From Herbaspirillum autotrophicum (GTDB taxonomy: Bacteria; Pseudomonadota; Gammaproteobacteria; Burkholderiales; Burkholderiaceae_D), in the NCBI RefSeq assembly GCF_001189915.1, contig NZ_LFLS01000008.1:124001-188000 (forward strand): a DNA stretch of 64,000 bases. The letters run 5' to 3'. The position numbers were made by a program, and so were the translations under genes. Within the stretch, counting starts at the first letter, position 1. The number at the start of each line of letters is the position of its first letter. Of the stretch, positions 1 to 64,000 are shown piece by piece. The notes below the pieces were generated by a model that saw nothing but the letters and a program-made list of their open reading frames with translations, ran no database searches and was not told the origin of the DNA.

Positions 1-1272
1 CTCAAGGCTGGCGGTACGCTCCTCGTTTCGGTTCTGACGCCTTTGCCTGCCTTTGCTTCGCAAATCCTGGCGGTACGTGTCTGGCCGTCTGATGACTATA
101 CCCGCGTCACGCTCGAAAACGACAGTGATCTCAAGGTCACCCATTTCGTGGTCAAGGACCCGGAACGGCTGGTGGTCGACATCGAAGGCATTGATCTCAA
201 CACCACGCTCAAGGATCTGGTGGCCAAGATTCAACCGAACGATCCCTACATCAAGCAAGTCCGGGTCGGGCAAAACCGTCCGAGCGTGGTGCGGCTGGTG
301 TTCGATCTCAAGGATGAAATCAAGCCGCAGGTGTTTACGCTGGCGCCGGTGGGCGAGTACAAATACCGTTTTGTGATTGACCTGTATCCGGCCAATCCGC
401 CGGATCCGATTGCCGCCCTGATCCAGAAAGGCGACTGGCCGCGCGATCAGCAAAGCGAAGTCAAACCGCCGCTGGCTGAAGCCAAGCCGGTGCCGGCACC
501 GGCACAGCAGCCGGAACCGCCGGTGGCCAAGGCCAATCCGAATGAACCCAAGCTGCAATTGACGCGCATGATCACGATTGCGCTCGATCCCGGCCATGGC
601 GGCGAAGATCCGGGCGCCATCGGCAGCCGCGGCAATCGCGAAAAGGATGTGGTGCTGTCGATTGCCAAGCGGCTCAAAAAGAAGATTGAAGAACAGCCGA
701 ACATGCGCGTGATGCTGACGCGTGACGCCGACTTTTTCGTGCCGCTCGGCATGCGCGTGCAAAAGGCGCGCAAGGTGCAGGCAGATCTGTTCATCTCGAT
801 TCATGCCGACGCTTTCGTGCAACCGACCGCGCGCGGCTCATCGGTATTCGCCTTGTCGGAAAAAGGCGCCAGCTCCACCGCAGCGCGCTGGCTGGCCAAC
901 AAGGAAAACTCGGCCGATCTGATCGGCGGCGTCAACATCAAGACCCATGACCGGCAACTGGCCAGCGTCTTGCTCGATTTGTCGACCACCGCCCAGATCA
1001 ACGACAGCCTGCGCATCGGCAAGGCCGTGCTCAATGAAATCGGCGGCATCAACAAGTTGCACAAGGGTGCAGTTGAACAAGCCGGCTTTGCCGTGCTGAA
1101 AGCGCCGGACATTCCCAGCATCCTGATCGAAACCGCGTTCATCTCGAATCCGGAAGAAGAAGCCAAGCTGACCGACAACGCTTATCAGGATGACATGGCC
1201 GATGCCATCATGACCGGCATCAAGAAGTATTTCTCCAAAAATCCGCCGCTCGCCAAGAACCGCATGACCTGA
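1..1272 (+). CDS. amiC: N-acetylmuramoyl-L-alanine amidase AmiC, 5' end missing
   Basis: A periplasmic zinc amidase that cuts the amide bond between N-acetylmuramic acid and the peptide stem, mainly at the septum. The frame is open from base 1, so the true start lies upstream of the window. The first residues (a hydrophobic run ending in PLPAFAS) look like the end of a signal peptide. An AMIN domain follows (about 100 residues from QILAVRVWP), then a Pro/Ala/Glu linker and the Amidase_3 catalytic domain. Zinc and catalytic motifs are visible: [11 protein letters not shown] (His), a Glu in REKDVV, SIHADAF (His) and [14 protein letters not shown] (Glu). In related genomes amiC sits just before mutL; here three genes lie between them. 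Identification is firm; only the N-terminus is missing. Confidence 0.95.
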
Positions 1273-1564
1273 AGCATGCCCTGAGTCGCCCCGCGCGACT
1301 CCGGAACTCCCCGGCATTATCAACAAGGAAACATTTCGGCGTCAGCGCAACGGCGATGCCGGTTTGTCTCCGTTGCCCTGCCCCTGCAACGCCGAAAGTT
1401 CTTCCGCCACCGCGCAAATGGTGCACTATCGATACTGCTGCACGCCGCTGCATAGTCCGTTTCGTCCGCCCGGAGAAATGCGCTTCATCAAAAATACTCT
1501 CCGCAAAATACACACCGGCCAGACGCAAATTGTTCGCTTCCATTTAACCGCAAGGGGGAATCAA
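1273..1564. other. intergenic region between amiC and the chemoreceptor
   Basis: These 292 bases hold no convincing gene. A short hairpin (GAGTCGC / GCGACTC) lies at about 1284-1302, shortly after the amiC stop, without a T-run. It may slow polymerase but is not a clear terminator. The reading frame of the following gene stays open upstream to about 1364, but that extension has no membrane or chemoreceptor character. I found no clear sigma-28 promoter by eye. Confidence 0.4.
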
Positions 1565-3193
1565 GTGAAAATTTCCAATATCAGCATCAGTTTGCGTCTC
1601 TGGCTCGGCTTCGGTTTGCTGATGCTGTTGCTGGTCTCCATGGCAACACTTGGCATCAACCGGCTGGCCAGCCTCGAGCACCAGATGGAAGATGTCATCA
1701 AGGACAAATATCCCAAAACCGTGGTGGCCGGCGACCTCATCGATCAGCTCAATCTGGTGGCGCGCTCGGTACGCAATATCCTGTTGCTGAAAGACCCGCG
1801 ACAAATCAAGAGTGAAGCCGATCGCATCACCGGTGCCGAACTAGCCACTCGGGAAGGTTTGCAGACCCTCGACAAGACACTGACGGATGACACCAGCCGC
1901 AGCATGCTGGCAGCGGTGCTGACGGCGCAAAAAAACTATCTGGTAAAACGCGATCAGGTGCTCGCGATGATGGCCGAGGGCGCCAAGGAGCAAGCCATCG
2001 ATGCCCTGATCAGCGATGTGCGTCCGGTCCAGAGCGTGTATATGGCGAGCGTTGAAAAGCTGATCAAACACCAGCATCAGTTGATGGAACAGGCCGGCGC
2101 CAGCGTCACTGCCAGTTATCTCGAAGCGCGCAACCTGATGTTGTTTCTGAGCGTCAGCGGCCTGCTGCTGGCCGGTCTGATTGCGTATTTCGTCACCCGC
2201 AGCATTACCACCCCGCTCAATCGCGCGGTCAAGGTAGCGAAAACCGTGGCGGCCGGCGATCTGACGTCGCAGATTCACAGCACCGGCACCGACGAAACCG
2301 GACAGTTGATGCAAGCGCTCAAAGAAATGAATGACAACCTGCGCAGCATCGTCGGCCGCGTGCGACTGGGTACCGATACCATCGCCACCGCCACCGGCGA
2401 GATTGCCAGCGGCAACATGGATTTGTCGTCGCGCACCGAACAACAGGCAGGGTCGCTCGAAGAAACCGCCTCCGCCATGGAGGAGTTGACCGCCACCGTC
2501 AAACAAAATGCCGACAATGCGCGCCAGGCCAACCAGTTGGCCAGCACCGCTTCCAAGGTGGCATTGCAAGGCGGCGACGTGGTGGGCCAGGTAGTCGACA
2601 CCATGAGCGCCATCAATGCCTCGTCGAAAAAAATCGTGGATATCATCAGCGTGATCGATGGCATTGCCTTCCAGACCAATATTCTGGCACTCAATGCCGC
2701 AGTCGAGGCGGCCCGCGCCGGCGAGCAAGGCCGCGGCTTTGCCGTGGTGGCAGCAGAAGTTCGCAGCCTGGCGCAACGCAGTTCCTCCGCAGCCAAGGAA
2801 ATCAAGGCGCTGATCAACGACTCCGTGACCACGGTCGGCAATGGCAGCAAACTGGTGGAACAGGCTGGCGCGACCATGCATGAAGTGGTCAGCAGCGTGC
2901 GCCGGGTGACCGATATCGTGGCGGAAATCAGTTCTGCCAGTCAGGAACAAAGTACCGGAATCGAGGAAATCAACCGTGCCGTGACTCTGATGGATGAGGT
3001 GACCCAGCAAAATGCCGCGCTGGTGGAACAGGCGGCAGCAGCAGCCCAGTCATTGCAGAATCAGGCGGCCAATCTGACCGAGGTAGTGAGCGTTTTCAGG
3101 CTGGATGAAAATCAGGTGATGGCGCGACGTATCGTTGATATCACGCCGGCCGCGCGCAATATAGCCAACAGCGTCCCGCTGGTGCATCGCTGA
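1565..3193 (+). CDS. methyl-accepting chemotaxis protein
   Basis: Transmembrane chemoreceptor, 542 aa, expected to signal through CheW/CheA. The GTG start at 1565 is preceded by a purine-rich AAGGGGGAA ribosome site and puts a short basic N-terminus before TM1 (about residues 10-30). A four-helix-bundle type periplasmic sensor domain runs to TM2 (about 190-210). HAMP follows (about 212-265), then the long cytoplasmic coiled coil with the conserved hairpin tip [16 protein letters not shown]. The C-terminus ends SVPLVHR, without an NWETF-like CheR tether, unlike the second receptor in this window. The ligand cannot be read from sequence. The two receptors are close paralogues in their signalling halves. 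Confidence 0.93.
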
Positions 3194-3245
3194 CCGCACG
3201 GCGGCGCAGCGCCGGCGTGACCGGCAACCGCGCCGCTTGCCGCCA

Positions 3246-3914
3246 TCAGGCGTCGGGTGCCTTGTTGCGGCGACCGCTGGTCATTTTGCGATAGAACTGC
3301 CAGCCGGCCCCCAGCACTATCGGCAGGATGGCGGCGGCGATGCCGATCAGCACAAAGGTATTGAGGTGATCGCGTACCAGCGGCATATTGCCGAACAGAT
3401 AACCGGTCGCCAGCAAACTGACCACCCACAGAATCGCGCCGATGATATTGAAGAACTGGAATTTGACGAAGGTCATCTCGGAGACGCCCGCGATAAACGG
3501 CGCAAAGGTCCGCACGATGGGCGTGAAACGCGCCAGGATGATGGTTTTGCCGCCGTGCTTTTCGTAAAAACTGTGGGTTTTGCGCAAGGCTTCCGGATTA
3601 AGCCATTTATAGTTATGCGTAAATACCCGGTGCCCCACTGCACTGCCGATCCAGTAATTCAGGGTATTGCCGGTAATCGCGGCAACAATCAGCAAGCCTG
3701 ACAGCACCCAGATATTCATCGCGCCCGTGGCGCAAAACGTGCCGGCGATGAACAATAGTGAATCCCCCGGCAGGAACGGCAGCACTACCAGCCCGGTTTC
3801 GCAAAAGATAATCAAAAAAAGCACCATATAGATCATGGTGCCGTATTGCTCAATCAAGATGCCAAGGGATTTGTCGACGTGCAATATCACGTCCAGTAAC
3901 TGCATGTAATCCAT
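3246..3914 (-). CDS. DedA/VTT-family inner membrane protein
   Basis: A 222-aa polytopic membrane protein of the DedA (VTT, SNARE-associated) superfamily. It shows the family signature: re-entrant segment FLPGDSLLFIAGTF, the NYWIGSAVG helix, then ARFTPIVRTFAPFIAG with the functional arginines. Members act in membrane homeostasis, and some are undecaprenyl-phosphate or phospholipid flippases. Which lipid this copy moves is not known. The C-terminus is basic (KMTSGRRNKAPDA), as expected for a cytoplasmic tail. The gene is convergent with the chemoreceptor upstream and appears monocistronic. The ATG at 3914 gives a normal family length. Confidence 0.93.
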   Translation of the reverse strand: MDYMQLLDVILHVDKSLGILIEQYGTMIYMVLFLIIFCETGLVVLPFLPGDSLLFIAGTFCATGAMNIWVLSGLLIVAAITGNTLNYWIGSAVGHRVFTHNYKWLNPEALRKTHSFYEKHGGKTIILARFTPIVRTFAPFIAGVSEMTFVKFQFFNIIGAILWVVSLLATGYLFGNMPLVRDHLNTFVLIGIAAAILPIVLGAGWQFYRKMTSGRRNKAPDA

Positions 3915-4382
3915 ACACTCATTTCATCGATAGCCGGAAGCGCAGGAGCGCTGAGGTCGCGCCGCTTGGGTCGCGCCGAAATCATACACTACTCGGATGC
4001 TGCCTCCCTCACCTGCGGGGTCAAGTTAAGAATTGTCAGGAAATTTATTTGCAGCAACACTCAAGAACGACATTCCTGCCTCCGTTAACAAGCAAGTTGC
4101 AATCCATATTTGCAGGCGATTGCAACAGCCTCAGATAACGATTGCATCAAATGAAAAACCTTATAGAATTGAAAACTGTTTCCCACAGGCACTTTTATCG
4201 TCCCGGCACAGATGACGACATCCGCGCAACGAATATCCAACGGCTTGCGAAAGCGCGCTAGGATAGGAGCGGGGGCTCATTTCACAAGCATCCGCGCAGG
4301 CGCTGTTTGTGCAATGTGCTCTGACAGGTATGGGGATGAACACGCGCTATTGCAAGCCGGCGCAAGACAAGAAAGATAGCCC
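3915..4382. other. long AT-richer intergenic region upstream of the GGDEF/EAL gene
   Basis: These 468 bases separate the divergent DedA and c-di-GMP genes. Base composition is visibly AT-richer than the flanking genes between about 4020 and 4200. Short open frames here have no ribosome site and no recognisable protein, so I call none of them. A candidate sigma-70 promoter for the rightward gene is listed separately. No riboswitch or repeat was recognised. Confidence 0.4.
4142..4169 (+). promoter_or_regulatory. candidate sigma-70 promoter for the PAS-GGDEF-EAL gene
   Basis: TTGCAT at 4142-4147 and TAGAAT at 4164-4169 are separated by 16 bp and lie in an AT-rich stretch. The implied leader of about 205 nt before the ATG at 4383 is long. 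The call rests on hexamer similarity alone. Confidence 0.3.
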
Positions 4383-7349
4383 ATGACAAACGGCAAAGGT
4401 TCTCATGAAGAGCTGGCACACTGCCGCGCTTCCCTGGCTGAAAAAGACGCGCTGCTGACGGCGTTTTCGCGCTCCATGGCAATCATCGAAATAACGCCGG
4501 AAGGCATCATTCTCGAAGCCAACGACAACTTCCTGACCCTGATGGCGTACCAGCGGCACGATATCGTCGGCCGTCATCACCAGGTGTTATGCAATCCCGA
4601 ATACGTGGCATCCCCCGACTACGCCGAATTCTGGCGCCGGCTGCGGCAGGGCGACACCGTTGCCGGCACCCTGCAGCGCCAGCGCAGCGACGGCTCCACA
4701 CTGTGGCTCAACGCCACTTGCAATCCGGTCTTTGACAGCAACGGGCAATTGCAGAAGATCGTCTCGCTGGCATCCGACATCACTGCCCATATCGACGACT
4801 CACAGGAAAAGCACAGCATTCTGCTGGCCCTCAATCGCTCCCTCGGCGTGATCGAATTCTCTGCCGACGGTGTCGTCGTCAGCGCCAACGGCAACTATCT
4901 CAAGACCATGGGCTATCTGCCGGAAGAACTGATCGGCCAGCATCATCGTCTGGTGTGCGAACCGGATTACATCGACAGCCGCGAATATCAGGACTTCTGG
5001 CGCGACGTCCGGCAAGGCCGCTTCTTTTCCGGCCGCTTCAAGCGCATCGCGCGCGATGGCCGTCCGATCTGGTGGGAAGCTACCTACACCCCGGTATTCG
5101 ATGCCGAAGGCCGCGCCATCAAGGTCATCAGCATCGGCACCGATGTTTCCTACCGGGTCACGCGCGAACAACGTGACCGCGACTACCAGCATCTGCTGTC
5201 ACTCGGCATCAATGAAACCGACAATGCCGTGCTCATTACCAATGCCGACCACCGCATCGTGTTTCACAACACCGGCTTTTCCCGCATGCTCGGCTTTACC
5301 GCTGACGAAGTGATCGGCAAAAAGCCGCGTGACCTGTTCCAGGGACAGCCGCCAATCCTCAAGATGATCGAAGATTGCTACCACGCGATTGCCCTCGGCC
5401 GCAGCTATCACGGCGAAGAGCTGGTGCATGACAAGCACGGCCATCCGATGTGGATTTCGATCATGGTCAACCCCATCCTCGATGCCGCCGGGCAGTTGAT
5501 CAACGCCGTCAGCGTGTTCACCGACATCACCAACACCAAGATGCATGAAGTACTGCAATACAAGGTACTCAACGCCATGGTGCATGAAGCATCGCTGGCC
5601 GAAGTAATGGAACTGATCTGCACCGAAGTCGAACACATCGCGCCGGAAGTGGTGGCGTCGATCCTGCGCATCGACAATGAAGGCTGCCTGCGGCCGCTGG
5701 CCGCGCCGCGTTTGCCGGAAGCCTATGCGCGCACACTGGACGGCGTCGCCATCGGCGATTGTGTCGGCTCGTGCGGCACCTCGGCCTTTCGCGGCGAGGC
5801 AGTCGAGGTCACCGATATTGCCAACGACCCATTATGGGAAGGCTATCGCGATCTGGTGTTGCCGCTGGGCTTGCAGGCATGCTGGTCAAGTCCGGTCAAA
5901 TCGCCGGATGGCCGCGTCATCGGCACCTTCGCTTTCTATTACAGGGAAAAGCGCGGCCCCAATGCCTTCCATCACAGCCTGGTCGATGTCGGCGTACACC
6001 TCTGCGCACTGGCGCTGGAACGTGAAGAATCGCGCTCGCGCATTCATCAACTGGCGTTTTATGATGCCCTGACCGGCTTGCCCAATCGCAGCCTGTTGCT
6101 GGTCAAGGCCAATCAGGCCATCGCTGCTGCGGCCCGCAGCAGAACCCCGCTGGCGGTGCTGTTTGTCGATCTCGACCGCTTCAAGCAAATCAATGACTCA
6201 CTCGGACATCAGGCTGGCGATGAATTGCTGCGCATCATCGCTACCCGCTTGCAGGCAGAAGCCCGCAAGTCCGATATCGTCGGCCGTCTGTCCGGCGACG
6301 AATTCGTGATCGTGCTGTCGCAATGTGACTTGCATTGGGTCACCGAAGTGGTCAAGCGGCTGCAGGATCAGCTGGCGCAGCCTTGTCATATCGCCGGCGT
6401 GGCACTGACGCCCTCGGCCAGCATCGGCATCGCGCTGTTTCCGGACAATGGCGACAGTATCGAAATCCTGCTGCATCGGGCCGACATGGCGATGTATCAG
6501 GCCAAGGAAAAAAATCGCGGCCGCTTCAGCTTCTTCAGCGATGAAATGAATATCCAGGCACAAGAACGCCTGGCGCTGGAAGGCGCGTTGCGCGATGCCT
6601 TGCGCGGCGGCGACTTTGAATTGCACTATCAGCCGCAAATCCATATTCGCGACGGCTGCATCCATGGCGTCGAAGCACTGGCGCGCTGGAGCCATCCGCA
6701 ACTGGGACAGGTATCGCCGGCCCGCTTCATCCCGATTGCCGAAGAATGCGGCCTGATCGGCGAACTCGGCAAATGGGCACTGGAAGAAGCCTGCTATCAG
6801 TTGAGCGAATGGCGCGCGCACAACATTGATATTCCCTGTATTTCGGTCAATCTGTCGTCCACCAACTTCCATGATCTGGGCTTGCCGCAATTCATTTCCT
6901 CGCTGCTGGAGCGCTACCATTTGTCGCCACAGGATCTGACCCTGGAAATCACCGAAACCGTGATGATGGATACCAACCCCAGCACCACCCGTACCATCCA
7001 CGAAGTGCGGGCACAAGGCATCCGGCTGGCCATGGATGACTTCGGCACCGGCTATTCCAGTCTCGGTTATCTGCGCAATCTGCCGGTCAGCGAACTGAAA
7101 CTCGACAAGAGTTTCGTGCGCGACATGGCCAGCGACGATACGGTACGGGCGCTGGCGCATGCCGTGATCCGCATCGGCGAAAGCCTGAGCCTGACGGTCG
7201 TGGCCGAAGGGGTGGAAGAGCGTTTGCAGTATCGGCTGCTCGAAGGCCAGGGTTGCGATGTGGCGCAAGGCTACTATTTTTCACGACCGCTGCCAGCCAA
7301 TGCGCTGGAAGACTGGGTCAAGAATTTCCACATCGACAATTACCGTTGA
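4383..7349 (+). CDS. multi-sensor c-di-GMP protein (PAS-PAS-PAS-GAF-GGDEF-EAL)
   Basis: A 988-aa cytoplasmic protein that makes and/or breaks the second messenger c-di-GMP. No membrane segment is seen. Three PAS domains occupy about residues 20-135, 140-265 and 275-390, followed by a GAF domain (about 400-550). The GGDEF domain (about 560-720) carries SGDEF in place of GGDEF, a variant that can still be active. The EAL domain (about 735-985) keeps GVEALARW, the Asn of SVNLSSTNF, LEITET, MDDFGTGYSSL, a following Lys and VVAEGVEE, so phosphodiesterase activity is likely. The GAF segment has CVGSCGTSAF, typical of redox or small-ligand GAF modules. The gene stands alone, with mutL 65 bp downstream. 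Confidence 0.93.
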   Translation: MTNGKGSHEELAHCRASLAEKDALLTAFSRSMAIIEITPEGIILEANDNFLTLMAYQRHDIVGRHHQVLCNPEYVASPDYAEFWRRLRQGDTVAGTLQRQRSDGSTLWLNATCNPVFDSNGQLQKIVSLASDITAHIDDSQEKHSILLALNRSLGVIEFSADGVVVSANGNYLKTMGYLPEELIGQHHRLVCEPDYIDSREYQDFWRDVRQGRFFSGRFKRIARDGRPIWWEATYTPVFDAEGRAIKVISIGTDVSYRVTREQRDRDYQHLLSLGINETDNAVLITNADHRIVFHNTGFSRMLGFTADEVIGKKPRDLFQGQPPILKMIEDCYHAIALGRSYHGEELVHDKHGHPMWISIMVNPILDAAGQLINAVSVFTDITNTKMHEVLQYKVLNAMVHEASLAEVMELICTEVEHIAPEVVASILRIDNEGCLRPLAAPRLPEAYARTLDGVAIGDCVGSCGTSAFRGEAVEVTDIANDPLWEGYRDLVLPLGLQACWSSPVKSPDGRVIGTFAFYYREKRGPNAFHHSLVDVGVHLCALALEREESRSRIHQLAFYDALTGLPNRSLLLVKANQAIAAAARSRTPLAVLFVDLDRFKQINDSLGHQAGDELLRIIATRLQAEARKSDIVGRLSGDEFVIVLSQCDLHWVTEVVKRLQDQLAQPCHIAGVALTPSASIGIALFPDNGDSIEILLHRADMAMYQAKEKNRGRFSFFSDEMNIQAQERLALEGALRDALRGGDFELHYQPQIHIRDGCIHGVEALARWSHPQLGQVSPARFIPIAEECGLIGELGKWALEEACYQLSEWRAHNIDIPCISVNLSSTNFHDLGLPQFISSLLERYHLSPQDLTLEITETVMMDTNPSTTRTIHEVRAQGIRLAMDDFGTGYSSLGYLRNLPVSELKLDKSFVRDMASDDTVRALAHAVIRIGESLSLTVVAEGVEERLQYRLLEGQGCDVAQGYYFSRPLPANALEDWVKNFHIDNYR

Positions 7350-7402
7350 TCAATCCGGCGCGGCCAGTCAAGCCGCAGCGGGGACTGGCCCCGGCATGGC
7401 GT

Positions 7403-7408
7403 TATAAT
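7403..7408 (+). promoter_or_regulatory. perfect -10 hexamer just before mutL
   Basis: A perfect TATAAT ends 6 bp before the mutL ATG. If used, transcription would begin at or within a base or two of the start codon, giving a leaderless mRNA. No good -35 box is seen at 16-18 bp, so this may be chance. Confidence 0.25.
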
Positions 7409-7414
7409 CGCAGC

Positions 7415-9298
7415 ATGAATGCACCACTGCGCCCCCTCCGCCCGATCCAGGCCCTGCCCGATCAATTGATTTCCCAGATCGCCGCCGGCGAAGTGATCGA
7501 ACGCCCGTCCGCCGTCGTCAAGGAATTATTGGAAAACGCACTGGATGCCGGTGCCACCCAGATTACCGTGCGCCTCGAACAAGGCGGCATCAAACGCATT
7601 GCGATTACCGACAACGGCCGCGGCATTGCGCCGGAACAAATGCCGCTGGCGCTGGCCCGGCATGCGACCTCCAAGATTGCCTCGCTGACCGACCTCGAAA
7701 ATGTCTCGACGCTGGGGTTTCGCGGTGAAGCGCTGGCCTCGATTGCGTCGGTGGCGCAACTGACGCTGACCACGCGCACCGCCGATGGCGCCCATGCCTG
7801 GGAAATCAGCGGGTCACAAGACGGCAATGTGGTGCCGGCCTCCGGAGCGCCGGGCACCACGATTGACGTGCAGGACTTGTATTTCAATACGCCGGCGCGC
7901 CGCAAATTTCTCAAGACCGATCAAACCGAATACGGCCATTGCGCTGAAGTGGTGCGCCGTATTGCGCTGGCCCGGCCGGACGTGACCTTTTCGCTGACCC
8001 ACAACGGCAAGACCGTGGATCACTGGCAAATCGGCGAATTCGCCAAACGCAGCGCGCATGTGCTCGGTGAAGAATTCGCCAACGCCCGCCTGCCGCTCGA
8101 TGAAGCCGCCGGACCGCTGCGCCTGCACGGTTTTGTCGGTTTGCCGACCGCCTCCAAGGCGCGCGCCGATGCGCAGTATTTTTATGTCAACGGCCGCTTC
8201 GTGCGCGACAAGTTGCTCACGCACGCGGTACGCGCCGCTTATCAGGATGTATTGCACGGCGACCGCTATCCGTCGTATGCCTTGTCACTCGATCTCGATC
8301 CGGCGCTGGTCGACGTCAATGTGCATCCCTCCAAAATCGAAGTGCGTTTCCGCGACAGCCGCAGCGTGCATCAATTCGTCTTCCACGCCGTCAGCCGCGC
8401 GCTGGCGCAGACCTCGGCCACTTCGTTCGGCGCCACGCCGGCACCGCTGCCGGCCGGCAATGGTCCGTTGCCATGGATGCGCGAACAGCAGCAAGCCAGT
8501 TTCGGCAGCCAGTTGTCGCCCGGCACGCAACCGTACCCGATGCCAAGGCCGTATCCCAACAATGATGGCGGCGTTACCCAAAACACGGCCAGCTACGGCG
8601 CCCTGTTCAATGATGGAGAACGCGCCGCACAACCCGCCGGCAGCATGCCCTCGGGCAGCAACCTGCCGCCCGCCTTTGCCAACGGCGGTTCGGCACAGCC
8701 CTTGCCAGTTGACGAATTCCCGCTCGGCTTTGCACTGGCGCAATTGCATGGCATTTATGTGCTGGCGCAAAACAGCAAGGGCCTGATCGTGGTCGACATG
8801 CATGCAGCGCATGAACGCATCTTGTACGAACAGCTCAAGACCGCGCTCGACGGCAATGAAATGTATGTGCAGCCATTGCTGATCCCGGTCACGTTCTACG
8901 CCGATGCGGTGGAAGTCGGTACCGTCGAAGAACATCAGGACACGCTCAGTTCGCTTGGCTTCGATATCGCCGTCATGTCGCCCACCACGCTGGCGGTGCG
9001 TGCGGTGCCGGCGCTGCTCAAGAACGCCGACGCCCAGACGCTGGCGCGCGATGTGTTGCGCGACGTGCGTGAATTCGGCGGCTCGCGGGTCTTGCTGGAA
9101 CGCCGCAATGAATTGCTCGGCACGCTGGCCTGCCATACCGCCGTGCGCGCCAACCGCAGCCTGAGCATTCCGGAAATGAATGCGCTGTTGCGCCAGATGG
9201 AAGGCACCGACCGCGCCGATCAATGCAACCACGGCCGCCCGACCTGGAGCCAACTGGCCTTGTCCGATCTGGACAAACTGTTCCTGCGCGGTCAATAA
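7415..9298 (+). CDS. mutL: DNA mismatch repair protein MutL
   Basis: A 627-aa GHKL ATPase that links MutS mismatch recognition to strand incision. The N-terminal ATPase shows the Asn/Glu motif of [12 protein letters not shown], then DNGRGI and [10 protein letters not shown] transducer domain ends with [14 protein letters not shown] long Pro/Gly/Gln-rich linker (about 345-440) leads to the C-terminal dimerisation domain ([25 protein letters not shown]). The tail CNHGRPTW lies in the usual position. An earlier in-frame start exists but would read through the preceding gene's end; the ATG at 7415 gives the family's usual MNAPLRP-type beginning. It is followed after 2 bp by miaA, so the two are probably co-transcribed. 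Confidence 0.98.
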
Positions 9299-9300
9299 CC

Positions 9301-10269
9301 ATGAACACAGCAACATCCGCAGCACCGCTGGTCGTGGCCCTGATGGGTCCGACCGCCTCCGGCAAGACTGCCGCCGCACTGGAAATCGCCAGCCGCATTC
9401 CCAGCGAAATCATTTCGGTCGACTCGGCACTGGTCTATCGCGGCATGGATATCGGCACCGCCAAACCGAGCCCGGCTGAACTGGCCAGCGTACCGCATCA
9501 TCTGATCGATATCCTTGATCCGACCGAGTCCTATTCGGCCATGCAATTCCGCCAGGATGCACTGCGGCTGGCACAAGAGATTCGCGCCCGTGGCAAGCTG
9601 CCATTGCTGGTCGGCGGCACCATGCTGTATTTCAAAGTCTTGCAAGATGGACTCGATGCGCTGCCGCCGGCCGACCCGGCGCTGCGCGCCACGCTCGACG
9701 AAGAAGCCGCGCGCATCGGCGTACCGGGCCAGCATGCCCGGCTGGCAACGCTCGATCCGGTCACCGCCGCCCGCCTCAAACCCAACGACAGCCAGCGCAT
9801 CCAGCGCGCACTCGAAATCATCGCCCTCACCGGCCAGCCAATGTCCTCGCTGCTGACCCAAAAGAGCGGTGCCGAGCTGCCATTCACACTGCTGCCGCTG
9901 GCGCTGGAACCATCCGAACGCAGCGTCTTGCACGAACGCATTGCGCGCCGCTTCGACCTCATGCTGGACGGCGACCGCCTGCTCAACGAAGTCCGCACCC
10001 TGCGCGCGCGCGGCGACCTGCACCTCGGCCTGCCCTCGATGCGCTGCGTCGGCTACCGCCAGGTCTGGGAATATCTCGACGGCCTGTACGATTTCGACGA
10101 ACTGCGCGAACGCGGCATCATTGCCACCCGGCAATTGGCAAAACGACAAATCACCTGGCTGCGCTCCATGCCGCAACGCCACGTAATCGACTGCAACGCC
10201 CCGGACGCCGTGCAACAGGTGCTGCAACACGTCAACACGGCGCTGGAACAGCAAAACGCCAGCGCATAA
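9301..10269 (+). CDS. miaA: tRNA dimethylallyltransferase MiaA
   Basis: A 322-aa enzyme that transfers a dimethylallyl group to N6 of A37 in tRNAs reading UNN codons, the substrate later methylthiolated by MiaB (encoded at 39.8 kb in this window). The P-loop GPTASGKT lies at the N-terminus, followed by [18 protein letters not shown] (catalytic Asp and substrate channel), VGGTMLYFK and the basic C-terminal tRNA-binding part ([14 protein letters not shown]). The ATG lies 2 bp after the mutL stop, the usual mutL-miaA arrangement. Length is typical. Confidence 0.98.
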
Positions 10270-10275
10270 TTTTTC

Positions 10276-10304
10276 TTGACAGCCTGCCAGCCGGACAGCA
10301 TAAT
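10276..10304 (+). promoter_or_regulatory. strong sigma-70 promoter of the CAT tRNA
   Basis: A perfect TTGACA at 10276-10281 and CATAAT at 10299-10304 are separated by exactly 17 bp. Transcription would start near 10311, about 9 bases before the mature tRNA. The promoter begins only a few bases after the miaA stop. It is the best promoter match in the window. Confidence 0.8.
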
Positions 10305-10319
10305 TGCGGGCTTGCTTTT

Positions 10320-10396
10320 GGTGATATAGCTCAGTTGGTTAGAGCACAGCACTCATAATGCTGGGGTCGGTGGTTCAAATCCACCTATCACCACCA
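10320..10396 (+). tRNA. tRNA with CAT anticodon (tRNA-Met, elongator, or tRNA-Ile2)
   Basis: A full cloverleaf of 77 nt with the CCA end encoded. The acceptor pair is GGTGATA / TATCACC, the D-arm is GCTC...GAGC, the anticodon stem CAGCA / TGCTG has loop CTCATAA, and the T-arm is GGTGG / CCACC. The anticodon is CAT. The first base pair is G-C, so it is not the initiator. Elongator Met and lysidine-modified Ile2 cannot be separated with certainty by eye; the acceptor stem and D-loop favour elongator Met. Confidence 0.93.
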
Positions 10397-10401
10397 AATA
10401 C

Positions 10402-10463
10402 ACATCAAAGAGCTTCTTTGATGTAGAAAAACCCGCTGCGGCCTTTGGCCTGGCGGGTTTTTT
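10402..10463 (+). terminator. hairpin plus rho-independent terminator after the tRNA
   Basis: Two structures follow the tRNA. The first is a perfect 9-bp hairpin (ACATCAAAG / CTTTGATGT, 10402-10424), a plausible 3'-processing signal. The second is AAAAACCCGC / GCGGGTTTTTT (10427-10463), whose apex can extend by GGCC / GGCC pairing and which ends in six T. This is a strong intrinsic terminator. Confidence 0.85.
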
Positions 10464-10491
10464 GTTGGCTGGCGATACTCCTGCACTGCAA

Positions 10492-11196
10492 TTATCGAAC
10501 CTTAACAAATAAATAGATCAATGGTCGCTCAGGCTTCCCGTTAATACGTTCAATGGTCGCTGTAATTTCATATCCGTTATTCAACCAGCCTCGAAACGTC
10601 GAAGCCAATCCCCGGGGAACATACCCGATACGATTGCCACGGTACAAAATTGCGATTGCGTCTGCATCAAAGGTGTTTTCTGGCTCTGGAACCAAGCGCA
10701 CTTCTGCATCAATTTCGAGATCTGATGCTTGCGCCGAGTCTTGGTATCTAAAACCGGCTATCTCAATGACAAGCTCAAAAGGCGGACGAGCCTGATCCAG
10801 ATCGGCGCAAAATTCAAACCCATCGCTTGGCAATTTTCCTCCCGTATAAGCAAGCAACGCCAAGTCTGAAAATCGGGCATTATTGGGCAACCTGTATCTG
10901 TCCAGATATTCTGAAAAATCATCCCGTGAGCGTGGTGGCAATCGCCGAACGAATGCGTCCAACACCCCCTGTTGATGTTCCAAGGCTGATAGCTTGAAAG
11001 ACGGGTAGCCTTTAAATCCTTCTTGTTGTGCGGTTTCGAAATCGGGCGTTCCATTTCTGTACCGCAATATTGCCTGCATGCCATTTTCAGCGCGGCTTAT
11101 TTCACCCACTATCAGGCGCATACTGGTTGGCGTTGCATTTGACCGCCAAAGCAACCACAGCCGTTCCGGCTCGACGATGTGTTCAATTGTATTCAT
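10492..11196 (-). CDS. HIRAN-domain protein with HipA-N-like front part
   Basis: A 234-aa protein. The C-terminal 90 residues match the HIRAN pattern: VRLVPEPENTFDADAIAI, then an IGYVPRG turn and a final beta segment (PLIYLFVKVR). HIRAN domains bind DNA ends or stalled forks. The first 140 residues (MRLIVGEIS, FKGYPSFKLS, FVRRLPPRSR, LLAYTGGKLPSDGF) loosely resemble the N-terminal domain of HipA-type proteins. That is my impression, not an established match. No kinase domain follows. Codon use is AT-richer than the flanking core genes. The start overlaps the 3' end of the upstream small gene by 14 bp, implying translational coupling. Function is unknown; a phage-defence or toxin-type role is possible. 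Confidence 0.8.
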   Translation of the reverse strand: MNTIEHIVEPERLWLLWRSNATPTSMRLIVGEISRAENGMQAILRYRNGTPDFETAQQEGFKGYPSFKLSALEHQQGVLDAFVRRLPPRSRDDFSEYLDRYRLPNNARFSDLALLAYTGGKLPSDGFEFCADLDQARPPFELVIEIAGFRYQDSAQASDLEIDAEVRLVPEPENTFDADAIAILYRGNRIGYVPRGLASTFRGWLNNGYEITATIERINGKPERPLIYLFVKVR

Positions 11197-11437
11197 TTAA
11201 TGACATTTCAATCTTTTGTTTGCGCAATGCGAGCAACCGTAAATAAAACTGCGCCCGATCCGCACTCAGAGGAATAGGGATATTCAACTGTTGCAGCTTG
11301 GCCAGATTATCCGCTATCTCCTCTATGGAGAAGTCAGCAATCATGGCTTTTAGCGTAGGAACAACGGCAGGAAACCGAAAAAAACGCCATAGCGACCGAG
11401 GGTCCGAATGCAATTTATTGTGTATTAAAAACTTCAC
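11183..11437 (-). CDS. small protein coupled to the HIRAN gene, unknown
   Basis: An 84-aa protein starting at GTG 11437; an in-frame stop two codons upstream rules out an earlier start. The sequence is basic and mostly helical (SIEEIADNLAKLQQLNIP, then RAQFYLRLLALRKQKIE), with no membrane segment and no recognised domain. It is the first gene of a two-gene unit, and its end overlaps the HIRAN gene by 14 bp. A strong inverted repeat sits 20 bp upstream. The layout (small first gene, larger second gene, palindromic operator) resembles autoregulated toxin-antitoxin pairs. That is inference; I do not recognise the family. Confidence 0.6.
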   Translation of the reverse strand: MKFLIHNKLHSDPRSLWRFFRFPAVVPTLKAMIADFSIEEIADNLAKLQQLNIPIPLSADRAQFYLRLLALRKQKIEMSLNEYN

Positions 11438-11457
11438 GCTCTATGCACATACGCGAT

Positions 11458-11492
11458 GACATGTATAGAAAAATGGATTTTCTATACACGTC
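11458..11492. repeat. 15-bp inverted repeat, likely operator of the HIRAN pair
   Basis: GACATGTATAGAAAA (11458-11472) and TTTTCTATACACGTC (11478-11492) are inverted copies with 14 of 15 bases matching and a 5-bp spacer. The dyad sits 20 bp upstream of the GTG of the leftward small gene, in the promoter position. There is no T-run after either arm, so a protein-binding operator is more likely than a terminator. Confidence 0.6.
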
Positions 11493-11543
11493 CAATCTGG
11501 AGAGTTTTCGATGTCGGCACAAGTAGCTGAATAGGCGCAAAGT

Positions 11544-11606
11544 CAGAGCGACTCTGATGCAGAAAAAGCCACTGCGCTTTCACCGTAGCGGTTTTTCTTG
11601 TTGAAT
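11544..11606 (+). terminator. possible degenerate terminator resembling the tRNA terminator
   Basis: A short hairpin (CAGAG / CTCTG, 11544-11556) is followed by an imperfect AAAAAGCC...CGGTTTTT stem (about 11562-11596). Order, spacing and several blocks (GATG-AGAAAAA-CC-CTGCG, then TTGTTG) parallel the hairpin-plus-terminator after the tRNA at 10402-10463. No gene ends directly before it apart from a 7-codon ATG frame at 11512. Confidence 0.35.
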
Positions 11607-11806
11607 GCCGTTCAATAGAAAAATCAATTTCCCCCGAGGCACCCACACGCTATCGAGACCGTTATTGAGGTTGCGTCACATCAACTTGCAATGCACCAAG
11701 GACCGGACTGGTGCCGGCCGCGATGGTTTTTATTCTACGTACACCAAAAATTCCTGGCCTCAGCCCTGTCGGCTGGCGCATCATGTAAAAACGAAAAGGA
11801 GCAATC

Positions 11807-12400
11807 ATGTTTTCAGGTGTCCGTCGCTGGTGGAATGCTTATCTGTTTAAACGAGACGAAAGCATTGCACAACGCGCGCAGATCGAAGCCGGGTACGCTG
11901 TACTTACCTGGAGATTCGATACCAGAGATTTAATCCAAGCCGCAGTTTTACAATATCCGTGATCAAGCCGGCATGAGCTCGTGGTGATGCAGAGCGAAGC
12001 GGATGGATCGGCAATCGACATCCGCGCTCAAAAAAATCGCATACGTTCCCTGGCGTCCGGAGACAGGGAGTCCAGCGCAGAAATTTTCGCTACGCTGACA
12101 TATCGCCTCCAGATCAATGGCACCGTTTCAGCAGGTTTACATTTACAAAAAAGCGCCCATGCCACGCTGATCCAGCCGATGTTTATCTTGGCAGTATTGC
12201 CGCTGTCTCAGTTCGCTGGCAATGCCGGACGGCATCGGATAAAAGAACAACTGAGCATTTTTAACAAGCTGTGCCAGATATCGATGACAGAAGCACCGCC
12301 ATCCATGCGCGACAGAAAATTTCTGAATTGGCTACACCGCAAAGACGCACAATATAAGACGATGGTCCCGGCCGATGCCGGCTATATAAGCGCCAGCTAG
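11807..12400 (+). pseudogene. unknown ORF interrupted by one in-frame TGA
   Basis: An ATG at 11807 follows an AAAAGGAGC ribosome site and opens a 51-codon frame (MFSGVRRWWNAYLFKRD, then AQRAQIEAGYAVLTWRFD) that stops at TGA 11960-11962. The same frame then stays open for about 145 more codons to a TAG at 12400, with GTG GTG ATG restart codons at 11981-11989. That downstream openness is unlikely by chance at this base composition. The simplest reading is a roughly 197-codon gene broken by a nonsense mutation. Alternatives are a genuine 51-aa small protein followed by a separate gene starting at 11981, or read-through. I recognise no domain. The patch is AT-richer than its surroundings. Confidence 0.45.
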
Positions 12401-12453
12401 GCGCCGATTGACCTGACTGCGCCAGGGTTCGCACCAATGCAGATTGAATCCGG

Positions 12454-12493
12454 AAAATGGGACGGCAAGCACAATTCCAGAGCTTGCCGTCCC
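12454..12493 (-). terminator. rho-independent terminator of the MFS operon
   Basis: A perfect 12-bp stem, GGGACGGCAAGC (12459-12470) with GCTTGCCGTCCC (12482-12493), has an 11-nt loop. Read leftward it is followed by ATTTT. It lies about 45 bp past the stop of the transporter gene. Confidence 0.75.
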
Positions 12494-12539
12494 GCGCATT
12501 TCCCGGCCTTGCTGAGTAGTAACCGGGAAGCGTTTTACC

Positions 12540-13847
12540 TCACCCCTTCTCGCCATCAATCTCCCGCCCGGTCTTGTCCTTGATCCAGAACAAGGCCACG
12601 GTCGACAGCGACACCAGCACGATCAGATACCAGGCCGGGGCCAGTTTGCTGCCGGTGGCGTGAATCAGCCAGGTGGCGAAGAACTGGGCGAAGCCGCCGA
12701 ACAGGGCGACGCCGACGCTGTAGACCACTGACATGCCGGTGACACGCACTTCTTTCGGAAACATTTCCGGAATCATGGTGATTGCCGGTGCGGCCTGGAT
12801 GCTGGTGAGGATGCTCAGTACGCCGACGATCAGCAGCAGACGCTCCGCGCTCGGTTCTGCGGTGAGCCACAAGAAGCTCGGATACACCAGCAGCACGAAG
12901 GCGATGCGTGAATACAGGATCAGCGGCTTGCGGCCCACTTTGTCGGCCCAGTGTCCGACGAACGGCGCCACCACGAACATCAGAAAACCCGACAGGATCG
13001 CCGACATCAGTGCCAGCGGCATCGGCAAGCCGAGTTCGCGAATCGCATAGGTCGGCATGTAAAACGTGATGATGTAGGCGCAGACGGTGCCGCCGATGAT
13101 CATCAGTGTGCCGAGCAAGGTATCTTTGCCGTAAATAGTCAGCACGATGCGGATCGAACTGCGACCCTCTTTGCTGTTGGCCGGTGCTGCATGCGTTTCA
13201 TGCAACTGGCTGCGAATGTACAAACCGACCGGTGCGATCAGCATGCCAACCATGAAGGGAATGCGCCAGCCCCAGCTTTCCATCGCTGCCGGTGTCAGGT
13301 TATAGGACAGCAAACCGACCAGTACCGCGCCGAGCGTGATGCCAAGGCCCTGACTGGCGAATTGCCAGCTGCCGAAATAACCGCGATTTTTGGGCGTGGC
13401 GTATTCGATCAGCAAGGTGGTCGATGCGGCCACTTCGCCACCGGCAGAAAAGCCTTGAATCAGGCGCGCCGTCAAAATGATCAATGGTGCGGCGATGCCG
13501 ATTTGCGCATAGGTTGGCGCAAACCCGATCATGGCACAGCCGAGCGCCATCAGATAAATGGTCAGCGTCATCGCCGCCTTGCGGCCACGGCGGTCAGCAT
13601 AGGCGCCGATAATAACGCCGCCCAGCGGCCGCATGACGAAGCCGACGCCGAAAGTAGCGACCGACAACAGCAACTGGCCGTACGGTGACATGGTCGGAAA
13701 GTACAATTTGCCGATGATGATGGCGACAAAGCTGTACACCGTGAAATCAAAAAATTCCAGCGCATTGCCAATCGTGGTCGCCACCAGCATTTTCTTTTTG
13801 CCGATGGGTACACCTTGGGCGCCGGCGCTTGCCGTGACTGTATTCAT
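12540..13847 (-). CDS. MFS transporter, metabolite:H+ symporter (MHS) type
   Basis: A 435-aa inner-membrane carrier with 12 predicted helices. Motifs are typical of the MHS family (proline/betaine, alpha-ketoglutarate and aromatic-acid carriers): GNALEFFDFTVYSF in TM1, GAYADRRGRKAAM in loop 2-3 (MFS signature), ARLIQGFSAGGE in TM4 and GHWADKVGRKPL in loop 8-9. The ATG at 13847 has a GGGAGAC ribosome site; a longer frame to 13886 lacks one. It is last in a leftward operon after esterase, porin and RidA genes, so it probably imports the substrate or product of that set. The substrate, probably an organic acid, cannot be named. Confidence 0.92.
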   Translation of the reverse strand: MNTVTASAGAQGVPIGKKKMLVATTIGNALEFFDFTVYSFVAIIIGKLYFPTMSPYGQLLLSVATFGVGFVMRPLGGVIIGAYADRRGRKAAMTLTIYLMALGCAMIGFAPTYAQIGIAAPLIILTARLIQGFSAGGEVAASTTLLIEYATPKNRGYFGSWQFASQGLGITLGAVLVGLLSYNLTPAAMESWGWRIPFMVGMLIAPVGLYIRSQLHETHAAPANSKEGRSSIRIVLTIYGKDTLLGTLMIIGGTVCAYIITFYMPTYAIRELGLPMPLALMSAILSGFLMFVVAPFVGHWADKVGRKPLILYSRIAFVLLVYPSFLWLTAEPSAERLLLIVGVLSILTSIQAAPAITMIPEMFPKEVRVTGMSVVYSVGVALFGGFAQFFATWLIHATGSKLAPAWYLIVLVSLSTVALFWIKDKTGREIDGEKG

Positions 13848-13898
13848 GCTGTCTCCCTGCTTCCTGTAAATCGATGCTTGCTGCATCGTTGGTATAAG

Positions 13899-14396
13899 TT
13901 ATGCATTGGGTGCCGGGACTTCCGCTGAACAAGCCACAATCATTTCGATCTCGACTGCAATCCCGAATGGCAATTCATTCGACGATACCGCACTGCGCGC
14001 ATGTCTGCCGCGCTCGCCGAACACCGCCATGATCAAATCTGAAGCGCCGTCCACCACTACATGCTGACGCTGAAAACCGGGCGCGCTGTTGACCCACGCC
14101 ATCAGTTTGACCACCCGTGTCACACGATCCAGCGAACCCAGTTCCTGGCGCAGATTCGCCAGCAGATTGAGGGCCGTCAGGCGCGATGCCTGATAACCGT
14201 CTTCCTCACTCAGATCACTGCCGATCTTGCCGGCAAAACGGATCTGGCCGTCGCTGAGCGGTCCTTGTCCCGCCATAAATACCAGCCCGGCAGCCTGCAC
14301 CGCCGTCACATAGTTGGCAGCCGGTTTGGTCGGTTCCGGCAATACCAGATTCAACTCCAGCAAGCGCGCTTCGGCGCTGTCATTTTGAAGCAACAT
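13899..14396 (-). CDS. RidA/YjgF-family protein
   Basis: A 165-aa member of the Rid superfamily, whose best-known member hydrolyses reactive enamine/imine intermediates. Family features include FMAGQGPLSDGQIRF, the middle helix ASRLTALNLLANLRQELGS and the C-terminal ELPFGIAVEIEMIVAC strand. The usual catalytic Arg of RidA (in the RSAV-type turn) appears here as HARSAVSSNELPFG. The ATG at 14396 follows an AGAGGATC ribosome site. It lies 10 bp after the porin gene and 51 bp before the transporter gene. Inside a catabolic operon it more likely belongs to a Rid subgroup acting on a specific deamination or hydrolysis product than to housekeeping RidA. Confidence 0.9.
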   Translation of the reverse strand: MLLQNDSAEARLLELNLVLPEPTKPAANYVTAVQAAGLVFMAGQGPLSDGQIRFAGKIGSDLSEEDGYQASRLTALNLLANLRQELGSLDRVTRVVKLMAWVNSAPGFQRQHVVVDGASDLIMAVFGERGRHARSAVSSNELPFGIAVEIEMIVACSAEVPAPNA

Positions 14397-14406
14397 GGGA
14401 TCCTCT

Positions 14407-15504
14407 TCAGAAACGGTGACGCATACCAACGCGGAATAACATCTGACTGCTGCCGCCACTGACCGGCAAGGCGGCAATCGCCGCCGACGTGGCGCGCCCG
14501 GAAGCGCGTTCGTAGCTCGACATCAAATAGACATCGGTGCGTTTGGACAGCATGTAATCGAGACCCGAACTCAATTGCCCGAAGCGCAGGCCTTCGGCCA
14601 GTGTGTGCGTATAACCGAGACCGAGTGCAGTGGTGGCATTGAAACGGTAACGGCCGCCAGCTTCGTACACCATGGCTTGTTTGGTCGCACCGCCGTTGAT
14701 GGCGCTAAAACGGGACTGCGTGACCATGCCGAAGGCCAGCAATTTGCCAAAGTCGTAACTGCCGCCGACGCCATAGTTGCGGCTGGCATTGCCGCCCCAG
14801 ACTTCCGTGCCGAGCGGCTTGCCGATCAATTGTGAAACGTCGAGCGTGCCGCCTTTGACTTCGGTATAGAAAGTGGCAATCGATACCGGTCCGGCCAGAT
14901 AATGCGCCATCAGGCTGATGGTGCGGTCATTGCCGGCAGCATCGCCGGCACGTTCGCTGAAGGCGTACATGGCGCCAAAAGTGAAGTCGCCGATATTCGG
15001 CGACAGATAGCGCACCGCATTATTGACCGGCACCCCGGACAAACGATCAAGATCCAGCAAGTGCACCGAATACAGGCCGCCGAAACCGGCATAGCCGACG
15101 TTGTACAGCGCCGCTTTCTCGCCCATGAAATCGACCAGTCGTCCCATCGCAATGGTACCGGCCGGACCGCTCAGACCGACATAGGATTGCCGCCCGAAGA
15201 TCTGGCCGTTGGGGCGGGCAGTCCCGTTATCCACGGCAAAGCCGTTTTCAAGAACGAAGATCGCCTTGTTGCCGCCACCCAGTTCTTCGCTGCCTTTGAA
15301 GCCGAGCCGGTTGCCCTGCGACAGCCCGCCATCCATGCGGAAGTTGTTCTTGCCGCCTTCGTTGGTGACATACGTCACGCCGGCATCAATCGATCCGTAA
15401 ATCGTGACATTGGTTTGTGCTGCCACACTGCCACATACCGTCAGTGCGGCAATGCATGCCGCCAGTCTGGTTACTGCCCTTGTCCGTTGCAATTTCTTGT
15501 TCAT
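14407..15504 (-). CDS. Gram-negative trimeric porin
   Basis: A 365-aa outer-membrane porin of the beta-proteobacterial Porin_4/OmpC type. It has a basic signal peptide (MNKKLQRTRAVTRLA then a hydrophobic core to GSVAAQ), mature start TNVTIYGSIDAGVTYV, the loop motif GFKGSEELGGGNKAIFVLE, and a final strand LFRVGMRHRF ending in the Phe needed for BAM recognition. The ATG at 15504 has an AGGAAA ribosome site. The gene lies between esterase and RidA genes in one operon, which suggests a substrate-specific porin for the operon's compound. Confidence 0.94.
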   Translation of the reverse strand: MNKKLQRTRAVTRLAACIAALTVCGSVAAQTNVTIYGSIDAGVTYVTNEGGKNNFRMDGGLSQGNRLGFKGSEELGGGNKAIFVLENGFAVDNGTARPNGQIFGRQSYVGLSGPAGTIAMGRLVDFMGEKAALYNVGYAGFGGLYSVHLLDLDRLSGVPVNNAVRYLSPNIGDFTFGAMYAFSERAGDAAGNDRTISLMAHYLAGPVSIATFYTEVKGGTLDVSQLIGKPLGTEVWGGNASRNYGVGGSYDFGKLLAFGMVTQSRFSAINGGATKQAMVYEAGGRYRFNATTALGLGYTHTLAEGLRFGQLSSGLDYMLSKRTDVYLMSSYERASGRATSAAIAALPVSGGSSQMLFRVGMRHRF

Positions 15505-15594
15505 TATATTTTCCTGTTGTCTCGTCCCCGCCAAACCTCGGCGCCATTATGTATTTAGCGTCCTGCCTCCTCAACCACTACTTCACTGCCCTCC

Positions 15595-16569
15595 TCATTC
15601 GCCGCCACATGCCTGTCGCACGAAACGCACAATACGGGCATTGGCGGTCTGCGCCATGGCGGTATTGAACATCATGAAACCGTGGAAGCCGCCGGGGAAC
15701 ACTTCCAGCCCGGCCTGGTTACCCGCCGCGATCCACCGCATGTACATGAACAGGCTGTCGTCCAGACATGGATCATTGCTGCCGGCGGTGAACAATGCCG
15801 GCGGCAAATTGCGCAGGTCGTAAAACAGCGGTGATACTTCCGGATCGTTGCGCAACTCGCCCGGCACAAAGCGATTCATCAGCGCGTGGTAGCTGCGGCG
15901 ATTGACCAGCAAGCCTTCATCGCTGGCCTTGACGCTTGGCGTCATGCGCAAATCGTAAGCGCCCTGATTCAGATTGATGCCGGCCAGACCGGTATAGTCA
16001 TGCCGATCACGCAAGCGCAAGGTCGCCATCACCGACATGTAAGCGCCGGCCGATTCACCGCCGAGCACCAGCTTTTCGGTCCCGAATTCCTGGGCCGCAT
16101 TGCGCACCAGCCACCAGGCTGCCGCTTCTGCATCGGCCGGTGCCGCCGGAAACGGATGTTCCGGCGCCAGCCGGTATTCGACACTCAACACCACGACATT
16201 GGCGTTGAGCACGATATTGCTGAGCATGCCGTCCTGGCCGTGGGCCGATCCCATGCACATGCCGCCGCCGTGGTGATGCAGATAAACGCCGGCCGGCGCG
16301 GTTCCCGATGTGGCCGTCAACTTGCGAATCAGCAACTTGCCGCCGGGACCATCGATATGAAAATTTTCTGCCGTCACGCCGTCGGCAATCGCCGACGGCT
16401 GCAAGATGCCGTTGCCGGGCGTACGGCCGCGTTCGACTTCCAGCGCCATTTCCCAGCGCGCCGGATTGTCCCGCGATTGTTGTTCAAGCTGGCGATTGAG
16501 TTCCTGCATTTCAGGATCGATCCGTTTCGGGTCAAACCACTCCGGATTGATTTGCTGGCTGAATTCCAT
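15595..16569 (-). CDS. alpha/beta hydrolase, hormone-sensitive-lipase type esterase
   Basis: A 324-aa serine hydrolase of the HSL (family IV) esterases. The oxyanion-hole motif HHHGGG is at residues 98-103, the nucleophile elbow GESAG has Ser173, the acid Asp is in GSNDPCLDDS, and the His is in PGGFHGF. No signal peptide is seen, so it is cytoplasmic. The first gene of a leftward operon with porin, RidA and MFS transporter, it faces an AraC regulator across 197 bp. This points to uptake and hydrolysis of a small ester or lactone; the substrate is unknown. The ATG at 16569 is preceded by AGGGAGAG. Confidence 0.93.
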   Translation of the reverse strand: MEFSQQINPEWFDPKRIDPEMQELNRQLEQQSRDNPARWEMALEVERGRTPGNGILQPSAIADGVTAENFHIDGPGGKLLIRKLTATSGTAPAGVYLHHHGGGMCMGSAHGQDGMLSNIVLNANVVVLSVEYRLAPEHPFPAAPADAEAAAWWLVRNAAQEFGTEKLVLGGESAGAYMSVMATLRLRDRHDYTGLAGINLNQGAYDLRMTPSVKASDEGLLVNRRSYHALMNRFVPGELRNDPEVSPLFYDLRNLPPALFTAGSNDPCLDDSLFMYMRWIAAGNQAGLEVFPGGFHGFMMFNTAMAQTANARIVRFVRQACGGE

Positions 16570-16630
16570 GACTTTCTTCTCTCCCTGATGAATATGTCAG
16601 CGAAGAGTAAAGGACGGTCCCGGCGGCGTC

Positions 16631-16658
16631 TTGTCCTTGCCTGCACCGTCGCTATAAT
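16631..16658 (+). promoter_or_regulatory. candidate sigma-70 promoter of the AraC gene
   Basis: TTGTCC (16631-16636) and a perfect TATAAT (16653-16658) are separated by 16 bp in the divergent esterase/araC region. The predicted start near 16665 gives a leader of about 100 nt before the ATG at 16767. Confidence 0.5.
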
Positions 16659-16766
16659 GAAAGCGCATATCGACAAGAACGCCAAGCCGCGTCACAATCG
16701 CCGCAGTTGGCTATCTCAGCTGAATATCAGGTTGGTCATATTCATCATCGGGGGACAAGGAAGATC

Positions 16767-17762
16767 ATGGGTCGCATCGCTACTGTTCACACACATCGAC
16801 AACCTGCGCTGCTCAGCGAGCGCACCCGCAATGGCGGCAACTGGGCGCGCACCCTCAACGATATCGTGATGCCCGGCTATCAGGTGCATCCGCGCGACAC
16901 TTCCTTTTTTGCCCGGATTCAGGGCCGGCGTCTGCCCGCCGGCGGCTTGCTGGCCTCGGTCGAAGCGTCGGGTCATGAAATGTTGCGCGAACGGCGTGAA
17001 TGGAGTGATGCTTCGCTGGATGACATGGTGTTATTGATTCCGCGCTCGGGCACGGTGTCGGTCACCCAGAATGGCGAATGCCTGCGCTTTTCACCGGGCG
17101 AAGTGGCGGTGGGCCGCTCGACCTGGTCGATGGATACCTCGACTGCGGTGGAATCCCACGCCCGCTTCTTTTTCCTGCGGGTACCGTTTTCCAAACTGGT
17201 ATCGTCGCGCGATCAGCAACATGAAATGCAACAAACCAAGATCCGCTGCAGCGATCCGATGCTGGCGGTGTTGTTGCCGATGATCGAAGCCGTCAGCAAA
17301 CAATTGCATACGTTCTCGATGGCGGAACTGGCGGCGGTGGATCGCGCCATGACGGCGCTGGTGATGCAGATCTATGCCGGGCTGGCACCGGCGGCCCGGC
17401 CGGCCGCAGCAGCCGATCAGCGCTATCGCGATCTGCTGCAACATATCGAATGCTGCCTCGATGATCCGTCGTTGTCAGTGGCGACCTGTGCGCAACAATT
17501 CAAGGTCTCGGCGCGCTATATCCATAAACTGTTTTCCGAGCGCGAAGCCCATTTTTCCGAGCATCTGATGCAGCGCCGGCTGGAGCGCATCCGCATCGAT
17601 CTGACCGATACCCAGCGCAGCAAAGAAAACATTTCGACCATCTGTTTCCGCTGGGGCTTCAACGATGCCGCCCACTTCAGCCGTGTATTCAAAGAGCGTT
17701 TCGGCCTGACGCCGCGCGAGTTCCGGCAACTGGCGCTGCCGTCACCCGAAGCGCTATCCTGA
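16767..17762 (+). CDS. AraC-family transcriptional regulator
   Basis: A 331-aa regulator with an N-terminal AraC-binding-like domain (about residues 15-200) and a C-terminal double helix-turn-helix. The recognition part reads LSVATCAQQFKVSARYIHKLF, followed by ICFRWGFNDAAHFSRVFKERFGLTPREFR, the classic second AraC motif. The ATG at 16767 follows GGACAAGGAAGA; the earlier open frame has no ribosome site. Transcribed away from the esterase-porin-RidA-MFS operon, it is most likely that operon's activator. The inducer is unknown. Confidence 0.94.
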   Translation: MGRIATVHTHRQPALLSERTRNGGNWARTLNDIVMPGYQVHPRDTSFFARIQGRRLPAGGLLASVEASGHEMLRERREWSDASLDDMVLLIPRSGTVSVTQNGECLRFSPGEVAVGRSTWSMDTSTAVESHARFFFLRVPFSKLVSSRDQQHEMQQTKIRCSDPMLAVLLPMIEAVSKQLHTFSMAELAAVDRAMTALVMQIYAGLAPAARPAAAADQRYRDLLQHIECCLDDPSLSVATCAQQFKVSARYIHKLFSEREAHFSEHLMQRRLERIRIDLTDTQRSKENISTICFRWGFNDAAHFSRVFKERFGLTPREFRQLALPSPEALS

Positions 17763-17792
17763 TCCGGTCTGCGAGCCTGCTCTATTGCTGCG

Positions 17793-18263
17793 TCACACCA
17801 GCGGCAAGGCCGTTTCATATTTGACTTCACGCAAGGCGACGCTGGTATTGACCTGCGACACGCCGGGAATCTTCACCAGAACATTGTGCAAGAAGTTATG
17901 GTACGCATTCATGTCGTGCACCACGATCTTGACCACATAATCGGAAGTGCCGGTAACTTCATAACACTCCACCACCTCCGGCCGCAGCCGCATCACTTCT
18001 TCGAAATTCTCCACCACCCCTTCGGCATGGCGCGTCAGCGAAATGTTGGCCAGACAACATACTGACAAGCCCACCTTGCGCCGGTCGACAATCGCCGAGT
18101 AGCGCACGATGTAACCCTTCTCTTCCAGTTCCTTCTGCCGCCGCCAGCACGGGGTAGCCGACATGCCAACTTTCTCGGCCAGTTCATTGGTCGAGATGTG
18201 ACTGTTCTTCTGCAATTCCTGCAAGATTTTGATCGACGCAGCGTCAAGAGTAGGATTTTCCAT
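17793..18263 (-). CDS. Lrp/AsnC-family regulator
   Basis: A 156-aa feast/famine regulator. The N-terminal winged helix has LDAASIKILQELQKNSHIS and the recognition helix MSATPCWRRQKELEEKGYI. The C-terminal RAM domain follows (ECYEVTGTSDYVVKIVV, then NTSVALREVKYETALPL). It is divergent from the indolepyruvate oxidoreductase gene across 144 bp containing AT-rich dyads, so it probably controls that gene in response to an aromatic or branched-chain amino acid. It is convergent with the AraC gene. Confidence 0.95.
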   Translation of the reverse strand: MENPTLDAASIKILQELQKNSHISTNELAEKVGMSATPCWRRQKELEEKGYIVRYSAIVDRRKVGLSVCCLANISLTRHAEGVVENFEEVMRLRPEVVECYEVTGTSDYVVKIVVHDMNAYHNFLHNVLVKIPGVSQVNTSVALREVKYETALPLV

Positions 18264-18317
18264 ATACCGATGAAAAGAAAAATGTTTTATCTGAATTGCT
18301 TATTTTGCACCGGCAAT

Positions 18318-18331
18318 GAGAAATAATTCTC
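18318..18331. promoter_or_regulatory. candidate Lrp operator
   Basis: GAGAA-ATAA-TTCTC is a perfect 5+4+5 dyad in the 144-bp lrp/ior intergenic region, close in character to Lrp sites (AG, AT-rich core, CT). A second dyad, AGAAT-N10-ATTCT, lies at 18454-18473 inside the first codons of the ior gene. Confidence 0.4.
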
Positions 18332-18407
18332 TCGCCTCCGCGCCCTACCATGACCGTCAAATACAAAAGGCTGACCAAGCGCCAGCACACGACAAGACGG
18401 AGCAGAC

Positions 18408-21400
18408 ATGGGATTGATGAACGAGCAATTGCTGGCAACGCCAGCGCCGAAAGAGAATAAGGAAAATAATTCTTGCATGCCGCTGGTGCACGCAGAGTAT
18501 CAGTTGCAAGACAATTTGCGGCAAAAATCAGGACGCGTATTTTTGACCGGCACACAGGCATTGGTGCGCTTGCTGGTGACACAAAAGCAGCGCGATGCCG
18601 ATGCCGGCCTGAATACCGCCGGCTTCATCAGCGGCTATCGCGGCTCGCCGCTGGGTGCCGTCGACCAGGAAGTCTGGCGCGCCAACGCGTTGCTGCAAGC
18701 GCACAATGTCGAATTCTTGCCGGCCATCAATGAAGACCTCGGCGCCACTGCCGTGCTCGGCACGCAGCAGGTAGAAACCAATCCGGCCCGCACGGTCGAT
18801 GGCGTGTTTGCCATGTGGTACGGCAAGGGTCCCGGCGTCGACCGCTCCGGTGACGCCATCAAGCATGGAAATGCTTACGGCAGCTCACCGCATGGCGGCG
18901 TACTGGTGGTGCTCGGCGATGATCACGGCTGCGTTTCTTCGTCGTTGCCGCATCAGAGCGAGCAAGCCTTGATGGCCTGGAGCATGCCGGTTCTCAACCC
19001 GGCCAATATCGAAGAGTATCTGGAGTTCGGCCCCTACGGCTGGGCCTTGTCGCGCTTTTCCGGCAACTGGGTCGGCTTCAAGGCGATTTCGGAAACCGTG
19101 GAAGGCGGCGCGGTAGTGGAAATTCCCGCTGCAGCGTCCTTTGTCACGCCCGACGATTATGTCTATCCGGAACAAGGTCTGCACTATCGCTGGCCTGATC
19201 TGCCGAGTCTGGACATCGAACAACGCGTCGCGGCAAAGCTGCAGGCGGTGCAAGCATTTGCACGCAGCAATTCGATTGACCGTCTGATCGTCGCCGCGCC
19301 CCACGGCAAGTTCGGCATCATCAGCGCCGGCAAGGCATATCTCGATCTGCTCGAAGCCTTGCAGCGCATGGGTCTGGATCAGGCCGCATTGGAACGTCAC
19401 GGTATCCGGCTCTACAAACCCGGTCTCACCTACCCGCTGGAACAGACGCGCCTGCTATCGTTTGTGCGTGGCCTCGATGAAGTAGTGGTGGTGGAAGAAA
19501 AAGGCGCGGTGATCGAAGATCAATTGAAAAGCCTGCTGTATAACTTCGCCACCGATTGCCGCCCGCGCATCCTCGGCAAGACCGATCTCAATCAACAACC
19601 ACTGCTGTCGGCGCTCGGTGAATTGCGGCCTTCGCGCATTGCGCCGGCACTGATCCGCTGGCTCGCGCCCAAACTGCCGGCACTTGATCTGGCAGCACAC
19701 CTGCCGAAATTCTGCGCCGCCGACCTGTTGTCAAATGGTGCCGATGCGGTCAAGCGCACGCCTTACTTTTGTTCCGGTTGTCCGCACAATACATCGACCC
19801 GTGTGCCGGCCGGCAGTCGCGCGCTGGCAGGCATCGGCTGTCACTTCATGGCAACCTGGATGCAACGCGATACCGAACATCTGACCCAGATGGGTGGCGA
19901 AGGCGTGACCTGGGTTGCGGCGTCACGCTTTGTCAGCGAAAAGCATGTATTCCAGAATCTCGGCGACGGTACCTATTACCACTCGGGTTATCTGGCGATC
20001 CGGCAAGCAATTGCCGCGCGTACCAATATCACTTACAAGATTCTCTACAACGATGCGGTCGCCATGACCGGCGGGCAACCGGTGGATGGCAAAACCAGCG
20101 TGCCGCAAATCGTGCAGCAAGTAGTCAGCGAAGGCGCAGTCAAAGTGATCGTGGTCACCGATGAGCCGGAAAAATACGCCAGCGTAAAACTGGTGGATGG
20201 CGTCAGCGTGCATCATCGCAGCGAGCTCGATTACTGGCAGCGTCAGTTGCGCGACATCAGCGGCGTCACGGTGCTGGTGTATGACCAGACATGCGCTGCG
20301 GAAAAACGTCGCCGGCGCAAGAAAAACAAACCGGACCAGACGGTGTTTCCCGATCCGCCGCGCCGCATGCTGATCAACCCTGCCGTCTGCGAAGGCTGCG
20401 GCGATTGCGGGGTGCAGTCGAATTGTCTGTCGATCCTGCCGCTGGAAACCGCACTCGGTCGCAAACGCCAGATCGAGCAATCGTCATGCAACAAGGATTA
20501 TTCCTGCATCGAAGGTTTTTGCCCGAGCTTCGTTTCGGTCGTGGGCGGCACATTGAAAAAGCCTGCCGCCGCCAGCATCAGTCAGGAAGATCTGGAGCGC
20601 CGCCTGCAGCAATATCCGCTGCCAGCAGTGTGCAGCTTTGACAAACCGTTTGAAATTCTGGTGGCCGGCGTCGGCGGCACCGGCATCGTTACGGTAGGTG
20701 CGCTGATCACGATGGCCGCGCATCTGGAAGGCAAAGGCGCATCAACACTCGATTTCATGGGCTTTGCACAAAAAGGCGGCGCCGTCATGTCGCATGTGCG
20801 GGTGGCTGCTTCACCGCTGGCGTTGAATCAGGTCCGCATCGATTTGCAACAAGCCGATGCCGTGTTCGCCTGCGATCTGGTGGTGGCGGCCATGCCGGAT
20901 GCGCTGGCCGTGATGCGGCGCGATCATACGCAAGTGGTGGCCAATGAAAATGAAATTCCGACCGCAGAGTTCACGCACAACCCGGATGCCGATCTGCGCC
21001 AGCCGGCATTGCTGGAAAAGATTCGTACCGCATCAGGCGACAGCAGCACGCATCTCCTCAATGCGCAGGCGACCGCAGCGCAAGTGCTGGGTGATCCGAT
21101 CAGCGCCAATATCCTGCTGCTCGGCTATGCCTGGCAAAAGGGTCTGGTGCCGGTCGGCCTGACGGCCATGCTGCGGGCGATTGAACTCAATCAGGTGGCC
21201 ATCGCCATGAACAAGAAAGCCTTCCTTCTGGGACGTTTGCTGGCCGCCGATGCCAACGCTGTCAGGCAATTGACGGAACCGCTTCAACAGCCGATTCAAT
21301 TCGCGCTACCGCAATCGCTGGAAAGCATGATCGATTTCCGCCGCAACTGGCTGCACAAATATCAGAATCAGGCGTATGCCGAGCGCTACCTGCAAGCGGT

Positions 21401-21983
21401 GCGACTGGTTGAGCAAAAGGAAATGGAAGTCGATGGCAGCGATTCGAAAAAGCCGCTGACCAAAGCGGTGGCGCGTTATCTGTTCAAGCTGATGGCATAC
21501 AAGGACGAATACGAAGTGGCGCGCCTGCATGCCGACCCGCAATTCAAACAGCAAATCGCAGCGCAATTCGAAGGCGACTACCGGTTGCAGTTTCATCTGG
21601 CGCCGCCGATTCTGCCCAAGCGTCGCAAGGGCTCCGACTTGCCGGCCAAGCGCACGTTCGGCAGCTGGATGCTGCCGGCTTTCGGGGTACTGGCGCGTTT
21701 CAGATTTCTGCGCGAAACCCCGCTGGATATCTTCGGCTACACCGAAGAACGCCGGCGTGAACGGCGCTTGCGCGATGATTATCTGGCGTTGGTCGATGAG
21801 ATCGTGGCGGATCTCAGTCGCGAAAATAAAACCATGCTGCTGAAGCTGGCGCAACTACCGGAACAGATTCGCGGCTATGGGCACGTCAAACTGGCGGCGA
21901 TGGACCAGGCTGAACGCAGCGCCAGGGAATTGCGCAATCCGGCCACCAGTTACACCACGGTGAGTTTTCATCGCGCCGCGTGA
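18408..21983 (+). CDS. indolepyruvate ferredoxin oxidoreductase, fused single-chain form
   Basis: A 1191-aa fusion of the IorA- and IorB-type subunits that oxidatively decarboxylates aryl- or branched-chain 2-oxoacids to acyl-CoA with ferredoxin. Domains in order: pyrimidine-binding part (RVFLTGTQALVRLL, FISGYRGSPLGAVD), a TPP-binding part (CSGCPHNTSTR, GIGCHFMATWM, NLGDGTYYHSGY), a 4Fe-4S cluster (CEGCGDCGVQSNC, then CNKDYSC), the gamma-type domain (VAGVGGTGIVTVGALI), and a long C-terminal domain found in this fused family. The ATG at 18408 has GGAG at 5 bp. An internal ATG at 18477 is possible, because the bases between the two look untranslated and AT-rich. It probably serves phenylalanine/tyrosine/tryptophan or leucine catabolism under the divergent Lrp. 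Confidence 0.93.
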   Translation: MGLMNEQLLATPAPKENKENNSCMPLVHAEYQLQDNLRQKSGRVFLTGTQALVRLLVTQKQRDADAGLNTAGFISGYRGSPLGAVDQEVWRANALLQAHNVEFLPAINEDLGATAVLGTQQVETNPARTVDGVFAMWYGKGPGVDRSGDAIKHGNAYGSSPHGGVLVVLGDDHGCVSSSLPHQSEQALMAWSMPVLNPANIEEYLEFGPYGWALSRFSGNWVGFKAISETVEGGAVVEIPAAASFVTPDDYVYPEQGLHYRWPDLPSLDIEQRVAAKLQAVQAFARSNSIDRLIVAAPHGKFGIISAGKAYLDLLEALQRMGLDQAALERHGIRLYKPGLTYPLEQTRLLSFVRGLDEVVVVEEKGAVIEDQLKSLLYNFATDCRPRILGKTDLNQQPLLSALGELRPSRIAPALIRWLAPKLPALDLAAHLPKFCAADLLSNGADAVKRTPYFCSGCPHNTSTRVPAGSRALAGIGCHFMATWMQRDTEHLTQMGGEGVTWVAASRFVSEKHVFQNLGDGTYYHSGYLAIRQAIAARTNITYKILYNDAVAMTGGQPVDGKTSVPQIVQQVVSEGAVKVIVVTDEPEKYASVKLVDGVSVHHRSELDYWQRQLRDISGVTVLVYDQTCAAEKRRRRKKNKPDQTVFPDPPRRMLINPAVCEGCGDCGVQSNCLSILPLETALGRKRQIEQSSCNKDYSCIEGFCPSFVSVVGGTLKKPAAASISQEDLERRLQQYPLPAVCSFDKPFEILVAGVGGTGIVTVGALITMAAHLEGKGASTLDFMGFAQKGGAVMSHVRVAASPLALNQVRIDLQQADAVFACDLVVAAMPDALAVMRRDHTQVVANENEIPTAEFTHNPDADLRQPALLEKIRTASGDSSTHLLNAQATAAQVLGDPISANILLLGYAWQKGLVPVGLTAMLRAIELNQVAIAMNKKAFLLGRLLAADANAVRQLTEPLQQPIQFALPQSLESMIDFRRNWLHKYQNQAYAERYLQAVRLVEQKEMEVDGSDSKKPLTKAVARYLFKLMAYKDEYEVARLHADPQFKQQIAAQFEGDYRLQFHLAPPILPKRRKGSDLPAKRTFGSWMLPAFGVLARFRFLRETPLDIFGYTEERRRERRLRDDYLALVDEIVADLSRENKTMLLKLAQLPEQIRGYGHVKLAAMDQAERSARELRNPATSYTTVSFHRAA

Positions 21984-21994
21984 GCCGCCTCTGA

Positions 21995-22016
21995 CCGGCG
22001 CCCTGAACCGCGCCGG
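21995..22016. terminator. hairpin between convergent ior and LysR genes
   Basis: A 7-bp stem (CCGGCGC / GCGCCGG, loop 8 nt) lies in the short gap between the two converging stop codons. It has no T-run, so it is a weak or factor-assisted terminator at best. Confidence 0.3.
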
Positions 22017-22019
22017 CCC

Positions 22020-22931
22020 TCACTCTTCATCAAGTGCCGCGAAACGCTCTGCCAGAAAATCAATCAGCGCGCGTACCGATGGCAACAGGCAGCGCCGCGA
22101 CGGGAATACCAGATGGATCAGTTCCTGTTGCGGCCGCCAGTCCGCGACCACCGGCATCAATTGACCTTGCGCAATGTGTTCCCGCACCAGCATGGTCGGC
22201 AATTGCACGATGCCGACTCCGGCCACGGCAGCGCTGCGCAAGGCCAGCATGTCGTCACTGACAAAGCGCGGCTGGTGATGCAGTTCAACCTGCGCGCCAT
22301 TCGCGTGCAGCAAATTCCAGACGTGCTGTTGCGGCGTCAGTCCCAATGCCAGGCTCGGCCAGGTGGCCAGATCAGCCGGCACTGCGGGAATCGTACTGTC
22401 GCCAAACAATGAGGGACTGGCCAGCAGGCATTGACTGCGTTCTGCCAGTACCCGCAGCGCCAGGTCACTATCTTCCAGCGGTGGTCGCCGCACCCGCACC
22501 GCGATATCAATCGCTTCGCCGACCAGATCGACGCGGCGATTGGTTGCTTCCAGATACACCGTCACGCGCGGATGCTGCACCATGAAGTCGGCCACCATCA
22601 CGCCGATATGCGCATGCAGCAATGCTACCGGGCAAGCAATGCGTACCACCCCGCGCGGTTCGGCGCGCGTGACATCGATTGCCTCTTGCGCCGCTTCCGC
22701 CTCGATCAGCATCGCTTTACAATGGTCGTAATAGGTCTGCCCGACATCGGTGACCGAAAAGCGGCGCGTAGTTCGTTGCAGCAAGCGCACGCCGAGACGT
22801 TCTTCCAGCAAGGCGATGCGCCGGCTCAGTTTCGATTTCGGTATGCCGAGCGCGCGTCCGGCCGGGGCGAAGCCGCCGTGATCCACCACCTGCACGTAAT
22901 AGTAAAGATCGTTCAAGTCTTGCATTGCCAT
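22020..22931 (-). CDS. LysR-family transcriptional regulator
   Basis: A 303-aa regulator. The N-terminal winged helix is MQDLNDLYYYVQVVDHGGF, then ALGIPKSKLSRRIALLEERLG and LLQRTTRRFSVTDVG. A LysR substrate-binding domain follows (about 90-295). The ATG at 22931 has GGGGAA at 6 bp; a slightly longer start at 22952 lacks one. It is divergent from the pirin gene, with a nested dyad in the shared 139-bp region. By sequence it belongs to the large group of LysR proteins next to pirin or quinone-reductase genes, so pirin is the likely target. Confidence 0.94.
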   Translation of the reverse strand: MAMQDLNDLYYYVQVVDHGGFAPAGRALGIPKSKLSRRIALLEERLGVRLLQRTTRRFSVTDVGQTYYDHCKAMLIEAEAAQEAIDVTRAEPRGVVRIACPVALLHAHIGVMVADFMVQHPRVTVYLEATNRRVDLVGEAIDIAVRVRRPPLEDSDLALRVLAERSQCLLASPSLFGDSTIPAVPADLATWPSLALGLTPQQHVWNLLHANGAQVELHHQPRFVSDDMLALRSAAVAGVGIVQLPTMLVREHIAQGQLMPVVADWRPQQELIHLVFPSRRCLLPSVRALIDFLAERFAALDEE

Positions 22932-22952
22932 CACGTTTCCCCAACTCAACAT

Positions 22953-22991
22953 TCGACTTTATCGTTCCATTTTCAGAACGCTGATGGTCGA
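22953..22991. promoter_or_regulatory. nested dyad, candidate LysR operator
   Basis: An inner inverted repeat CGTTC-N8-GAACG (22963-22980) and an outer one TCGAC...GTCGA (22953-22957 / 22987-22991) share the same centre. It lies between the lysR start (22931) and the pirin start (23071), where a LysR tetramer usually binds. Confidence 0.45.
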
Positions 22992-23070
22992 TTTTACTAT
23001 CTACCGCCTCCATCGTTCATTGACTATCCTTCATGCATCAACAATTTGTTGCATTAACCAGGAGGTGATC

Positions 23071-23946
23071 ATGAAAAAAGTTCTCGGCGTGTATAGCGCT
23101 CCCCGTCCGCATTGGGTCGGCGACGGCTTTCCGGTGCGCTCCCTGTTTTCGTATCAAACCCATGGCAAGCAATTGAGCCCGTTTTTGCTGCTGGACTACG
23201 CCGGACCGGCCGACTTTGCGCCAAGCCGGCAAGCACGCGGCGTCGGTCAGCATCCGCACCGTGGTTTCGAAACCGTGACCATCGTCTACAAGGGCGAAGT
23301 CGCGCATCAGGATTCCACCGGCCAGGGCGGCGTGATCGGCCCCGGCGATGTGCAATGGATGACTGCCGGCGCCGGCATCTTGCATGAAGAGTTTCACTCG
23401 GAAGCCTTCGCCGGATCCGGCGGGCAACTGGAAATGGTGCAGTTGTGGGTGAACTTGCCTGCGGCAAAAAAAATGACGGCCCCTGGCTATCAGGCGATTC
23501 GCGACCGTGACATTCCGGCAGTGGCATTGCCGGATGGTGCTGGCACGGTGCGGGTGATTGCCGGCAATTTCGATGGCCACAACGGACCGGCACATACCCA
23601 TACGCCGATGCATGTGTGGGACCTGAAGTTGAATCCGGGCGGCATCAGCCAACTGGAAGTGCCGGCAGGATGGCATTCGGCACTGATCGTGTTGCGCGGT
23701 ACGGTACAGGTCAACGGTGGCGTGGTCGCACGTGATGCGCAAATGGTGTTGCTCGATGCCGATGGCAGCGGTGTCTCGATCGAGGCCAACAACGATGCAG
23801 TGGTACTGCTGATCAGCGGCGAGCCGATCGATGAACCGATTGTCGGTCACGGCCCGTTCGTGATGAACACGCAAGAGCAAATCGTGGAAGCCATCAACGA
23901 CTTCAACGCCGGACGCTTCGCACCGGCGCTGCAAGAAACACGGTAA
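23071..23946 (+). CDS. pirin family protein
   Basis: A 291-aa bicupin protein. The first cupin has the metal-binding [16 protein letters not shown] and a second metal His and Glu in [10 protein letters not shown] second cupin follows from about residue 165. Some bacterial pirins are quercetinases that open flavonoids; others modulate metabolism. The function of this copy is not known. A near-perfect AGGAGGTGA ribosome site precedes the ATG at 23071, suggesting high expression. The gene is divergent from a LysR regulator and followed by a strong terminator. Confidence 0.94.
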
Positions 23947-23952
23947 GACGTA

Positions 23953-23987
23953 GTGATGCCGGCCAGCCGGCCGGCATCACATTTTTT
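23953..23987 (+). terminator. rho-independent terminator after pirin
   Basis: GTGATGCCGG (23953-23962) pairs with CCGGCATCAC (23971-23980) around an 8-nt loop, followed by A and six T. It starts 6 bp after the pirin stop. Confidence 0.88.
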
Positions 23988-24032
23988 CAGACTCCCCTCG
24001 CAGTTCCAATCCCCCCCACCAGGAGCAATACC

Positions 24033-24728
24033 ATGAGCACACCCGCCAACTTCAACGACCAGACGCCGATGATCGATCCGGATGACGCCGTCATGCTGCT
24101 GATCGACCATCAAAGCGGCTTGTTTCAGCTGGTCCGCGATATCGAACAGCCGACCTTGCGTGCGCATGTGACGGCACTGGCCAAGGTGGCCCGCCTGGCC
24201 CGGATCCCGACCTTCACCACGGCGTCGGTGCCGGATGGTCCGAACGGGCCGCTGATTCCGGAAATTCATGAACATCATCCGGAGGCGGTTTACATTCCCC
24301 GTACCGGACAGATCAACGCTTGGGACAACCCGGCCTGGGTCGAGGCGATTGAAAAAACCGGACGCAAAACGCTGCTGATCGCAGGCACCCTTACCAGCGT
24401 GTGCATGGCATTCCCGACCTTGAGCGCACTGGCTGCCGGCTACAAGGTGTTTGCCATTATCGATGCTTCTGGCAACTGGTCGACGATGGCGACTGACATC
24501 ACGATCGCGCGCGTGACCCAGGCCGGCGCCGTGCCCATCGATACGTATGCAGTGCTGGCAGAAATCATGCACACCTGGAATCGTCCCGATGCGATGGACT
24601 TTGCTGCCGTGATGGTGGATCACATCGTGCCGCCGTACCGGGCTCTGATGGAAAGCTATGGCAAGGCGCAGAGCGTGCAGCAACACGGCCACGAAACCCG
24701 GCTTGCACTGTTGAATCCAGCCGGCTGA
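24033..24728 (+). CDS. isochorismatase-family hydrolase, YcaC-like
   Basis: A 231-aa cysteine hydrolase of the isochorismatase superfamily, YcaC subgroup. The catalytic Asp lies in [10 protein letters not shown], a Lys in the GRKTLLIAG strand region, and the nucleophile Cys in [11 protein letters not shown]. Length and the [21 protein letters not shown] segment fit YcaC-type proteins, whose substrate is not established. It lies downstream of the pirin gene but beyond that gene's terminator, so it probably has its own promoter in the 86-bp gap. It is convergent with the desaturase gene. Confidence 0.9.
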
Positions 24729-24744
24729 CCGTCACTTTTCCGCG

Positions 24745-25857
24745 CTATGGTTTTCGCCCCATGGCGCGGAGGAATGCCTGCTGTGATGTCCACAATTGCG
24801 AATAGCCCAGATTGCGGTAGTTCAGTTGATGTCTGGCCGCCACCTGCGCCACGATGGATGCCAGCGAGCGATAGTGACGATGGCTCCAGGTCGGAAACAG
24901 ATGATGCGTCAAATGGTAGTTGAGACCGCCCATCAGATGATCGAGCCAGCGCGGCGCCGGCGTCCAGTCGCAGGCAGTGCGAAAGGTATGTTCATGCCAG
25001 GTATGCGGCATGACACCGGCTGCCGGTGGCTGGAAAAAATCGACTTCGGCCCAGTGCGTGCCGAGAATCATCGCTACCAGGAAACAAGAAGCCAGCATTT
25101 GTCCCAGCACATAGCACAGCACCACCTGCCCCCAGCCGATACCGCTGTCGCGCAAGAACCAGACCGGCAGCAGCACGGCGACTGTCAGATGCAATATTTT
25201 CAAACTCAAAAACAATGGCCAGCCCGGCCAGCCGTCGCGTTTGCCGGTGGCCGCAACCTTGGTCGCGCCGCAACGATCAGCCCAGTCTGAATACCAGCAC
25301 AGGTAAGGCAAGGAAATTGCCGCCACCAGCGGCCAGTACATATGCTGCAAACGGAAATGCGGCAACCAGCGCTGATACGGTGTTTGCCGCAATACCGGAT
25401 TCGGTTCGGTATCGAGATCGTAGCCTTCGATGTTGGCGTAGGTATGGTGAAAATGCACATGCCGGATGGTCCAGAATGCCGGATCGATACCGACCGGAAT
25501 ACTGACCAGACGCATCAGCAGACGATTGAGCCACGGCTGGCGAACGTAGGCGTAATGGGCGGCGTCATGCAACACATTCATGGCCAGCAACATCGCCAGA
25601 AACAGAAAGGCGAAATACGCCGGCGCAAAGCGCCACAGCTGACCGGCACTGACGGCCAGCCAATACGCAGCGGCGGCCAGCAGGGCCAGCAAGATGCCTT
25701 TCAGATAATGTCCGGCGTTACCGAAACGATGTTCCGAATGGCTGGTCAGATACTGCTCGGCAGCTTGTCGCAATTCGCTGCGGAACGCGGAATCGGCCGC
25801 CGGCCGGAAGCGCACCGGCGGCAATGCCGGCCGGGGATTTTTTTGCGTGACACTCAT
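24745..25857 (-). CDS. membrane fatty acid desaturase
   Basis: A 370-aa integral-membrane di-iron desaturase or hydroxylase. Three histidine boxes are present: HDAAH (97-101), HVHFHH (133-138) and NYHLTHH near residue 320. Four hydrophobic segments lie between them. The substrate (acyl lipid, acyl-CoA or another chain) cannot be read from sequence. The ATG overlaps the previous gene's stop by 4 bp (ATGA), so translation is coupled to the hydroxylase upstream. It is the last gene of the leftward XRE-PAP2-hydroxylase-desaturase arm. Confidence 0.93.
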   Translation of the reverse strand: MSVTQKNPRPALPPVRFRPAADSAFRSELRQAAEQYLTSHSEHRFGNAGHYLKGILLALLAAAAYWLAVSAGQLWRFAPAYFAFLFLAMLLAMNVLHDAAHYAYVRQPWLNRLLMRLVSIPVGIDPAFWTIRHVHFHHTYANIEGYDLDTEPNPVLRQTPYQRWLPHFRLQHMYWPLVAAISLPYLCWYSDWADRCGATKVAATGKRDGWPGWPLFLSLKILHLTVAVLLPVWFLRDSGIGWGQVVLCYVLGQMLASCFLVAMILGTHWAEVDFFQPPAAGVMPHTWHEHTFRTACDWTPAPRWLDHLMGGLNYHLTHHLFPTWSHRHYRSLASIVAQVAARHQLNYRNLGYSQLWTSQQAFLRAMGRKP

Positions 25858-26996
25858 CGATCCAGCCCCGCCTGACCGGCATCCATACCAGCCCGCCGCG
25901 CACTGAGGTGCAAGCGGCGCAGGCCATCGAGCCCATGCAGCAACAGCAGGATGAACAACAACACCGGCACCGGTTCGCGCACTTCATACTGGCCCACAAA
26001 CAACAGCGGCATCAGCAGCGCCAATGCTACCCACAGCGCCCCGCCCCAGCGGCGCTGATCCGACAAACCGCCGAGCGCCACCGTCGCCAGAAAGATGCCG
26101 CAAAACATCAGCACTTGCTGCATGGCATCGATGCGTCCTTCCTGATTGACGTAGTAAATCACGAGGCCGAACAAGATCATGCCACCGCTACCGATGAACA
26201 GATCCGGCACCTGCCAGCGGCGACCACCTTGCATATCCGGCAGACGCCAGCCGAAGTAACGGAAAAATGGCGCGTTGCTGGCCCAGAACGGATTGTTGCT
26301 CGGCGTATTGCCTTTGCCGCTGACGCCGTAACGCATCACGATATCGTCGCGTTCGGCCTGAAAGGTGCCGAACAGTTTGTCCCACAACAGCAAGGTGCCG
26401 CCGAAATTGCGATTCAGATACACCGGATCGGTGCCGTGATGGACGCGGTGATGCGCCGGCGTGATCATGAATTTTTCCAGCCAGCCGGACTTGCCGATAA
26501 TGCCGTTGTGATTGTAGAACTGCACCGAGTAATGAATTGACGATACCGTGACGAAAATTTCCAGCGGCACGCCGAGCACCGCCAGAACCGCGATGAACGG
26601 AAAATTCGACAACGACGAGTACCAGGAATTGCGGCTGCCGAGCGACAGACTGAAATGTTCGCCCTGATGATGCACCACATGCACCGCCCACAGCACGCCG
26701 ATTTTGTGATGCAGCCGGTGCATCCAGTAAAAACAGAAATCCCAGGCGATGAACGCGAAAATCCATTGCCATACCGGCGGCCATTGATCGACCACATGCA
26801 GATTCACATGCTGCAACAATACGCCGAACAGGAAAATTTCCACGCCACGGAAAATCCACATCAGGATATGACCGGAATCGAGATTGAAAATGACCTCTTT
26901 CCATGGAACCGGCTTGCCGCGCGCCAGCTTGAGATAGAGCAACTCCGCCAGCACCGAGGCGATGATCACGAGGAAAGAAATGGCAAACACGCTCAT
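25854..26996 (-). CDS. sterol desaturase/fatty acid hydroxylase family protein
   Basis: A 380-aa membrane di-iron enzyme of the fatty acid hydroxylase superfamily. Histidine motifs are MHRLHHK, HVVHHQGEHF, a middle single His, and HRVHHGTDPVYL. The first 260 residues carry the catalytic core. The last 110 form extra membrane helices, a layout also seen in alkylglycerol-monooxygenase-like bacterial proteins. It overlaps both neighbours by 4 bp, so three proteins are translated as a coupled set. It probably hydroxylates a lipid chain or ether lipid; the exact substrate is unknown. Confidence 0.92.
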   Translation of the reverse strand: MSVFAISFLVIIASVLAELLYLKLARGKPVPWKEVIFNLDSGHILMWIFRGVEIFLFGVLLQHVNLHVVDQWPPVWQWIFAFIAWDFCFYWMHRLHHKIGVLWAVHVVHHQGEHFSLSLGSRNSWYSSLSNFPFIAVLAVLGVPLEIFVTVSSIHYSVQFYNHNGIIGKSGWLEKFMITPAHHRVHHGTDPVYLNRNFGGTLLLWDKLFGTFQAERDDIVMRYGVSGKGNTPSNNPFWASNAPFFRYFGWRLPDMQGGRRWQVPDLFIGSGGMILFGLVIYYVNQEGRIDAMQQVLMFCGIFLATVALGGLSDQRRWGGALWVALALLMPLLFVGQYEVREPVPVLLFILLLLHGLDGLRRLHLSARRAGMDAGQAGLDR

Positions 26997-27619
26997 GATG
27001 TCACCGCCCGATTTTCATGTGACGCCGGCCGCCGTTGCAGACACAGCCAGCCGCTGCACCAGCCAACCAGCAAGCCGGCCGCCAGGTCGATACTGACATG
27101 ACGTCGCAACTGAATGATGGAAAAACAGATGCATATGCCGCACCCGACTGCCAGCAGCGAGCGCCACGGGCGACGCCGGTCCAGCAAGGCCCACACGCTC
27201 AGCAGCGTCAGCGCGGCATGCAGTGATGGCAGGCAGTTCTGACTGGAGTCGCCGGCCAGCAACAACCGGAATACCCACACACTGATGCCATCGCCGCTGA
27301 CTTCCGGATACACCAGCGTGGTCGGCCACAGCATGAAAACCAGACCGCACAAAACCGCGCAGACTTGCATGCTGCGCATCAGCCAGCGCATGCGAGGGAC
27401 GTCGGTGGTGAAGTATGCGACCGGGATGATCACGAAGAATGACAGGTACAGCCAGATGCCATCCGGATTGAAACTGATCAGACGATCAAGGGCGGTTTCC
27501 GGCAGTACCGTTCCCGGTCCCTGCAGCCAGCCGCTCAGCGTGTACACCACGCCGACACTGCCCCAGCCAGACGCCATATGCCAAAAGCGCGACCACCTAC
27601 TTATTTGCTGCGCGCTCAT
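26993..27619 (-). CDS. PAP2-superfamily membrane phosphatase-like protein
   Basis: A 208-aa protein with about five membrane helices. PAP2 motifs 2 and 3 are visible as LPSLHAALTLLS and RRHVSIDLAAG. The Lys/Arg-rich motif 1 is weak, so activity is likely but not certain. Relatives remove phosphate from phosphatidate or isoprenoid pyrophosphates, or act as inositol phosphotransferases. The start codon at 27619 lies 75 bp downstream of the XRE regulator, and the stop overlaps the hydroxylase start by 4 bp. Confidence 0.88.
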   Translation of the reverse strand: MSAQQISRWSRFWHMASGWGSVGVVYTLSGWLQGPGTVLPETALDRLISFNPDGIWLYLSFFVIIPVAYFTTDVPRMRWLMRSMQVCAVLCGLVFMLWPTTLVYPEVSGDGISVWVFRLLLAGDSSQNCLPSLHAALTLLSVWALLDRRRPWRSLLAVGCGICICFSIIQLRRHVSIDLAAGLLVGWCSGWLCLQRRPASHENRAVTS

Positions 27620-27693
27620 CTCAGACGTGTTCCTCGGTATATTTTTTCATTGGTATTTATTCGTCTCTGATTCATCTCTGTCTTTCAACATCA

Positions 27694-28431
27694 TCATGCC
27701 GGCTTGCGCAGGGATTCAAAACCCTGCGGCTCCCATTCGCGCAACGCCAGCAACAAACCGGTGCCGTGCCTTTGTTCGAATGGCACTTCCAGACTTTCCT
27801 TGTGCAGCTCGGCAAACTCCTGCCGCAAGCGACGCAATTTGGTTTGCAGTTGCAGGGTCGCGGTGCGCGTCAGCATGCCGTGCGCAAAGTCCAGCGTTTC
27901 AAACTGTCCGGAAAACGGACTGTTGACAAAATCACCGAGCGCCAGTTCCCGAAAGAACAGCCGGATCGGGCCGTCCGGCAGCCAGTCGAAATTGCGCGTA
28001 ACATTCAGCCGCACGCGATTGCCCGGCAACACATCGATCAGGCTGATCTTGTCCAGCCGCAGCAGTTTTTGCACACATTCCGCTTCGCTGAGCTGATAGT
28101 TTTGCAAAATCTTTTCCAGCGGCCAGTGGTTCAACACGCACACGGCAACCAGCAACAAGGCCGTATCAGAAACCAGTTCCTGTTCCTGCTGCACACTCAG
28201 GTGACTGAGCGGCGCTTGTTCTGATGCAACCTCCTGCACCAGCTCGGCCAGTGACATATCGAGCAATTTGGTCAGTTGCGCCAGTCGCTCCAGTGTCAGG
28301 CTGCCAGTGGAAAACAGGCGCTTGACGCTGGGTTCCGACAAGTCCAGTGCTTCACCCACCTGACGATAGGTCAGGCCGCGCAATTTCAGTTGACGCTTTA
28401 CTGTAGCAAGCAATCGATGGATTTCCGTCAT
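27694..28431 (-). CDS. XRE-type helix-turn-helix regulator with helical C-terminal domain
   Basis: A 245-aa protein. The N-terminal 65 residues form a Cro/CI-type helix-turn-helix (LKLRGLTYRQVGEALDLSEPSVKRLFSTG). The remaining 180 residues are unassigned. The ATG at 28431 is preferred over a TTG at 28440. It sits exactly between the two divergent arms of the lipid-type cluster and is transcribed with the PAP2-hydroxylase-desaturase arm, which makes it the obvious candidate regulator of both. The effector is unknown. Confidence 0.85.
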   Translation of the reverse strand: MTEIHRLLATVKRQLKLRGLTYRQVGEALDLSEPSVKRLFSTGSLTLERLAQLTKLLDMSLAELVQEVASEQAPLSHLSVQQEQELVSDTALLLVAVCVLNHWPLEKILQNYQLSEAECVQKLLRLDKISLIDVLPGNRVRLNVTRNFDWLPDGPIRLFFRELALGDFVNSPFSGQFETLDFAHGMLTRTATLQLQTKLRRLRQEFAELHKESLEVPFEQRHGTGLLLALREWEPQGFESLRKPA

Positions 28432-28629
28432 GAATGGCAAAGGTATCGTTATTTGATGCTTCGCAGGTTAGACCATGTAGCAGTTGCTGAAAAGAGTTGT
28501 TTTTTTAATGCGCTTGTTTAAGATGGCTTCACCGCTGCGCAACAGTGCAGTGGCGCTGATGGCAACCAATTGCCCGGCAGCAAACACGATCATGGCAAAA
28601 GATCTTGAAAGAATACCAAGAGGCAATCA

Positions 28630-29628
28630 TTGAATCCCCGTAATATCAGAATCATCGGCAGTGGCATGGCGTTACCGCAACAACAACTGAGCAGCGATCA
28701 GCTCGACCATAAACTGGGCCTGCGCGCAGGCAGCACGTTGAAGCAGACCGGCGTGCGGCGACGTTTTCTGTCGACCACCGAAACCGCCGCGCAACTGGCA
28801 GCACAGGCATGTCGTGCCGCCTTGCAGGATGCCGGTTTGCAATGGTCGGACATCGATTGTCTGGTCGCCACTTCCGCCACCATGGATCAGGCCCTGCCCT
28901 ACAACGCAGCGCTGATTCACGCCGAACTCGGTTTGACGGCACAACGCACCAGCACCTTTGATATTGGCGCCAGCTGCATGTCATTTCTGACCGGCCTCGA
29001 TACCATGAGTTATCTGGTGGAGGCCGGACGCTACCAATATGTGATGCTGGTCTCAGCCGATATCGCTACCTTCGGCCTCGACTGGAGCCGGCTCAAGGAA
29101 TGCGGCATCTTCGGTGACGGCGCTGCTGCCGTCGTGATCCGCAAATCGCGCGCCGGCGAATCGTCTTCGATTCTCAGCTCGCGTACCGAAACGCTGTCGG
29201 CCGGTGTCGGTCACTGCAAAATCCCGGCTGGCGGTTCGCGTTTCCATCCGCGTCGCTTGAGCAGTCCGATTGATCCGCTGTCGGTCTTTCATATGGAAGG
29301 CAAATCGGTATTCAAGCTGGTCGCAGGGGAATTGCCGACGTTTGCCGCCGACTTGCTGGCCACCGCCAAAATGCGCATGCAGGAAATCGCACTGGTAGTG
29401 CCGCATCAGGCCAGCCAGCTGGCGCTTGATCATTTATCCAAACGCCTGGCATTGTCGGCCAGCCAGTTGGTCGATATCTTCACCGATTTCGGCAATCAGG
29501 TCGGCGCTTCGTTGCCCACCGCTTTGCATATGGCGATATCCGGTGGCCGGGCCAAACGTGGCGATCCGCTGTTGCTGATCGGTACCGGCGCCGGTCTGAC
29601 CATGGGCGGCATGGTGCTGACTTACTGA
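28630..29628 (+). CDS. 3-oxoacyl-ACP synthase III-like (KAS III) protein
   Basis: A 332-aa thiolase-fold condensing enzyme. The catalytic triad is intact: Cys116 (DIGASCMSF), His259 (VVPHQAS) and Asn289 (FGNQVGAS). The family also includes OleA-type enzymes that join two acyl chains. The start is TTG at 28630 after AAGAGGCAA; a later ATG at 28663 would remove the first strand. It opens a four-gene rightward operon with an OleD-like dehydrogenase, an MBL-fold hydrolase and an adenylate-forming ligase, so a secondary or lipid-like role fits better than housekeeping fatty-acid initiation. The exact substrate is unknown. Confidence 0.9.
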   Translation: MNPRNIRIIGSGMALPQQQLSSDQLDHKLGLRAGSTLKQTGVRRRFLSTTETAAQLAAQACRAALQDAGLQWSDIDCLVATSATMDQALPYNAALIHAELGLTAQRTSTFDIGASCMSFLTGLDTMSYLVEAGRYQYVMLVSADIATFGLDWSRLKECGIFGDGAAAVVIRKSRAGESSSILSSRTETLSAGVGHCKIPAGGSRFHPRRLSSPIDPLSVFHMEGKSVFKLVAGELPTFAADLLATAKMRMQEIALVVPHQASQLALDHLSKRLALSASQLVDIFTDFGNQVGASLPTALHMAISGGRAKRGDPLLLIGTGAGLTMGGMVLTY

Positions 29629-29631
29629 CCC

Positions 29632-30660
29632 GTGAAATCCCCCCTCTCCATGCCAATATTCGTCAGCGGCGGCACCGGCTTTCTGGGACGCCATCTGGTC
29701 TGGCGCCTGGTCGCCGATGGCCATCAGGTGGTGTTCAGCGGTCGCGATCAACGCGTTGCCACCGACGTCATCAATGCCGCTCGTGCACCGCAACAAGTCC
29801 GCTTCGCGCGCATCGACCACGGCAGCGATAGCGCCGCCCGCGCAGTGCTGGACGCCAGCGCCGGCGCCCAAGCCATCGTCCATTGCGCGGCACTGGCATC
29901 GCCATGGGGTGCGCGTGCGGCATTCCGCCGCGCCAATGTCGACGCCACCGCCGAAGTGCTGGCCGCCTGCCGCACGCATGGCATTGCGCGGCTGGTGCAT
30001 ATTTCCAGCCCGAGTATTTACTTTCGCTTTGCCGATTGTTTGCAGATCGCGGAACACGATGCGCTACCGCCCCCGGTCAATGAATATGCCCGCACCAAGT
30101 ATCAGGCGGAACAATTGATACAGGCGGCGCACTTGCCAGCGGCAGCGATCTTGCGTCCGCGCGCCATCTTCGGTCCCTGGGATAACGCCCTGCTGCCGCG
30201 CCTGCTGCGGCTGATGCAGTATGGCCGCGTGCCCTTGCTGCGCGGTGGCCGCGCCCTGCTCGACATGACGTATGTCGATAATGTGGTGGATGCCATTGTA
30301 TCGGCGCTGACATTGCCGGCATCAGAAACAACACCTGTGTTCAATATCACCAATGGCGAACCGATTGCCGCCGCCGAGTTGTTCTCGCGGATTGCAACGC
30401 AATTCAATCTGCCCGTCACTACCGCCCACCGGCCTTACGTCGTCGCCGATCTGGCCGCCCGCGCGCTGGAACTGGCGGCACAACTGCGCCCCGGATGGGA
30501 ACCGCCATTCACGCGCTACTCGCTGGGTGCGATTGCTTTTTCGCAAACGCTGGACTTGCAACGCGCCCGCGCCGTACTCGGCTATCAGCCGCGCGTCTCG
30601 CTGGCCGATGGCATGGCGCGCACTGCGCAATGGTGGCGCCTGCAGAAAGCATCACAATGA
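29632..30660 (+). CDS. NAD-dependent epimerase/dehydratase, OleD/3beta-HSD-like
   Basis: A 342-aa extended short-chain dehydrogenase. The Rossmann motif is VSGGTGFLGRHLV, the catalytic Ser is in HISSPSIYF and the Tyr/Lys pair is in NEYARTKYQAE. The segments SSPSIYF, MTYVDNVVDAI and FNITNGEP match my recollection of OleD, which reduces the 2-alkyl-3-ketoacid made by OleA. The GTG at 29632 lies 3 bp after the KAS III stop; an ATG at 29650 is an alternative. Neither has a strong ribosome site, which fits coupling. Its stop overlaps the next start (ATGA). Confidence 0.88.
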   Translation: MKSPLSMPIFVSGGTGFLGRHLVWRLVADGHQVVFSGRDQRVATDVINAARAPQQVRFARIDHGSDSAARAVLDASAGAQAIVHCAALASPWGARAAFRRANVDATAEVLAACRTHGIARLVHISSPSIYFRFADCLQIAEHDALPPPVNEYARTKYQAEQLIQAAHLPAAAILRPRAIFGPWDNALLPRLLRLMQYGRVPLLRGGRALLDMTYVDNVVDAIVSALTLPASETTPVFNITNGEPIAAAELFSRIATQFNLPVTTAHRPYVVADLAARALELAAQLRPGWEPPFTRYSLGAIAFSQTLDLQRARAVLGYQPRVSLADGMARTAQWWRLQKASQ

Positions 30661-31508
30661 CCGCACCGAGACTCGATTTCCGCTTGCTGAAGGTGGGTCA
30701 TTGCACCCATCCGGAATGTGTTGCCATGCGCGGCGGACGCTGGGCCAGCATGATGTTTCCGGCGTTGTGCGGTTTGCTGCAACATCCGACGCGGGGCTGG
30801 ATCTTGTTCGATACCGGTTACAGTAATCACTTCATCGAAGCAACGCGGCAATTTCCCGAGCGCATGTATCGCTGGATCACGCCCTTGTCGCTGCCGCCGG
30901 AAGAAACCCTGCTGGCGCAATTGCAAGCCAGCGGCATCACTGCCGGCGATATCCGCCATGTGGTGATCTCGCACATGCACGGCGATCACATCGCCGGTCT
31001 GCGCGATTTCCCCAACGCCAGCTTCATCACCATGCGCGCCGAACACGAAACGATGCAACGCAAGTCGCGTATCGGCGGTTTGCTGCATGCGTTCTTGCCG
31101 GCCTTGATGCCGGATGATTTTGCACAACGGGTGATGTATGTCGAAGACACTGCGGGGCATGCGCTGCCAGCCGAGTGCCGACCATTCGAGCGCGGTTACG
31201 ATATCTTCGGCGATGGCAGCATGCTGGCGATTCCGTTGCCCGGACACAGCCGCGGTCAATTGGGTATCGTGTTTCGTCAGCGTGATGACCGTCAGGTGTT
31301 CATGGTGGGCGATGCCTGCTGGAGCAATATCAGTCTGCAACAAGACCGGCCCCCAACCTGGCTGGCGCGCCGCATCTTTGACAGCGCCGGCGATTACGCG
31401 CGCACCTTCCATCAGTTGCAGCAAATAGCGGCGCATGCGCACAGCCCGCAACTGATTCCCTCCCATTGTGTGCAAACCTGGAATAGTTATCGCGATGAAA
31501 CTGCCTGA
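30657..31508 (+). CDS. metallo-beta-lactamase-fold hydrolase
   Basis: A 283-aa MBL-fold protein. The zinc motif HMHGDH has His106, His108, Asp110 and His111; further ligands are expected in LAIPLPGHSRGQLG and PSHCVQTW. It resembles the lactonase/N-acyl-homoserine-lactone-lactonase branch in overall layout. The ATG overlaps the dehydrogenase stop by 4 bp, and the end overlaps the ligase by 14 bp. In this operon it occupies the hydrolase position, held in ole clusters by the unrelated OleB, so it may open a thioester or lactone intermediate. That is inference. Confidence 0.9.
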   Translation: MTAPRLDFRLLKVGHCTHPECVAMRGGRWASMMFPALCGLLQHPTRGWILFDTGYSNHFIEATRQFPERMYRWITPLSLPPEETLLAQLQASGITAGDIRHVVISHMHGDHIAGLRDFPNASFITMRAEHETMQRKSRIGGLLHAFLPALMPDDFAQRVMYVEDTAGHALPAECRPFERGYDIFGDGSMLAIPLPGHSRGQLGIVFRQRDDRQVFMVGDACWSNISLQQDRPPTWLARRIFDSAGDYARTFHQLQQIAAHAHSPQLIPSHCVQTWNSYRDETA

Positions 31509-32835
31509 ACTTGGCCGCCTGGCGTTTCACTTTGCCCGCACCCGCTGGCGTCTGAAATTCAGAAACCGGTCCGCGCTGGAAGCCTGGCAAGCGCGTCAGA
31601 TCAAACGTTTTCTCGCGACACAATTGCCGCGTACGGCGTTTTACAGCCGCTTCACCGGCAGCACGCTGGCGCAATTGCCGGTCATCGACAAGAGCGTGAT
31701 GCTGGCCAATTTCGCCCACATGAATGATGCCGGCATTACGCTCGACGAAGCGACTTCGGTGGCATTGGCAAGCGAAGCCTCGCGCGATTTTGCCCCCTCC
31801 TTGCGCGGCGTTACCGTCGGTTTGTCGAGCGGCACGCAAGGTCCGCGCGGCATCTTCATGGCGTCCGATCAGGAGCGCAGCAAATGGGCCGGCATCATGC
31901 TGGCGCGGGTGTTACCGCCGGAACTGCTGCGACATCTGCTGACCGGCGGCCCCGGCGGCGCGCCGATCCGGGTGGCATTTTTTCTGCGCGCCAACAGCAA
32001 TCTCTATACGACGCTCAACAGCAAGCGTGTCGATTTCCGTTTTTATGATTTACTGCATGGCCTCGACGTCTACCTGGAACAGGTGCAACAGCATGCGCCG
32101 GATATTCTGGTAGCACCGGCACGCATTCTCGGCCGCCTCGCCGAACTGCAACTGGCCGGCAAGATCAGGTTGCAACCGCGGCGCGTGATCGCCGTGGCCG
32201 AAGTATTGGAACCGGATGACCGGCAGCGCATAGCGCAAGCCTTTGGCGGACTGGTACATCAGCTATACCAATGCACCGAAGGATTTCTCGGCTATACCTG
32301 CGAGCATGGCGTGATGCATCTCAATGAAGAGTTTGTACACATCGAGCCGGAATGGCTGGATCAGGAGCGCAAGCGTTTCGTGCCGATCGTGACCGACTTC
32401 ACGCGCACCACGCAGCAGGTGATTCGCTATCGGCTCAACGATATCTTGCGGGTGCGCGACGCGCCCTGTACCTGTGGTCGCGTGACCATGGCGCTGGAAG
32501 CGATCGAAGGCCGCTGCGACGATATTCTGTGGTTGCCGCGCAGCGACAACGGCGACATCGGCGCGCTCTACCCGGACATGTTGCGTCACGCCGTCACCAC
32601 CGCGCCGCATGCCTTGCCCGACTACCGGATTGAACAACACGGCCTGACCTTGCATATCGCGGTCAGCGGTGACGCGGCTTCAGCGCAGCAGGTCTTGATC
32701 CATGCCATCACGGCAGTGGCGTTGCGACATGGCTTGCAAGTGCCGGCATGTGCGGCGATGCCATTCGTGGATACCGACCTGCATGTCAAACGCCGCCGCA
32801 TCATTTGCCGCCAGCGTCCGTCCCGTCAATCCTGA
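31495..32835 (+). CDS. adenylate-forming ligase, F390-synthetase/PaaK-like
   Basis: A 446-aa protein of the ANL superfamily, in the branch with phenylacetate-CoA ligase and coenzyme F390 synthetase-like proteins. Visible features are the P-loop-like SSGTQGPRGIFMAS, LYQCTEGFLGYTC in the adenylate-binding position, RYRLNDILRVRDAPCTCGR and IEGRCDDIL near the hinge. The ATG at 31495 lies 14 bp inside the MBL gene; the open frame extends slightly further up. In a KAS III/OleD-type operon it occupies the place of OleC (beta-lactone synthetase) but is only a distant relative. Its stop overlaps the convergent speH stop region by 10 bp. Confidence 0.85.
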   Translation: MKLPELGRLAFHFARTRWRLKFRNRSALEAWQARQIKRFLATQLPRTAFYSRFTGSTLAQLPVIDKSVMLANFAHMNDAGITLDEATSVALASEASRDFAPSLRGVTVGLSSGTQGPRGIFMASDQERSKWAGIMLARVLPPELLRHLLTGGPGGAPIRVAFFLRANSNLYTTLNSKRVDFRFYDLLHGLDVYLEQVQQHAPDILVAPARILGRLAELQLAGKIRLQPRRVIAVAEVLEPDDRQRIAQAFGGLVHQLYQCTEGFLGYTCEHGVMHLNEEFVHIEPEWLDQERKRFVPIVTDFTRTTQQVIRYRLNDILRVRDAPCTCGRVTMALEAIEGRCDDILWLPRSDNGDIGALYPDMLRHAVTTAPHALPDYRIEQHGLTLHIAVSGDAASAQQVLIHAITAVALRHGLQVPACAAMPFVDTDLHVKRRRIICRQRPSRQS

Positions 32836-33197
32836 GTGGCGTTGCCGCGCGCAATATTCTTGATATCGGTGGAGCTTGGCTGCAACGCCGCCTGAATCAC
32901 TGCCAGTGCGCGTTGCGGCGCGGCACTGCCGCACATGAAAATGTCGGCGGCGACGAATCCGGCTTCCGGCCAGGTGTGAATCGACATATGCGATTCCGCC
33001 AGCAGCAGCACGCCGGTGACGCCCTTGCCGCGACCGAAACTGTGGAAATGACCGTGAACAACGGTGGCGCCGGCGGCCTGTGCGCTTTGTCGCAATAATG
33101 CTTCAATCGCCGCCACCTGCGTCAGGATCTCGCCGGTGACGCCATACAGATCTGCCAGCAAATGTTGCCCGGCCGGTTTATGCAGCGTTGCACTCAC
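32826..33197 (-). CDS. speH: S-adenosylmethionine decarboxylase proenzyme (SpeH type)
   Basis: A 123-aa pyruvoyl enzyme that makes decarboxylated AdoMet, the aminopropyl donor for polyamines. Self-cleavage is expected between Glu68 and Ser69 (LLAESHMSIH), with the catalytic Cys89 in DIFMCGS and His52 in HGHFHSF. The GTG at 33197 has GGAGG at 6 bp and overlaps the previous stop as GTGA. An earlier start would run back into the neighbour's Ser/Gly-rich coding region. It is the last gene of the DUF350-SPFH-DUF4178-small-protein arm and supplies the donor for the aminopropyltransferase transcribed in the opposite direction at 36.4 kb. Confidence 0.95.
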   Translation of the reverse strand: MSATLHKPAGQHLLADLYGVTGEILTQVAAIEALLRQSAQAAGATVVHGHFHSFGRGKGVTGVLLLAESHMSIHTWPEAGFVAADIFMCGSAAPQRALAVIQAALQPSSTDIKNIARGNATQD

Positions 33198-33373
33198 TTG
33201 TGGCCTCCGCCCGAACTGCTCCACGAACCGCCGCTGCTGCCGGTGCTGGAACTCCAGCTGCTGCCGCTGCTGCTGCCACCGGTAGTGCCGGCCATCATGG
33301 CCATGCGGCCCCAGTTGGAACACGTGGAAAGTGCCGTGACCAGCAAGGCGTAAATGATGAATTTACCGTTCAT
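33194..33373 (-). CDS. small Ser/Gly-rich membrane-anchored protein
   Basis: A 59-aa protein. An N-terminal hydrophobic segment (NGKFIIYALLVTALSTCS) acts as a signal or membrane anchor, with a Cys that could be a lipobox variant. The rest is a low-complexity tail built from SSS, GSSW and SGG units, ending GGGHK. The ATG at 33373 overlaps the DUF4178 stop by 4 bp, and its stop overlaps the speH GTG. Nothing catalytic is visible. The tight coupling on both sides argues that it is a real structural or adaptor component of the module. Confidence 0.75.
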   Translation of the reverse strand: MNGKFIIYALLVTALSTCSNWGRMAMMAGTTGGSSSGSSWSSSTGSSGGSWSSSGGGHK

Positions 33374-34833
33374 TTCTTGTCGCCGCCAAACGTGTCGATA
33401 AATTTCGCCGGCAGATAGACCGCTGCCAGTCCCAATGCCGTGAACAGCCACGATGTCTTGAATGAAAACAGCATCGGAATCGCATTCAGGATCAGGATGA
33501 TCCAGATGAACACCTTGGCAGTCGCCCCCAGCTTTCTTTTTTCGAGCGGTTTGCCGTTGCCCGGCTTGATGCTGGCGCCGAACCAGGCCTTGATCTGATC
33601 GTCAGGCACCGGAGAAGAAAATGACCAGGTGATTTCTTCGGCAGTCATCTCTGCGGCCAGACGGTCTTGCCTGTTTTCAAACTCGACCACCTTGACCTTG
33701 TCGCCGGTCACCACTTTCCAGTTGAATGCGCCGGCCGCAAACACGACCTCGGCATCATATTCATACAGTTTGCGGAAAGCCCGGTTGCCAATCGCGGCGG
33801 TATCGCCGAGATCCCATACCGGCCAGTCTTCGCGCGCCTGTGAGCGTGACCAGCCATCTTCGGTTTCAACCAGCCACAAGAAACCGGCGCGTTCGCTGTG
33901 CAACAGATACTCGGTCCATTTGCTGCCTTCATCATCACGGCGCAACATGAGACCGATGATTTCGTACTGCTTGCCGGCAATCGCGCCACGGGCACCAAGT
34001 TCCAGCGTCGTCGATACGGCCTTGACGCGCTCGCCGGCGGCCAGCACTTGCGCCACCACACCGCTGGTATCCACCTCGGCATGACAGGACGGGCATAGCA
34101 GATGGGTGGTCAAACCCGGTACATAGCTGACACTGGTGCCGCACGACGGGCAATTGAGCGGCGCCACCTTGCCATCGAATTTGCCGGCGCTGGCCTGAAT
34201 CACATCATCCTCACGCAGCAACTGGCAATTCAGCTGATCGAGCGCTACCGCCACACCGGCATAGATTTTCGGTGGTCCGGCATCGGAATAATCGAGCGTG
34301 ACAAACTTGCTGCCGCGCCGGAAATCGGCAACCCGTGCTTGCCAGCCCTGATGCACGCTGAATGGCAACTCGCCCTGACCGCCGATGCAGTCGGCGGTGC
34401 GAATATCGCTGGCAACATATTGCTCAGCGGCGATGACATAGGCGTGCGCAGGCGTCAGCGCCGTGAATTCCGGCAAGCCCGTGCTGTCTGCCGGCGGCGT
34501 TTGCGCAGTAGTCAGCGTGTACAGGCCGGAGGCATCCGACAGCCATGATTCGCGGCCATCTTCGGTGTACAGATACCATTCGTTCCAGATACCGGCCGGA
34601 TAACGCAACTGGATCCGGCCGATCACGGTAAATGCGCGGCCATCCTGGACACCGCTGGTGCCGATCTGGATCGGTGAATAATCCTGCAGCACATCCGACA
34701 TCCTGCCGATGTCCTTGACGCTGTCAGCATCTTTCAGAATGGTGGTTTTACAGAATTCGCATACCGCCATGACCGAGGCGTGCGAGCGGAACGCAACCTG
34801 CGCGCCGCAGCTGGGACAAGAAACGTTCTGCAT
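33370..34833 (-). CDS. DUF4178 protein with two zinc ribbons and C-terminal membrane hairpin
   Basis: A 487-aa protein. An N-terminal zinc ribbon (CPSCGAQ...CEFC) is followed by a first DUF4178 domain (about 50-190). A second ribbon (CPSCGTS...CPSCH) and a second DUF4178 domain (about 270-400) follow. Near the C-terminus are two membrane helices (VFIWIILILNAIPMLFSF, LFTALGLAAVYLPA). The function of DUF4178 is not established. The gene regularly sits with SPFH, DUF350 and polyamine genes, as here. A gap of 33 bp separates it from the SPFH gene; it overlaps the small protein gene by 4 bp. Confidence 0.9.
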   Translation of the reverse strand: MQNVSCPSCGAQVAFRSHASVMAVCEFCKTTILKDADSVKDIGRMSDVLQDYSPIQIGTSGVQDGRAFTVIGRIQLRYPAGIWNEWYLYTEDGRESWLSDASGLYTLTTAQTPPADSTGLPEFTALTPAHAYVIAAEQYVASDIRTADCIGGQGELPFSVHQGWQARVADFRRGSKFVTLDYSDAGPPKIYAGVAVALDQLNCQLLREDDVIQASAGKFDGKVAPLNCPSCGTSVSYVPGLTTHLLCPSCHAEVDTSGVVAQVLAAGERVKAVSTTLELGARGAIAGKQYEIIGLMLRRDDEGSKWTEYLLHSERAGFLWLVETEDGWSRSQAREDWPVWDLGDTAAIGNRAFRKLYEYDAEVVFAAGAFNWKVVTGDKVKVVEFENRQDRLAAEMTAEEITWSFSSPVPDDQIKAWFGASIKPGNGKPLEKRKLGATAKVFIWIILILNAIPMLFSFKTSWLFTALGLAAVYLPAKFIDTFGGDKK

Positions 34834-34866
34834 GAATTAAAAGGCGAAAGGAATCAAGAGCTGGTT

Positions 34867-35919
34867 CTACCCGATCAGTTTCTTGAGCAATTCGCTCTTG
34901 GCGCTGTCGTAGTCGGCAGCGGAGATCAAGCCCTTATCAAGCAACTGCTTGAGCTGCTCCAGACGGTCGGCAATCGGCACTTCCGCTGCCGGCGCGGTTG
35001 CCGGCGCCTGAGGTGCTGCTGGCGTGGCAACGCCTTCCGGTGCAATCGCCTCCTTCATGCCTTGCGCCAGCACCTGCCCCATCGCCAGACCGGATGACAA
35101 ACCGGCGCCGATGCCCGCCAGACCACCTTCATTCTGCGCCGCCAGCGGCACCGAGGTAGCCACTTGAAAACGCGTGAAGCCGGCCATCTTGTCGGCACCG
35201 AGTCCGCCCTTCATACCGGCTGCGATACGCTCGTCGAGGGCTGCCTGCAGTTCGTCCGGCAGGCTGACGCTGGCGACATTGAATTCATCGAGACCGATAC
35301 CGTACTTGCCGAACGCTTCCGCCAGATCGCCTTTGACCTGTTGCGCCATCAAGGCCTGATTGGCAGCCATATCGAGAAACGGCACATTGGCGCCGCCGAG
35401 CGAACTGGCCATGGTCGCCAGCAACAGGCCGCGCAACTGTTCTTCGACGTCATCGCGTGTATATACCTCACGGGTGCCGCTGATTTTGGTGAAGAACAAT
35501 TTCGGATCGGTCACGAAATAGGAATACATGCCGAAGGCACGCACCCGGATCATGTCGAAATCCTTGTCGCGGATCGTGATCGGTTGCGGCGTGCCCCACT
35601 TGCGCCCGGTCTGCACCCGGGTGCTGAAAAAATAGACATCCGACTTGAAAGGCGAGTCGAACAGCTTGTCCCAGTTCTTGAGATTGGTCAGCACCGGCAA
35701 GGTGTTGGTGGTCAGCGTGTAGTTGCCCGGTCCGAAAACGTCGGCAATCTGTCCTTCATTGACGAACACCGCCAGTTGCGACTCGCGCACGGTCAGCGCG
35801 GCGCCGCTCTGAATTTCAAAGTCCTGCATCGGAAAACGCCAGGCCAGTACGCCTTCGGTGTCTTCATTCCATTGCAGTACGTCAATGAACTGTTTCTTGA
35901 TAAATGAACCGAGACTCAT
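34867..35919 (-). CDS. SPFH/Band 7 protein with C-terminal SHOCT domain (YdjI-like)
   Basis: A 350-aa protein. An SPFH-like domain covers about residues 30-250 (MSLGSFIKKQFIDVLQWNED at the start, GNYTLTTNTLPVL, RVRAFGMYSYFV, DEFNVASVSLPDEL). A Gly/Ala/Pro-rich linker leads to a SHOCT domain (RLEQLKQLLDKGLISAADYD). SPFH proteins form ring-like membrane scaffolds. No N-terminal membrane helix is seen, so this one may attach through partners. The ATG at 35919 is preferred to an upstream frame that lacks a ribosome site. Confidence 0.92.
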   Translation of the reverse strand: MSLGSFIKKQFIDVLQWNEDTEGVLAWRFPMQDFEIQSGAALTVRESQLAVFVNEGQIADVFGPGNYTLTTNTLPVLTNLKNWDKLFDSPFKSDVYFFSTRVQTGRKWGTPQPITIRDKDFDMIRVRAFGMYSYFVTDPKLFFTKISGTREVYTRDDVEEQLRGLLLATMASSLGGANVPFLDMAANQALMAQQVKGDLAEAFGKYGIGLDEFNVASVSLPDELQAALDERIAAGMKGGLGADKMAGFTRFQVATSVPLAAQNEGGLAGIGAGLSSGLAMGQVLAQGMKEAIAPEGVATPAAPQAPATAPAAEVPIADRLEQLKQLLDKGLISAADYDSAKSELLKKLIG

Positions 35920-35944
35920 GATGTTTTCCCGTGGAGTGAAGGAA

Positions 35945-36331
35945 TCAGGAAATGCAGGCCGCGTTGATCGCGCCGAGGCAAAGCGAAACTGCACCGATCA
36001 GGCCGCCGAAGGCAGTATTGCCGGACTCGATGTGCTCCTTCGAGATATGCAACAGTTTGGTGGTCACCGCGTAGGCCAGCACCTGCACTACCAGCGCTCC
36101 GGCCGCCCAGGCCAGAAATTCCTGATAACTGGCGGTATGCAGGATGGCCGAAGCCACCGTCAGCGAGAACCCGATCATGGCGCCGCCGAGCGACAGGGCG
36201 GCAGCATTGTTGCCCTGCCGGATCAGCAAAATTTCATCGAATGGCGTGACCCAGGTGTAGATGCGGAAAAATACCAGCAATAAAACCGCTGCCAGTAATA
36301 AATGAATAATGTAATTGGCAATTGGTGGCAA
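35945..36331 (-). CDS. DUF350 (YjfL-type) membrane protein
   Basis: A 128-aa protein with four membrane helices: IIHLLLAAVLLLVFFRIYTW, then ALSLGGAMIGFSLTVAS, FLAWAAGALVVQVLAYAV and FGGLIGAVSLCLGAINAACI. YjfL/DUF350 proteins have no known activity. It is the first gene of the leftward arm; its start is 56 bp from the divergent aminopropyltransferase start, so one short intergenic region controls the whole module. Confidence 0.9.
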   Translation of the reverse strand: MPPIANYIIHLLLAAVLLLVFFRIYTWVTPFDEILLIRQGNNAAALSLGGAMIGFSLTVASAILHTASYQEFLAWAAGALVVQVLAYAVTTKLLHISKEHIESGNTAFGGLIGAVSLCLGAINAACIS

Positions 36332-36365
36332 GGCGATCTCACACTGAGAGGGTAATTTTCGGTAC

Positions 36366-36371
36366 TATACT
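36366..36371 (+). promoter_or_regulatory. possible -10 box for the aminopropyltransferase gene
   Basis: TATACT lies 16 bp before the ATG at 36388 in the 56-bp divergent gap, within an AT-rich TACTATACTAAT stretch. No convincing -35 element is seen at the proper distance. Confidence 0.35.
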
Positions 36372-36387
36372 AATCGAAAAAAAACCT

Positions 36388-37899
36388 ATGACCAATCGAA
36401 TTCTCGTTCTCTCCATTTTTGTCGTTGCCTCGTGCGGATTGGCCTATGAGCTGATTGTCGGCGCGCTTTCCAGCTATCTGCTGGGCGACTCGATCCTGCA
36501 GTTTTCCACCATCATCGGCTGTTATCTGTTTGCCATGGGCGTCGGTGCCCATCTCTCCAAATATGTCAAAGATGAAGACGTGCTGTCGCGCTTTGTCGAT
36601 ATCGAGCTGGCAGTTGGTTTGATCGGTGGTGTTTCGGCGGCCTTGTTGTTCATTTCCTTTTCCTGGTCGGCAGCGCCCTTTCGCACCTTGCTGTACTTGA
36701 TGGTGTTCATGATCGGCGCCATGGTCGGCATGGAAGTGCCACTCGTGATGCGGGCACTCAATGCACGTCAGACTGCTTTCAAGGAATTGGTCAGCACCGT
36801 GCTGACCTTCGATTATCTCGGCGCGCTGGCAGTCTCGCTGCTATTCCCGCTGGTGCTGGCACCGCATCTGGGGCTGACCCGCACCGGCTTTCTGTTCGGT
36901 ATGTGCAATGTCGGGGTTGCCTTGTGGACCATTTACACCTTCCGCGCCGAACTCAAGAATGTTGCCATGCGCATGTTGCGCGCCTGCTTTGTGCTGTGTC
37001 TGCTGATCGTCGGCTTTGCCATGTCGGACCGGCTGGTGGCGTGGGGCGAACACGGCATGTTCGGCGATGAAGTGGTGTATTCGACCTCGACCCCGTATCA
37101 ACGGCTGGTGATCACGCGCTGGAAAGATGACTTGCGCCTGTACATCAATGGCAATCTGCAATTTTCCTCGCGCGACGAATATCGCTATCACGAAGCGCTG
37201 GTGCATCCGGCGCTGGAAGCCTTGCCGTGGGCCCGCTCGGTACTGGTGCTGGGCGGCGGCGATGGTCTCGCGTTGCGCGAAATTCTGCGTTATCCGAATA
37301 TCAGACAGGTGACGCTGGTCGATCTCGATCCGGCCATGACCAAGGCCTTCGCCCAACGCCCGGAACTGGTCAAGCTCAATCACGGTGCGCTCAATGATCC
37401 GCGCGTCAAGGTGATCAATACCGACGCTGCCATCTGGCTGCAAAAAAATGCAGACATGTTTGATGCCGCGATCATCGACTTCCCCGACCCGTCCAGCTTT
37501 GCGCTCGGCAAACTGTTTTCGGTCCCGTTCTACGGCATTCTGCAAAAACATGTCGCCGCCAACGGCCTGATCGTGGTGCAGGCCACCTCGCCCTACTTCG
37601 CACCACATGCCTATTGGTCGATTGACGCCACACTGCGCGAGGTCGGTTTGCGCACCTATCCGTATCACTTGTATGTGCCATCGTTCGGCGAGTGGGGATT
37701 CATTCTGGCCTCGCCTCAGCAAGACTATCGCCCGCCGACGCAATTCCGGCTGCCGATGCGGTATCTGAACGCCGAGACCACGCGCGAGATGTTCACCTTC
37801 CCGCCTGACATGCCGCGCCTCGATGTGGAACCGAACCGCCTCAACAATCAATCGCTGGTGCATTACTTTGAACATGACTGGCGTCAGGTGATTCGCTGA
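36388..37899 (+). CDS. membrane-embedded spermidine synthase-like aminopropyltransferase
   Basis: A 503-aa protein. Residues 1-215 form about seven membrane helices. Residues 225-500 form a spermidine synthase domain: TPYQRLVI, YHEALVHP (267-274), the dcAdoMet-binding GGGDG (289-293), LVDLDPAM, and FPDPSSFALGKLFS. It is expected to transfer an aminopropyl group from decarboxylated AdoMet, made by the SpeH at the far end of the module, to an amine near the membrane. Whether the acceptor is putrescine or something else is unknown. The ATG at 36388 follows a short gap from DUF350; the flavoprotein start overlaps its stop (TGATG). Confidence 0.92.
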   Translation: MTNRILVLSIFVVASCGLAYELIVGALSSYLLGDSILQFSTIIGCYLFAMGVGAHLSKYVKDEDVLSRFVDIELAVGLIGGVSAALLFISFSWSAAPFRTLLYLMVFMIGAMVGMEVPLVMRALNARQTAFKELVSTVLTFDYLGALAVSLLFPLVLAPHLGLTRTGFLFGMCNVGVALWTIYTFRAELKNVAMRMLRACFVLCLLIVGFAMSDRLVAWGEHGMFGDEVVYSTSTPYQRLVITRWKDDLRLYINGNLQFSSRDEYRYHEALVHPALEALPWARSVLVLGGGDGLALREILRYPNIRQVTLVDLDPAMTKAFAQRPELVKLNHGALNDPRVKVINTDAAIWLQKNADMFDAAIIDFPDPSSFALGKLFSVPFYGILQKHVAANGLIVVQATSPYFAPHAYWSIDATLREVGLRTYPYHLYVPSFGEWGFILASPQQDYRPPTQFRLPMRYLNAETTREMFTFPPDMPRLDVEPNRLNNQSLVHYFEHDWRQVIR

Positions 37900-39509
37900 T
37901 GCAACGCCGTTCTTTTCTGCTGGCGGCCGCTGGCGGCACTGCCGTCACACTGGGCGCCGCAGCCGGCTTGTGGCGCTGGCAGGAAATTCCCGCCAGCGTA
38001 CGTTATCCGGGCCGCACTGAAGGCCACTTTCTGCGCGACCGCAAGGCGCTGCCGGCGCCGGCCCGGACACTCCGGACGGATGTCCTGATCCTCGGCTCCG
38101 GCATTGCCGGCTTGACCGCCGCCTGGAAACTCAATCGCAGCGGCCGGCGCGACTTCCTGCTGATCGACGGTCCCGAGCCGGACGGCAATGCTGCCGGCGG
38201 CCAGTTCGGCGATCTGGCCTATCCGACCGGTGCGCATTATCTGCCGCTGCCATCCACCGAGTCATTTCATGTGCGCGAAATCCTGCATGATCTCGGCATT
38301 CTGCTGCGCAATCCGGAAAGCGCCCGTCCGTATTATGACGAACGCTATCTGCTGCATGCGCCGGAAGAGCGTCTCCTGATCGATGGTGTGTGGCAAGAAG
38401 GTCTGGTGCCGAATACCGACGCCAATGCCGAAGAGCTGGCGGAACAAACCCGTTTCGGGCAGCAGATAGCGCATTTGCGCAACTTGCGCGACAGCACCGG
38501 CCAGCGCATTTTCACGCTGCCGTCAGTCAATTCCAGCCAGGATCCGGAGTGGCAGACGCTGGATCAGATCAGCATGAAAAACTGGTTGCAGCAAAACGAC
38601 TATCGTTCGCCGCGCCTGCATTGGTATGTGAATTACGGTTGCCGTGACGACTATGGCAGCAACTACGATCAGATTTCGGCGTGGGCCGGCCTGCATTATT
38701 TTTGCAGCCGCAACGGACAGGCCGAAAACGCCGACGACGGCGCCTGGCTGACCTGGCCGGGCGGCTTGCAAGCGGTCGCCAGCGGTCTGCGCGGCACGCT
38801 CGGCAAGAACACCCGAAGCGGCACCTGCATCTCGCTGCGGCAAACTGCCGGCGGGGTTGAGGCACTCTGCATGCAACTGCGCGATGGGGTGCCGCAGACG
38901 TACACCGTGCAGGCACGCAAGGCGATCTGCGCCATGCCCTTGATGGTGGCCGCGCGCGTGGTGGAAAACATGGCCGCTTTCGGTTTCGATCCGCAGCAGC
39001 ATATGCCGGCGTATGCGCCATGGCTGGTGGCCAATTTCCTGCTGCGGCAATTCCCCGCAGAATTACCGGAAGCGCCGTTGTCGTGGGATAACGTGGTGTA
39101 TCAGGAGCCGGGCCTCGGTTATGTGGTGTCCACGCATCAGGACATCCGGGTGCAACCGCCGCCAAAAACCGTCTTCAGCGCGTATGTGGCGCTCAGCGAC
39201 CGTAGCCCGGAAGCGGCCCGGCAATGGCTCGGTCAAGCCACGGCCGACGAGTTGCTGACACTCGCCAGCACCGATCTGAAATCAGCCTATGGCTGGAAAC
39301 TGGCATTGTGCGCCGAACGCGTCGACATCACCGTGCGCGGCCATGCGATGGCGATTCCGCGCCCCGGGTTTCGCAGCAATGCCGGCGTGCGGCGTTTGCG
39401 TGAAGCCGATGGCGCGATTCTGTTCGCGCATGCCGACCTGTCCGGCTTTTCGGTATTCGAAGAAGCTTCGTGGTGGGGTTATCAGGCGGCGCTGCGGGCA
39501 ATCGCCTGA
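37899..39509 (+). CDS. FAD-dependent amine oxidase-like flavoprotein with Tat-type signal
   Basis: A 536-aa flavoprotein. The N-terminus [13 protein letters not shown], with a hydrophobic stretch, fits a twin-arginine signal, suggesting export as a folded FAD protein. The dinucleotide motif [16 protein letters not shown] starts near residue 63. A C-terminal FAD segment reads [21 protein letters not shown]. The fold is of the NAD(P)/FAD oxidoreductase or polyamine-oxidase type. Next to AdoMet decarboxylase and aminopropyltransferase, a polyamine is a reasonable substrate, but this is inferred from context. Its start shares one base with the previous stop. Confidence 0.85.
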
Positions 39510-39602
39510 ACTTCGTAAAACATGTCTTTGCGACAATAATTTCGCGCATGATTGCGGCAACTGCGCCGATTTCGTGTTCCGACCGGCGGCGGTCTCAAAT
39601 GC

Positions 39603-39608
39603 TATAAT
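39603..39608 (+). promoter_or_regulatory. perfect -10 hexamer upstream of miaB
   Basis: TATAAT lies in the 289-bp gap between the flavoprotein gene and miaB, 190 bp before the miaB ATG. The -35 region has no good match, so the box is supported mainly by position and perfect hexamer. The rest of the gap shows no gene. Confidence 0.35.
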
Positions 39609-39798
39609 CGCGAACCTCGTGAAATGCAGGCCCATCGCGGCTTACCCCTCGCGACAACGCCAGACCGGTTGTCTGCACTCACGTTCCGGAATCGACTGCC
39701 CGTCTGCCAGACGGCAGTCCCCGGTCAACGACAGAATTTCAGCCCGGCCGCCGCCGGACAGGCGCAGATGCGCCGCACCACCAAGCTTGAATGACATT

Positions 39799-41139
39799 AT
39801 GCAGAAAAAAGTATTCATTAAAACCTTCGGTTGCCAGATGAACGAGTACGACTCGGACAAGATGGCAGACGTATTGAACGCCTCGGACGGACTGATCAAA
39901 ACTGATCGCCCGGAAGATGCGGACGTGATTTTGCTCAATACCTGTTCGGTGCGCGAGAAGGCGCAGGAAAAAGTGTTTTCCGATCTGGGGCGTCTGCGCG
40001 AACTGAAAAAGAATAATCCTGATTTGCTGATCGGCGTCGGCGGTTGTGTGGCATCGCAAGAAGGCGAAGCCATCGTCAAGCGCGCGCCCTATGTCGACAT
40101 GGTGTTCGGTCCGCAAACCCTGCATCGTCTGCCGCAACTGATCAACGACCGGCGCAGCAGCGGCCGGCCGCAAGTCGACATCAGCTTTCCGGAAATCGAA
40201 AAGTTCGATCACATGCCGCCCGCCAAGGTTGAAGGCGCGGCCGCGTTCGTGTCGATCATGGAAGGTTGCAGCAAGTATTGCAGCTATTGCGTGGTGCCTT
40301 ACACGCGCGGCGAAGAAGTGTCGCGCCGCTTCGAGGATGTGTTGACCGAAGTGGCCGGACTGGCGGCACAGGGCGTCAAGGAAATCACCTTGCTGGGACA
40401 GAACGTCAATGCCTTCCGCGGCGTCATGGAAGATGGCGAAATCGCCGACTTCGCGCTGCTGATCGAATACATTGCCGACATCCCGGGCATCCAGCGCATC
40501 CGCTTCGTCACCAGCCATCCAAAAGAATTCACGCAACGCCTGATCGACACCTATGCCAAGGTGCCAAAGCTGGTGGATCATCTGTACCTGCCGGCCCAGC
40601 ATGGCTCGGACCGCATTCTGGCAGCCATGAAGCGCGGCTATACCGCACTGGAATACAAATCGGTGCTGCGCCGTCTGCGCGAAGTGCGGCCCAACATCGC
40701 GATTTCGAGCGACTTCATTGTCGGCTTCCCGGGCGAAACCGAAGAAGACTTCAATGCGCTGATGAAACTGATCACCGACATCGGTTACGACACCAGCTTC
40801 AGCTTTGTCTTCAGCCCGCGTCCGGGTACGCCGGCCGCCAATCTGGCCGATGACACGCCGTATGAAGTCAAGCTCAAGCGCCTGCAACACTTGCAAGCCG
40901 TAGTGCAGGAAAACGCCAATCGCATCAGCCAGAGCATGATCGGCACGGTGCAGAAAATTCTGGTCGAAGGCCCATCCAAAAAAGATCCGAATGAAATGCA
41001 AGGCCGTACCGAAAACAACCGCGTGGTCAATTTTGATGGCGGTCCGAATGGCGCGCGTCTGATCGGCGAACTGATCGACGTCAGCATCATGCATGCCTAC
41101 CCGTTCTCGCTGCGCGGCGAGATCGTGGTCAAGCAATAA
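39799..41139 (+). CDS. miaB: tRNA-2-methylthio-N6-dimethylallyladenosine synthase MiaB
   Basis: A 446-aa radical-SAM methylthiotransferase acting on i6A37 of tRNA, the product of MiaA (also in this window). The N-terminal MTTase domain shows [28 protein letters not shown] and GVGGCVA (three cluster Cys). The radical-SAM core has [16 protein letters not shown]. The C-terminal TRAM domain begins near [10 protein letters not shown]. The ATG at 39799 fits the family; the frame runs open far upstream into the previous gene but without MiaB character. It starts the conserved miaB-phoH-ybeY chain. Confidence 0.98.
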
Positions 41140-41196
41140 CCGACTCGCCCAAGCAGCCTCGCTCTTTCACCGCAGCCCAACCGATACGAAGCCAGA

Positions 41197-42255
41197 TTGA
41201 AAAAAACACCTAGCCAGCCTCATTACTTTATTCCGCAGCCGCTCGACAACAAGCGCCTGGCGCATTTGTGCGGCCCTCTCGATGAGAATCTGCGGCAAAT
41301 TTCACTGGCGCTGGATGTCACGATCTTCCGCCGTGGCGAGAAATTCATTGTCAGCGGCAGCAATGCCGAACGTGCCACCGGCATTCTGGAACACTTTTAC
41401 GAGCGCGCCGATAAAGCCGTATCGGTAGAAGACATCCAGTTGGCGCTGGTAGAGCAGCGCGCCACTTCCGCAGCGGCAGACGGCATTACGCCGGCGGCAG
41501 CGGCCGAGGTCGAAATCGAAAGCCCGGTGCTGAAGACGCGCAAGCACGATCTGCGCGGCCGCACGCCGCACCAAAGCCAGTATCTGCATGCGATTCTGGA
41601 ACATGACATCACCTTCGGCGTGGGCCCGGCCGGCACCGGCAAGACCTACCTGGCCGTGGCTTGCGCCGTCGATGCGCTGGAGCGCGATGCGGTACAGAAG
41701 ATCGTGCTCACGCGTCCGGCCGTCGAAGCCGGCGAACGCCTCGGCTTTCTGCCCGGTGATCTGGCACAAAAAGTTGATCCTTATTTGCGGCCGCTGTACG
41801 ACGCCCTGTATGACTTGCTCGGCTTTGACCGCACCCAGAAGCTGTTCGAAAAACAGGCGATTGAAATTGCACCGCTGGCTTACATGCGCGGCCGCACGTT
41901 GAATCACGCCTTCATCATTCTGGATGAAGCGCAAAACACGACGCCGGAACAAATGAAGATGTTCCTGACCCGGATCGGCTTCGGCAGCAAAGCCGTGGTC
42001 ACCGGCGACGTTACCCAGATCGATTTGCATCACGGCCAGAAGAGCGGCCTGATCGATGCCCTGAATGTATTACATGACGTGCGCGGCATTGCGTTCTCGC
42101 GCTTCACCAGCAGCGACGTGGTGCGCCATCCGATGGTGGCGCGCATCGTGGATGCCTATGAAGCCGCCAGCGGCGCCACCACTGCCCATATCACCTCAGG
42201 CCAGGCGGTAAGCCGTCTGACCCAGGCCGCCAAACCCCGCCATGCAAAAAAATAA
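41197..42255 (+). CDS. ybeZ: PhoH-like ATPase (YbeZ)
   Basis: A 352-aa PhoH-family ATPase. Walker A is [12 protein letters not shown] and Walker B is [11 protein letters not shown]; the GDVTQIDL motif follows. A KH-like N-terminal part ([16 protein letters not shown]) precedes the ATPase. It partners YbeY in ribosome maturation and quality control in other bacteria. The TTG at 41197 is the only good start at the conserved N-terminus ([11 protein letters not shown]). Its end overlaps ybeY by 14 bp. Confidence 0.95.
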
Positions 42256-42700
42256 ACTGACCCTTTCCGTCCAATACGCCGATCCGCGCCTCAAAGACAG
42301 CGTGCCGCGCCCGCTGATCCGGCGCTGGGTGCAGGCGGCCTTGCTGGCGCCGGCCGAACTGACGATCCGTTTTGTCGATGCCACAGAAGGCCAGACGCTT
42401 AACCGCGACTATCGCGGCAAGGATTACGCCACCAATGTGCTGACCTTCGCCTATACCGAAGATGAAGATGCCGAAGTAACCCAGGCCGACATCATTTTGT
42501 GCAGCGATGTATTGGAGCAGGAAGCGGCGCAACAACACAAGCCGCTGGTGGATCATGCTGCCCATTTGATCGTGCATGGCGTATTGCATGCGCAGGGCTA
42601 TGACCACGAAGAAGAGGAAGAAGCGCAGGAAATGGAAACCCTGGAAACGGAAATCCTGCACACACTGGGATTTGCCGATCCCTACGCTGAACGCGCCTGA
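42242..42700 (+). CDS. ybeY: endoribonuclease YbeY (rRNA maturation factor)
   Basis: A 152-aa zinc endoribonuclease for 16S rRNA 3'-end processing and 70S quality control. The metal motif [11 protein letters not shown] (H-x3-H-x5-H) is complete, and [17 protein letters not shown] is the family signature. It overlaps the phoH-like gene by 14 bp. In most relatives corC follows directly; here 2.3 kb of other genes intervene. Confidence 0.97.
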
Positions 42701-42736
42701 TTCATCACCGGCGCTGCCCGGCGCCGGTTGCAACAA

Positions 42737-42916
42737 CTACTCCACGCCCCCGTCCCGATAGCGTCGCGCTGCCAATCGCAAGAACTCAAGCTGGCGCCGA
42801 AACCGGCTGCAGCGGTCGCAAATGCTCAGATGCCAGCGCAAGGTCACGCGCCGGATCAATGACAGCTTGCTGTCCTGCGCCTCGCACAAGACGCGATGTG
42901 CTTCTTTGCAATTCAT
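42737..42916 (-). CDS. small zinc-finger anti-sigma-like protein (zf-HC2)
   Basis: A 59-aa protein with N-terminal MNCKEAHRVLCEAQD and the HxxxCxxC zinc motif HLSICDRC, as in anti-sigma factors of the ZAS family. It lacks any membrane helix. The ATG at 42916 follows AGGGAGA. The partner sigma factor normally encoded directly upstream is absent: the 170 bp upstream holds no gene and then the divergent cytochrome b gene begins. It may therefore bind a sigma factor encoded elsewhere, or regulate the cytochrome operon across the divergent promoter region. Confidence 0.8.
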   Translation of the reverse strand: MNCKEAHRVLCEAQDSKLSLIRRVTLRWHLSICDRCSRFRRQLEFLRLAARRYRDGGVE

Positions 42917-43152
42917 CGGTATTCTCCCTGGCACGATTGTAGCGCCTCCCCCATTAGTCGACGACCTTTGCCGTTTCTTACATTTATCTGACGCAGATTA
43001 TTGTCAGGTGACCGGAAGCGCCGATACAACGCGCAAAAAATATTTTCACTTCCATGTAAGAAGCCTCGCCGAGCCCCCGACCAAGCGTCATGAAACAGCA
43101 ATCCGTGTGCGCCACCTGTCGCGCCACGGCACTCTTGCCGAAGGGGAATATC

Positions 43153-43767
43153 TTGACCACCTCGATTCAACTCGCGCCATCATCGGCCACCATCCATCCG
43201 CTATGGCTGCGCATCAGCCACTGGATCAACGTGGTCGCCGTGACGCTGATGCTGCTCAGCGGCTGGCGCATTTATAACGCATCGCCGATTTTCGGCTTCA
43301 GCTTTCCGTCGCAATGGACGCTAGGCGGCTGGCTCGGTGGTGCCTTGCAATGGCATTTTGCCGCGATGTGGTTGCTGGCGCTCAATGGCCTGTTCTATCT
43401 GGGCATGAATATCGTCACCGGTCGTCTGCTGCAAAAATTTTTCCCGCTGCGACCAAGCGCCGTCATCGCCGATTTGTTGCAGGCATTGAAAGGCAAATTG
43501 CAGCATGCCTCGCTGGCGCATTACAACGCGGTGCAAAAGCTGGCTTATTTGTCGGTGATCGCCGACCTGATCCTGATCGTATTGTCCGGCCTGGTGATCT
43601 GGAAATCAGTGCAATTCCCATGGTTGCGCGAACTGATGGGCGGTTATGACAATGCCCGCATCGTGCATTTCTTTGCGATGTGCTTCCTGCTGCTGTTCAT
43701 TGCGGTCCACGTGGCCATGGTGGCACTGGTGCCGCGTACACTGCTGGCCATGTTGCGCGGACGTTAA
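43153..43767 (+). CDS. cytochrome b/b6-domain (cytochrome b561-type) membrane protein
   Basis: A 204-aa four-helix di-heme cytochrome. Heme-ligand histidines are in WLRISHWINVVAV, LQWHFAAMW and the last helices (IVHFFAMCF, FIAVHVAMV). It passes electrons between quinones and the periplasmic molybdoenzyme encoded 11 bp downstream. The TTG at 43153 has AAGGGGA at 5 bp and begins MTTSIQLAP. An ATG at 43090 would add 21 residues with a Cys pair but has no ribosome site; annotators may choose either. Confidence 0.88.
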   Translation: MTTSIQLAPSSATIHPLWLRISHWINVVAVTLMLLSGWRIYNASPIFGFSFPSQWTLGGWLGGALQWHFAAMWLLALNGLFYLGMNIVTGRLLQKFFPLRPSAVIADLLQALKGKLQHASLAHYNAVQKLAYLSVIADLILIVLSGLVIWKSVQFPWLRELMGGYDNARIVHFFAMCFLLLFIAVHVAMVALVPRTLLAMLRGR

Positions 43768-43778
43768 GGAGAGTCATC

Positions 43779-44552
43779 ATGCCATTGCCGAAAATGCCTG
43801 CTGCGCTGGACAGCACCCTGATTCTCAAGGATGCCCGCAACGCGTTGCCGCAACCGTCACGGCGCCTGTTCGCCAAACGCGTACTGACGCTCGGCGGCCT
43901 GTCGCTGCTGACCGGCTGCGACATTACCGACGACGAGTCGGTCAATCAGGTCTTGCAACGCATGTCGCGCGTCAATGACAACGTGCAAGGCTGGCTGTTC
44001 GATCCCAACAAACTGGCGCCGACTTACCCGGCCTCGATGATCACGCGGCCTTTTCCATTCAATGCCTTTTATGGCATCGAAGACGTCGTGGCAGTCGATG
44101 AAAGCAGTTACCGGCTTGAAATAAGCGGCCGCGTCAGCGACAAGCATGCATGGCGACTGGAGCAACTGCGCCGGCTGCCGCAAGTGGAACAAATCACCCG
44201 CCATATCTGCGTCGAAGGCTGGAGCGCCATCGGCCGCTGGGGCGGCGTGCCGTTCGCCGGCTTTTTGCGTCACATCGGTGCCGACCTGCGCGCCAAATAT
44301 GTGGCGTTCCGTTGCAGCGACGATTACTACACCAGCATCGACATGGCCACCGCCTTGCATCCGCAAACCCAGCTCACGCTGACGTACGACGGTCAGGTGT
44401 TGCCGCCGAAATACGGTTTCCCGATGAAATTGCGGATGCCGACCAAGCTCGGCTACAAGAATCCGAAGCACATCGCTTCTATCGAAGTAACCAATACTTA
44501 CCCCGGAGGTTACTGGGAAGATCAGGGGTACAACTGGTTCGGCGGCTCATGA
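43779..44552 (+). CDS. molybdopterin-dependent oxidoreductase, sulfite-oxidase fold (YedY-like)
   Basis: A 257-aa protein of the SUOX-fold. The molybdenum-ligating Cys is in RHICVEGWSAIGRWGGVPF, and the segments RCSDDYYTSIDMA and YGFPMKLRMPTKLGYKN are typical. The N-terminus has SRRLFAKRVLTLGGLSLLTGC, combining a twin-arginine motif with a lipobox-like LTGC, so it is probably Tat-exported and possibly lipid-anchored. The ATG at 43779 follows AAGGAGA. It is encoded 11 bp after its likely cytochrome b partner, as in MsrPQ-like pairs, though this subgroup's substrate is unknown. Confidence 0.9.
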   Translation: MPLPKMPAALDSTLILKDARNALPQPSRRLFAKRVLTLGGLSLLTGCDITDDESVNQVLQRMSRVNDNVQGWLFDPNKLAPTYPASMITRPFPFNAFYGIEDVVAVDESSYRLEISGRVSDKHAWRLEQLRRLPQVEQITRHICVEGWSAIGRWGGVPFAGFLRHIGADLRAKYVAFRCSDDYYTSIDMATALHPQTQLTLTYDGQVLPPKYGFPMKLRMPTKLGYKNPKHIASIEVTNTYPGGYWEDQGYNWFGGS

Positions 44553-44626
44553 TGATTGCAGTCAGGCAATTTTTCATACCGTCGCGCTATCCGGCATTTT
44601 TGCCATTTCAACAACTGGAGAATCAC

Positions 44627-44893
44627 ATGAAAAAATCACTGTCTGCCCTGCTGGCCTGTCTGATGTTGTCTGCGGTAGCGGGCGCTTACGCCGCCGACAA
44701 CATGAGTAAAGATGCCATGAGCAGCACCATGGGCAAGGATTCCATGTCCAAGGATGCGATGGGCAAAGATGGAAAGGACGGCATGAGCAAGGATGCCATG
44801 GGTAAAAAACACGATGCCATGAAGAAAAAGGACAGCATGTCCAAAGACGGCATGATGAAGGATGAAATGAAAAAAGATGACATGAAGAAATAA
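44627..44893 (+). CDS. pentapeptide MxKDx-repeat periplasmic protein
   Basis: An 88-aa protein with a signal peptide (MKKSLSALLACLMLSAVAG, cleavage after AYA). The mature part consists of degenerate MxKDx units (MSKDA, MGKDS, MSKDA, MKKDD and others), rich in Met, Lys and Asp. Such proteins recur beside sulfite-oxidase-fold and cytochrome b genes. A role as a sacrificial methionine or metal-binding periplasmic protein is plausible but unproven. The ATG at 44627 has CTGGAG at 6 bp. It ends the cytochrome-molybdoenzyme set, 74 bp after the previous gene. Confidence 0.9.
   Translation: MKKSLSALLACLMLSAVAGAYAADNMSKDAMSSTMGKDSMSKDAMGKDGKDGMSKDAMGKKHDAMKKKDSMSKDGMMKDEMKKDDMKK
44700..44890 (+). repeat. 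degenerate 15-bp tandem repeat coding MxKDx units
   Basis: About a dozen imperfect copies of ATG-NNN-AAR-GAY-NNN run through the mature part of the preceding gene. Copy number could vary between strains by slippage. Confidence 0.75.
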
Positions 44894-45054
44894 ATTCCTC
44901 CTGCCGGAGCGGGCGTCAGCGATGGCGATCCGACTCCGGCAAGTACGCGGCGTTTGTGGCAAATCGGCATAAAATCCAGATTTACTGGAATTGTCATCTA
45001 TTTGTTGTATCCTATTGGCCATCGAAACAACGTCGGACCCACGGCTCGCGCCAT

Positions 45055-45942
45055 ATGCCAGATCTTCCTAGTAGCGTCAAATCCCTTGACGCTAAACCCC
45101 ACCGTTCGCTATTTGAACGTCTCACCGCCCTGATTTCCCCCGAACCTGAAAATCGCGCAGAACTGCTCGAAGTGCTGCAGGATGCGCACGAGCGCAATCT
45201 GATCGACGCCGACGCGCTGTCGATGATCGAAGGTGTGTTCCAGGTGTCCGACCTGGCCGTACGCGACATCATGGTGCCGCGCTCGCAAATGGACACGATT
45301 GACATCAGCAAGCCAATCGAAACCTGGATGCCGGATGTGCTGTCGACTTCGCACTCCCGTTTCCCGGCGGTGGAAGGCGAACGCGACAAGGTGATCGGCA
45401 TCTTGCTGGCCAAGGATTTGCTGCGCTATTACGCTGAAGAATCATTCGACGTGCGCGACATGCTGCGCCCGGCCGTGTTCATCCCGGAATCCAAACGTCT
45501 CAATGTATTGCTGCGCGACTTCCGCGCCAACCGCAATCACATGGCCATCGTGGTCGACGAATACGGCGGCGTGGCCGGCCTGATCACGATTGAAGACGTA
45601 CTGGAACAAATCGTCGGCGATATCGAAGACGAATACGATTTCGACGAAGAAGAAGACAATATTCTGGCCATCAAGGATGGTCCCCATGGTCCGCGCTGGC
45701 GCATCAAGGGACTGACTGAAATTGACCAGTTCAACGAAGAACTCGGAACCGACATTTCGGATCAGGATGCCGACACCATCGGCGGCCTGGTCGCCAGTCA
45801 TCTGGGACGCGTGCCACGCAAGGGCGACGCCTTCGACTTCAATGGCCTGCATATCGAGATTCTGCGTGCCGACGCCCGTCAGGCGCATGTACTGCTGGTA
45901 GAAAAACTGCCGGAAGTGCCAGCGTCCGAGGACGACCACTAA
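45055..45942 (+). CDS. corC: CorC/YbeX-type CBS-domain protein
   Basis: A 295-aa cytoplasmic protein with two CBS domains (about 65-125 and 130-190; VRDIMVPRSQMDTI, MAIVVDEYGGVAGLITIEDVLEQIVGDI split across them) and a C-terminal CorC_HlyC domain (DADTIGGLVASHLGRVPRKG). It lacks the membrane domain of larger CNNM/CorB homologues. It is linked to magnesium/cobalt efflux and, as YbeX, to ribosome-related functions. The ATG at 45055 gives MPDLPSSVKS; upstream frame is noncoding. The lnt gene starts 8 bp later. Confidence 0.95.
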   Translation: MPDLPSSVKSLDAKPHRSLFERLTALISPEPENRAELLEVLQDAHERNLIDADALSMIEGVFQVSDLAVRDIMVPRSQMDTIDISKPIETWMPDVLSTSHSRFPAVEGERDKVIGILLAKDLLRYYAEESFDVRDMLRPAVFIPESKRLNVLLRDFRANRNHMAIVVDEYGGVAGLITIEDVLEQIVGDIEDEYDFDEEEDNILAIKDGPHGPRWRIKGLTEIDQFNEELGTDISDQDADTIGGLVASHLGRVPRKGDAFDFNGLHIEILRADARQAHVLLVEKLPEVPASEDDH

Positions 45943-45949
45943 GCACTGC

Positions 45950-47512
45950 GTGACAGCGTCGACCACCGCCTCCGGTATGGCCGCCGATTCCCGCTGGATG
46001 TTGCTGGCGGCGGTATTGGTCGGCGCCTGCAATGTCGCCGCCTTCGCCCCGTTCGATCTGTGGCCGTTGCAAATACTGACGCTGGCCTGGCTGTTTCGCC
46101 AAAGCATGCGCACCGCCACCCTGCGCCGGGCAATGCTGGTCGGCTGGCTGTACGGCTTCGGCTGGGCGGCTGCCGGCATTCACTGGTTGTACATCAGCAT
46201 GCACACCTATGGCGGCATGCCGGCCTGGATGGCAGCACTGGCAGTAGCCTTGCTGGCGGCTTATCTGGGACTGTATGCGGCACTGACCACCGGCCTGGCC
46301 GCCTGGTTGCGCCGCCGCTGGGCTGCTTCCGATACCACTTTGCTGCTGTTGATTCTGCCGTCTTTGTGGGCGCTTTCGGAATGGATTCGCGGCTGGCTGT
46401 TTACCGGATTTCCGTGGCTCACTTCAGGCTATGCACACAGCATCGGTGCACTTGCAGGATTTGCACCGGTGACTGGTGTCTACGGGCTGGGCTGGATCGC
46501 CGCCCTGATCGCTGGCGCGCTGGTCTTGCTGCTGCGTCCGGCCAGCAGTAAAAAACTCGCAGCGCTGGTGGTGGTTGGCTTGCTGGCCGGTGGTTGGGCG
46601 CTCAAGAGCGTGCAATGGACCAGCCCCAACGGCAAACCCATTTCGGTACGCCTGTTGCAAGGCAATATTGCGCAGGAAATGAAATTTTCCAACGAAGCGC
46701 TGCTGTCTTCGCTGATGATGTACAACGACATGATCAGCGCCACCCCGGCCGATCTGATCGCCACCCCGGAAACCGCAGTACCGTTGCTGCCGCAGCAATT
46801 GCCACCCGATTATCTGGAACGGCTGGCGCGTTTTTCCGCTACCTCGGGCAGCCATCTGATACTGGGCATTCCGCTGTCGGATGGCCCCGGCCAATACACC
46901 AACAGCGCGGTTGGTTTTTCCAAAGAACTCAACGGCAAGGCATATCGTTACGACAAGCACCATCTGGTGCCGTTTGGTGAATTCGTGCCACCCGGTTTTC
47001 GCTGGTTCGTCGATATGATGCATATCCCGCTCGGCGACATGACGCGTGGCGCGCCATTGCAGGCCGCATTCGCAGTCAAGGATCAATGGGTATTGCCGAA
47101 TATCTGCTACGAAGACTTGTTCGGTGAAGAAATCGCGGCCCAGTTGGCCGGTGCCCATTTTGCCGGCTTGCCGCCAGCCAGCATGCTGCTGAACCTGTCC
47201 AATATCGCTTGGTTCGGCAATTCCATCGCCTTGCCACAACATTTGCAGATTTCCCAGATGCGGGCACTGGAAACCGGCCGCCCGATGTTGCGCTCCACCA
47301 ATACCGGCGCCACCGCCGTGATCACTCCCGATGGCGTCGTCAGCGAGCGCCTGCTGCCGTTCACCCGCAATACACTGGCCGCCACCGTGCAGGGTTATCA
47401 AGGCTTGACGCCGTATATCCTGCTCGGCAATAAACTGATGCTGGCCCTGACGCTGATAATGCTGGCTTTTGCCTGGCGCAGACAGCGCCAATCGCGCTCG
47501 TCGGCGCATTGA
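45950..47512 (+). CDS. lnt: apolipoprotein N-acyltransferase Lnt
   Basis: A 520-aa inner-membrane enzyme that adds the third acyl chain to lipoproteins. About eight membrane helices in the first 200 residues and one at the end flank a periplasmic nitrilase-type domain with Glu (IATPETAVPLLP), Lys (DKHHLVPFGEFVPP) and Cys (PNICYEDLFGEE). The GTG at 45950 is 8 bp after corC; an ATG at 45977 is an alternative that also keeps TM1. The corC-lnt pairing is conserved. Confidence 0.97.
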   Translation: MTASTTASGMAADSRWMLLAAVLVGACNVAAFAPFDLWPLQILTLAWLFRQSMRTATLRRAMLVGWLYGFGWAAAGIHWLYISMHTYGGMPAWMAALAVALLAAYLGLYAALTTGLAAWLRRRWAASDTTLLLLILPSLWALSEWIRGWLFTGFPWLTSGYAHSIGALAGFAPVTGVYGLGWIAALIAGALVLLLRPASSKKLAALVVVGLLAGGWALKSVQWTSPNGKPISVRLLQGNIAQEMKFSNEALLSSLMMYNDMISATPADLIATPETAVPLLPQQLPPDYLERLARFSATSGSHLILGIPLSDGPGQYTNSAVGFSKELNGKAYRYDKHHLVPFGEFVPPGFRWFVDMMHIPLGDMTRGAPLQAAFAVKDQWVLPNICYEDLFGEEIAAQLAGAHFAGLPPASMLLNLSNIAWFGNSIALPQHLQISQMRALETGRPMLRSTNTGATAVITPDGVVSERLLPFTRNTLAATVQGYQGLTPYILLGNKLMLALTLIMLAFAWRRQRQSRSSAH

Positions 47513-47592
47513 GCAGCATAAGGGCGGCAAAAACCGGCTAAAATCCCATGTTTTAGCAATTCCTTACCAGCCTCGCCCGGTAACCATAAAAA

Positions 47593-48504
47593 ATGCTGAC
47601 ATTTCAACAGATCATTCTCAAGCTGCAAGACTATTGGGATGCGCAAGCCTGCGCATTGCTCCAGCCCTACGACATGGAAGTCGGCGCCGGTACGTCGCAT
47701 ACCGCCACTTTTCTGCGCGCCATCGGCCCCGAGCCTTGGCGCGCTGCGTATGTGCAGCCATCGCGTCGTCCCAAGGATGGCCGTTACGGAGAAAATCCCA
47801 ACCGCATGCAGCACTACTACCAGTTTCAGGTCGTCCTCAAGCCGGCACCGGAAAACATTCTGGATCTGTACCTGGGTTCGCTCGAAGCACTGGGACTGGA
47901 TCTGAAGCAGAATGACGTGCGTTTCGTCGAAGACGACTGGGAAAATCCGACACTGGGTGCCTGGGGTCTGGGTTGGGAAGTCTGGCTCAACGGTATGGAA
48001 GTGACCCAGTTCACTTACTTCCAGCAAGTCGGCGGTCTCGATTGCAAACCGGTGCTCGGCGAAATCACTTATGGTATCGAGCGCCTCGCCATGTATTTGC
48101 AGGGCGTGGAAAATGTCTACGATCTGGTCTGGACCGAGTGGACTGAAAACGGCGTCAAGAAGAGTCTGAGCTATGGCGACGTATTCCACCAGAATGAGGT
48201 CGAACAATCGACCTTCAACTTCGAATATTCGAATACCGAGTTCCTGTTCTCGCTGTTCAGCAACTATGAGTCCGAAGCCAAGCGCCTGCTGGAAGTGCCG
48301 CTGGCGCTGCCGGCCTATGAAATGATTCTGAAGGCGGCGCATACCTTCAATCTGCTGGATGCACGCGGCGCCATCTCGGTGACCGAACGCGCAGCGTATA
48401 TCGGCCGCATCCGCAATCTGTCGCGCGCCGTGGCGCAAGCCTATTACGAATCGCGCGAACGACTCGGCTTCCCGATGCTCGGCAGCGCATTGAAAGCGGC
48501 CTGA
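47593..48504 (+). CDS. glyQ: glycyl-tRNA synthetase alpha subunit
   Basis: A 303-aa catalytic subunit of the alpha2beta2 bacterial enzyme that charges tRNA-Gly. Near-invariant stretches are visible: [41 protein letters not shown] split over the N-terminus, [16 protein letters not shown], and [10 protein letters not shown]. Length matches the family. It is followed by glyS after 70 bp. Confidence 0.98.
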
Positions 48505-48574
48505 GCAGGCGTGCCGCTCTATTGAATGGTTCACGCAACGGCGCGCCGCGCCTTGCGTCAGACAAGCAAGATAA

Positions 48575-50692
48575 ATGAATATGACTCAAACACTCTTAGT
48601 AGAACTGCTGACCGAAGAATTGCCGCCGAAGGTATTGGCCAAGCTGGGCGATGCATTTGCCGCCGGCATTTTCAACGGTCTGAAAGCGCGCGACTTCCTC
48701 GAAGCGGATGCGGTTGCCACCGCCTACGCCACACCGCGCCGGCTGGCCGTTGCCATCAGCAAGGTACGCGCTACTTCGCTCGACAAATCGATCCGCGAAA
48801 AAGTATTGCCGGTCAGTGTCGCCCTCGATGCCGAAAGTCGTCCGAGCGCACCGCTGGTCAAGAAACTGGCCGCACTGGCTGCGCAAACCGGCGTTACCGT
48901 GATCACGCCGGATCAACTGGAACGGGCGCAGGATGGCAAGGCCGAGAGCTTTTTCTATTCCTACACCGCCAAGGGCAGTGCGCTGGAAAAAGGTTTGCAA
49001 ACGGCACTCGAAGAGAGCATCGCCAAGCTGCCGATTCCAAAACTGATGAGTTACCAGCGTCAGCATGGTCGCGCTGCCGGTGAAACGGTGCACTTCGTAC
49101 GACCGGCACACAAACTGATCGCGCTGTACGGCAACAATGTGGTCCCGCTCAATATCCTCGGACTGGACGCCGGCAACGTCACGCTCGGCCACCGCTTCCT
49201 GTCTTCCGGCTCGATCAGCGTGGCAGCGGCTGAAGCCTACGTCGATACGCTGGCCAATCAGGGCAAGGTGATCGCCAGCTTCACTGGCCGCAAGGAAAAA
49301 ATCCGTGCCGATCTGCTGGCCAGGGCCGGCGCCAATCTGGTGTTGATGCCGGAAGCGTTGCTCGACGAAGTCACGGCGCTGGTCGAATGGCCAGTAGTCT
49401 ACGAATGCAAGTTTGAAGACGAATTCCTGAGCGTGCCCCAGGAATGCCTGATTCTGACCATGCAAACCAATCAGAAATATTTTGCGCTGACCGATGCCAA
49501 CGGCAAACTGCGTTCGCGCTTCCTGATCGTTTCCAATCTGGAAACCGCCACGCCGCAACATATCATTCAGGGCAACGAACGCGTGGTGCGGCCGCGCTTG
49601 TCGGACGCCAAGTTCTTCTTCGAGCAAGACAAGAAAAAGACCCTCGCCGAACGCGTCCCGCTGCTGGCCAATGTGGTGTACCACAACAAGCTCGGCAACC
49701 AGTTGCAACGTACCGAACGGGTCAAGACGCTGGCGGCGGCAATTGCCGGCATGCTCGGCGGCGATGTGGTGTTGGCCGAACGCGGCGCCTTGCTGGCCAA
49801 GACCGACTTGCTGACCGACATGGTAGGCGAATTCCCTGAGTTGCAAGGCATCATGGGCACCTACTATGCGCGCCATGACGGCGAAGCCGACGAAGTGGCG
49901 CTGGCCGCCTCCGAACATTATCAGCCGCGCTTTGCCGGCGATGCCTTGCCGGCATCTGCCACCGGCACCGCGGTCGCTCTGGCCGACAAACTCGAAACAC
50001 TGGTGGGCATCTGGGGCATCGGTTTGCAACCGACCGGCGACAAGGATCCGTTTGCATTGCGTCGTCACGCGCTGGGTATCTTGCGCATGCTGATCGAAAA
50101 GCGCCTGCCGCTGTCGATCTCGGCCTTGCTCAAGGCGACGGCCGATCTGTTTGCCGGCAATCCCGAGTTCAAGGATCCGTCCCGGGATGTCACGGCCTTC
50201 CTGCACGACCGTCTGCGCGGTCAGTTGCGGGAACGCGGCTACGCCCAGAATGAAATCGAAGCGGTCGTGGCACAGCAACCAGACACGCTGGACAACATTA
50301 CCGAACGACTCGATGCGGTACAGGCGTTTGCTGCGTTGCCGGAAGCCGAAGCACTGGCGGCCGCCAACAAGCGCATCACCAATATCCTGAAGAAAATCGA
50401 AGGCGGTGTGAGTGGCACGGTACAGAACGGTTTGTTGCGCGAAGCTGCGGAACAAGGTTTGTACTCGGCCATGCTGTTGCTGAAGCCGCAAGTCGATGCC
50501 GCCTATGCCGCCGGCGATTTCAGCAGCGCACTCAAGGCACTGGCGCAGTTGCGTCAGAATGTCGATGCCTTCTTCACCGACGTGATGGTCAATGCCGAAG
50601 ATGAACAACTGCGCAACAACCGCCAGGCCTTGCTGGCCGAGTTGCATCAGATGCTCAATCGGGTGGCCGACATTTCCAAGCTGGCGGCGTAG
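48575..50692 (+). CDS. glyS: glycyl-tRNA synthetase beta subunit
   Basis: A 705-aa tRNA-binding subunit partnering GlyQ. The N-terminus [15 protein letters not shown] and the [23 protein letters not shown] and [18 protein letters not shown]-like segments are characteristic, with an HD-like domain in the middle (YYARHDGE) and an anticodon-binding-like C-terminus. Length is normal. A long reverse-strand open frame covers the gene but is an artefact of its codon bias. Confidence 0.98.
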
Positions 50693-50722
50693 TTTTCAAT
50701 GAGAACTGCTACAGGTGACGCA

Positions 50723-51280
50723 ATGAAACTGATTATTCTGGACCGTGACGGCGTGATTAATCATGATTCGGATGCTTATATAAAATCGCCCGACGAGTGG
50801 ATCCCGATCAAAGGTTCACTCGAAGCGATCGCCCGCCTCAATCAGGCTGGCTATCGGGTGGTGGTGGCCACCAATCAGTCCGGTGTCGCCCGTGGTCTGT
50901 TCGATATGAAGACGCTCAATGCGATTCACCAGAAAATGCATAGTGCGGCACAACAAGTCGGCGCCGATATTGACGCCATCTTCTTTTGTCCGCACTCGGC
51001 TGACGATAGCTGCGATTGCCGCAAACCAAAGCCGGGCATGTTCAACGATATTGCCAAACGTTTCGGCATCAGCCTGCGCGGTGGCGTGGTAACCGTCGGC
51101 GACTCGCTGCGTGACTTGCAGGCCGGCTTTGTCGCTGGCTGCGCGCCGTATCTGGTGCTGACCGGCAAAGGCGAAAAAACCCAGGAAAAAGGTGGCTTGC
51201 CGCCGGGTACGCTGGTATTCCCGGATCTTGCCAGTGCCGTTGATTTTCTGCTCAAATCCCCGCTTGAAATGTCGGTATGA
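50723..51280 (+). CDS. gmhB: D,D-heptose 1,7-bisphosphate phosphatase GmhB
   Basis: A 185-aa HAD phosphatase that removes the 7-phosphate in ADP-heptose synthesis for the LPS core. Nucleophile motif LDRDGVIN, second motif ATNQSGVARG, a zinc site CPHSADDSCDCRKPKPG and the last motif VGDSLRDLQAG are present. The ATG at 50723 is preferred; an ATG at 50699 would add eight unusual residues. It follows glyS closely. Confidence 0.96.
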   Translation: MKLIILDRDGVINHDSDAYIKSPDEWIPIKGSLEAIARLNQAGYRVVVATNQSGVARGLFDMKTLNAIHQKMHSAAQQVGADIDAIFFCPHSADDSCDCRKPKPGMFNDIAKRFGISLRGGVVTVGDSLRDLQAGFVAGCAPYLVLTGKGEKTQEKGGLPPGTLVFPDLASAVDFLLKSPLEMSV

Positions 51281-51369
51281 ATGCCGCTGTGCCATTGGCT
51301 TTATTCTGAGCCCGTCGCACCACACCGTGTCAAGCGACCGTAACCCATCCTGATATTGGGAGATTGATT

Positions 51370-52122
51370 TTGCGTATTACCTTATTTTTGCGGTCCCTGG
51401 TGTTTACCCTGTTGATGACGGTAGCCACCGTAGTGTGGTCGATAGCCTGTGTATTTTTCGCGCCGTTTCCCTACGCCACCCGTTACTACCTGACATCGCG
51501 CTGGAATGTATTCGTGATCTGGACCGCCAAAGTCATCTGCGGCGTCCGCTATGAAGTGCGCGGCATGGAGAATCTGCCCGATGCGCCGGCAATCTTGCTG
51601 TCCAAGCATCAGTCGGCATGGGAAACCATTTTTTACCTGACCATCATGCCGCGCCCGCTGGTGTTCGTGTTCAAGAAAGAACTGACCTGGATCCCGTTTT
51701 TCGGCTGGGGTATCGCGCTGCTGCGCATGATTCCGATTGACCGCGACCGAGGCCGCGATGCCTTTGCCCAGGTCGTGGTGCAAGGCCGCAAACGTCTGGC
51801 CGATGGCCAATGGGTCATCATGTTCCCGGAAGGCACGCGTATCGCCGTGGGTCAAAAGGGCAAGTACAAACTGGGCGGTTCGCGCCTGGCAGTCGAAACC
51901 GACACCGTGGTGGTGCCGATTGCGGTCAATGCCGGCGAATGCTGGCCGAAAAAATCATTCATCAAGACTCCGGGTATTATTACGGTATCCATCGGCCAGC
52001 CTATCGTCCCAACCGGCCTGACGCCAGCCGAACTGAACCAGAAAGTGGAAAATTGGATAGAATCCGAAATGCGCGTCATTTCGCCCGCCATTTATTCCGC
52101 TTCGTCCCGGCAACCTGACTGA
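51370..52122 (+). CDS. plsC: 1-acyl-sn-glycerol-3-phosphate acyltransferase PlsC
   Basis: A 250-aa inner-membrane acyltransferase making phosphatidate from lysophosphatidate. An N-terminal hydrophobic helix is followed by the HX4D-type motif SKHQSAWET (Glu in place of Asp, as in PlsC variants), the LTWIPFFGWG segment and the FPEGTR glycerol-phosphate motif. The TTG at 51370 has GGGAGA at 6 bp; a TTG at 51364 is too close to that site. It lies in the lnt-glyQ-glyS-gmhB-plsC-ygjP chain. Confidence 0.95.
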   Translation: MRITLFLRSLVFTLLMTVATVVWSIACVFFAPFPYATRYYLTSRWNVFVIWTAKVICGVRYEVRGMENLPDAPAILLSKHQSAWETIFYLTIMPRPLVFVFKKELTWIPFFGWGIALLRMIPIDRDRGRDAFAQVVVQGRKRLADGQWVIMFPEGTRIAVGQKGKYKLGGSRLAVETDTVVVPIAVNAGECWPKKSFIKTPGIITVSIGQPIVPTGLTPAELNQKVENWIESEMRVISPAIYSASSRQPD

Positions 52123-52129
52123 AACCACA

Positions 52130-53002
52130 TTGAGACTGCTCCGCCACACTCAGCCCGATCCCAACCAGCTTGCACTGCAGCTGGATTTTTTTGCGCCGGC
52201 CGGTCTGGCACCGACCACCGAACCCAAGCTCCGGGCGAGTCCGGATCCGGTCACGGCGGCCCCTTCCCGTCCGCCTGACGGCAAACGCCGCATTCAGTTG
52301 GGCGAGCATGCGCTGGACTACGCATTGCTGCGCTCCAAGCGGCGCTCGATCGGATTCCTGATCAGTGATGATGGTTTGCGCATTACTGCGCCCAAGTGGG
52401 TGACCATTGGTGAAATCGAAAATGCGATCCGCGAAAAGCAGCGCTGGATTTTCACCAAACTCAATGAGCGCCATGAACGTTCGGCACGTCGTCTGCAACC
52501 GCAGATGCAATGGTGCGACGGCGCGACCCTGCCCTACCTCGGCCACAACGTGACGCTGCGCATCCGCGCCGGTCAAAGCGCCGGCATTGCCTATGACGAA
52601 GCAACGCTGGAATTGATCATCAGCCTGCCCGCCGACGCCGGCGAACAGCAGTTGAAAGACCGCGTGCAAGGCTGGCTGCAAGCGCGCGCCAAGGAAATTT
52701 TTGCGGCCCGCCTGCCGATCTATGCCGCCAAACTGGGCGTGACTTACCAGTCGTTTGCACTGTCATCGGCCACCACCCAATGGGGTTCCTGTACCGCCGA
52801 TGGCCGCATTCGCCTGAACTGGCGCCTCATGCATTTTTCGCTGCCGCTGATCGACTATGTAATCGCGCACGAACTGTCGCACTTGCGCGAAATGAACCAC
52901 AGCCCGCGCTTTTGGGCCACCGTGCAATCGATTTTCCCTGAATTCGAAATGGCCAAGAAAGCACTGCGCGACAGCGCTCCGGAAACCCTGCCGATTTTCT
53001 GA
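52130..53002 (+). CDS. YgjP-like zinc metallopeptidase domain protein
   Basis: A 290-aa protein of the YgjP/SprT-like family. The zinc motif HELSHLREMNHSPRFW is complete, and SSATTQWGSCTADGRIRLNW precedes it, typical of the family. A roughly 60-residue Pro-rich N-terminal extension starts at the TTG 52130, 8 bp after plsC. The physiological substrate is not known. Its position after plsC is conserved among relatives. Confidence 0.92.
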   Translation: MRLLRHTQPDPNQLALQLDFFAPAGLAPTTEPKLRASPDPVTAAPSRPPDGKRRIQLGEHALDYALLRSKRRSIGFLISDDGLRITAPKWVTIGEIENAIREKQRWIFTKLNERHERSARRLQPQMQWCDGATLPYLGHNVTLRIRAGQSAGIAYDEATLELIISLPADAGEQQLKDRVQGWLQARAKEIFAARLPIYAAKLGVTYQSFALSSATTQWGSCTADGRIRLNWRLMHFSLPLIDYVIAHELSHLREMNHSPRFWATVQSIFPEFEMAKKALRDSAPETLPIF

Positions 53003-53114
53003 GTGGTTTCCCGAGCCCGGGCCGGACCACCGCAAACACACTGCAGTACACCAGATAACACCCTCTCAACCAGGCAACAGCTTGAATCACCCTACCCACT
53101 TCTGAGGAATCCCC

Positions 53115-53504
53115 ATGCGAATTCTGCACACCATGCTGCGCGTCGGCGACATGCAAAAATCAATCGACTTTTATACCACCCAACTGGGAATGACCCTGCT
53201 GCGCACGGTCGACCGGCCGGAACAGCAATACACGCTGGCCTATCTCGGCTATGGAAAAAATCCCGAGCATGCTGAACTGGAATTGACTTACAACTACGGC
53301 GTGGAAAAGTATGAGATGGGCAATGCCTACGGTCATCTTGCCGTCGAAGTGGCCAATGCTTACGACACCTGCGCCGCCGTCAAAGCCAAAGGTGGCACCG
53401 TGACCCGCGAAGCGGGTCCGGTAAAAGGCGGCAACACCGTGATCGCCTTCGTGCAGGATCCGGATGGTTACAAAATCGAACTGATCGAACACGGCGTCGA
53501 GTAA
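53115..53504 (+). CDS. gloA: lactoylglutathione lyase (glyoxalase I)
   Basis: A 129-aa VOC-fold enzyme isomerising the methylglyoxal-glutathione adduct. Metal ligands are recognisable: His5 (RILHTMLRV), Glu56 ([10 protein letters not shown]), His74 (YGHLAVEV) and Glu122 (YKIELIEH). The short, Ni-type bacterial form is expected from the length. The ATG at 53115 follows GAGGAA. Confidence 0.97.
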
Positions 53505-53554
53505 TTACTCAGCCGACGTCTTGTCTGACGCCGGCTTTTACACCACGCGGTCCG

Positions 53555-53591
53555 GCGGGGCTGATGCCATGACATCCGGCATCAGCCCCGC
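53555..53591. terminator. 14-bp hairpin between gloA and the convergent chemoreceptor gene
   Basis: GCGGGGCTGATGCC (53555-53568) pairs perfectly with GGCATCAGCCCCGC (53578-53591) around a 9-nt loop, in the gap between converging genes. Neither side has a T-run. It probably ends or stabilises transcripts from both sides, but the terminator label is an inference. Confidence 0.5.
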
Positions 53592-53597
53592 TTGCGT

Positions 53598-55298
53598 TCA
53601 GAACTGTTCCCAGTCGTCATCCTTGCCGGCACTCGCCACAGTTGCGGCCGGTGCGGCAATGCTCCTTGCCTCGCGCGACTTGAGCGCCGGCCGTTTCGGT
53701 GTGATATCGACACTGGAACGCACAGCGGCCTGCGGTACATGCGCCACCTGATTTTGGTCGATCTTGAATACACTGACGATCTGCAACAAACCGGCGGCCT
53801 GATCCTGCAACGATTGCGCAGCGGCGGCAGCTTCCTCTACCAGCGCTGCATTCTGTTGCGTGACCGTATCCATTTGCGTCACCGCCTGATTGACTTGCTC
53901 AATGCCTTCGCTTTGTTCGCGGCTGGCCTCCGTGATTTCACCGACGATATCGGTGACGCGCTTGACGCTGTTGACCACTTCCTGCATGGTTGAACCAGCC
54001 TGCGACACCAGACGGCTGCCGGAATCCACTTTCTCGACCGAATCATCGATCAGCGTTTTGATTTCCTTGGCGGCTGCCGCACTGCGTTGGGCCAGGCTGC
54101 GCACTTCCGATGCCACCACCGCAAAGCCACGTCCCTGTTCGCCGGCGCGTGCTGCCTCGACCGCCGCATTCAAGGCCAGAATATTGGTCTGGAATGCGAT
54201 GCCATCGATCACGCTGATGATATCGACAATTTTCTTCGAGGAAGCATTGATGGCATCCATGGTATCGACCACTTTGCCCACCACGTTGCCGCCCTGCACT
54301 GCCACCGCCGAAGCCGACTCTGCCAGTTGATTGGCTTGCCGCGCATTGTCGGCATTCTGGCGTACAGTCGATGTCAGTTCTTCCATCGACGATGCAGTTT
54401 CTTCCAGCGAACTGGCTTGCTGTTCGGTACGCGAAGACAAATCCAGATTGCCGGTCGCGATCTGACTTGATGCCGTGGCGATGGTATCAGTGCCACGTCG
54501 TACCTGACCGACGATGTTGAGCAGATTGTCATTCATGGCTTTGAGCGCACGCATCAGTTGCCCGGTTTCATCTTTGCCGCCGGATTCGATTTGCGATGTC
54601 AGATCGCCGGACGCCACTGTCTCCGCCAGCCGCACCGCGTGGTTGATCGGCGTGGTGATGCTGCGCGTCACCAGCAACGCAATGACACCTGCCAGAACGA
54701 TGGCAATCGCACTCAGCGCCACCATCAGATTGCGCGCCAACAGATATTCACGCGTCACTTCCTCGCCGGCATCGTGCATCAGCTGATTCTGATGCTGGAT
54801 CAGATCATCGACCACCTTCATATAGGTTTGCTGTATCGGCCGTACCGTTTGCAACAGGAAAATGGTGGCACCGGTTTTGTCGTTGTCTTGCACCAGCCGG
54901 ATGACTTCCGTGAGCGAGTCGTTGTAACGGGTACGCGAATCCATGATGTTTTTCATCAGCGCACGTCCGATGTCGCCATCAATCACACTGTCCAGCTTGG
55001 TCAGTACATCGCCATTTGACTTGCTAGTCTGCGCAATGAGGTCGATTTCTTTCTGGATTTGCTCCGGCGCACTCATCAAGAGTGTGTTGCGGGAGGAGCG
55101 GGCAATCAGATTCAGGTTGTCGATGATTTTATTGGCCAGCACCGTTTTCGGATATTTGTCATTGACGACATCCTGCATCTGTTTGTTCAGGTCTGCCAAG
55201 CGGGCAGTCCCCAGCGTGGCGATTGCCACCAACAACAACAACAAAAAGCCGAACCCGATTCCCAATCGGACGCCAATTTTCAAATTTGTAATGCGCAT
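53598..55298 (-). CDS. methyl-accepting chemotaxis protein with CheR/CheB tether
   Basis: A 566-aa chemoreceptor. TM1 (about 10-30) follows MRITNLKIGVRLGIGFG. A four-helix-bundle sensor lies in the periplasm, TM2 is at about 190-212 (MVALSAIAIVLAGVIALLV), then HAMP and the signalling coiled coil with the tip [20 protein letters not shown]. The tail ends DDDWEQF, close to the NWETF-type pentapeptide that recruits CheR/CheB; the window's other receptor lacks it. The ATG at 55298 follows AAGGGGA. It is inserted, with the XRE gene, between gloA and rsmA, which are adjacent in related genomes. Confidence 0.94.
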   Translation of the reverse strand: MRITNLKIGVRLGIGFGFLLLLLVAIATLGTARLADLNKQMQDVVNDKYPKTVLANKIIDNLNLIARSSRNTLLMSAPEQIQKEIDLIAQTSKSNGDVLTKLDSVIDGDIGRALMKNIMDSRTRYNDSLTEVIRLVQDNDKTGATIFLLQTVRPIQQTYMKVVDDLIQHQNQLMHDAGEEVTREYLLARNLMVALSAIAIVLAGVIALLVTRSITTPINHAVRLAETVASGDLTSQIESGGKDETGQLMRALKAMNDNLLNIVGQVRRGTDTIATASSQIATGNLDLSSRTEQQASSLEETASSMEELTSTVRQNADNARQANQLAESASAVAVQGGNVVGKVVDTMDAINASSKKIVDIISVIDGIAFQTNILALNAAVEAARAGEQGRGFAVVASEVRSLAQRSAAAAKEIKTLIDDSVEKVDSGSRLVSQAGSTMQEVVNSVKRVTDIVGEITEASREQSEGIEQVNQAVTQMDTVTQQNAALVEEAAAAAQSLQDQAAGLLQIVSVFKIDQNQVAHVPQAAVRSSVDITPKRPALKSREARSIAAPAATVASAGKDDDWEQF

Positions 55299-55336
55299 TC
55301 TGTTCCCCTTGTTAACAACGGCACTTGTGGTGCCAA

Positions 55337-55358
55337 TGCATATCGACACCGATATGCA
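55337..55358. repeat. perfect inverted repeat upstream of the chemoreceptor gene
   Basis: TGCATATCG-ACAC-CGATATGCA, perfect 9-bp arms with a 4-bp spacer, lies 38 bp before the chemoreceptor start. It could be a repressor site or a 5'-leader hairpin. Confidence 0.5.
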
Positions 55359-55777
55359 GCGTTTCAATCATGCGTTTTGTCCTGCTACGCGGTAACGTAA
55401 ATTTCCATAGAACGGCGTCGATTCCGTTCAGCGGATATGGCAACTTCATTTATTGAAAAAGTAAAAGAAACCCGGGTGCATGCATCAAGGACGCACTTCC
55501 TGCATACGGCATTTCTCATGTTTTGGAGAATTGTCGAGACCACCGTCTGAGGCTGTGCCATCAAACTATAGCCCGCTTCTTGTATACAAGCAGCAGTCTT
55601 GACAGGGGGACTTGCGCGCTGCGCATAACGGCAACGTTGCCAAATCAATACGATGGTCTAGTATGGTTAGTGGAGCCATATCAAGTTGCGACCTCCCCCG
55701 GCGTATATGCCCCGTTTCGTCAGGATTCTTGCCGGACGGGAAATATTGCTTGTGAACCTCGCTTTTATATCAATATT

Positions 55778-55837
55778 TTGCGTATTACGCAATATTAGAC
55801 CGATAAATTTGTCTTAAAAACTTTGCTCGTTACGCAA
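55778..55837. promoter_or_regulatory. two operator-like palindromes upstream of the XRE gene
   Basis: Site 1 is TTGCGTATTACGCAA (55778-55792), a perfect 7-1-7 palindrome. Site 2 is TTGCTCGTTACGCAA (55823-55837), the same right half with a degenerate left half. The right halves with flank (TTACGCAATATT) are identical. Centres are 45 bp apart, and site 2 ends 21 bp before the ATG. This is the classic layout for autorepression by a lambda-repressor-like protein. Confidence 0.65.
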
Positions 55838-55858
55838 TATTGGCGGGAGAATTGACAA

Positions 55859-56215
55859 ATGAATATCGGTCACGTCCTACGCAGGATACGAAAAGAAAAA
55901 AATGCGAGCCTGGAAGAAATTGCGTTGTCCGCAGGGACCGACGCGGCCAATTTATCCCGCGTGGAACGCGATAAACAACGATTGACACCAGATATGCTGG
56001 AAAAGGTAGCAAAGGCACTCGATGTGCCGGTTTCTTCGCTTTATTTGATTGCCGAGCAGAACACCCGGGAACAGGATAACAGGCAAGAGCCGATCGACAG
56101 AAGCACCGCAGCCCGACTCGAAAACTGCATAGGAAAATTCATGTTGCTGTCCGGAAATGATCAGCAACTGGTTATCGATTTTATGGATTTGCTGCGGCAG
56201 TCATCGCGTCAGTAA
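55859..56215 (+). CDS. XRE-family transcriptional regulator
   Basis: A 118-aa protein. The N-terminal 60 residues are a Cro/CI-type helix-turn-helix (VLRRIRKEKNASLEEIALSAG, then AANLSRVERDKQRLTPDMLEKVAKALDVP split over two helices). The rest is a polar linker and a helical tail (LLSGNDQQLVIDFMDLLRQS). The ATG follows GGGAGAATT. Two matching palindromes upstream suggest autoregulation. No toxin or partner gene lies next to it; rsmA converges from the right. Codon use is AT-richer than the core genes, consistent with acquisition. Confidence 0.9.
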   Translation: MNIGHVLRRIRKEKNASLEEIALSAGTDAANLSRVERDKQRLTPDMLEKVAKALDVPVSSLYLIAEQNTREQDNRQEPIDRSTAARLENCIGKFMLLSGNDQQLVIDFMDLLRQSSRQ

Positions 56216-56238
56216 CACGATGCACTGCCGGCACCCGG

Positions 56239-57024
56239 TTATGCCGCAGAAAGACTGGACAGGCGGTTCGCCAGCGCGACGAACTGCGGCATCGGCACGG
56301 CTTCCGGCCGTGCCTGCGGATCGATGCCGGCAGCAATCAGATCGGCCTCGGTCAGCATGCCGGCGACACAATTGCGGATCACTTTGCGCCGCTGCGAAAA
56401 GGCCTTGGTGACGACTTGCTCCAGGGTTTTCTGATCGCACGCCAAAGGCTGTGCAAGCGGGATCATGCGGACAATCGCAGAATCCACACGCGGTGGCGGG
56501 TCGAATGCGGTCGGCGGCACCACGAACAACAACTCCATGTCGTAACGCCATTGCAGCATCACCGACAGTCGTCCGAACGCCTTGCTGCCCGGTGCGGCCA
56601 CCATGCGTTCGACTACTTCCTTTTGCAGCATGAAATGCTGATCCTGCACCTGCGGTGCAATTTGCGCCAGATGAAACAGCAGCGGGCTGGAAATGTTATA
56701 GGGCAAATTGCCGACCACCCGCAATTTGCGATCTGCGGGTACGGGGATCGAAGCAAAGTCGAATTTCAATGCGTCAGCCGAATGGACATGCAGACGTGCC
56801 GGGTCGAAACGCTTTTTCAGGCGCTCCACCAGATCACGGTCAAGCTCCACCACATGCAATTGCTGCACGGATTCGAGCAGCAGACTGGTCATGGCCGCCA
56901 GACCCGGGCCGATTTCGACCATGACATCATCGGGACGCGGATCGATCCCGCGCATGATGTCGAATAATACGGTTTGATCGGTCAGGAAATTCTGGCCGAA
57001 ACGCTTGCGGGGAATGTGTTTCAT
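56239..57024 (-). CDS. rsmA: 16S rRNA dimethyladenosine transferase RsmA (KsgA)
   Basis: A 261-aa methyltransferase that dimethylates A1518 and A1519 (E. coli numbering) in 16S rRNA during late 30S assembly. SAM-binding [10 protein letters not shown] and [11 protein letters not shown], the catalytic [14 protein letters not shown] and the C-terminal domain ([13 protein letters not shown]) are present. Its start overlaps the pdxA stop by 4 bp. The gene is last in the lptD-surA-pdxA-rsmA operon. Confidence 0.98.
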
Positions 57025-58088
57025 GAATGAATTAGTGTGGCGCTGGCCGCCATGTGTGAAGCTGTTCTGATGGCTGCGATCATGCTGCCGTGATCGGCAT
57101 GCCCCAGTCCTTGTGCTGCCAGATCGAGTGCCGTGCCATGATCAACCGAGGTGCGAATGATCGGCAATCCGAGCGTGATATTGACGCCCTCGCCGAAGCT
57201 GGCGAATTTCAGCACTGGCAAACCCTGGTCGTGATACATCGCCAGCACACAGTCGGCATCGATCAGATACTTGTGTTGAAACAGCGTGTCGGCAGGATAA
57301 GGGCCGCGGGCATCAATGCCCTGTGCTCTGACGGCATCCAGCGCCGGCGTGATGACGTCAATCTCTTCGCGTCCCAGATAGCCACCTTCACCGGCATGCG
57401 GATTGAGACCGGCCACCAGAATGCGGGGCTGAGCGATACCGAATTTGGTGCGCAAATCGGCATGAATGATGTGCAGGGTGCGTACCAGGCTATCAAAGGT
57501 AATCGCCGCCGGCACGTCACGCAGTGCCAGATGGGTAGTGGCGAGCGCCACCCGCAGATGCGGCGCATCGCCGCCGGCCAGCATCATCACCACATGCGGT
57601 GTCGCAGTGCGCTCGGCCAGATATTCGGTATGACCGGTGAATGGCACGCCGGCATCGTTGATGGTGCTCTTTTGCAGCGGAGCGGTAACGATGGCATCAA
57701 ATTTTCGCTGCAGCGCGCCGTCGATGGCGATGTCGAGCATCTGCAACACTGCGCGGCCATTGCGAGGATCCAGCACCCCGGGCACAACGGGTTCGTTGAC
57801 CGGGCAATCGATGACCGTCAACCGATCTTGCGGAAAGTGGGGCAAGCCGCCGTTGCGCCAGGCCTGCACTGACAAGGCTGACAAGCGTATGGCCGGGTCC
57901 AGCGCGTCTGCGGTCTGTGCCAGGAAGGCAGCATCACCGATCAGCACCGCGCGCACTTCGGAACGCAGTTCCCATGCCGCCCGAATCGAAATTTCCGCCC
58001 CTATCCCTGCCGGCTCACCGCAAGTGATTGCCAGTGTCGGACGTGCTGCGCTTGCGGCGAGGATGCGAGAGGCGGTGGATGCTGGCAT
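57021..58088 (-). CDS. pdxA: 4-hydroxythreonine-4-phosphate dehydrogenase PdxA
   Basis: A 355-aa metal-dependent NAD enzyme of pyridoxal-phosphate synthesis. Family stretches include [13 protein letters not shown], a metal His in [24 protein letters not shown] and [11 protein letters not shown]. It shares one base with the surA stop and overlaps rsmA by 4 bp. The first 13 residues form a short Ala/Ser-rich extension before the conserved core. Confidence 0.97.
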
Positions 58089-59524
58089 TAATTATCGTCG
58101 TTACGGAATTCGACATAAGCACGGTCACGCAACTGACGCAACCAGTCTTCTGCCGCTTCATCAATCTTGCGCTCGCGGATGGCCTGACGTGCAGCCTGAC
58201 GAGTGCGCTCTTTCGACGCATCATCGGTCTTGCGTTCCAGCACTTCAATCAGATGGAAACCGAACGGGGTTTCAATCGGCTGGCTGACTTCGCCCGGCTT
58301 CAATTCATTCATGGCGCGCTCGAATTCCGGCACGGTATCGCCCGGATAGAGCCAACCCAGATCGCCGCCCTTGGAAGCCGACAAGTCATTCGAATACAAT
58401 TTCGCCAATTCGTCGAACGTGGCGGCCTTGTTATCCAGACGCTCTTTCAGTTCCACCAGTTTGCGGCGGGCTTCAGCCGCAGACACGACCTGATTGACCT
58501 TGATCAGGATGTGGCGGGCATGCGTCTGTTCAATTGCCGGTGCATTGGATTTGACCGCGCTGGTGGCGCGCCGGTCATTGAGCTTGAGGATATGGAAACC
58601 ATTGCCGCTTTTCAGCAAACCGGAAACATCGCCCGGCTTCATGCTGGCCAGCGCATCCAGGAACAATTGCGGCAACCGGTCCTGGCCGCGCCAGCCCAGG
58701 TCACCACCGCTCAATGCATCGCTGCTGTCGGAATAGCTTGCGGCCAGTTTGGCAAAGTCACCGCCCGACTTCAATTGGCGCAGCACGTCTTCAGCGCGCT
58801 GACGGCGTGCAGCGATTTGTTCTGAAGAAGCGTTCTCTGGGACGCGTACCAGAATCTGCGCCAGATTGTAGTCTTCATGCTGGGCCGAGGCATTGCTTTC
58901 CGCGGCCAGATAGTTATCCACTTCGGATTCCGAAATCTGCACCTTGTTGTCGACTTCCCGTTCGCGCAAGCGCTGCATGATGATTTCGCGCCGGATATCT
59001 TCGCGGAACGCCGAATAAGCGATGCCTTCACGCTCCAGCTGAACCCGGAAATCGGCCATCGACAATTTGTTTTGTTCCGCGATCCGTTGCAATGCGCGAT
59101 CCAGCATGGTGTCATCCACCACGATGCCGTTTTCCTTGGCCATCTGCAATTGCGCGCGCTCAACGATCATGCGCTCCAGCAACTGGCGCTCCAGTTGTCC
59201 GCGCGGCGGCAAGGCAACACCTTGTGCCGTCAGACGCTTTTGCAGCAAGCGCATGCGGTCCGCCAGTTCCTGCCGGGTAATCACTTCGTTATTGACCACC
59301 ACGATGATGGAGTCAACCGGCTTCGGTCCCAGACTCCTGGACTGAGGCGCGGCAGTTGCAGCAGCCGGCGCCGCAATGACGGGCGGCACGTTAGCCGCCG
59401 GCGCAGCCGTGGCGGCAAACTGCGCGTGCGCGGCGGCCACCATACCCAACGACAGACACAGGCCAGCGATGACGGATGAGACGTTTGACGATAAACGATT
59501 GCGCATGAGATGGAGAACGTTCAT
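58088..59524 (-). CDS. surA: periplasmic chaperone/peptidyl-prolyl isomerase SurA
   Basis: A 478-aa periplasmic chaperone for outer-membrane proteins, including LptD encoded just upstream. A long signal region (cleavage near AAAHAQ) and an Ala/Pro-rich stretch precede the SurA N-domain ([17 protein letters not shown]). Two PpiC-type rotamase domains follow (around residues 215-320 and 335-440; [13 protein letters not shown] and [17 protein letters not shown] mark equivalent turns). The C-terminal helix ends the protein. It lies 10 bp after lptD. Confidence 0.97.
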
Positions 59525-59534
59525 AAGAATTCGG

Positions 59535-61826
59535 TTAATAACGGGTTATGTTATCAGGCTGATTGACGATTTGATAACCTGGGATGCTGCTGCTCAGTGC
59601 ATCCAGCGGATTCGAGCCCAGTTTTGAAAAACCATTCAATTCAAGCTGGATAAAGAACGAAGTCGATGCCTTGGTCGACGCCGTCGGGATACGCTGTGCC
59701 ACCAATCGGAAGACCCAGCAATCGGCCTTGTATTCCATGCCGAGCAAACCTTCGGCCACGGTCTTGTCGGGAATCGAATAGTTGATACGGCCGACAGCAT
59801 ACCAGCGTTGCGACACCGGCCACTGTCCGGACAGATCGACCTGCTTCAAATTGCCAATGGTGCCATCTGCATTGACTACCGCACGATCAAGACGATATGC
59901 CAGATTCAATACTTTTTTCGGCGCCGGCTGCCAGCGCACGCCGACATTGCCGCGCACCAGCTGCTTCAGCGTTTCGCTGTACTGCACGGTGCTGTCCAAC
60001 GCCAGCTTTTGCGTGATCTGTCCGCCGGCCGACAGTAACAGATCCGATTTGCTGCCCAGCGTCGTCGTGGTGGTGTTATCCAGAATGACTTTCGGATCGG
60101 CAAAATAAAAGCGCTGGCCGATGGCGAAACGCAAGCGCTCCAGTCCATCTTCTTCAATGAAGCGCGACACGACTGCGGCAGTAATCTGATTGGCATCGCT
60201 GATACGGTCATGACCAACAAAGCGATTTTCGCTGAAAATCTGCGCAAAATTGAAATCGGCCAGGCCTGAATCGAAGTTCGGGTACTGGCTTTGATCGCGG
60301 TAGGGCGTCTTGACGTAAAACAGACGCGGTTCCAGCGTTTGCGTCATGGGCCGGCCAAACCAGCTTGAATCCCGCTCGAATGTCATGCCGGCATCCAGCG
60401 AATAGGTGGGTACTACGCGTGTGAGACTGGTAGGAGCGCCGACCGCAACATTATTGAGCCGGTAGGAGGTCGCGTCCAGCGTGGCCTTGGGCGTGATGAA
60501 ATAGCCCGGACGCACGATCGGATAAGAAACCGACGGCGTTACATACATGCGATCACCGCCCACCATCGGCGTGCCATTGCCGGCGGCCAGCGTCACCGAA
60601 TTGGAAAAGCGGGCGAATTCGGAAGCCAGGTTCAGATCGAAGCCACCCACATCCTGACGTCCTGCCTGCAGCAGCAGTTGCGGCAAACGATCATAAGGTT
60701 TCTGGATCGGATTATTCACGTCCTGCAGCAATTGATACTTGGAAACGCGGCCGACAGCGCTCCAGTACTCACCGCTGTACGTCAGACTCACATCGCGCGT
60801 CAGCAGGCGTTGCGTGCTGGTCGTGATCGAATGCGAAAAATCGCTCGGATAATCGTTGTCTGACGCCTTGTTCACATTCCAGGCGAAGGTCAGATTCGGC
60901 ATCAGTCGCTGGGTGTGAATCGATGACAACGAGTAGCGCCCGGTACCGGTCACCTTGTCCTCGATGCCTTCAATCGTGGTTTCGCCCGAGTAGGTTTCAC
61001 CCAGATACCGGCCATTCACGCCCAATTGCAAACCGCGACGGGCAATATATTTCGGGAACAACGTCAAATCGCGATTCGGTGCGATATTGAAATAATACGG
61101 CACGGTCAGCTCGGCGCCACCGGTGCTGGTCATGCCGAAAGTCGGCGGCAGCACACCGGACTGGCGCTCGCCCGACAACGGGAATGACATCAGCGGCGCG
61201 CCGAAAATCGGCACGCCCTTGAAATAGACAATACCGTTATTCATGGTGCCGACATCGCGACCGCTGTCGAGATCCAGCGTTTCGGCGCGGATATACCAAT
61301 CAGGGTCGGGTGCTTCACAGGTGCTGTAGGTACCCTGCGTCACCACGGCCTGATCATCCGACAGGAAATCGATGCGCTCGGCCTTGCCGCGTCCGCCGTT
61401 CTGACCGAACAGATAGGTCGGATTGGTGACATGGCCCTTGCCGGAATCCATGTTCATGGTGGCTTCGTCGCCGGTGTAGCGATCCTGCAGGCGCTTCATC
61501 CAGACGTGGCCGGTCGCATCCACTTCATCCTGAATGATGCGATAAACCGCCTTGTCAGCCTTGATGGTGGTCTCACCGCGCACTACTTCGACGTCGCGAT
61601 CGAGGTTGATCTGGCGGTCAGGTCGCCCGCTCATTTGCTCGGCGCTGACGGTGACCGGCGCATCCTTGTCATCGGCGCCCGGCTTTTTCTCGGCTGCCGT
61701 GGTCTGCGCCTGAACCTGCAATGGCATCACGGCGGTGGCCGAAGCCGCCACCACGATGGACGAAAAGAAACGCGACAACCGCCAGTTGGCAGAACGACCA
61801 AATGGGGACTTAAGGAAGCGGATCAT
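59535..61826 (-). CDS. lptD: LPS-assembly outer-membrane protein LptD
   Basis: A 763-aa beta-barrel that, with LptE, inserts LPS into the outer leaflet. A signal peptide (ending LQVQAQ) is followed by the periplasmic OstA/LptA-like jellyroll (VTVSAEQMSGRPDRQINLDRD split, GHVWMKRLQDRYTGDEA) and the large LptD barrel (about 240-740). Only two cysteines remain in the mature part, one in YSTCEAPD and one in KADCWVF. These are equivalent to the single inter-domain disulfide that suffices in other species. The gene is first in the operon, divergent from amgK. Confidence 0.97.
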   Translation of the reverse strand: MIRFLKSPFGRSANWRLSRFFSSIVVAASATAVMPLQVQAQTTAAEKKPGADDKDAPVTVSAEQMSGRPDRQINLDRDVEVVRGETTIKADKAVYRIIQDEVDATGHVWMKRLQDRYTGDEATMNMDSGKGHVTNPTYLFGQNGGRGKAERIDFLSDDQAVVTQGTYSTCEAPDPDWYIRAETLDLDSGRDVGTMNNGIVYFKGVPIFGAPLMSFPLSGERQSGVLPPTFGMTSTGGAELTVPYYFNIAPNRDLTLFPKYIARRGLQLGVNGRYLGETYSGETTIEGIEDKVTGTGRYSLSSIHTQRLMPNLTFAWNVNKASDNDYPSDFSHSITTSTQRLLTRDVSLTYSGEYWSAVGRVSKYQLLQDVNNPIQKPYDRLPQLLLQAGRQDVGGFDLNLASEFARFSNSVTLAAGNGTPMVGGDRMYVTPSVSYPIVRPGYFITPKATLDATSYRLNNVAVGAPTSLTRVVPTYSLDAGMTFERDSSWFGRPMTQTLEPRLFYVKTPYRDQSQYPNFDSGLADFNFAQIFSENRFVGHDRISDANQITAAVVSRFIEEDGLERLRFAIGQRFYFADPKVILDNTTTTTLGSKSDLLLSAGGQITQKLALDSTVQYSETLKQLVRGNVGVRWQPAPKKVLNLAYRLDRAVVNADGTIGNLKQVDLSGQWPVSQRWYAVGRINYSIPDKTVAEGLLGMEYKADCWVFRLVAQRIPTASTKASTSFFIQLELNGFSKLGSNPLDALSSSIPGYQIVNQPDNITRY

Positions 61827-61919
61827 GAATAAATGCGTTCAAACACCATGGCAGGCGATTTTTTTGAATTTAATCCCTTATTATATGGGAACTCAACACC
61901 ATCAAACGAATTCCCGTTC

Positions 61920-62945
61920 ATGTCTTTTACATCCCCCTCTGATCTGCGCCTGCCCCAGCTGCAAGAATGGCTGCGCTCGCTTTCCTCCACCCCGGTCATT
62001 GCCGACAGCTTGCGCGTTGCTTCGGCCGACGCCAGTTTTCGTCGTTATTTCCGTGTAGACACGCCCTCCGGCCAAACGTTGATCGTGATGGACGCCCCGC
62101 CGCCGCAAGAAGATGTGCGGCCTTTCATCCATGTCGCAGACGTATTCGGCAAGACCGGCGTGACCGTGCCGCAGATTCTCGAACAAGATATCGAGCGCGG
62201 CTTCCTGTTGCTGTCCGATCTCGGCAATACCACTTATCTGAACCAGCTCAACAACGATACCGCCAACAAGCTGTATCTCGACGCCATTGATGCGCTGGTG
62301 CTGCTGCAAACCCAAAGCAAGCCGGATGCGCTGCCGGAATATGACCGCGCCCTGCTGTTGCGTGAATTGCAACTTTTTCCGGAATGGTATATCGGCAAAC
62401 ATTTGAAGGCGACGCTCACCGACGAGCAGAGCGCCAGCCTGAACAAGGTGTTCGATATGCTGCTGGCCAACAACCTGGCGCAACCGCAAGTGTATGTGCA
62501 CCGTGATTACCACTCACGCAACCTGATGGTGCTGCCGAATGGCAATCCCGGCATGCTCGACTTTCAGGATGCAGTCTATGGACCGATCACCTACGATCTG
62601 GTTTCGCTGCTGCGCGACGCGTACATTCAATGGGATGAAGAAATGGTGCTGGACTGGGCCATCCGCTACTGGGAACGCGCCAAACGGGCCGGCCTGCCGG
62701 TGGCACCGGACATCGATTCGTTCTACCGCGATTTCGAATTCATGGGCTTGCAGCGCCATCTCAAGATACTCGGCATTTTTGCCCGCCTGTATCACCGCGA
62801 CGGCAAGGATGCCTATCTCAAAGACATGCCGCTGGTCATGGAATACACGCTCAAGACCGCGCGTCGCTACTCCGGCCTGATTCCGCTGGTCAGATTGCTG
62901 GAAAAGCTGGAAGACAAGGCACCGCAAGTCGGCTACACCTTCTGA
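61920..62945 (+). CDS. amgK: N-acetylmuramate/N-acetylglucosamine kinase AmgK
   Basis: A 341-aa aminoglycoside-phosphotransferase-fold kinase that phosphorylates the anomeric position of MurNAc/GlcNAc in peptidoglycan recycling. Catalytic loop VHRDYHSRNLMVL and metal motif MLDFQDAVYGPITYDL are intact. The ATG at 61920 gives the family length; an earlier ATG at 61848 would add 24 residues. It is followed after 13 bp by murU, its pathway partner. The shared 93-bp gap to lptD must contain both promoters. Confidence 0.95.
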   Translation: MSFTSPSDLRLPQLQEWLRSLSSTPVIADSLRVASADASFRRYFRVDTPSGQTLIVMDAPPPQEDVRPFIHVADVFGKTGVTVPQILEQDIERGFLLLSDLGNTTYLNQLNNDTANKLYLDAIDALVLLQTQSKPDALPEYDRALLLRELQLFPEWYIGKHLKATLTDEQSASLNKVFDMLLANNLAQPQVYVHRDYHSRNLMVLPNGNPGMLDFQDAVYGPITYDLVSLLRDAYIQWDEEMVLDWAIRYWERAKRAGLPVAPDIDSFYRDFEFMGLQRHLKILGIFARLYHRDGKDAYLKDMPLVMEYTLKTARRYSGLIPLVRLLEKLEDKAPQVGYTF

Positions 62946-62958
62946 CGGAGCGCATGCC

Positions 62959-63666
62959 ATGAAAGCCATGATTTTTGCCGCCGGTCGCGGCGAGCGCATG
63001 CGACCGCTGACCGATACCTGCCCCAAACCCTTGCTCAAGGTGCGCGGCCGGCCGCTGATCGTGTGGCAGATTCTGAGTCTGGTACGCGCCGGCATCACCG
63101 ACATCGTGATCAATCACGCCCATCTCGGCCAGATGCTGGAGCAAACGCTGGGCGATGGCGCGCAATTCGGTGCCACGCTCTGGTATTCCCCGGAAGCCAG
63201 CGCCCTGGAAACCGCCGGCGGCATCGCGCAGGCCCGTCATCTGCTCGGAGAAGAACCATTCGTGGCGATCTCGGGTGACATCTATTGTCCGCATTTCGAC
63301 TTCGAACAAGTCAAGTCAGTGCTGGAAGACAACGACCTGTGGGGAAATCCGATACCATTGGACAAACGCGATGTGGCCTGGCTGTATCTGGTGAAAAACC
63401 CGCCGCATCATCCGCAAGGCGATTTTGCATTGAACAGTTTTTCGATTGCCAACGAAGGTTCGCCGCTGTACACCTTCGGCAATATCGGCGTATACCGGCC
63501 GCAGATGTTTGACGGCATCACGCCGGGCGAACACGCCAAACTCGGACCGCTGCTGCGAGAATATGCCGCGCGCGGTCAGGTCGGCGGCGAAATATGGCGC
63601 GGCGACTGGGTCAACGTTGGCACCGTCGAGCAACTGCAACAACTGAATGCACCTTTGGCTGGTTAA
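62959..63666 (+). CDS. murU: N-acetylmuramate-1-phosphate uridylyltransferase MurU
   Basis: A 235-aa nucleotidyltransferase converting MurNAc-1-phosphate to UDP-MurNAc, which bypasses de novo synthesis and thus fosfomycin action. Signature MIFAAGRGERMRPLTDTCPKP is split across the N-terminus with the nucleotide loop AAGRGERMRP; later motifs are SGDIYCP, GNIGVYRPQMF and WVNVGTVEQLQQL. It lies 13 bp after amgK and 15 bp before the aminopeptidase gene, so all three are probably one operon. Confidence 0.96.
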   Translation: MKAMIFAAGRGERMRPLTDTCPKPLLKVRGRPLIVWQILSLVRAGITDIVINHAHLGQMLEQTLGDGAQFGATLWYSPEASALETAGGIAQARHLLGEEPFVAISGDIYCPHFDFEQVKSVLEDNDLWGNPIPLDKRDVAWLYLVKNPPHHPQGDFALNSFSIANEGSPLYTFGNIGVYRPQMFDGITPGEHAKLGPLLREYAARGQVGGEIWRGDWVNVGTVEQLQQLNAPLAG

Positions 63667-63681
63667 CCTGCGAAGCTGAAC

Positions 63682-64000
63682 ATGAAACCTTATGCTACCC
63701 GACGCGCCGCACTGATCGCGCAGATGCAAGCCCGCGGAGGCGGCGTCGCCGTCATCCCCACTGCCCATGAAGTGATGCGCAATCGCGATGCCGACTATCC
63801 GTACCGGCATGACAGCTATTTTTATTATCTGTCCGGCTTTACCGAACCGGATGCCGTGATCGTACTGGTCGCCGGTGATCAACCGCGCACCATCCTGTTT
63901 TGTCGCGACAAGGATCTGGAACGCGAAATCTGGGATGGTTACCGCTTCGGCCCGGATGCCGCACGCGAGACATTCGGTTTTGACGCAGCGTTTCCGATTG
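63682..64000 (+). CDS. pepP: Xaa-Pro aminopeptidase (PepP), 3' end cut off by the window
   Basis: The first 106 residues of a creatinase-fold aminopeptidase, covering most of the AMP_N domain: YATRRAALIAQM, a YPYRHDSYFYYLSGF segment, PDAVIVLV and LFCRDKDLEREIWDG. The metal-binding C-terminal domain lies beyond the window. The call rests on the N-terminal pattern and the conserved position after amgK-murU. Confidence 0.92.
   Translation, partial: MKPYATRRAALIAQMQARGGGVAVIPTAHEVMRNRDADYPYRHDSYFYYLSGFTEPDAVIVLVAGDQPRTILFCRDKDLEREIWDGYRFGPDAARETFGFDAAFPI

What the first reader, a model, noticed from the sequence alone, without database searches (positions are those of the whole stretch)
32826..39509. 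Seven-gene polyamine/SPFH membrane module with no established function
Seen: two divergent arms across a 56-bp gap. Left arm: DUF350, SPFH-SHOCT, DUF4178 with two zinc ribbons, a Ser/Gly-rich 59-aa membrane peptide, SpeH; the last three genes are chained by GTGA/ATGA overlaps. Right arm: a seven-helix membrane spermidine synthase and a Tat-signal flavoprotein sharing a TGATG junction. Known: SpeH makes decarboxylated AdoMet, SpeE-type domains use it, and SPFH proteins are membrane scaffolds. I recall this gene set recurring in other bacteria without an assigned role. Inference: aminopropylation happens at the membrane with scaffold proteins, and the exported flavoprotein oxidises the product or a related amine.
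Basis: partly seen in the sequence, partly recalled or inferred. Interest (0 to 1): 0.75.

Follow-up and report, generated by a model that had tools for sequence, protein, structure and literature searches.

The report
Membrane aminopropyltransferase and its lysine-tailed peptide
A recurring bacterial membrane gene set that carries the machinery for adding an aminopropyl group also encodes a tiny membrane peptide whose last residue is almost always lysine, which makes that lysine a strong candidate for the enzyme's unknown target.

Summary
Related PspA and band-7/SHOCT polyamine operons are in print without a known substrate (Ravi 2024; Li 2019, recalled). What I add concerns the 59-aa peptide. 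It ends in His-Lys, and 80 of 81 assessable DUF4178 loci carry a short membrane peptide, or a DUF4178 C-terminal fusion, ending in Lys (HK or GK) while the rest varies. The Ser-rich partner in the PspA form (21 of 21) and two neighbours of enzyme paralogues also end in Lys. DUF1190 lipoproteins, the partners of peptide-spermidine ligases, end in Gly-Gly or Gly-Ser (22 of 22). I found no second AdoMet decarboxylase or spermidine synthase in the window's genome. Best explanation: SpeH makes decarboxylated AdoMet and the 7-TM aminopropyltransferase transfers its aminopropyl group to the C-terminal lysine, giving a membrane-tethered, spermidine-like tail; a Tat-exported amine-oxidase-like flavoprotein may trim or oxidise it. 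The genes and the tail rule are shown; the chemistry, and the periplasmic site suggested by topology, are inferred.

The parts
32826..33197 (-). SpeH, S-adenosylmethionine decarboxylase (GTG start overlapping the peptide stop); the only one found in the genome
   Evidence: Pfam AdoMet_dc 4.6e-35, TIGR03330 above cut-off, one match in the whole genome
33194..33373 (-). 59-aa single-TM Ser/Gly-rich peptide, proposed aminopropyl acceptor
   Evidence: position-only test of relatives
33197..33202 (-). Codons for the C-terminal His-Lys of the peptide (CAC AAG), before the TGA at 33194-33196
   Evidence: Codon view; relatives use CAC or CAT, AAA or AAG, and TGA, TAA or TAG
33370..34833 (-). DUF4178 protein, two CxxC zinc-ribbon-like pairs, two predicted C-terminal TM segments; in 7 relatives the HK tail is fused to its C-terminus
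   Evidence: Pfam; fusions in L013, L047, L050, L060, L062, L064, L131; TM segments
34867..35919 (-). SPFH (Band 7) protein with C-terminal SHOCT domain, probable membrane scaffold
   Evidence: Band_7_1 4.1e-74, SHOCT 4.6e-7
35945..36331 (-). DUF350 (YjfL family) membrane protein
   Evidence: Pfam 3.8e-32
36388..37062 (+). N-terminal membrane domain (about residues 1-225): seven long helices read as TM, and an amphipathic helix
   Evidence: AlphaFold model pLDDT 89.5, pTM 0.67; hydropathy and charge pattern
37063..37899 (+). C-terminal aminopropyltransferase domain (about residues 226-503)
   Evidence: Z 35.1 to T. thermophilus triamine/agmatine aminopropyltransferase, rmsd 2.2, 276 aligned (3anx_A); conserved site in 53 of 53 aligned proteins
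37899..39509 (+). Tat-signal FAD protein of amine-oxidase fold, proposed to act on the aminopropylated product
   Evidence: Model pLDDT 91.4; best folds putrescine oxidase, monoamine oxidase, spermidine dehydrogenase; R3 invariant and R4 at least 90% in an alignment of 31 chosen proteins, the window's included

Best explanation
The module tags the C-terminus of a small membrane-anchored protein with an aminopropyl group. SpeH decarboxylates AdoMet. The 7-TM enzyme transfers the aminopropyl group to the side-chain amine of the conserved C-terminal lysine, which is chemically the aminobutyl half of putrescine; the product, N6-(3-aminopropyl)-lysine (+57.06 Da), is a spermidine-like group tethered to the membrane by a variable, often Ser/Gly-rich stalk. 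SPFH/SHOCT and DUF4178 (PspA and DUF2170 in the sister form) hold the complex at the inner membrane with DUF350, and the Tat-exported flavoprotein, where present, oxidises or removes the group. Shown: the genes, their recurrence, the Lys tail, its association with this enzyme and not with the ligase type, the conserved catalytic site, and no second SpeD or SpeE found in this genome. Inferred: that the lysine is the acceptor, the side of the membrane, the flavoprotein's substrate, and an envelope-stress role.
For: (1) Position-only test, blind to the last residue: 72 loci have a short TM ORF directly after DUF4178, and 70 of these have one ending in Lys; the other 2 are fusions. Altogether 80 of 81 assessable DUF4178 loci. 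Among 809 other long ORFs of these loci 35 end in Lys, 0 in HK, 4 in GK. (2) Fusion of the HK tail to DUF4178 in 7 loci where no separate peptide was found. (3) Partners of other sequence also end in Lys: 21 of 21 Ser-rich proteins of PspA-type operons, two proteins beside enzyme paralogues (L166, L167), and the 7 plasmid loci with a module among 8 fetched of 16 matching records. (4) Contrast: 22 of 22 DUF1190 lipoproteins end GG (19) or GS (3); the ligase type follows in 18 of these (15 profiled; L169; E. coli YjfC and YgiC by annotation). Of 79 genomes of one order, 21 have the enzyme and 18 have DUF1190, none both (P 0.0016 if independent, not tree-corrected). (5) Site residues invariant in 53 of 53. 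(6) One AdoMet decarboxylase and one SpdSyn-type gene found in the genome; carboxynorspermidine decarboxylase model 29.9 bits against 409. (7) Of 17 genomes whose enzyme locus lacked DUF4178, 16 carry it elsewhere; in an even draw of the class 5 of 229 have it. (8) Codons and stops vary.
Against: No chemistry was tested. A conserved C-terminal Lys could be a binding or sorting signal. Where enzyme and DUF4178 genes are apart, the peptide lies beside DUF4178, not beside the enzyme, which fits a DUF4178 partner as well as a substrate. The L048 genome has enzyme and DUF4178 but no Lys-tail peptide beside DUF4178 (L132); the L083 genome has the enzyme but no DUF4178 match and no Lys-ended small TM ORF in its 21.5-kb locus. 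Lys ends also occur without a tail: the window's own DUF4178 and three relatives, 8 of 65 flavoproteins. The flavoprotein was found in 61 of 85 loci. A periplasmic catalytic domain needs decarboxylated AdoMet outside the cytoplasm, for which I know no route; two fusions (L062, L064) show an even number of TM segments, which would put the tail inside. Many loci are related, so counts are not independent.
Confidence: 0.55

Rival explanations
1. The enzyme aminopropylates a membrane lipid or a small diamine; the Lys-ended peptide is a regulator or docking partner whose tail is recognised but not modified.
For: The fold is that of free-amine aminopropyltransferases. PMC11237479 proposes that polyamines or aminopropylation alter membrane structure (passages read).
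Against: Does not explain why partners of different sequence all end in Lys, nor why the last residue is Gly or Ser beside the ligase-type enzyme.
Confidence: 0.2
2. The terminal Lys is a structural or sorting motif read by DUF4178, SPFH or PspA partners and is unrelated to aminopropyl transfer.
For: The peptide gene sits next to DUF4178 even where the enzyme gene is elsewhere, and fuses with DUF4178. L015, of the PspA form, also has a DUF4178-like protein (24.6 bits against a cut-off of 25).
Against: In the ligase-type operons, DUF350 is shared (L169; YjfL in E. coli) but the tails end in Gly or Ser, so the Lys goes with the enzyme or DUF4178, not with DUF350. L166 and L167 have a Lys-ended neighbour beside an enzyme paralogue; DUF4178 was not looked for there.
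Confidence: 0.15
3. Ordinary spermidine synthesis carried out at the membrane.
For: SpeH and the aminopropyltransferase domain keep their catalytic residues; NCBIfam calls the enzyme polyamine aminopropyltransferase.
Against: Li et al. 2019 (abstract recalled; only the citation seen) reported that such fusions do not replace spermidine synthase and that spermidine is absent. The peptide, DUF4178, SPFH and DUF350 partners are unexplained.
Confidence: 0.07
4. The flavoprotein is the main enzyme: it oxidises the terminal Lys (allysine-like) for cross-linking, and aminopropylation protects or primes it.
For: Tat signal and amine-oxidase fold.
Against: Found in only 61 of 85 loci; no hit in the 20 kb of the PspA-type locus L015. 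The other PspA-type loci were seen for about 1.5 kb on each side only.
Confidence: 0.03

Closest known systems
PspA/CesT-Tir and band-7/SHOCT polyamine operons (Ravi et al. 2024, PMC11237479; passages read)
   Same: One described operon has PspA-CesT/Tir, the 7TM spermidine-synthase-like protein, DUF350, DUF4178 and a lipoprotein; a described variant of the ATP-grasp operons has band-7+SHOCT, AdoMet decarboxylase and polyamine oxidase. The paper suggests monitoring of polyamines or of aminopropylation of other substrates.
   Different: The window combines features of the two; I did not see that exact set spelled out in the passages. They do not mention a short Lys-ended peptide, the fusion or a tail rule, and the word lysine does not occur in the main text.
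MFS-SpdSyn fusion with AdoMet decarboxylase (Li et al. 2019, Biochem J 476:2579; abstract recalled, only the citation seen)
   Same: Same kind of enzyme, linked with DUF350; a substrate other than putrescine was proposed.
   Different: As recalled, the substrate was left open. The present data offer a specific candidate.
E. coli YgiB/YgiC and YjfM/YjfC (peptide-spermidine ligase; Pederick et al. 2023, title seen in reference lists only)
   Same: Ser/Gly-rich tailed DUF1190 protein beside a polyamine-conjugating enzyme; YjfM/YjfC also with DUF350 and a PspA-family protein.
   Different: Ligase of another family (GSP_synth); tails end GG, or GS in three relatives, never Lys in 22 seen.
Thermus thermophilus triamine/agmatine aminopropyltransferase (1uir, 3anx)
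   Same: Same catalytic fold, Z 35.1, 28% identity.
   Different: Chains of 309-312 residues that align with the catalytic domain only (model residues 219-499); no counterpart of the seven-TM part in the alignment.
Hypusine formation on eIF5A (recalled)
   Same: A protein lysine given a polyamine-derived chain.
   Different: Donor there is spermidine's aminobutyl group, on an internal lysine in the cytoplasm.

Membership tests
Canonical SpeD/SpeE spermidine pathway | AdoMet decarboxylase with pyruvoyl-precursor motif | tested here: met
   TIGR03330 above cut-off; ESHxxxH[TS][WFY]PE in 52 of 55 module SpeH ORFs, the window's with ESHxxxHTWPE; of the other 3, L021 is cut by the contig edge and L062 and L064 read ESHxxxHTWGE. 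That this is the precursor motif is recalled
Canonical SpeD/SpeE spermidine pathway | Aminopropyltransferase fold with conserved donor and catalytic residues | tested here: met
   the role of each residue is recalled from spermidine synthases
Canonical SpeD/SpeE spermidine pathway | Soluble enzyme without membrane domain | tested here: not met
   Seven long hydrophobic helices in the model
Canonical SpeD/SpeE spermidine pathway | Putrescine is the acceptor | not testable with these tools
   Li 2019, recalled, says such fusions do not complement
PSP-linked polyamine operons (Ravi 2024) | 7TM-SpdSyn protein with DUF350 and DUF4178 | tested here: met
PSP-linked polyamine operons (Ravi 2024) | PspA-CesT dyad in the operon with the 7TM-SpdSyn protein | tested here: not met
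   Neither PspA nor DUF2170 among the seven proteins or the adjacent gene; PspA elsewhere in the genome was not searched. The sister locus L015 has both
PSP-linked polyamine operons (Ravi 2024) | Variant with band-7+2TM+SHOCT, AdoMet decarboxylase and polyamine oxidase (given in the paper as a variant of the ATP-grasp operons) | tested here: inconclusive
   Band-7 and SHOCT in one protein and SpeH by sequence, oxidase by fold only; the 2TM segment was not checked and there is no ATP-grasp protein
Peptide-spermidine ligase systems (YgiBC/YjfMC) | ATP-grasp (GSP_synth) ligase in the operon | tested here: not met
   No such domain among the seven proteins
Peptide-spermidine ligase systems (YgiBC/YjfMC) | Partner tail ending in Gly-Gly (or Gly-Ser) | tested here: not met
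   Tail ends His-Lys
Polyamine oxidase | Amine-oxidase fold | tested here: met
   Pfam Amino_oxidase 24.9 bits against 19.8
Polyamine oxidase | Oxidises a polyamine | not testable with these tools
   No assay

The most novel reading that the evidence does not exclude
A new post-translational modification: aminopropylation of the C-terminal lysine of membrane-anchored tails by a membrane-embedded, possibly periplasm-facing aminopropyltransferase. Together with the peptide-spermidine ligase systems it would mean that bacteria evolved two chemistries, matched by the last residue of the tail (Lys or Gly), for making polyamine-tipped envelope proteins. The boldest extension is that the cationic tip acts as a tethered plug or sensor on the shared DUF350 membrane protein or on anionic lipids.
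Probability: 0.5. Interest if true: 0.87.

Novelty: new variant of a known kind. Interest (0 to 1): 0.76.

Why it matters
The acceptor of this membrane aminopropyltransferase family has been open in print: the 2019 paper (recalled) and the 2024 survey (passages) suggest a substrate other than putrescine but, in what I saw, name none. A peptide with a nearly invariant C-terminal lysine, encoded with the enzyme or with its DUF4178 partner in several phyla, makes the question testable with one mass-spectrometry experiment. If right, it would be a kind of protein modification for which my searches found no description, and would give PspA- and SPFH-linked envelope modules a common theme: polyamine-tipped membrane tails.

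Tried and rejected
Chance or overlap as the cause of the HK ending: rejected, because His, Lys and stop codons vary and several genes do not overlap the next one. Circularity: the first scans looked for Lys-ended ORFs, so I repeated the search by position alone, with 77 unique tails (64 HK, 13 GK), is again conditioned on Lys. A distinguishing active-site residue against putrescine: dropped, because the Thermus aminopropyltransferase shares it. A general lipoprotein reading of the peptide: 1 of 72 separate peptides has a strict lipobox, plus L192 and L194 by eye. The membrane domain was not searched alone, so no fold relation to MFS is claimed. A search with one 48-aa peptide in the genomes behind L048 and L083 gave an unrelated weak hit for the first and none for the second. 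Of the 19 loci without a DUF4178 hit, 17 were followed into their genomes; L015 and L051 were not. L140 (contig ends in DUF4178) is left out of the 81; L199 (truncated enzyme, no module) out of the plasmid count; 8 further matching plasmid records were not fetched. The 809 background ORFs are long non-overlapping ORFs, not checked genes. Literature: aminopropyl-lysine and related terms 0 papers; a four-of-five-term search unrelated paper; DUF4178 1 paper. The library holds open-access papers only.
Full report
The observation. The window holds seven genes in two divergent arms as described: on the minus strand DUF350, SPFH/SHOCT, DUF4178, a 59-aa peptide and SpeH, on the plus strand a membrane aminopropyltransferase and a flavoprotein. 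The 56-bp gap, the ATGA and GTGA overlaps and the TGATG junction are confirmed. The window lies in a 6.0-Mb genome (99.98% complete). The closest aminopropyltransferases, at 78-82%, are in L017-L035, with titles such as Massilia, Duganella, Janthinobacterium and other Oxalobacteraceae.

Recurrence. One scan of named genomes with an alignment of five aminopropyltransferases returned the 80 best loci; more exist. With the window and four other loci (85 in all), iterative profiles found DUF350 in 64, SPFH in 57, DUF4178 in 66, SpeH in 55 and the flavoprotein in 61; some loci are cut by contig ends. The window's divergent order is seen in 31 of the 80 (L017-L043, L047, L050, L053, L060, reading L042 as the same order with overlong ORF calls). 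Loci titled Acidobacteria, Gemmatimonadetes, Fibrobacteres, Elusimicrobia and the Bacteroidota genera Solitalea and Chitinophaga have other orders. Of 19 loci without a DUF4178 hit I followed 17 into their genomes: 16 carry DUF4178 elsewhere. In an even draw of the class 5 of 229 genomes have DUF4178 (4 over the cut-off), and all five have the enzyme within the fetched 16-20 kb (and the window).

The tail. The window peptide ends Gly-His-Lys. Listing short TM ORFs that directly follow DUF4178, without looking at their last residue, gave a candidate in 72 loci; in 70 of them one ends in Lys, and the other two (L013, L064) are loci where DUF4178 itself ends HK. Of 79 candidate ORFs 71 end in Lys; of the 8 others six lie in another frame in loci that also have the Lys one, and two are those of L013 and L064. 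Five more loci have the tail fused to DUF4178 (L047, L050, L060, L062, L131), and L071, L081 and L094 have a Lys-ended peptide that scores below the hydrophobicity threshold of 1.2 (0.82, 1.09, 1.18). So 80 of 81 assessable loci; L140 is cut by the contig end and L132 is the exception. Penultimate residues are His or Gly (77 unique tails: 64 HK, 13 GK, conditioned on Lys); at positions 3 to 15 from the end, compared without gaps, 14-42% of pairs agree. Among 809 other long ORFs of these loci 35 end in Lys, none in HK and 4 in GK; 8 of 65 flavoproteins and, without a fused tail, 4 DUF4178 proteins (the window's, L022, L030, L033) also end in Lys. Codons vary between CAC/CAT and AAA/AAG and the stops between TGA, TAA and TAG. 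Of 16 plasmid records matching the enzyme I fetched 8; one has a truncated enzyme and no module, and the other 7 have a Lys-ended partner: HK in Burkholderia and two Novosphingobium, GK in Gemmatirosa, Ensifer and Alteromonas, VK in Tritonibacter (three read by eye from frame translations). In Novosphingobium sp. ES2-1 the 48-aa peptide is annotated as a hypothetical protein between DUF4178 and DUF350.

The tail goes with the enzyme. In one order 21 of 79 genomes have a PspA-type relative of the enzyme. L015, the query locus, carries DUF350, Spermine_synth, DUF2170, PspA and a DUF4178-like protein just below cut-off. The Ser-rich protein two genes upstream of the enzyme, a lipoprotein by its start in L015 (in the others the start lies outside the locus), ends RGK (20) or GGK (1) in 21 of 21 (ORFs listed without regard to ending, L157 picked by eye). 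Two enzyme paralogues have other neighbours, ending GGSRGGK and GSHSKGK, without a Pfam family over cut-off. As a contrast I took DUF1190 lipoproteins, the partners of YgiC and YjfC, annotated peptide-spermidine ligases: YjfM and YgiB, L168 and L169 and 18 more end GG in 19 and GS in 3, Lys in none. The next gene is GSP_synth in 15 of those 18 and in L169; in L168, L180, L184 and L187 it was not seen. In the 79 genomes none has both the enzyme and DUF1190 (21 and 18; P 0.0016 if independent, no tree correction), as expected of alternatives, though kinship may explain it.

The enzyme. The model (pLDDT 89.5, pTM 0.67) has seven long N-terminal helices, an amphipathic helix and an aminopropyltransferase domain, best matched by the Thermus triamine/agmatine aminopropyltransferase (Z 35.1) and thermospermine synthase (34.1), with spermidine synthases at 32.0 and below. 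The GGGDG motif, D263, E264, Y267, D314, D346, D364, D367 and Q398 are invariant in 53 aligned proteins (roles recalled). Loops after TM2, TM4 and TM6 carry 2.8, 3.7 and 3.5 Lys+Arg per sequence (and 2.2, 2.0 and 0.8 Asp+Glu), the counted residues between TM1 and TM2 no Lys or Arg, and the stretch after TM7 2.2 Lys+Arg and 4.0 Asp+Glu. The loops after TM3 and TM5 were not counted separately. By the positive-inside rule the N-terminus is inside and, after seven helices, the catalytic domain outside. For the tail the evidence is mixed: lipobox-bearing partners (L015, L192, L194, L198; by eye) and fusions with three (L047, L050, L060) or one (L013) TM segments point outside, two fusions (L062, L064) with two segments do not. 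Modification before export, as a cytosolic ligase in the sister system would need, is possible too.

Supply. The genome has one AdoMet decarboxylase and one spermidine-synthase-type gene by Pfam search, both here, and no carboxynorspermidine decarboxylase over the cut-off (29.9 bits against 409). Decarboxylated AdoMet made by SpeH thus has one evident user, the membrane enzyme.

Flavoprotein. Its model (pLDDT 91.4) resembles putrescine oxidase, monoamine oxidase, protoporphyrinogen oxidase and spermidine dehydrogenase at 13-18% identity; an amine substrate is plausible, which one is unknown.

Prior work. Ravi et al. 2024 (PMC11237479; passages of the main text) describe a PspA operon with the 7TM enzyme, DUF350, DUF4178 and a lipoprotein, and, as a variant of the ATP-grasp operons, a band-7/SHOCT form with AdoMet decarboxylase and polyamine oxidase; they propose that such systems monitor polyamines or aminopropylation of other substrates. 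The window combines both. Li et al. 2019 is not held; I recall its abstract (fusion does not replace spermidine synthase, spermidine absent, DUF350 linked) and saw only its citation. Pederick et al. 2023 was seen as a title in reference lists, with a mention of YgiC and YjfC as peptidylpolyamine synthetases in PMC12568646. Searches for aminopropyl-lysine terms gave no paper.

Verdict. The gene set is a known kind. The tail rule, the fusion and the enzyme-linked last residue are, as far as these searches show, new, and point to a specific substrate.

Noticed in passing
L166:355-1176 and L167:466-1062: Paralogous membrane aminopropyltransferases have unrelated-looking neighbours that also end in Lys (GGSRGGK, GSHSKGK); a wider family of Lys-tailed partners may exist.
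   Followed up: partly
Genomes: The aminopropyltransferase (21 of 79) and DUF1190 (18 of 79) never occur in the same genome of this sample, also within families that hold both kinds.
   Followed up: partly
L014 and L198:7944-14602: In L014 a TelA-like ORF (by eye) and in the Alteromonas plasmid locus a gene annotated toxic anion resistance sit inside the module, linking it to Ter/TelA-type stress genes.
   Followed up: no
DUF4178 hits of the survey: Stand-alone DUF4178 proteins often end in acidic residues: 43 of 80 hits end in Asp or Glu.
   Followed up: no
L185, L186, L187: Three DUF1190 lipoproteins end Gly-Ser instead of Gly-Gly, a possible variant of the peptide-spermidine ligase tail.
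   Followed up: no
window:31468-32835: F390-synthetase-related adenylate-forming protein (TIGR02304, 427 bits) convergent with SpeH, overlapping it by 10 bases.
   Followed up: no
window:10001-12000 and 54001-56000: Two stretches of lower GC (0.499 and 0.521, against 0.56-0.63 in the other 2-kb windows).
   Followed up: no
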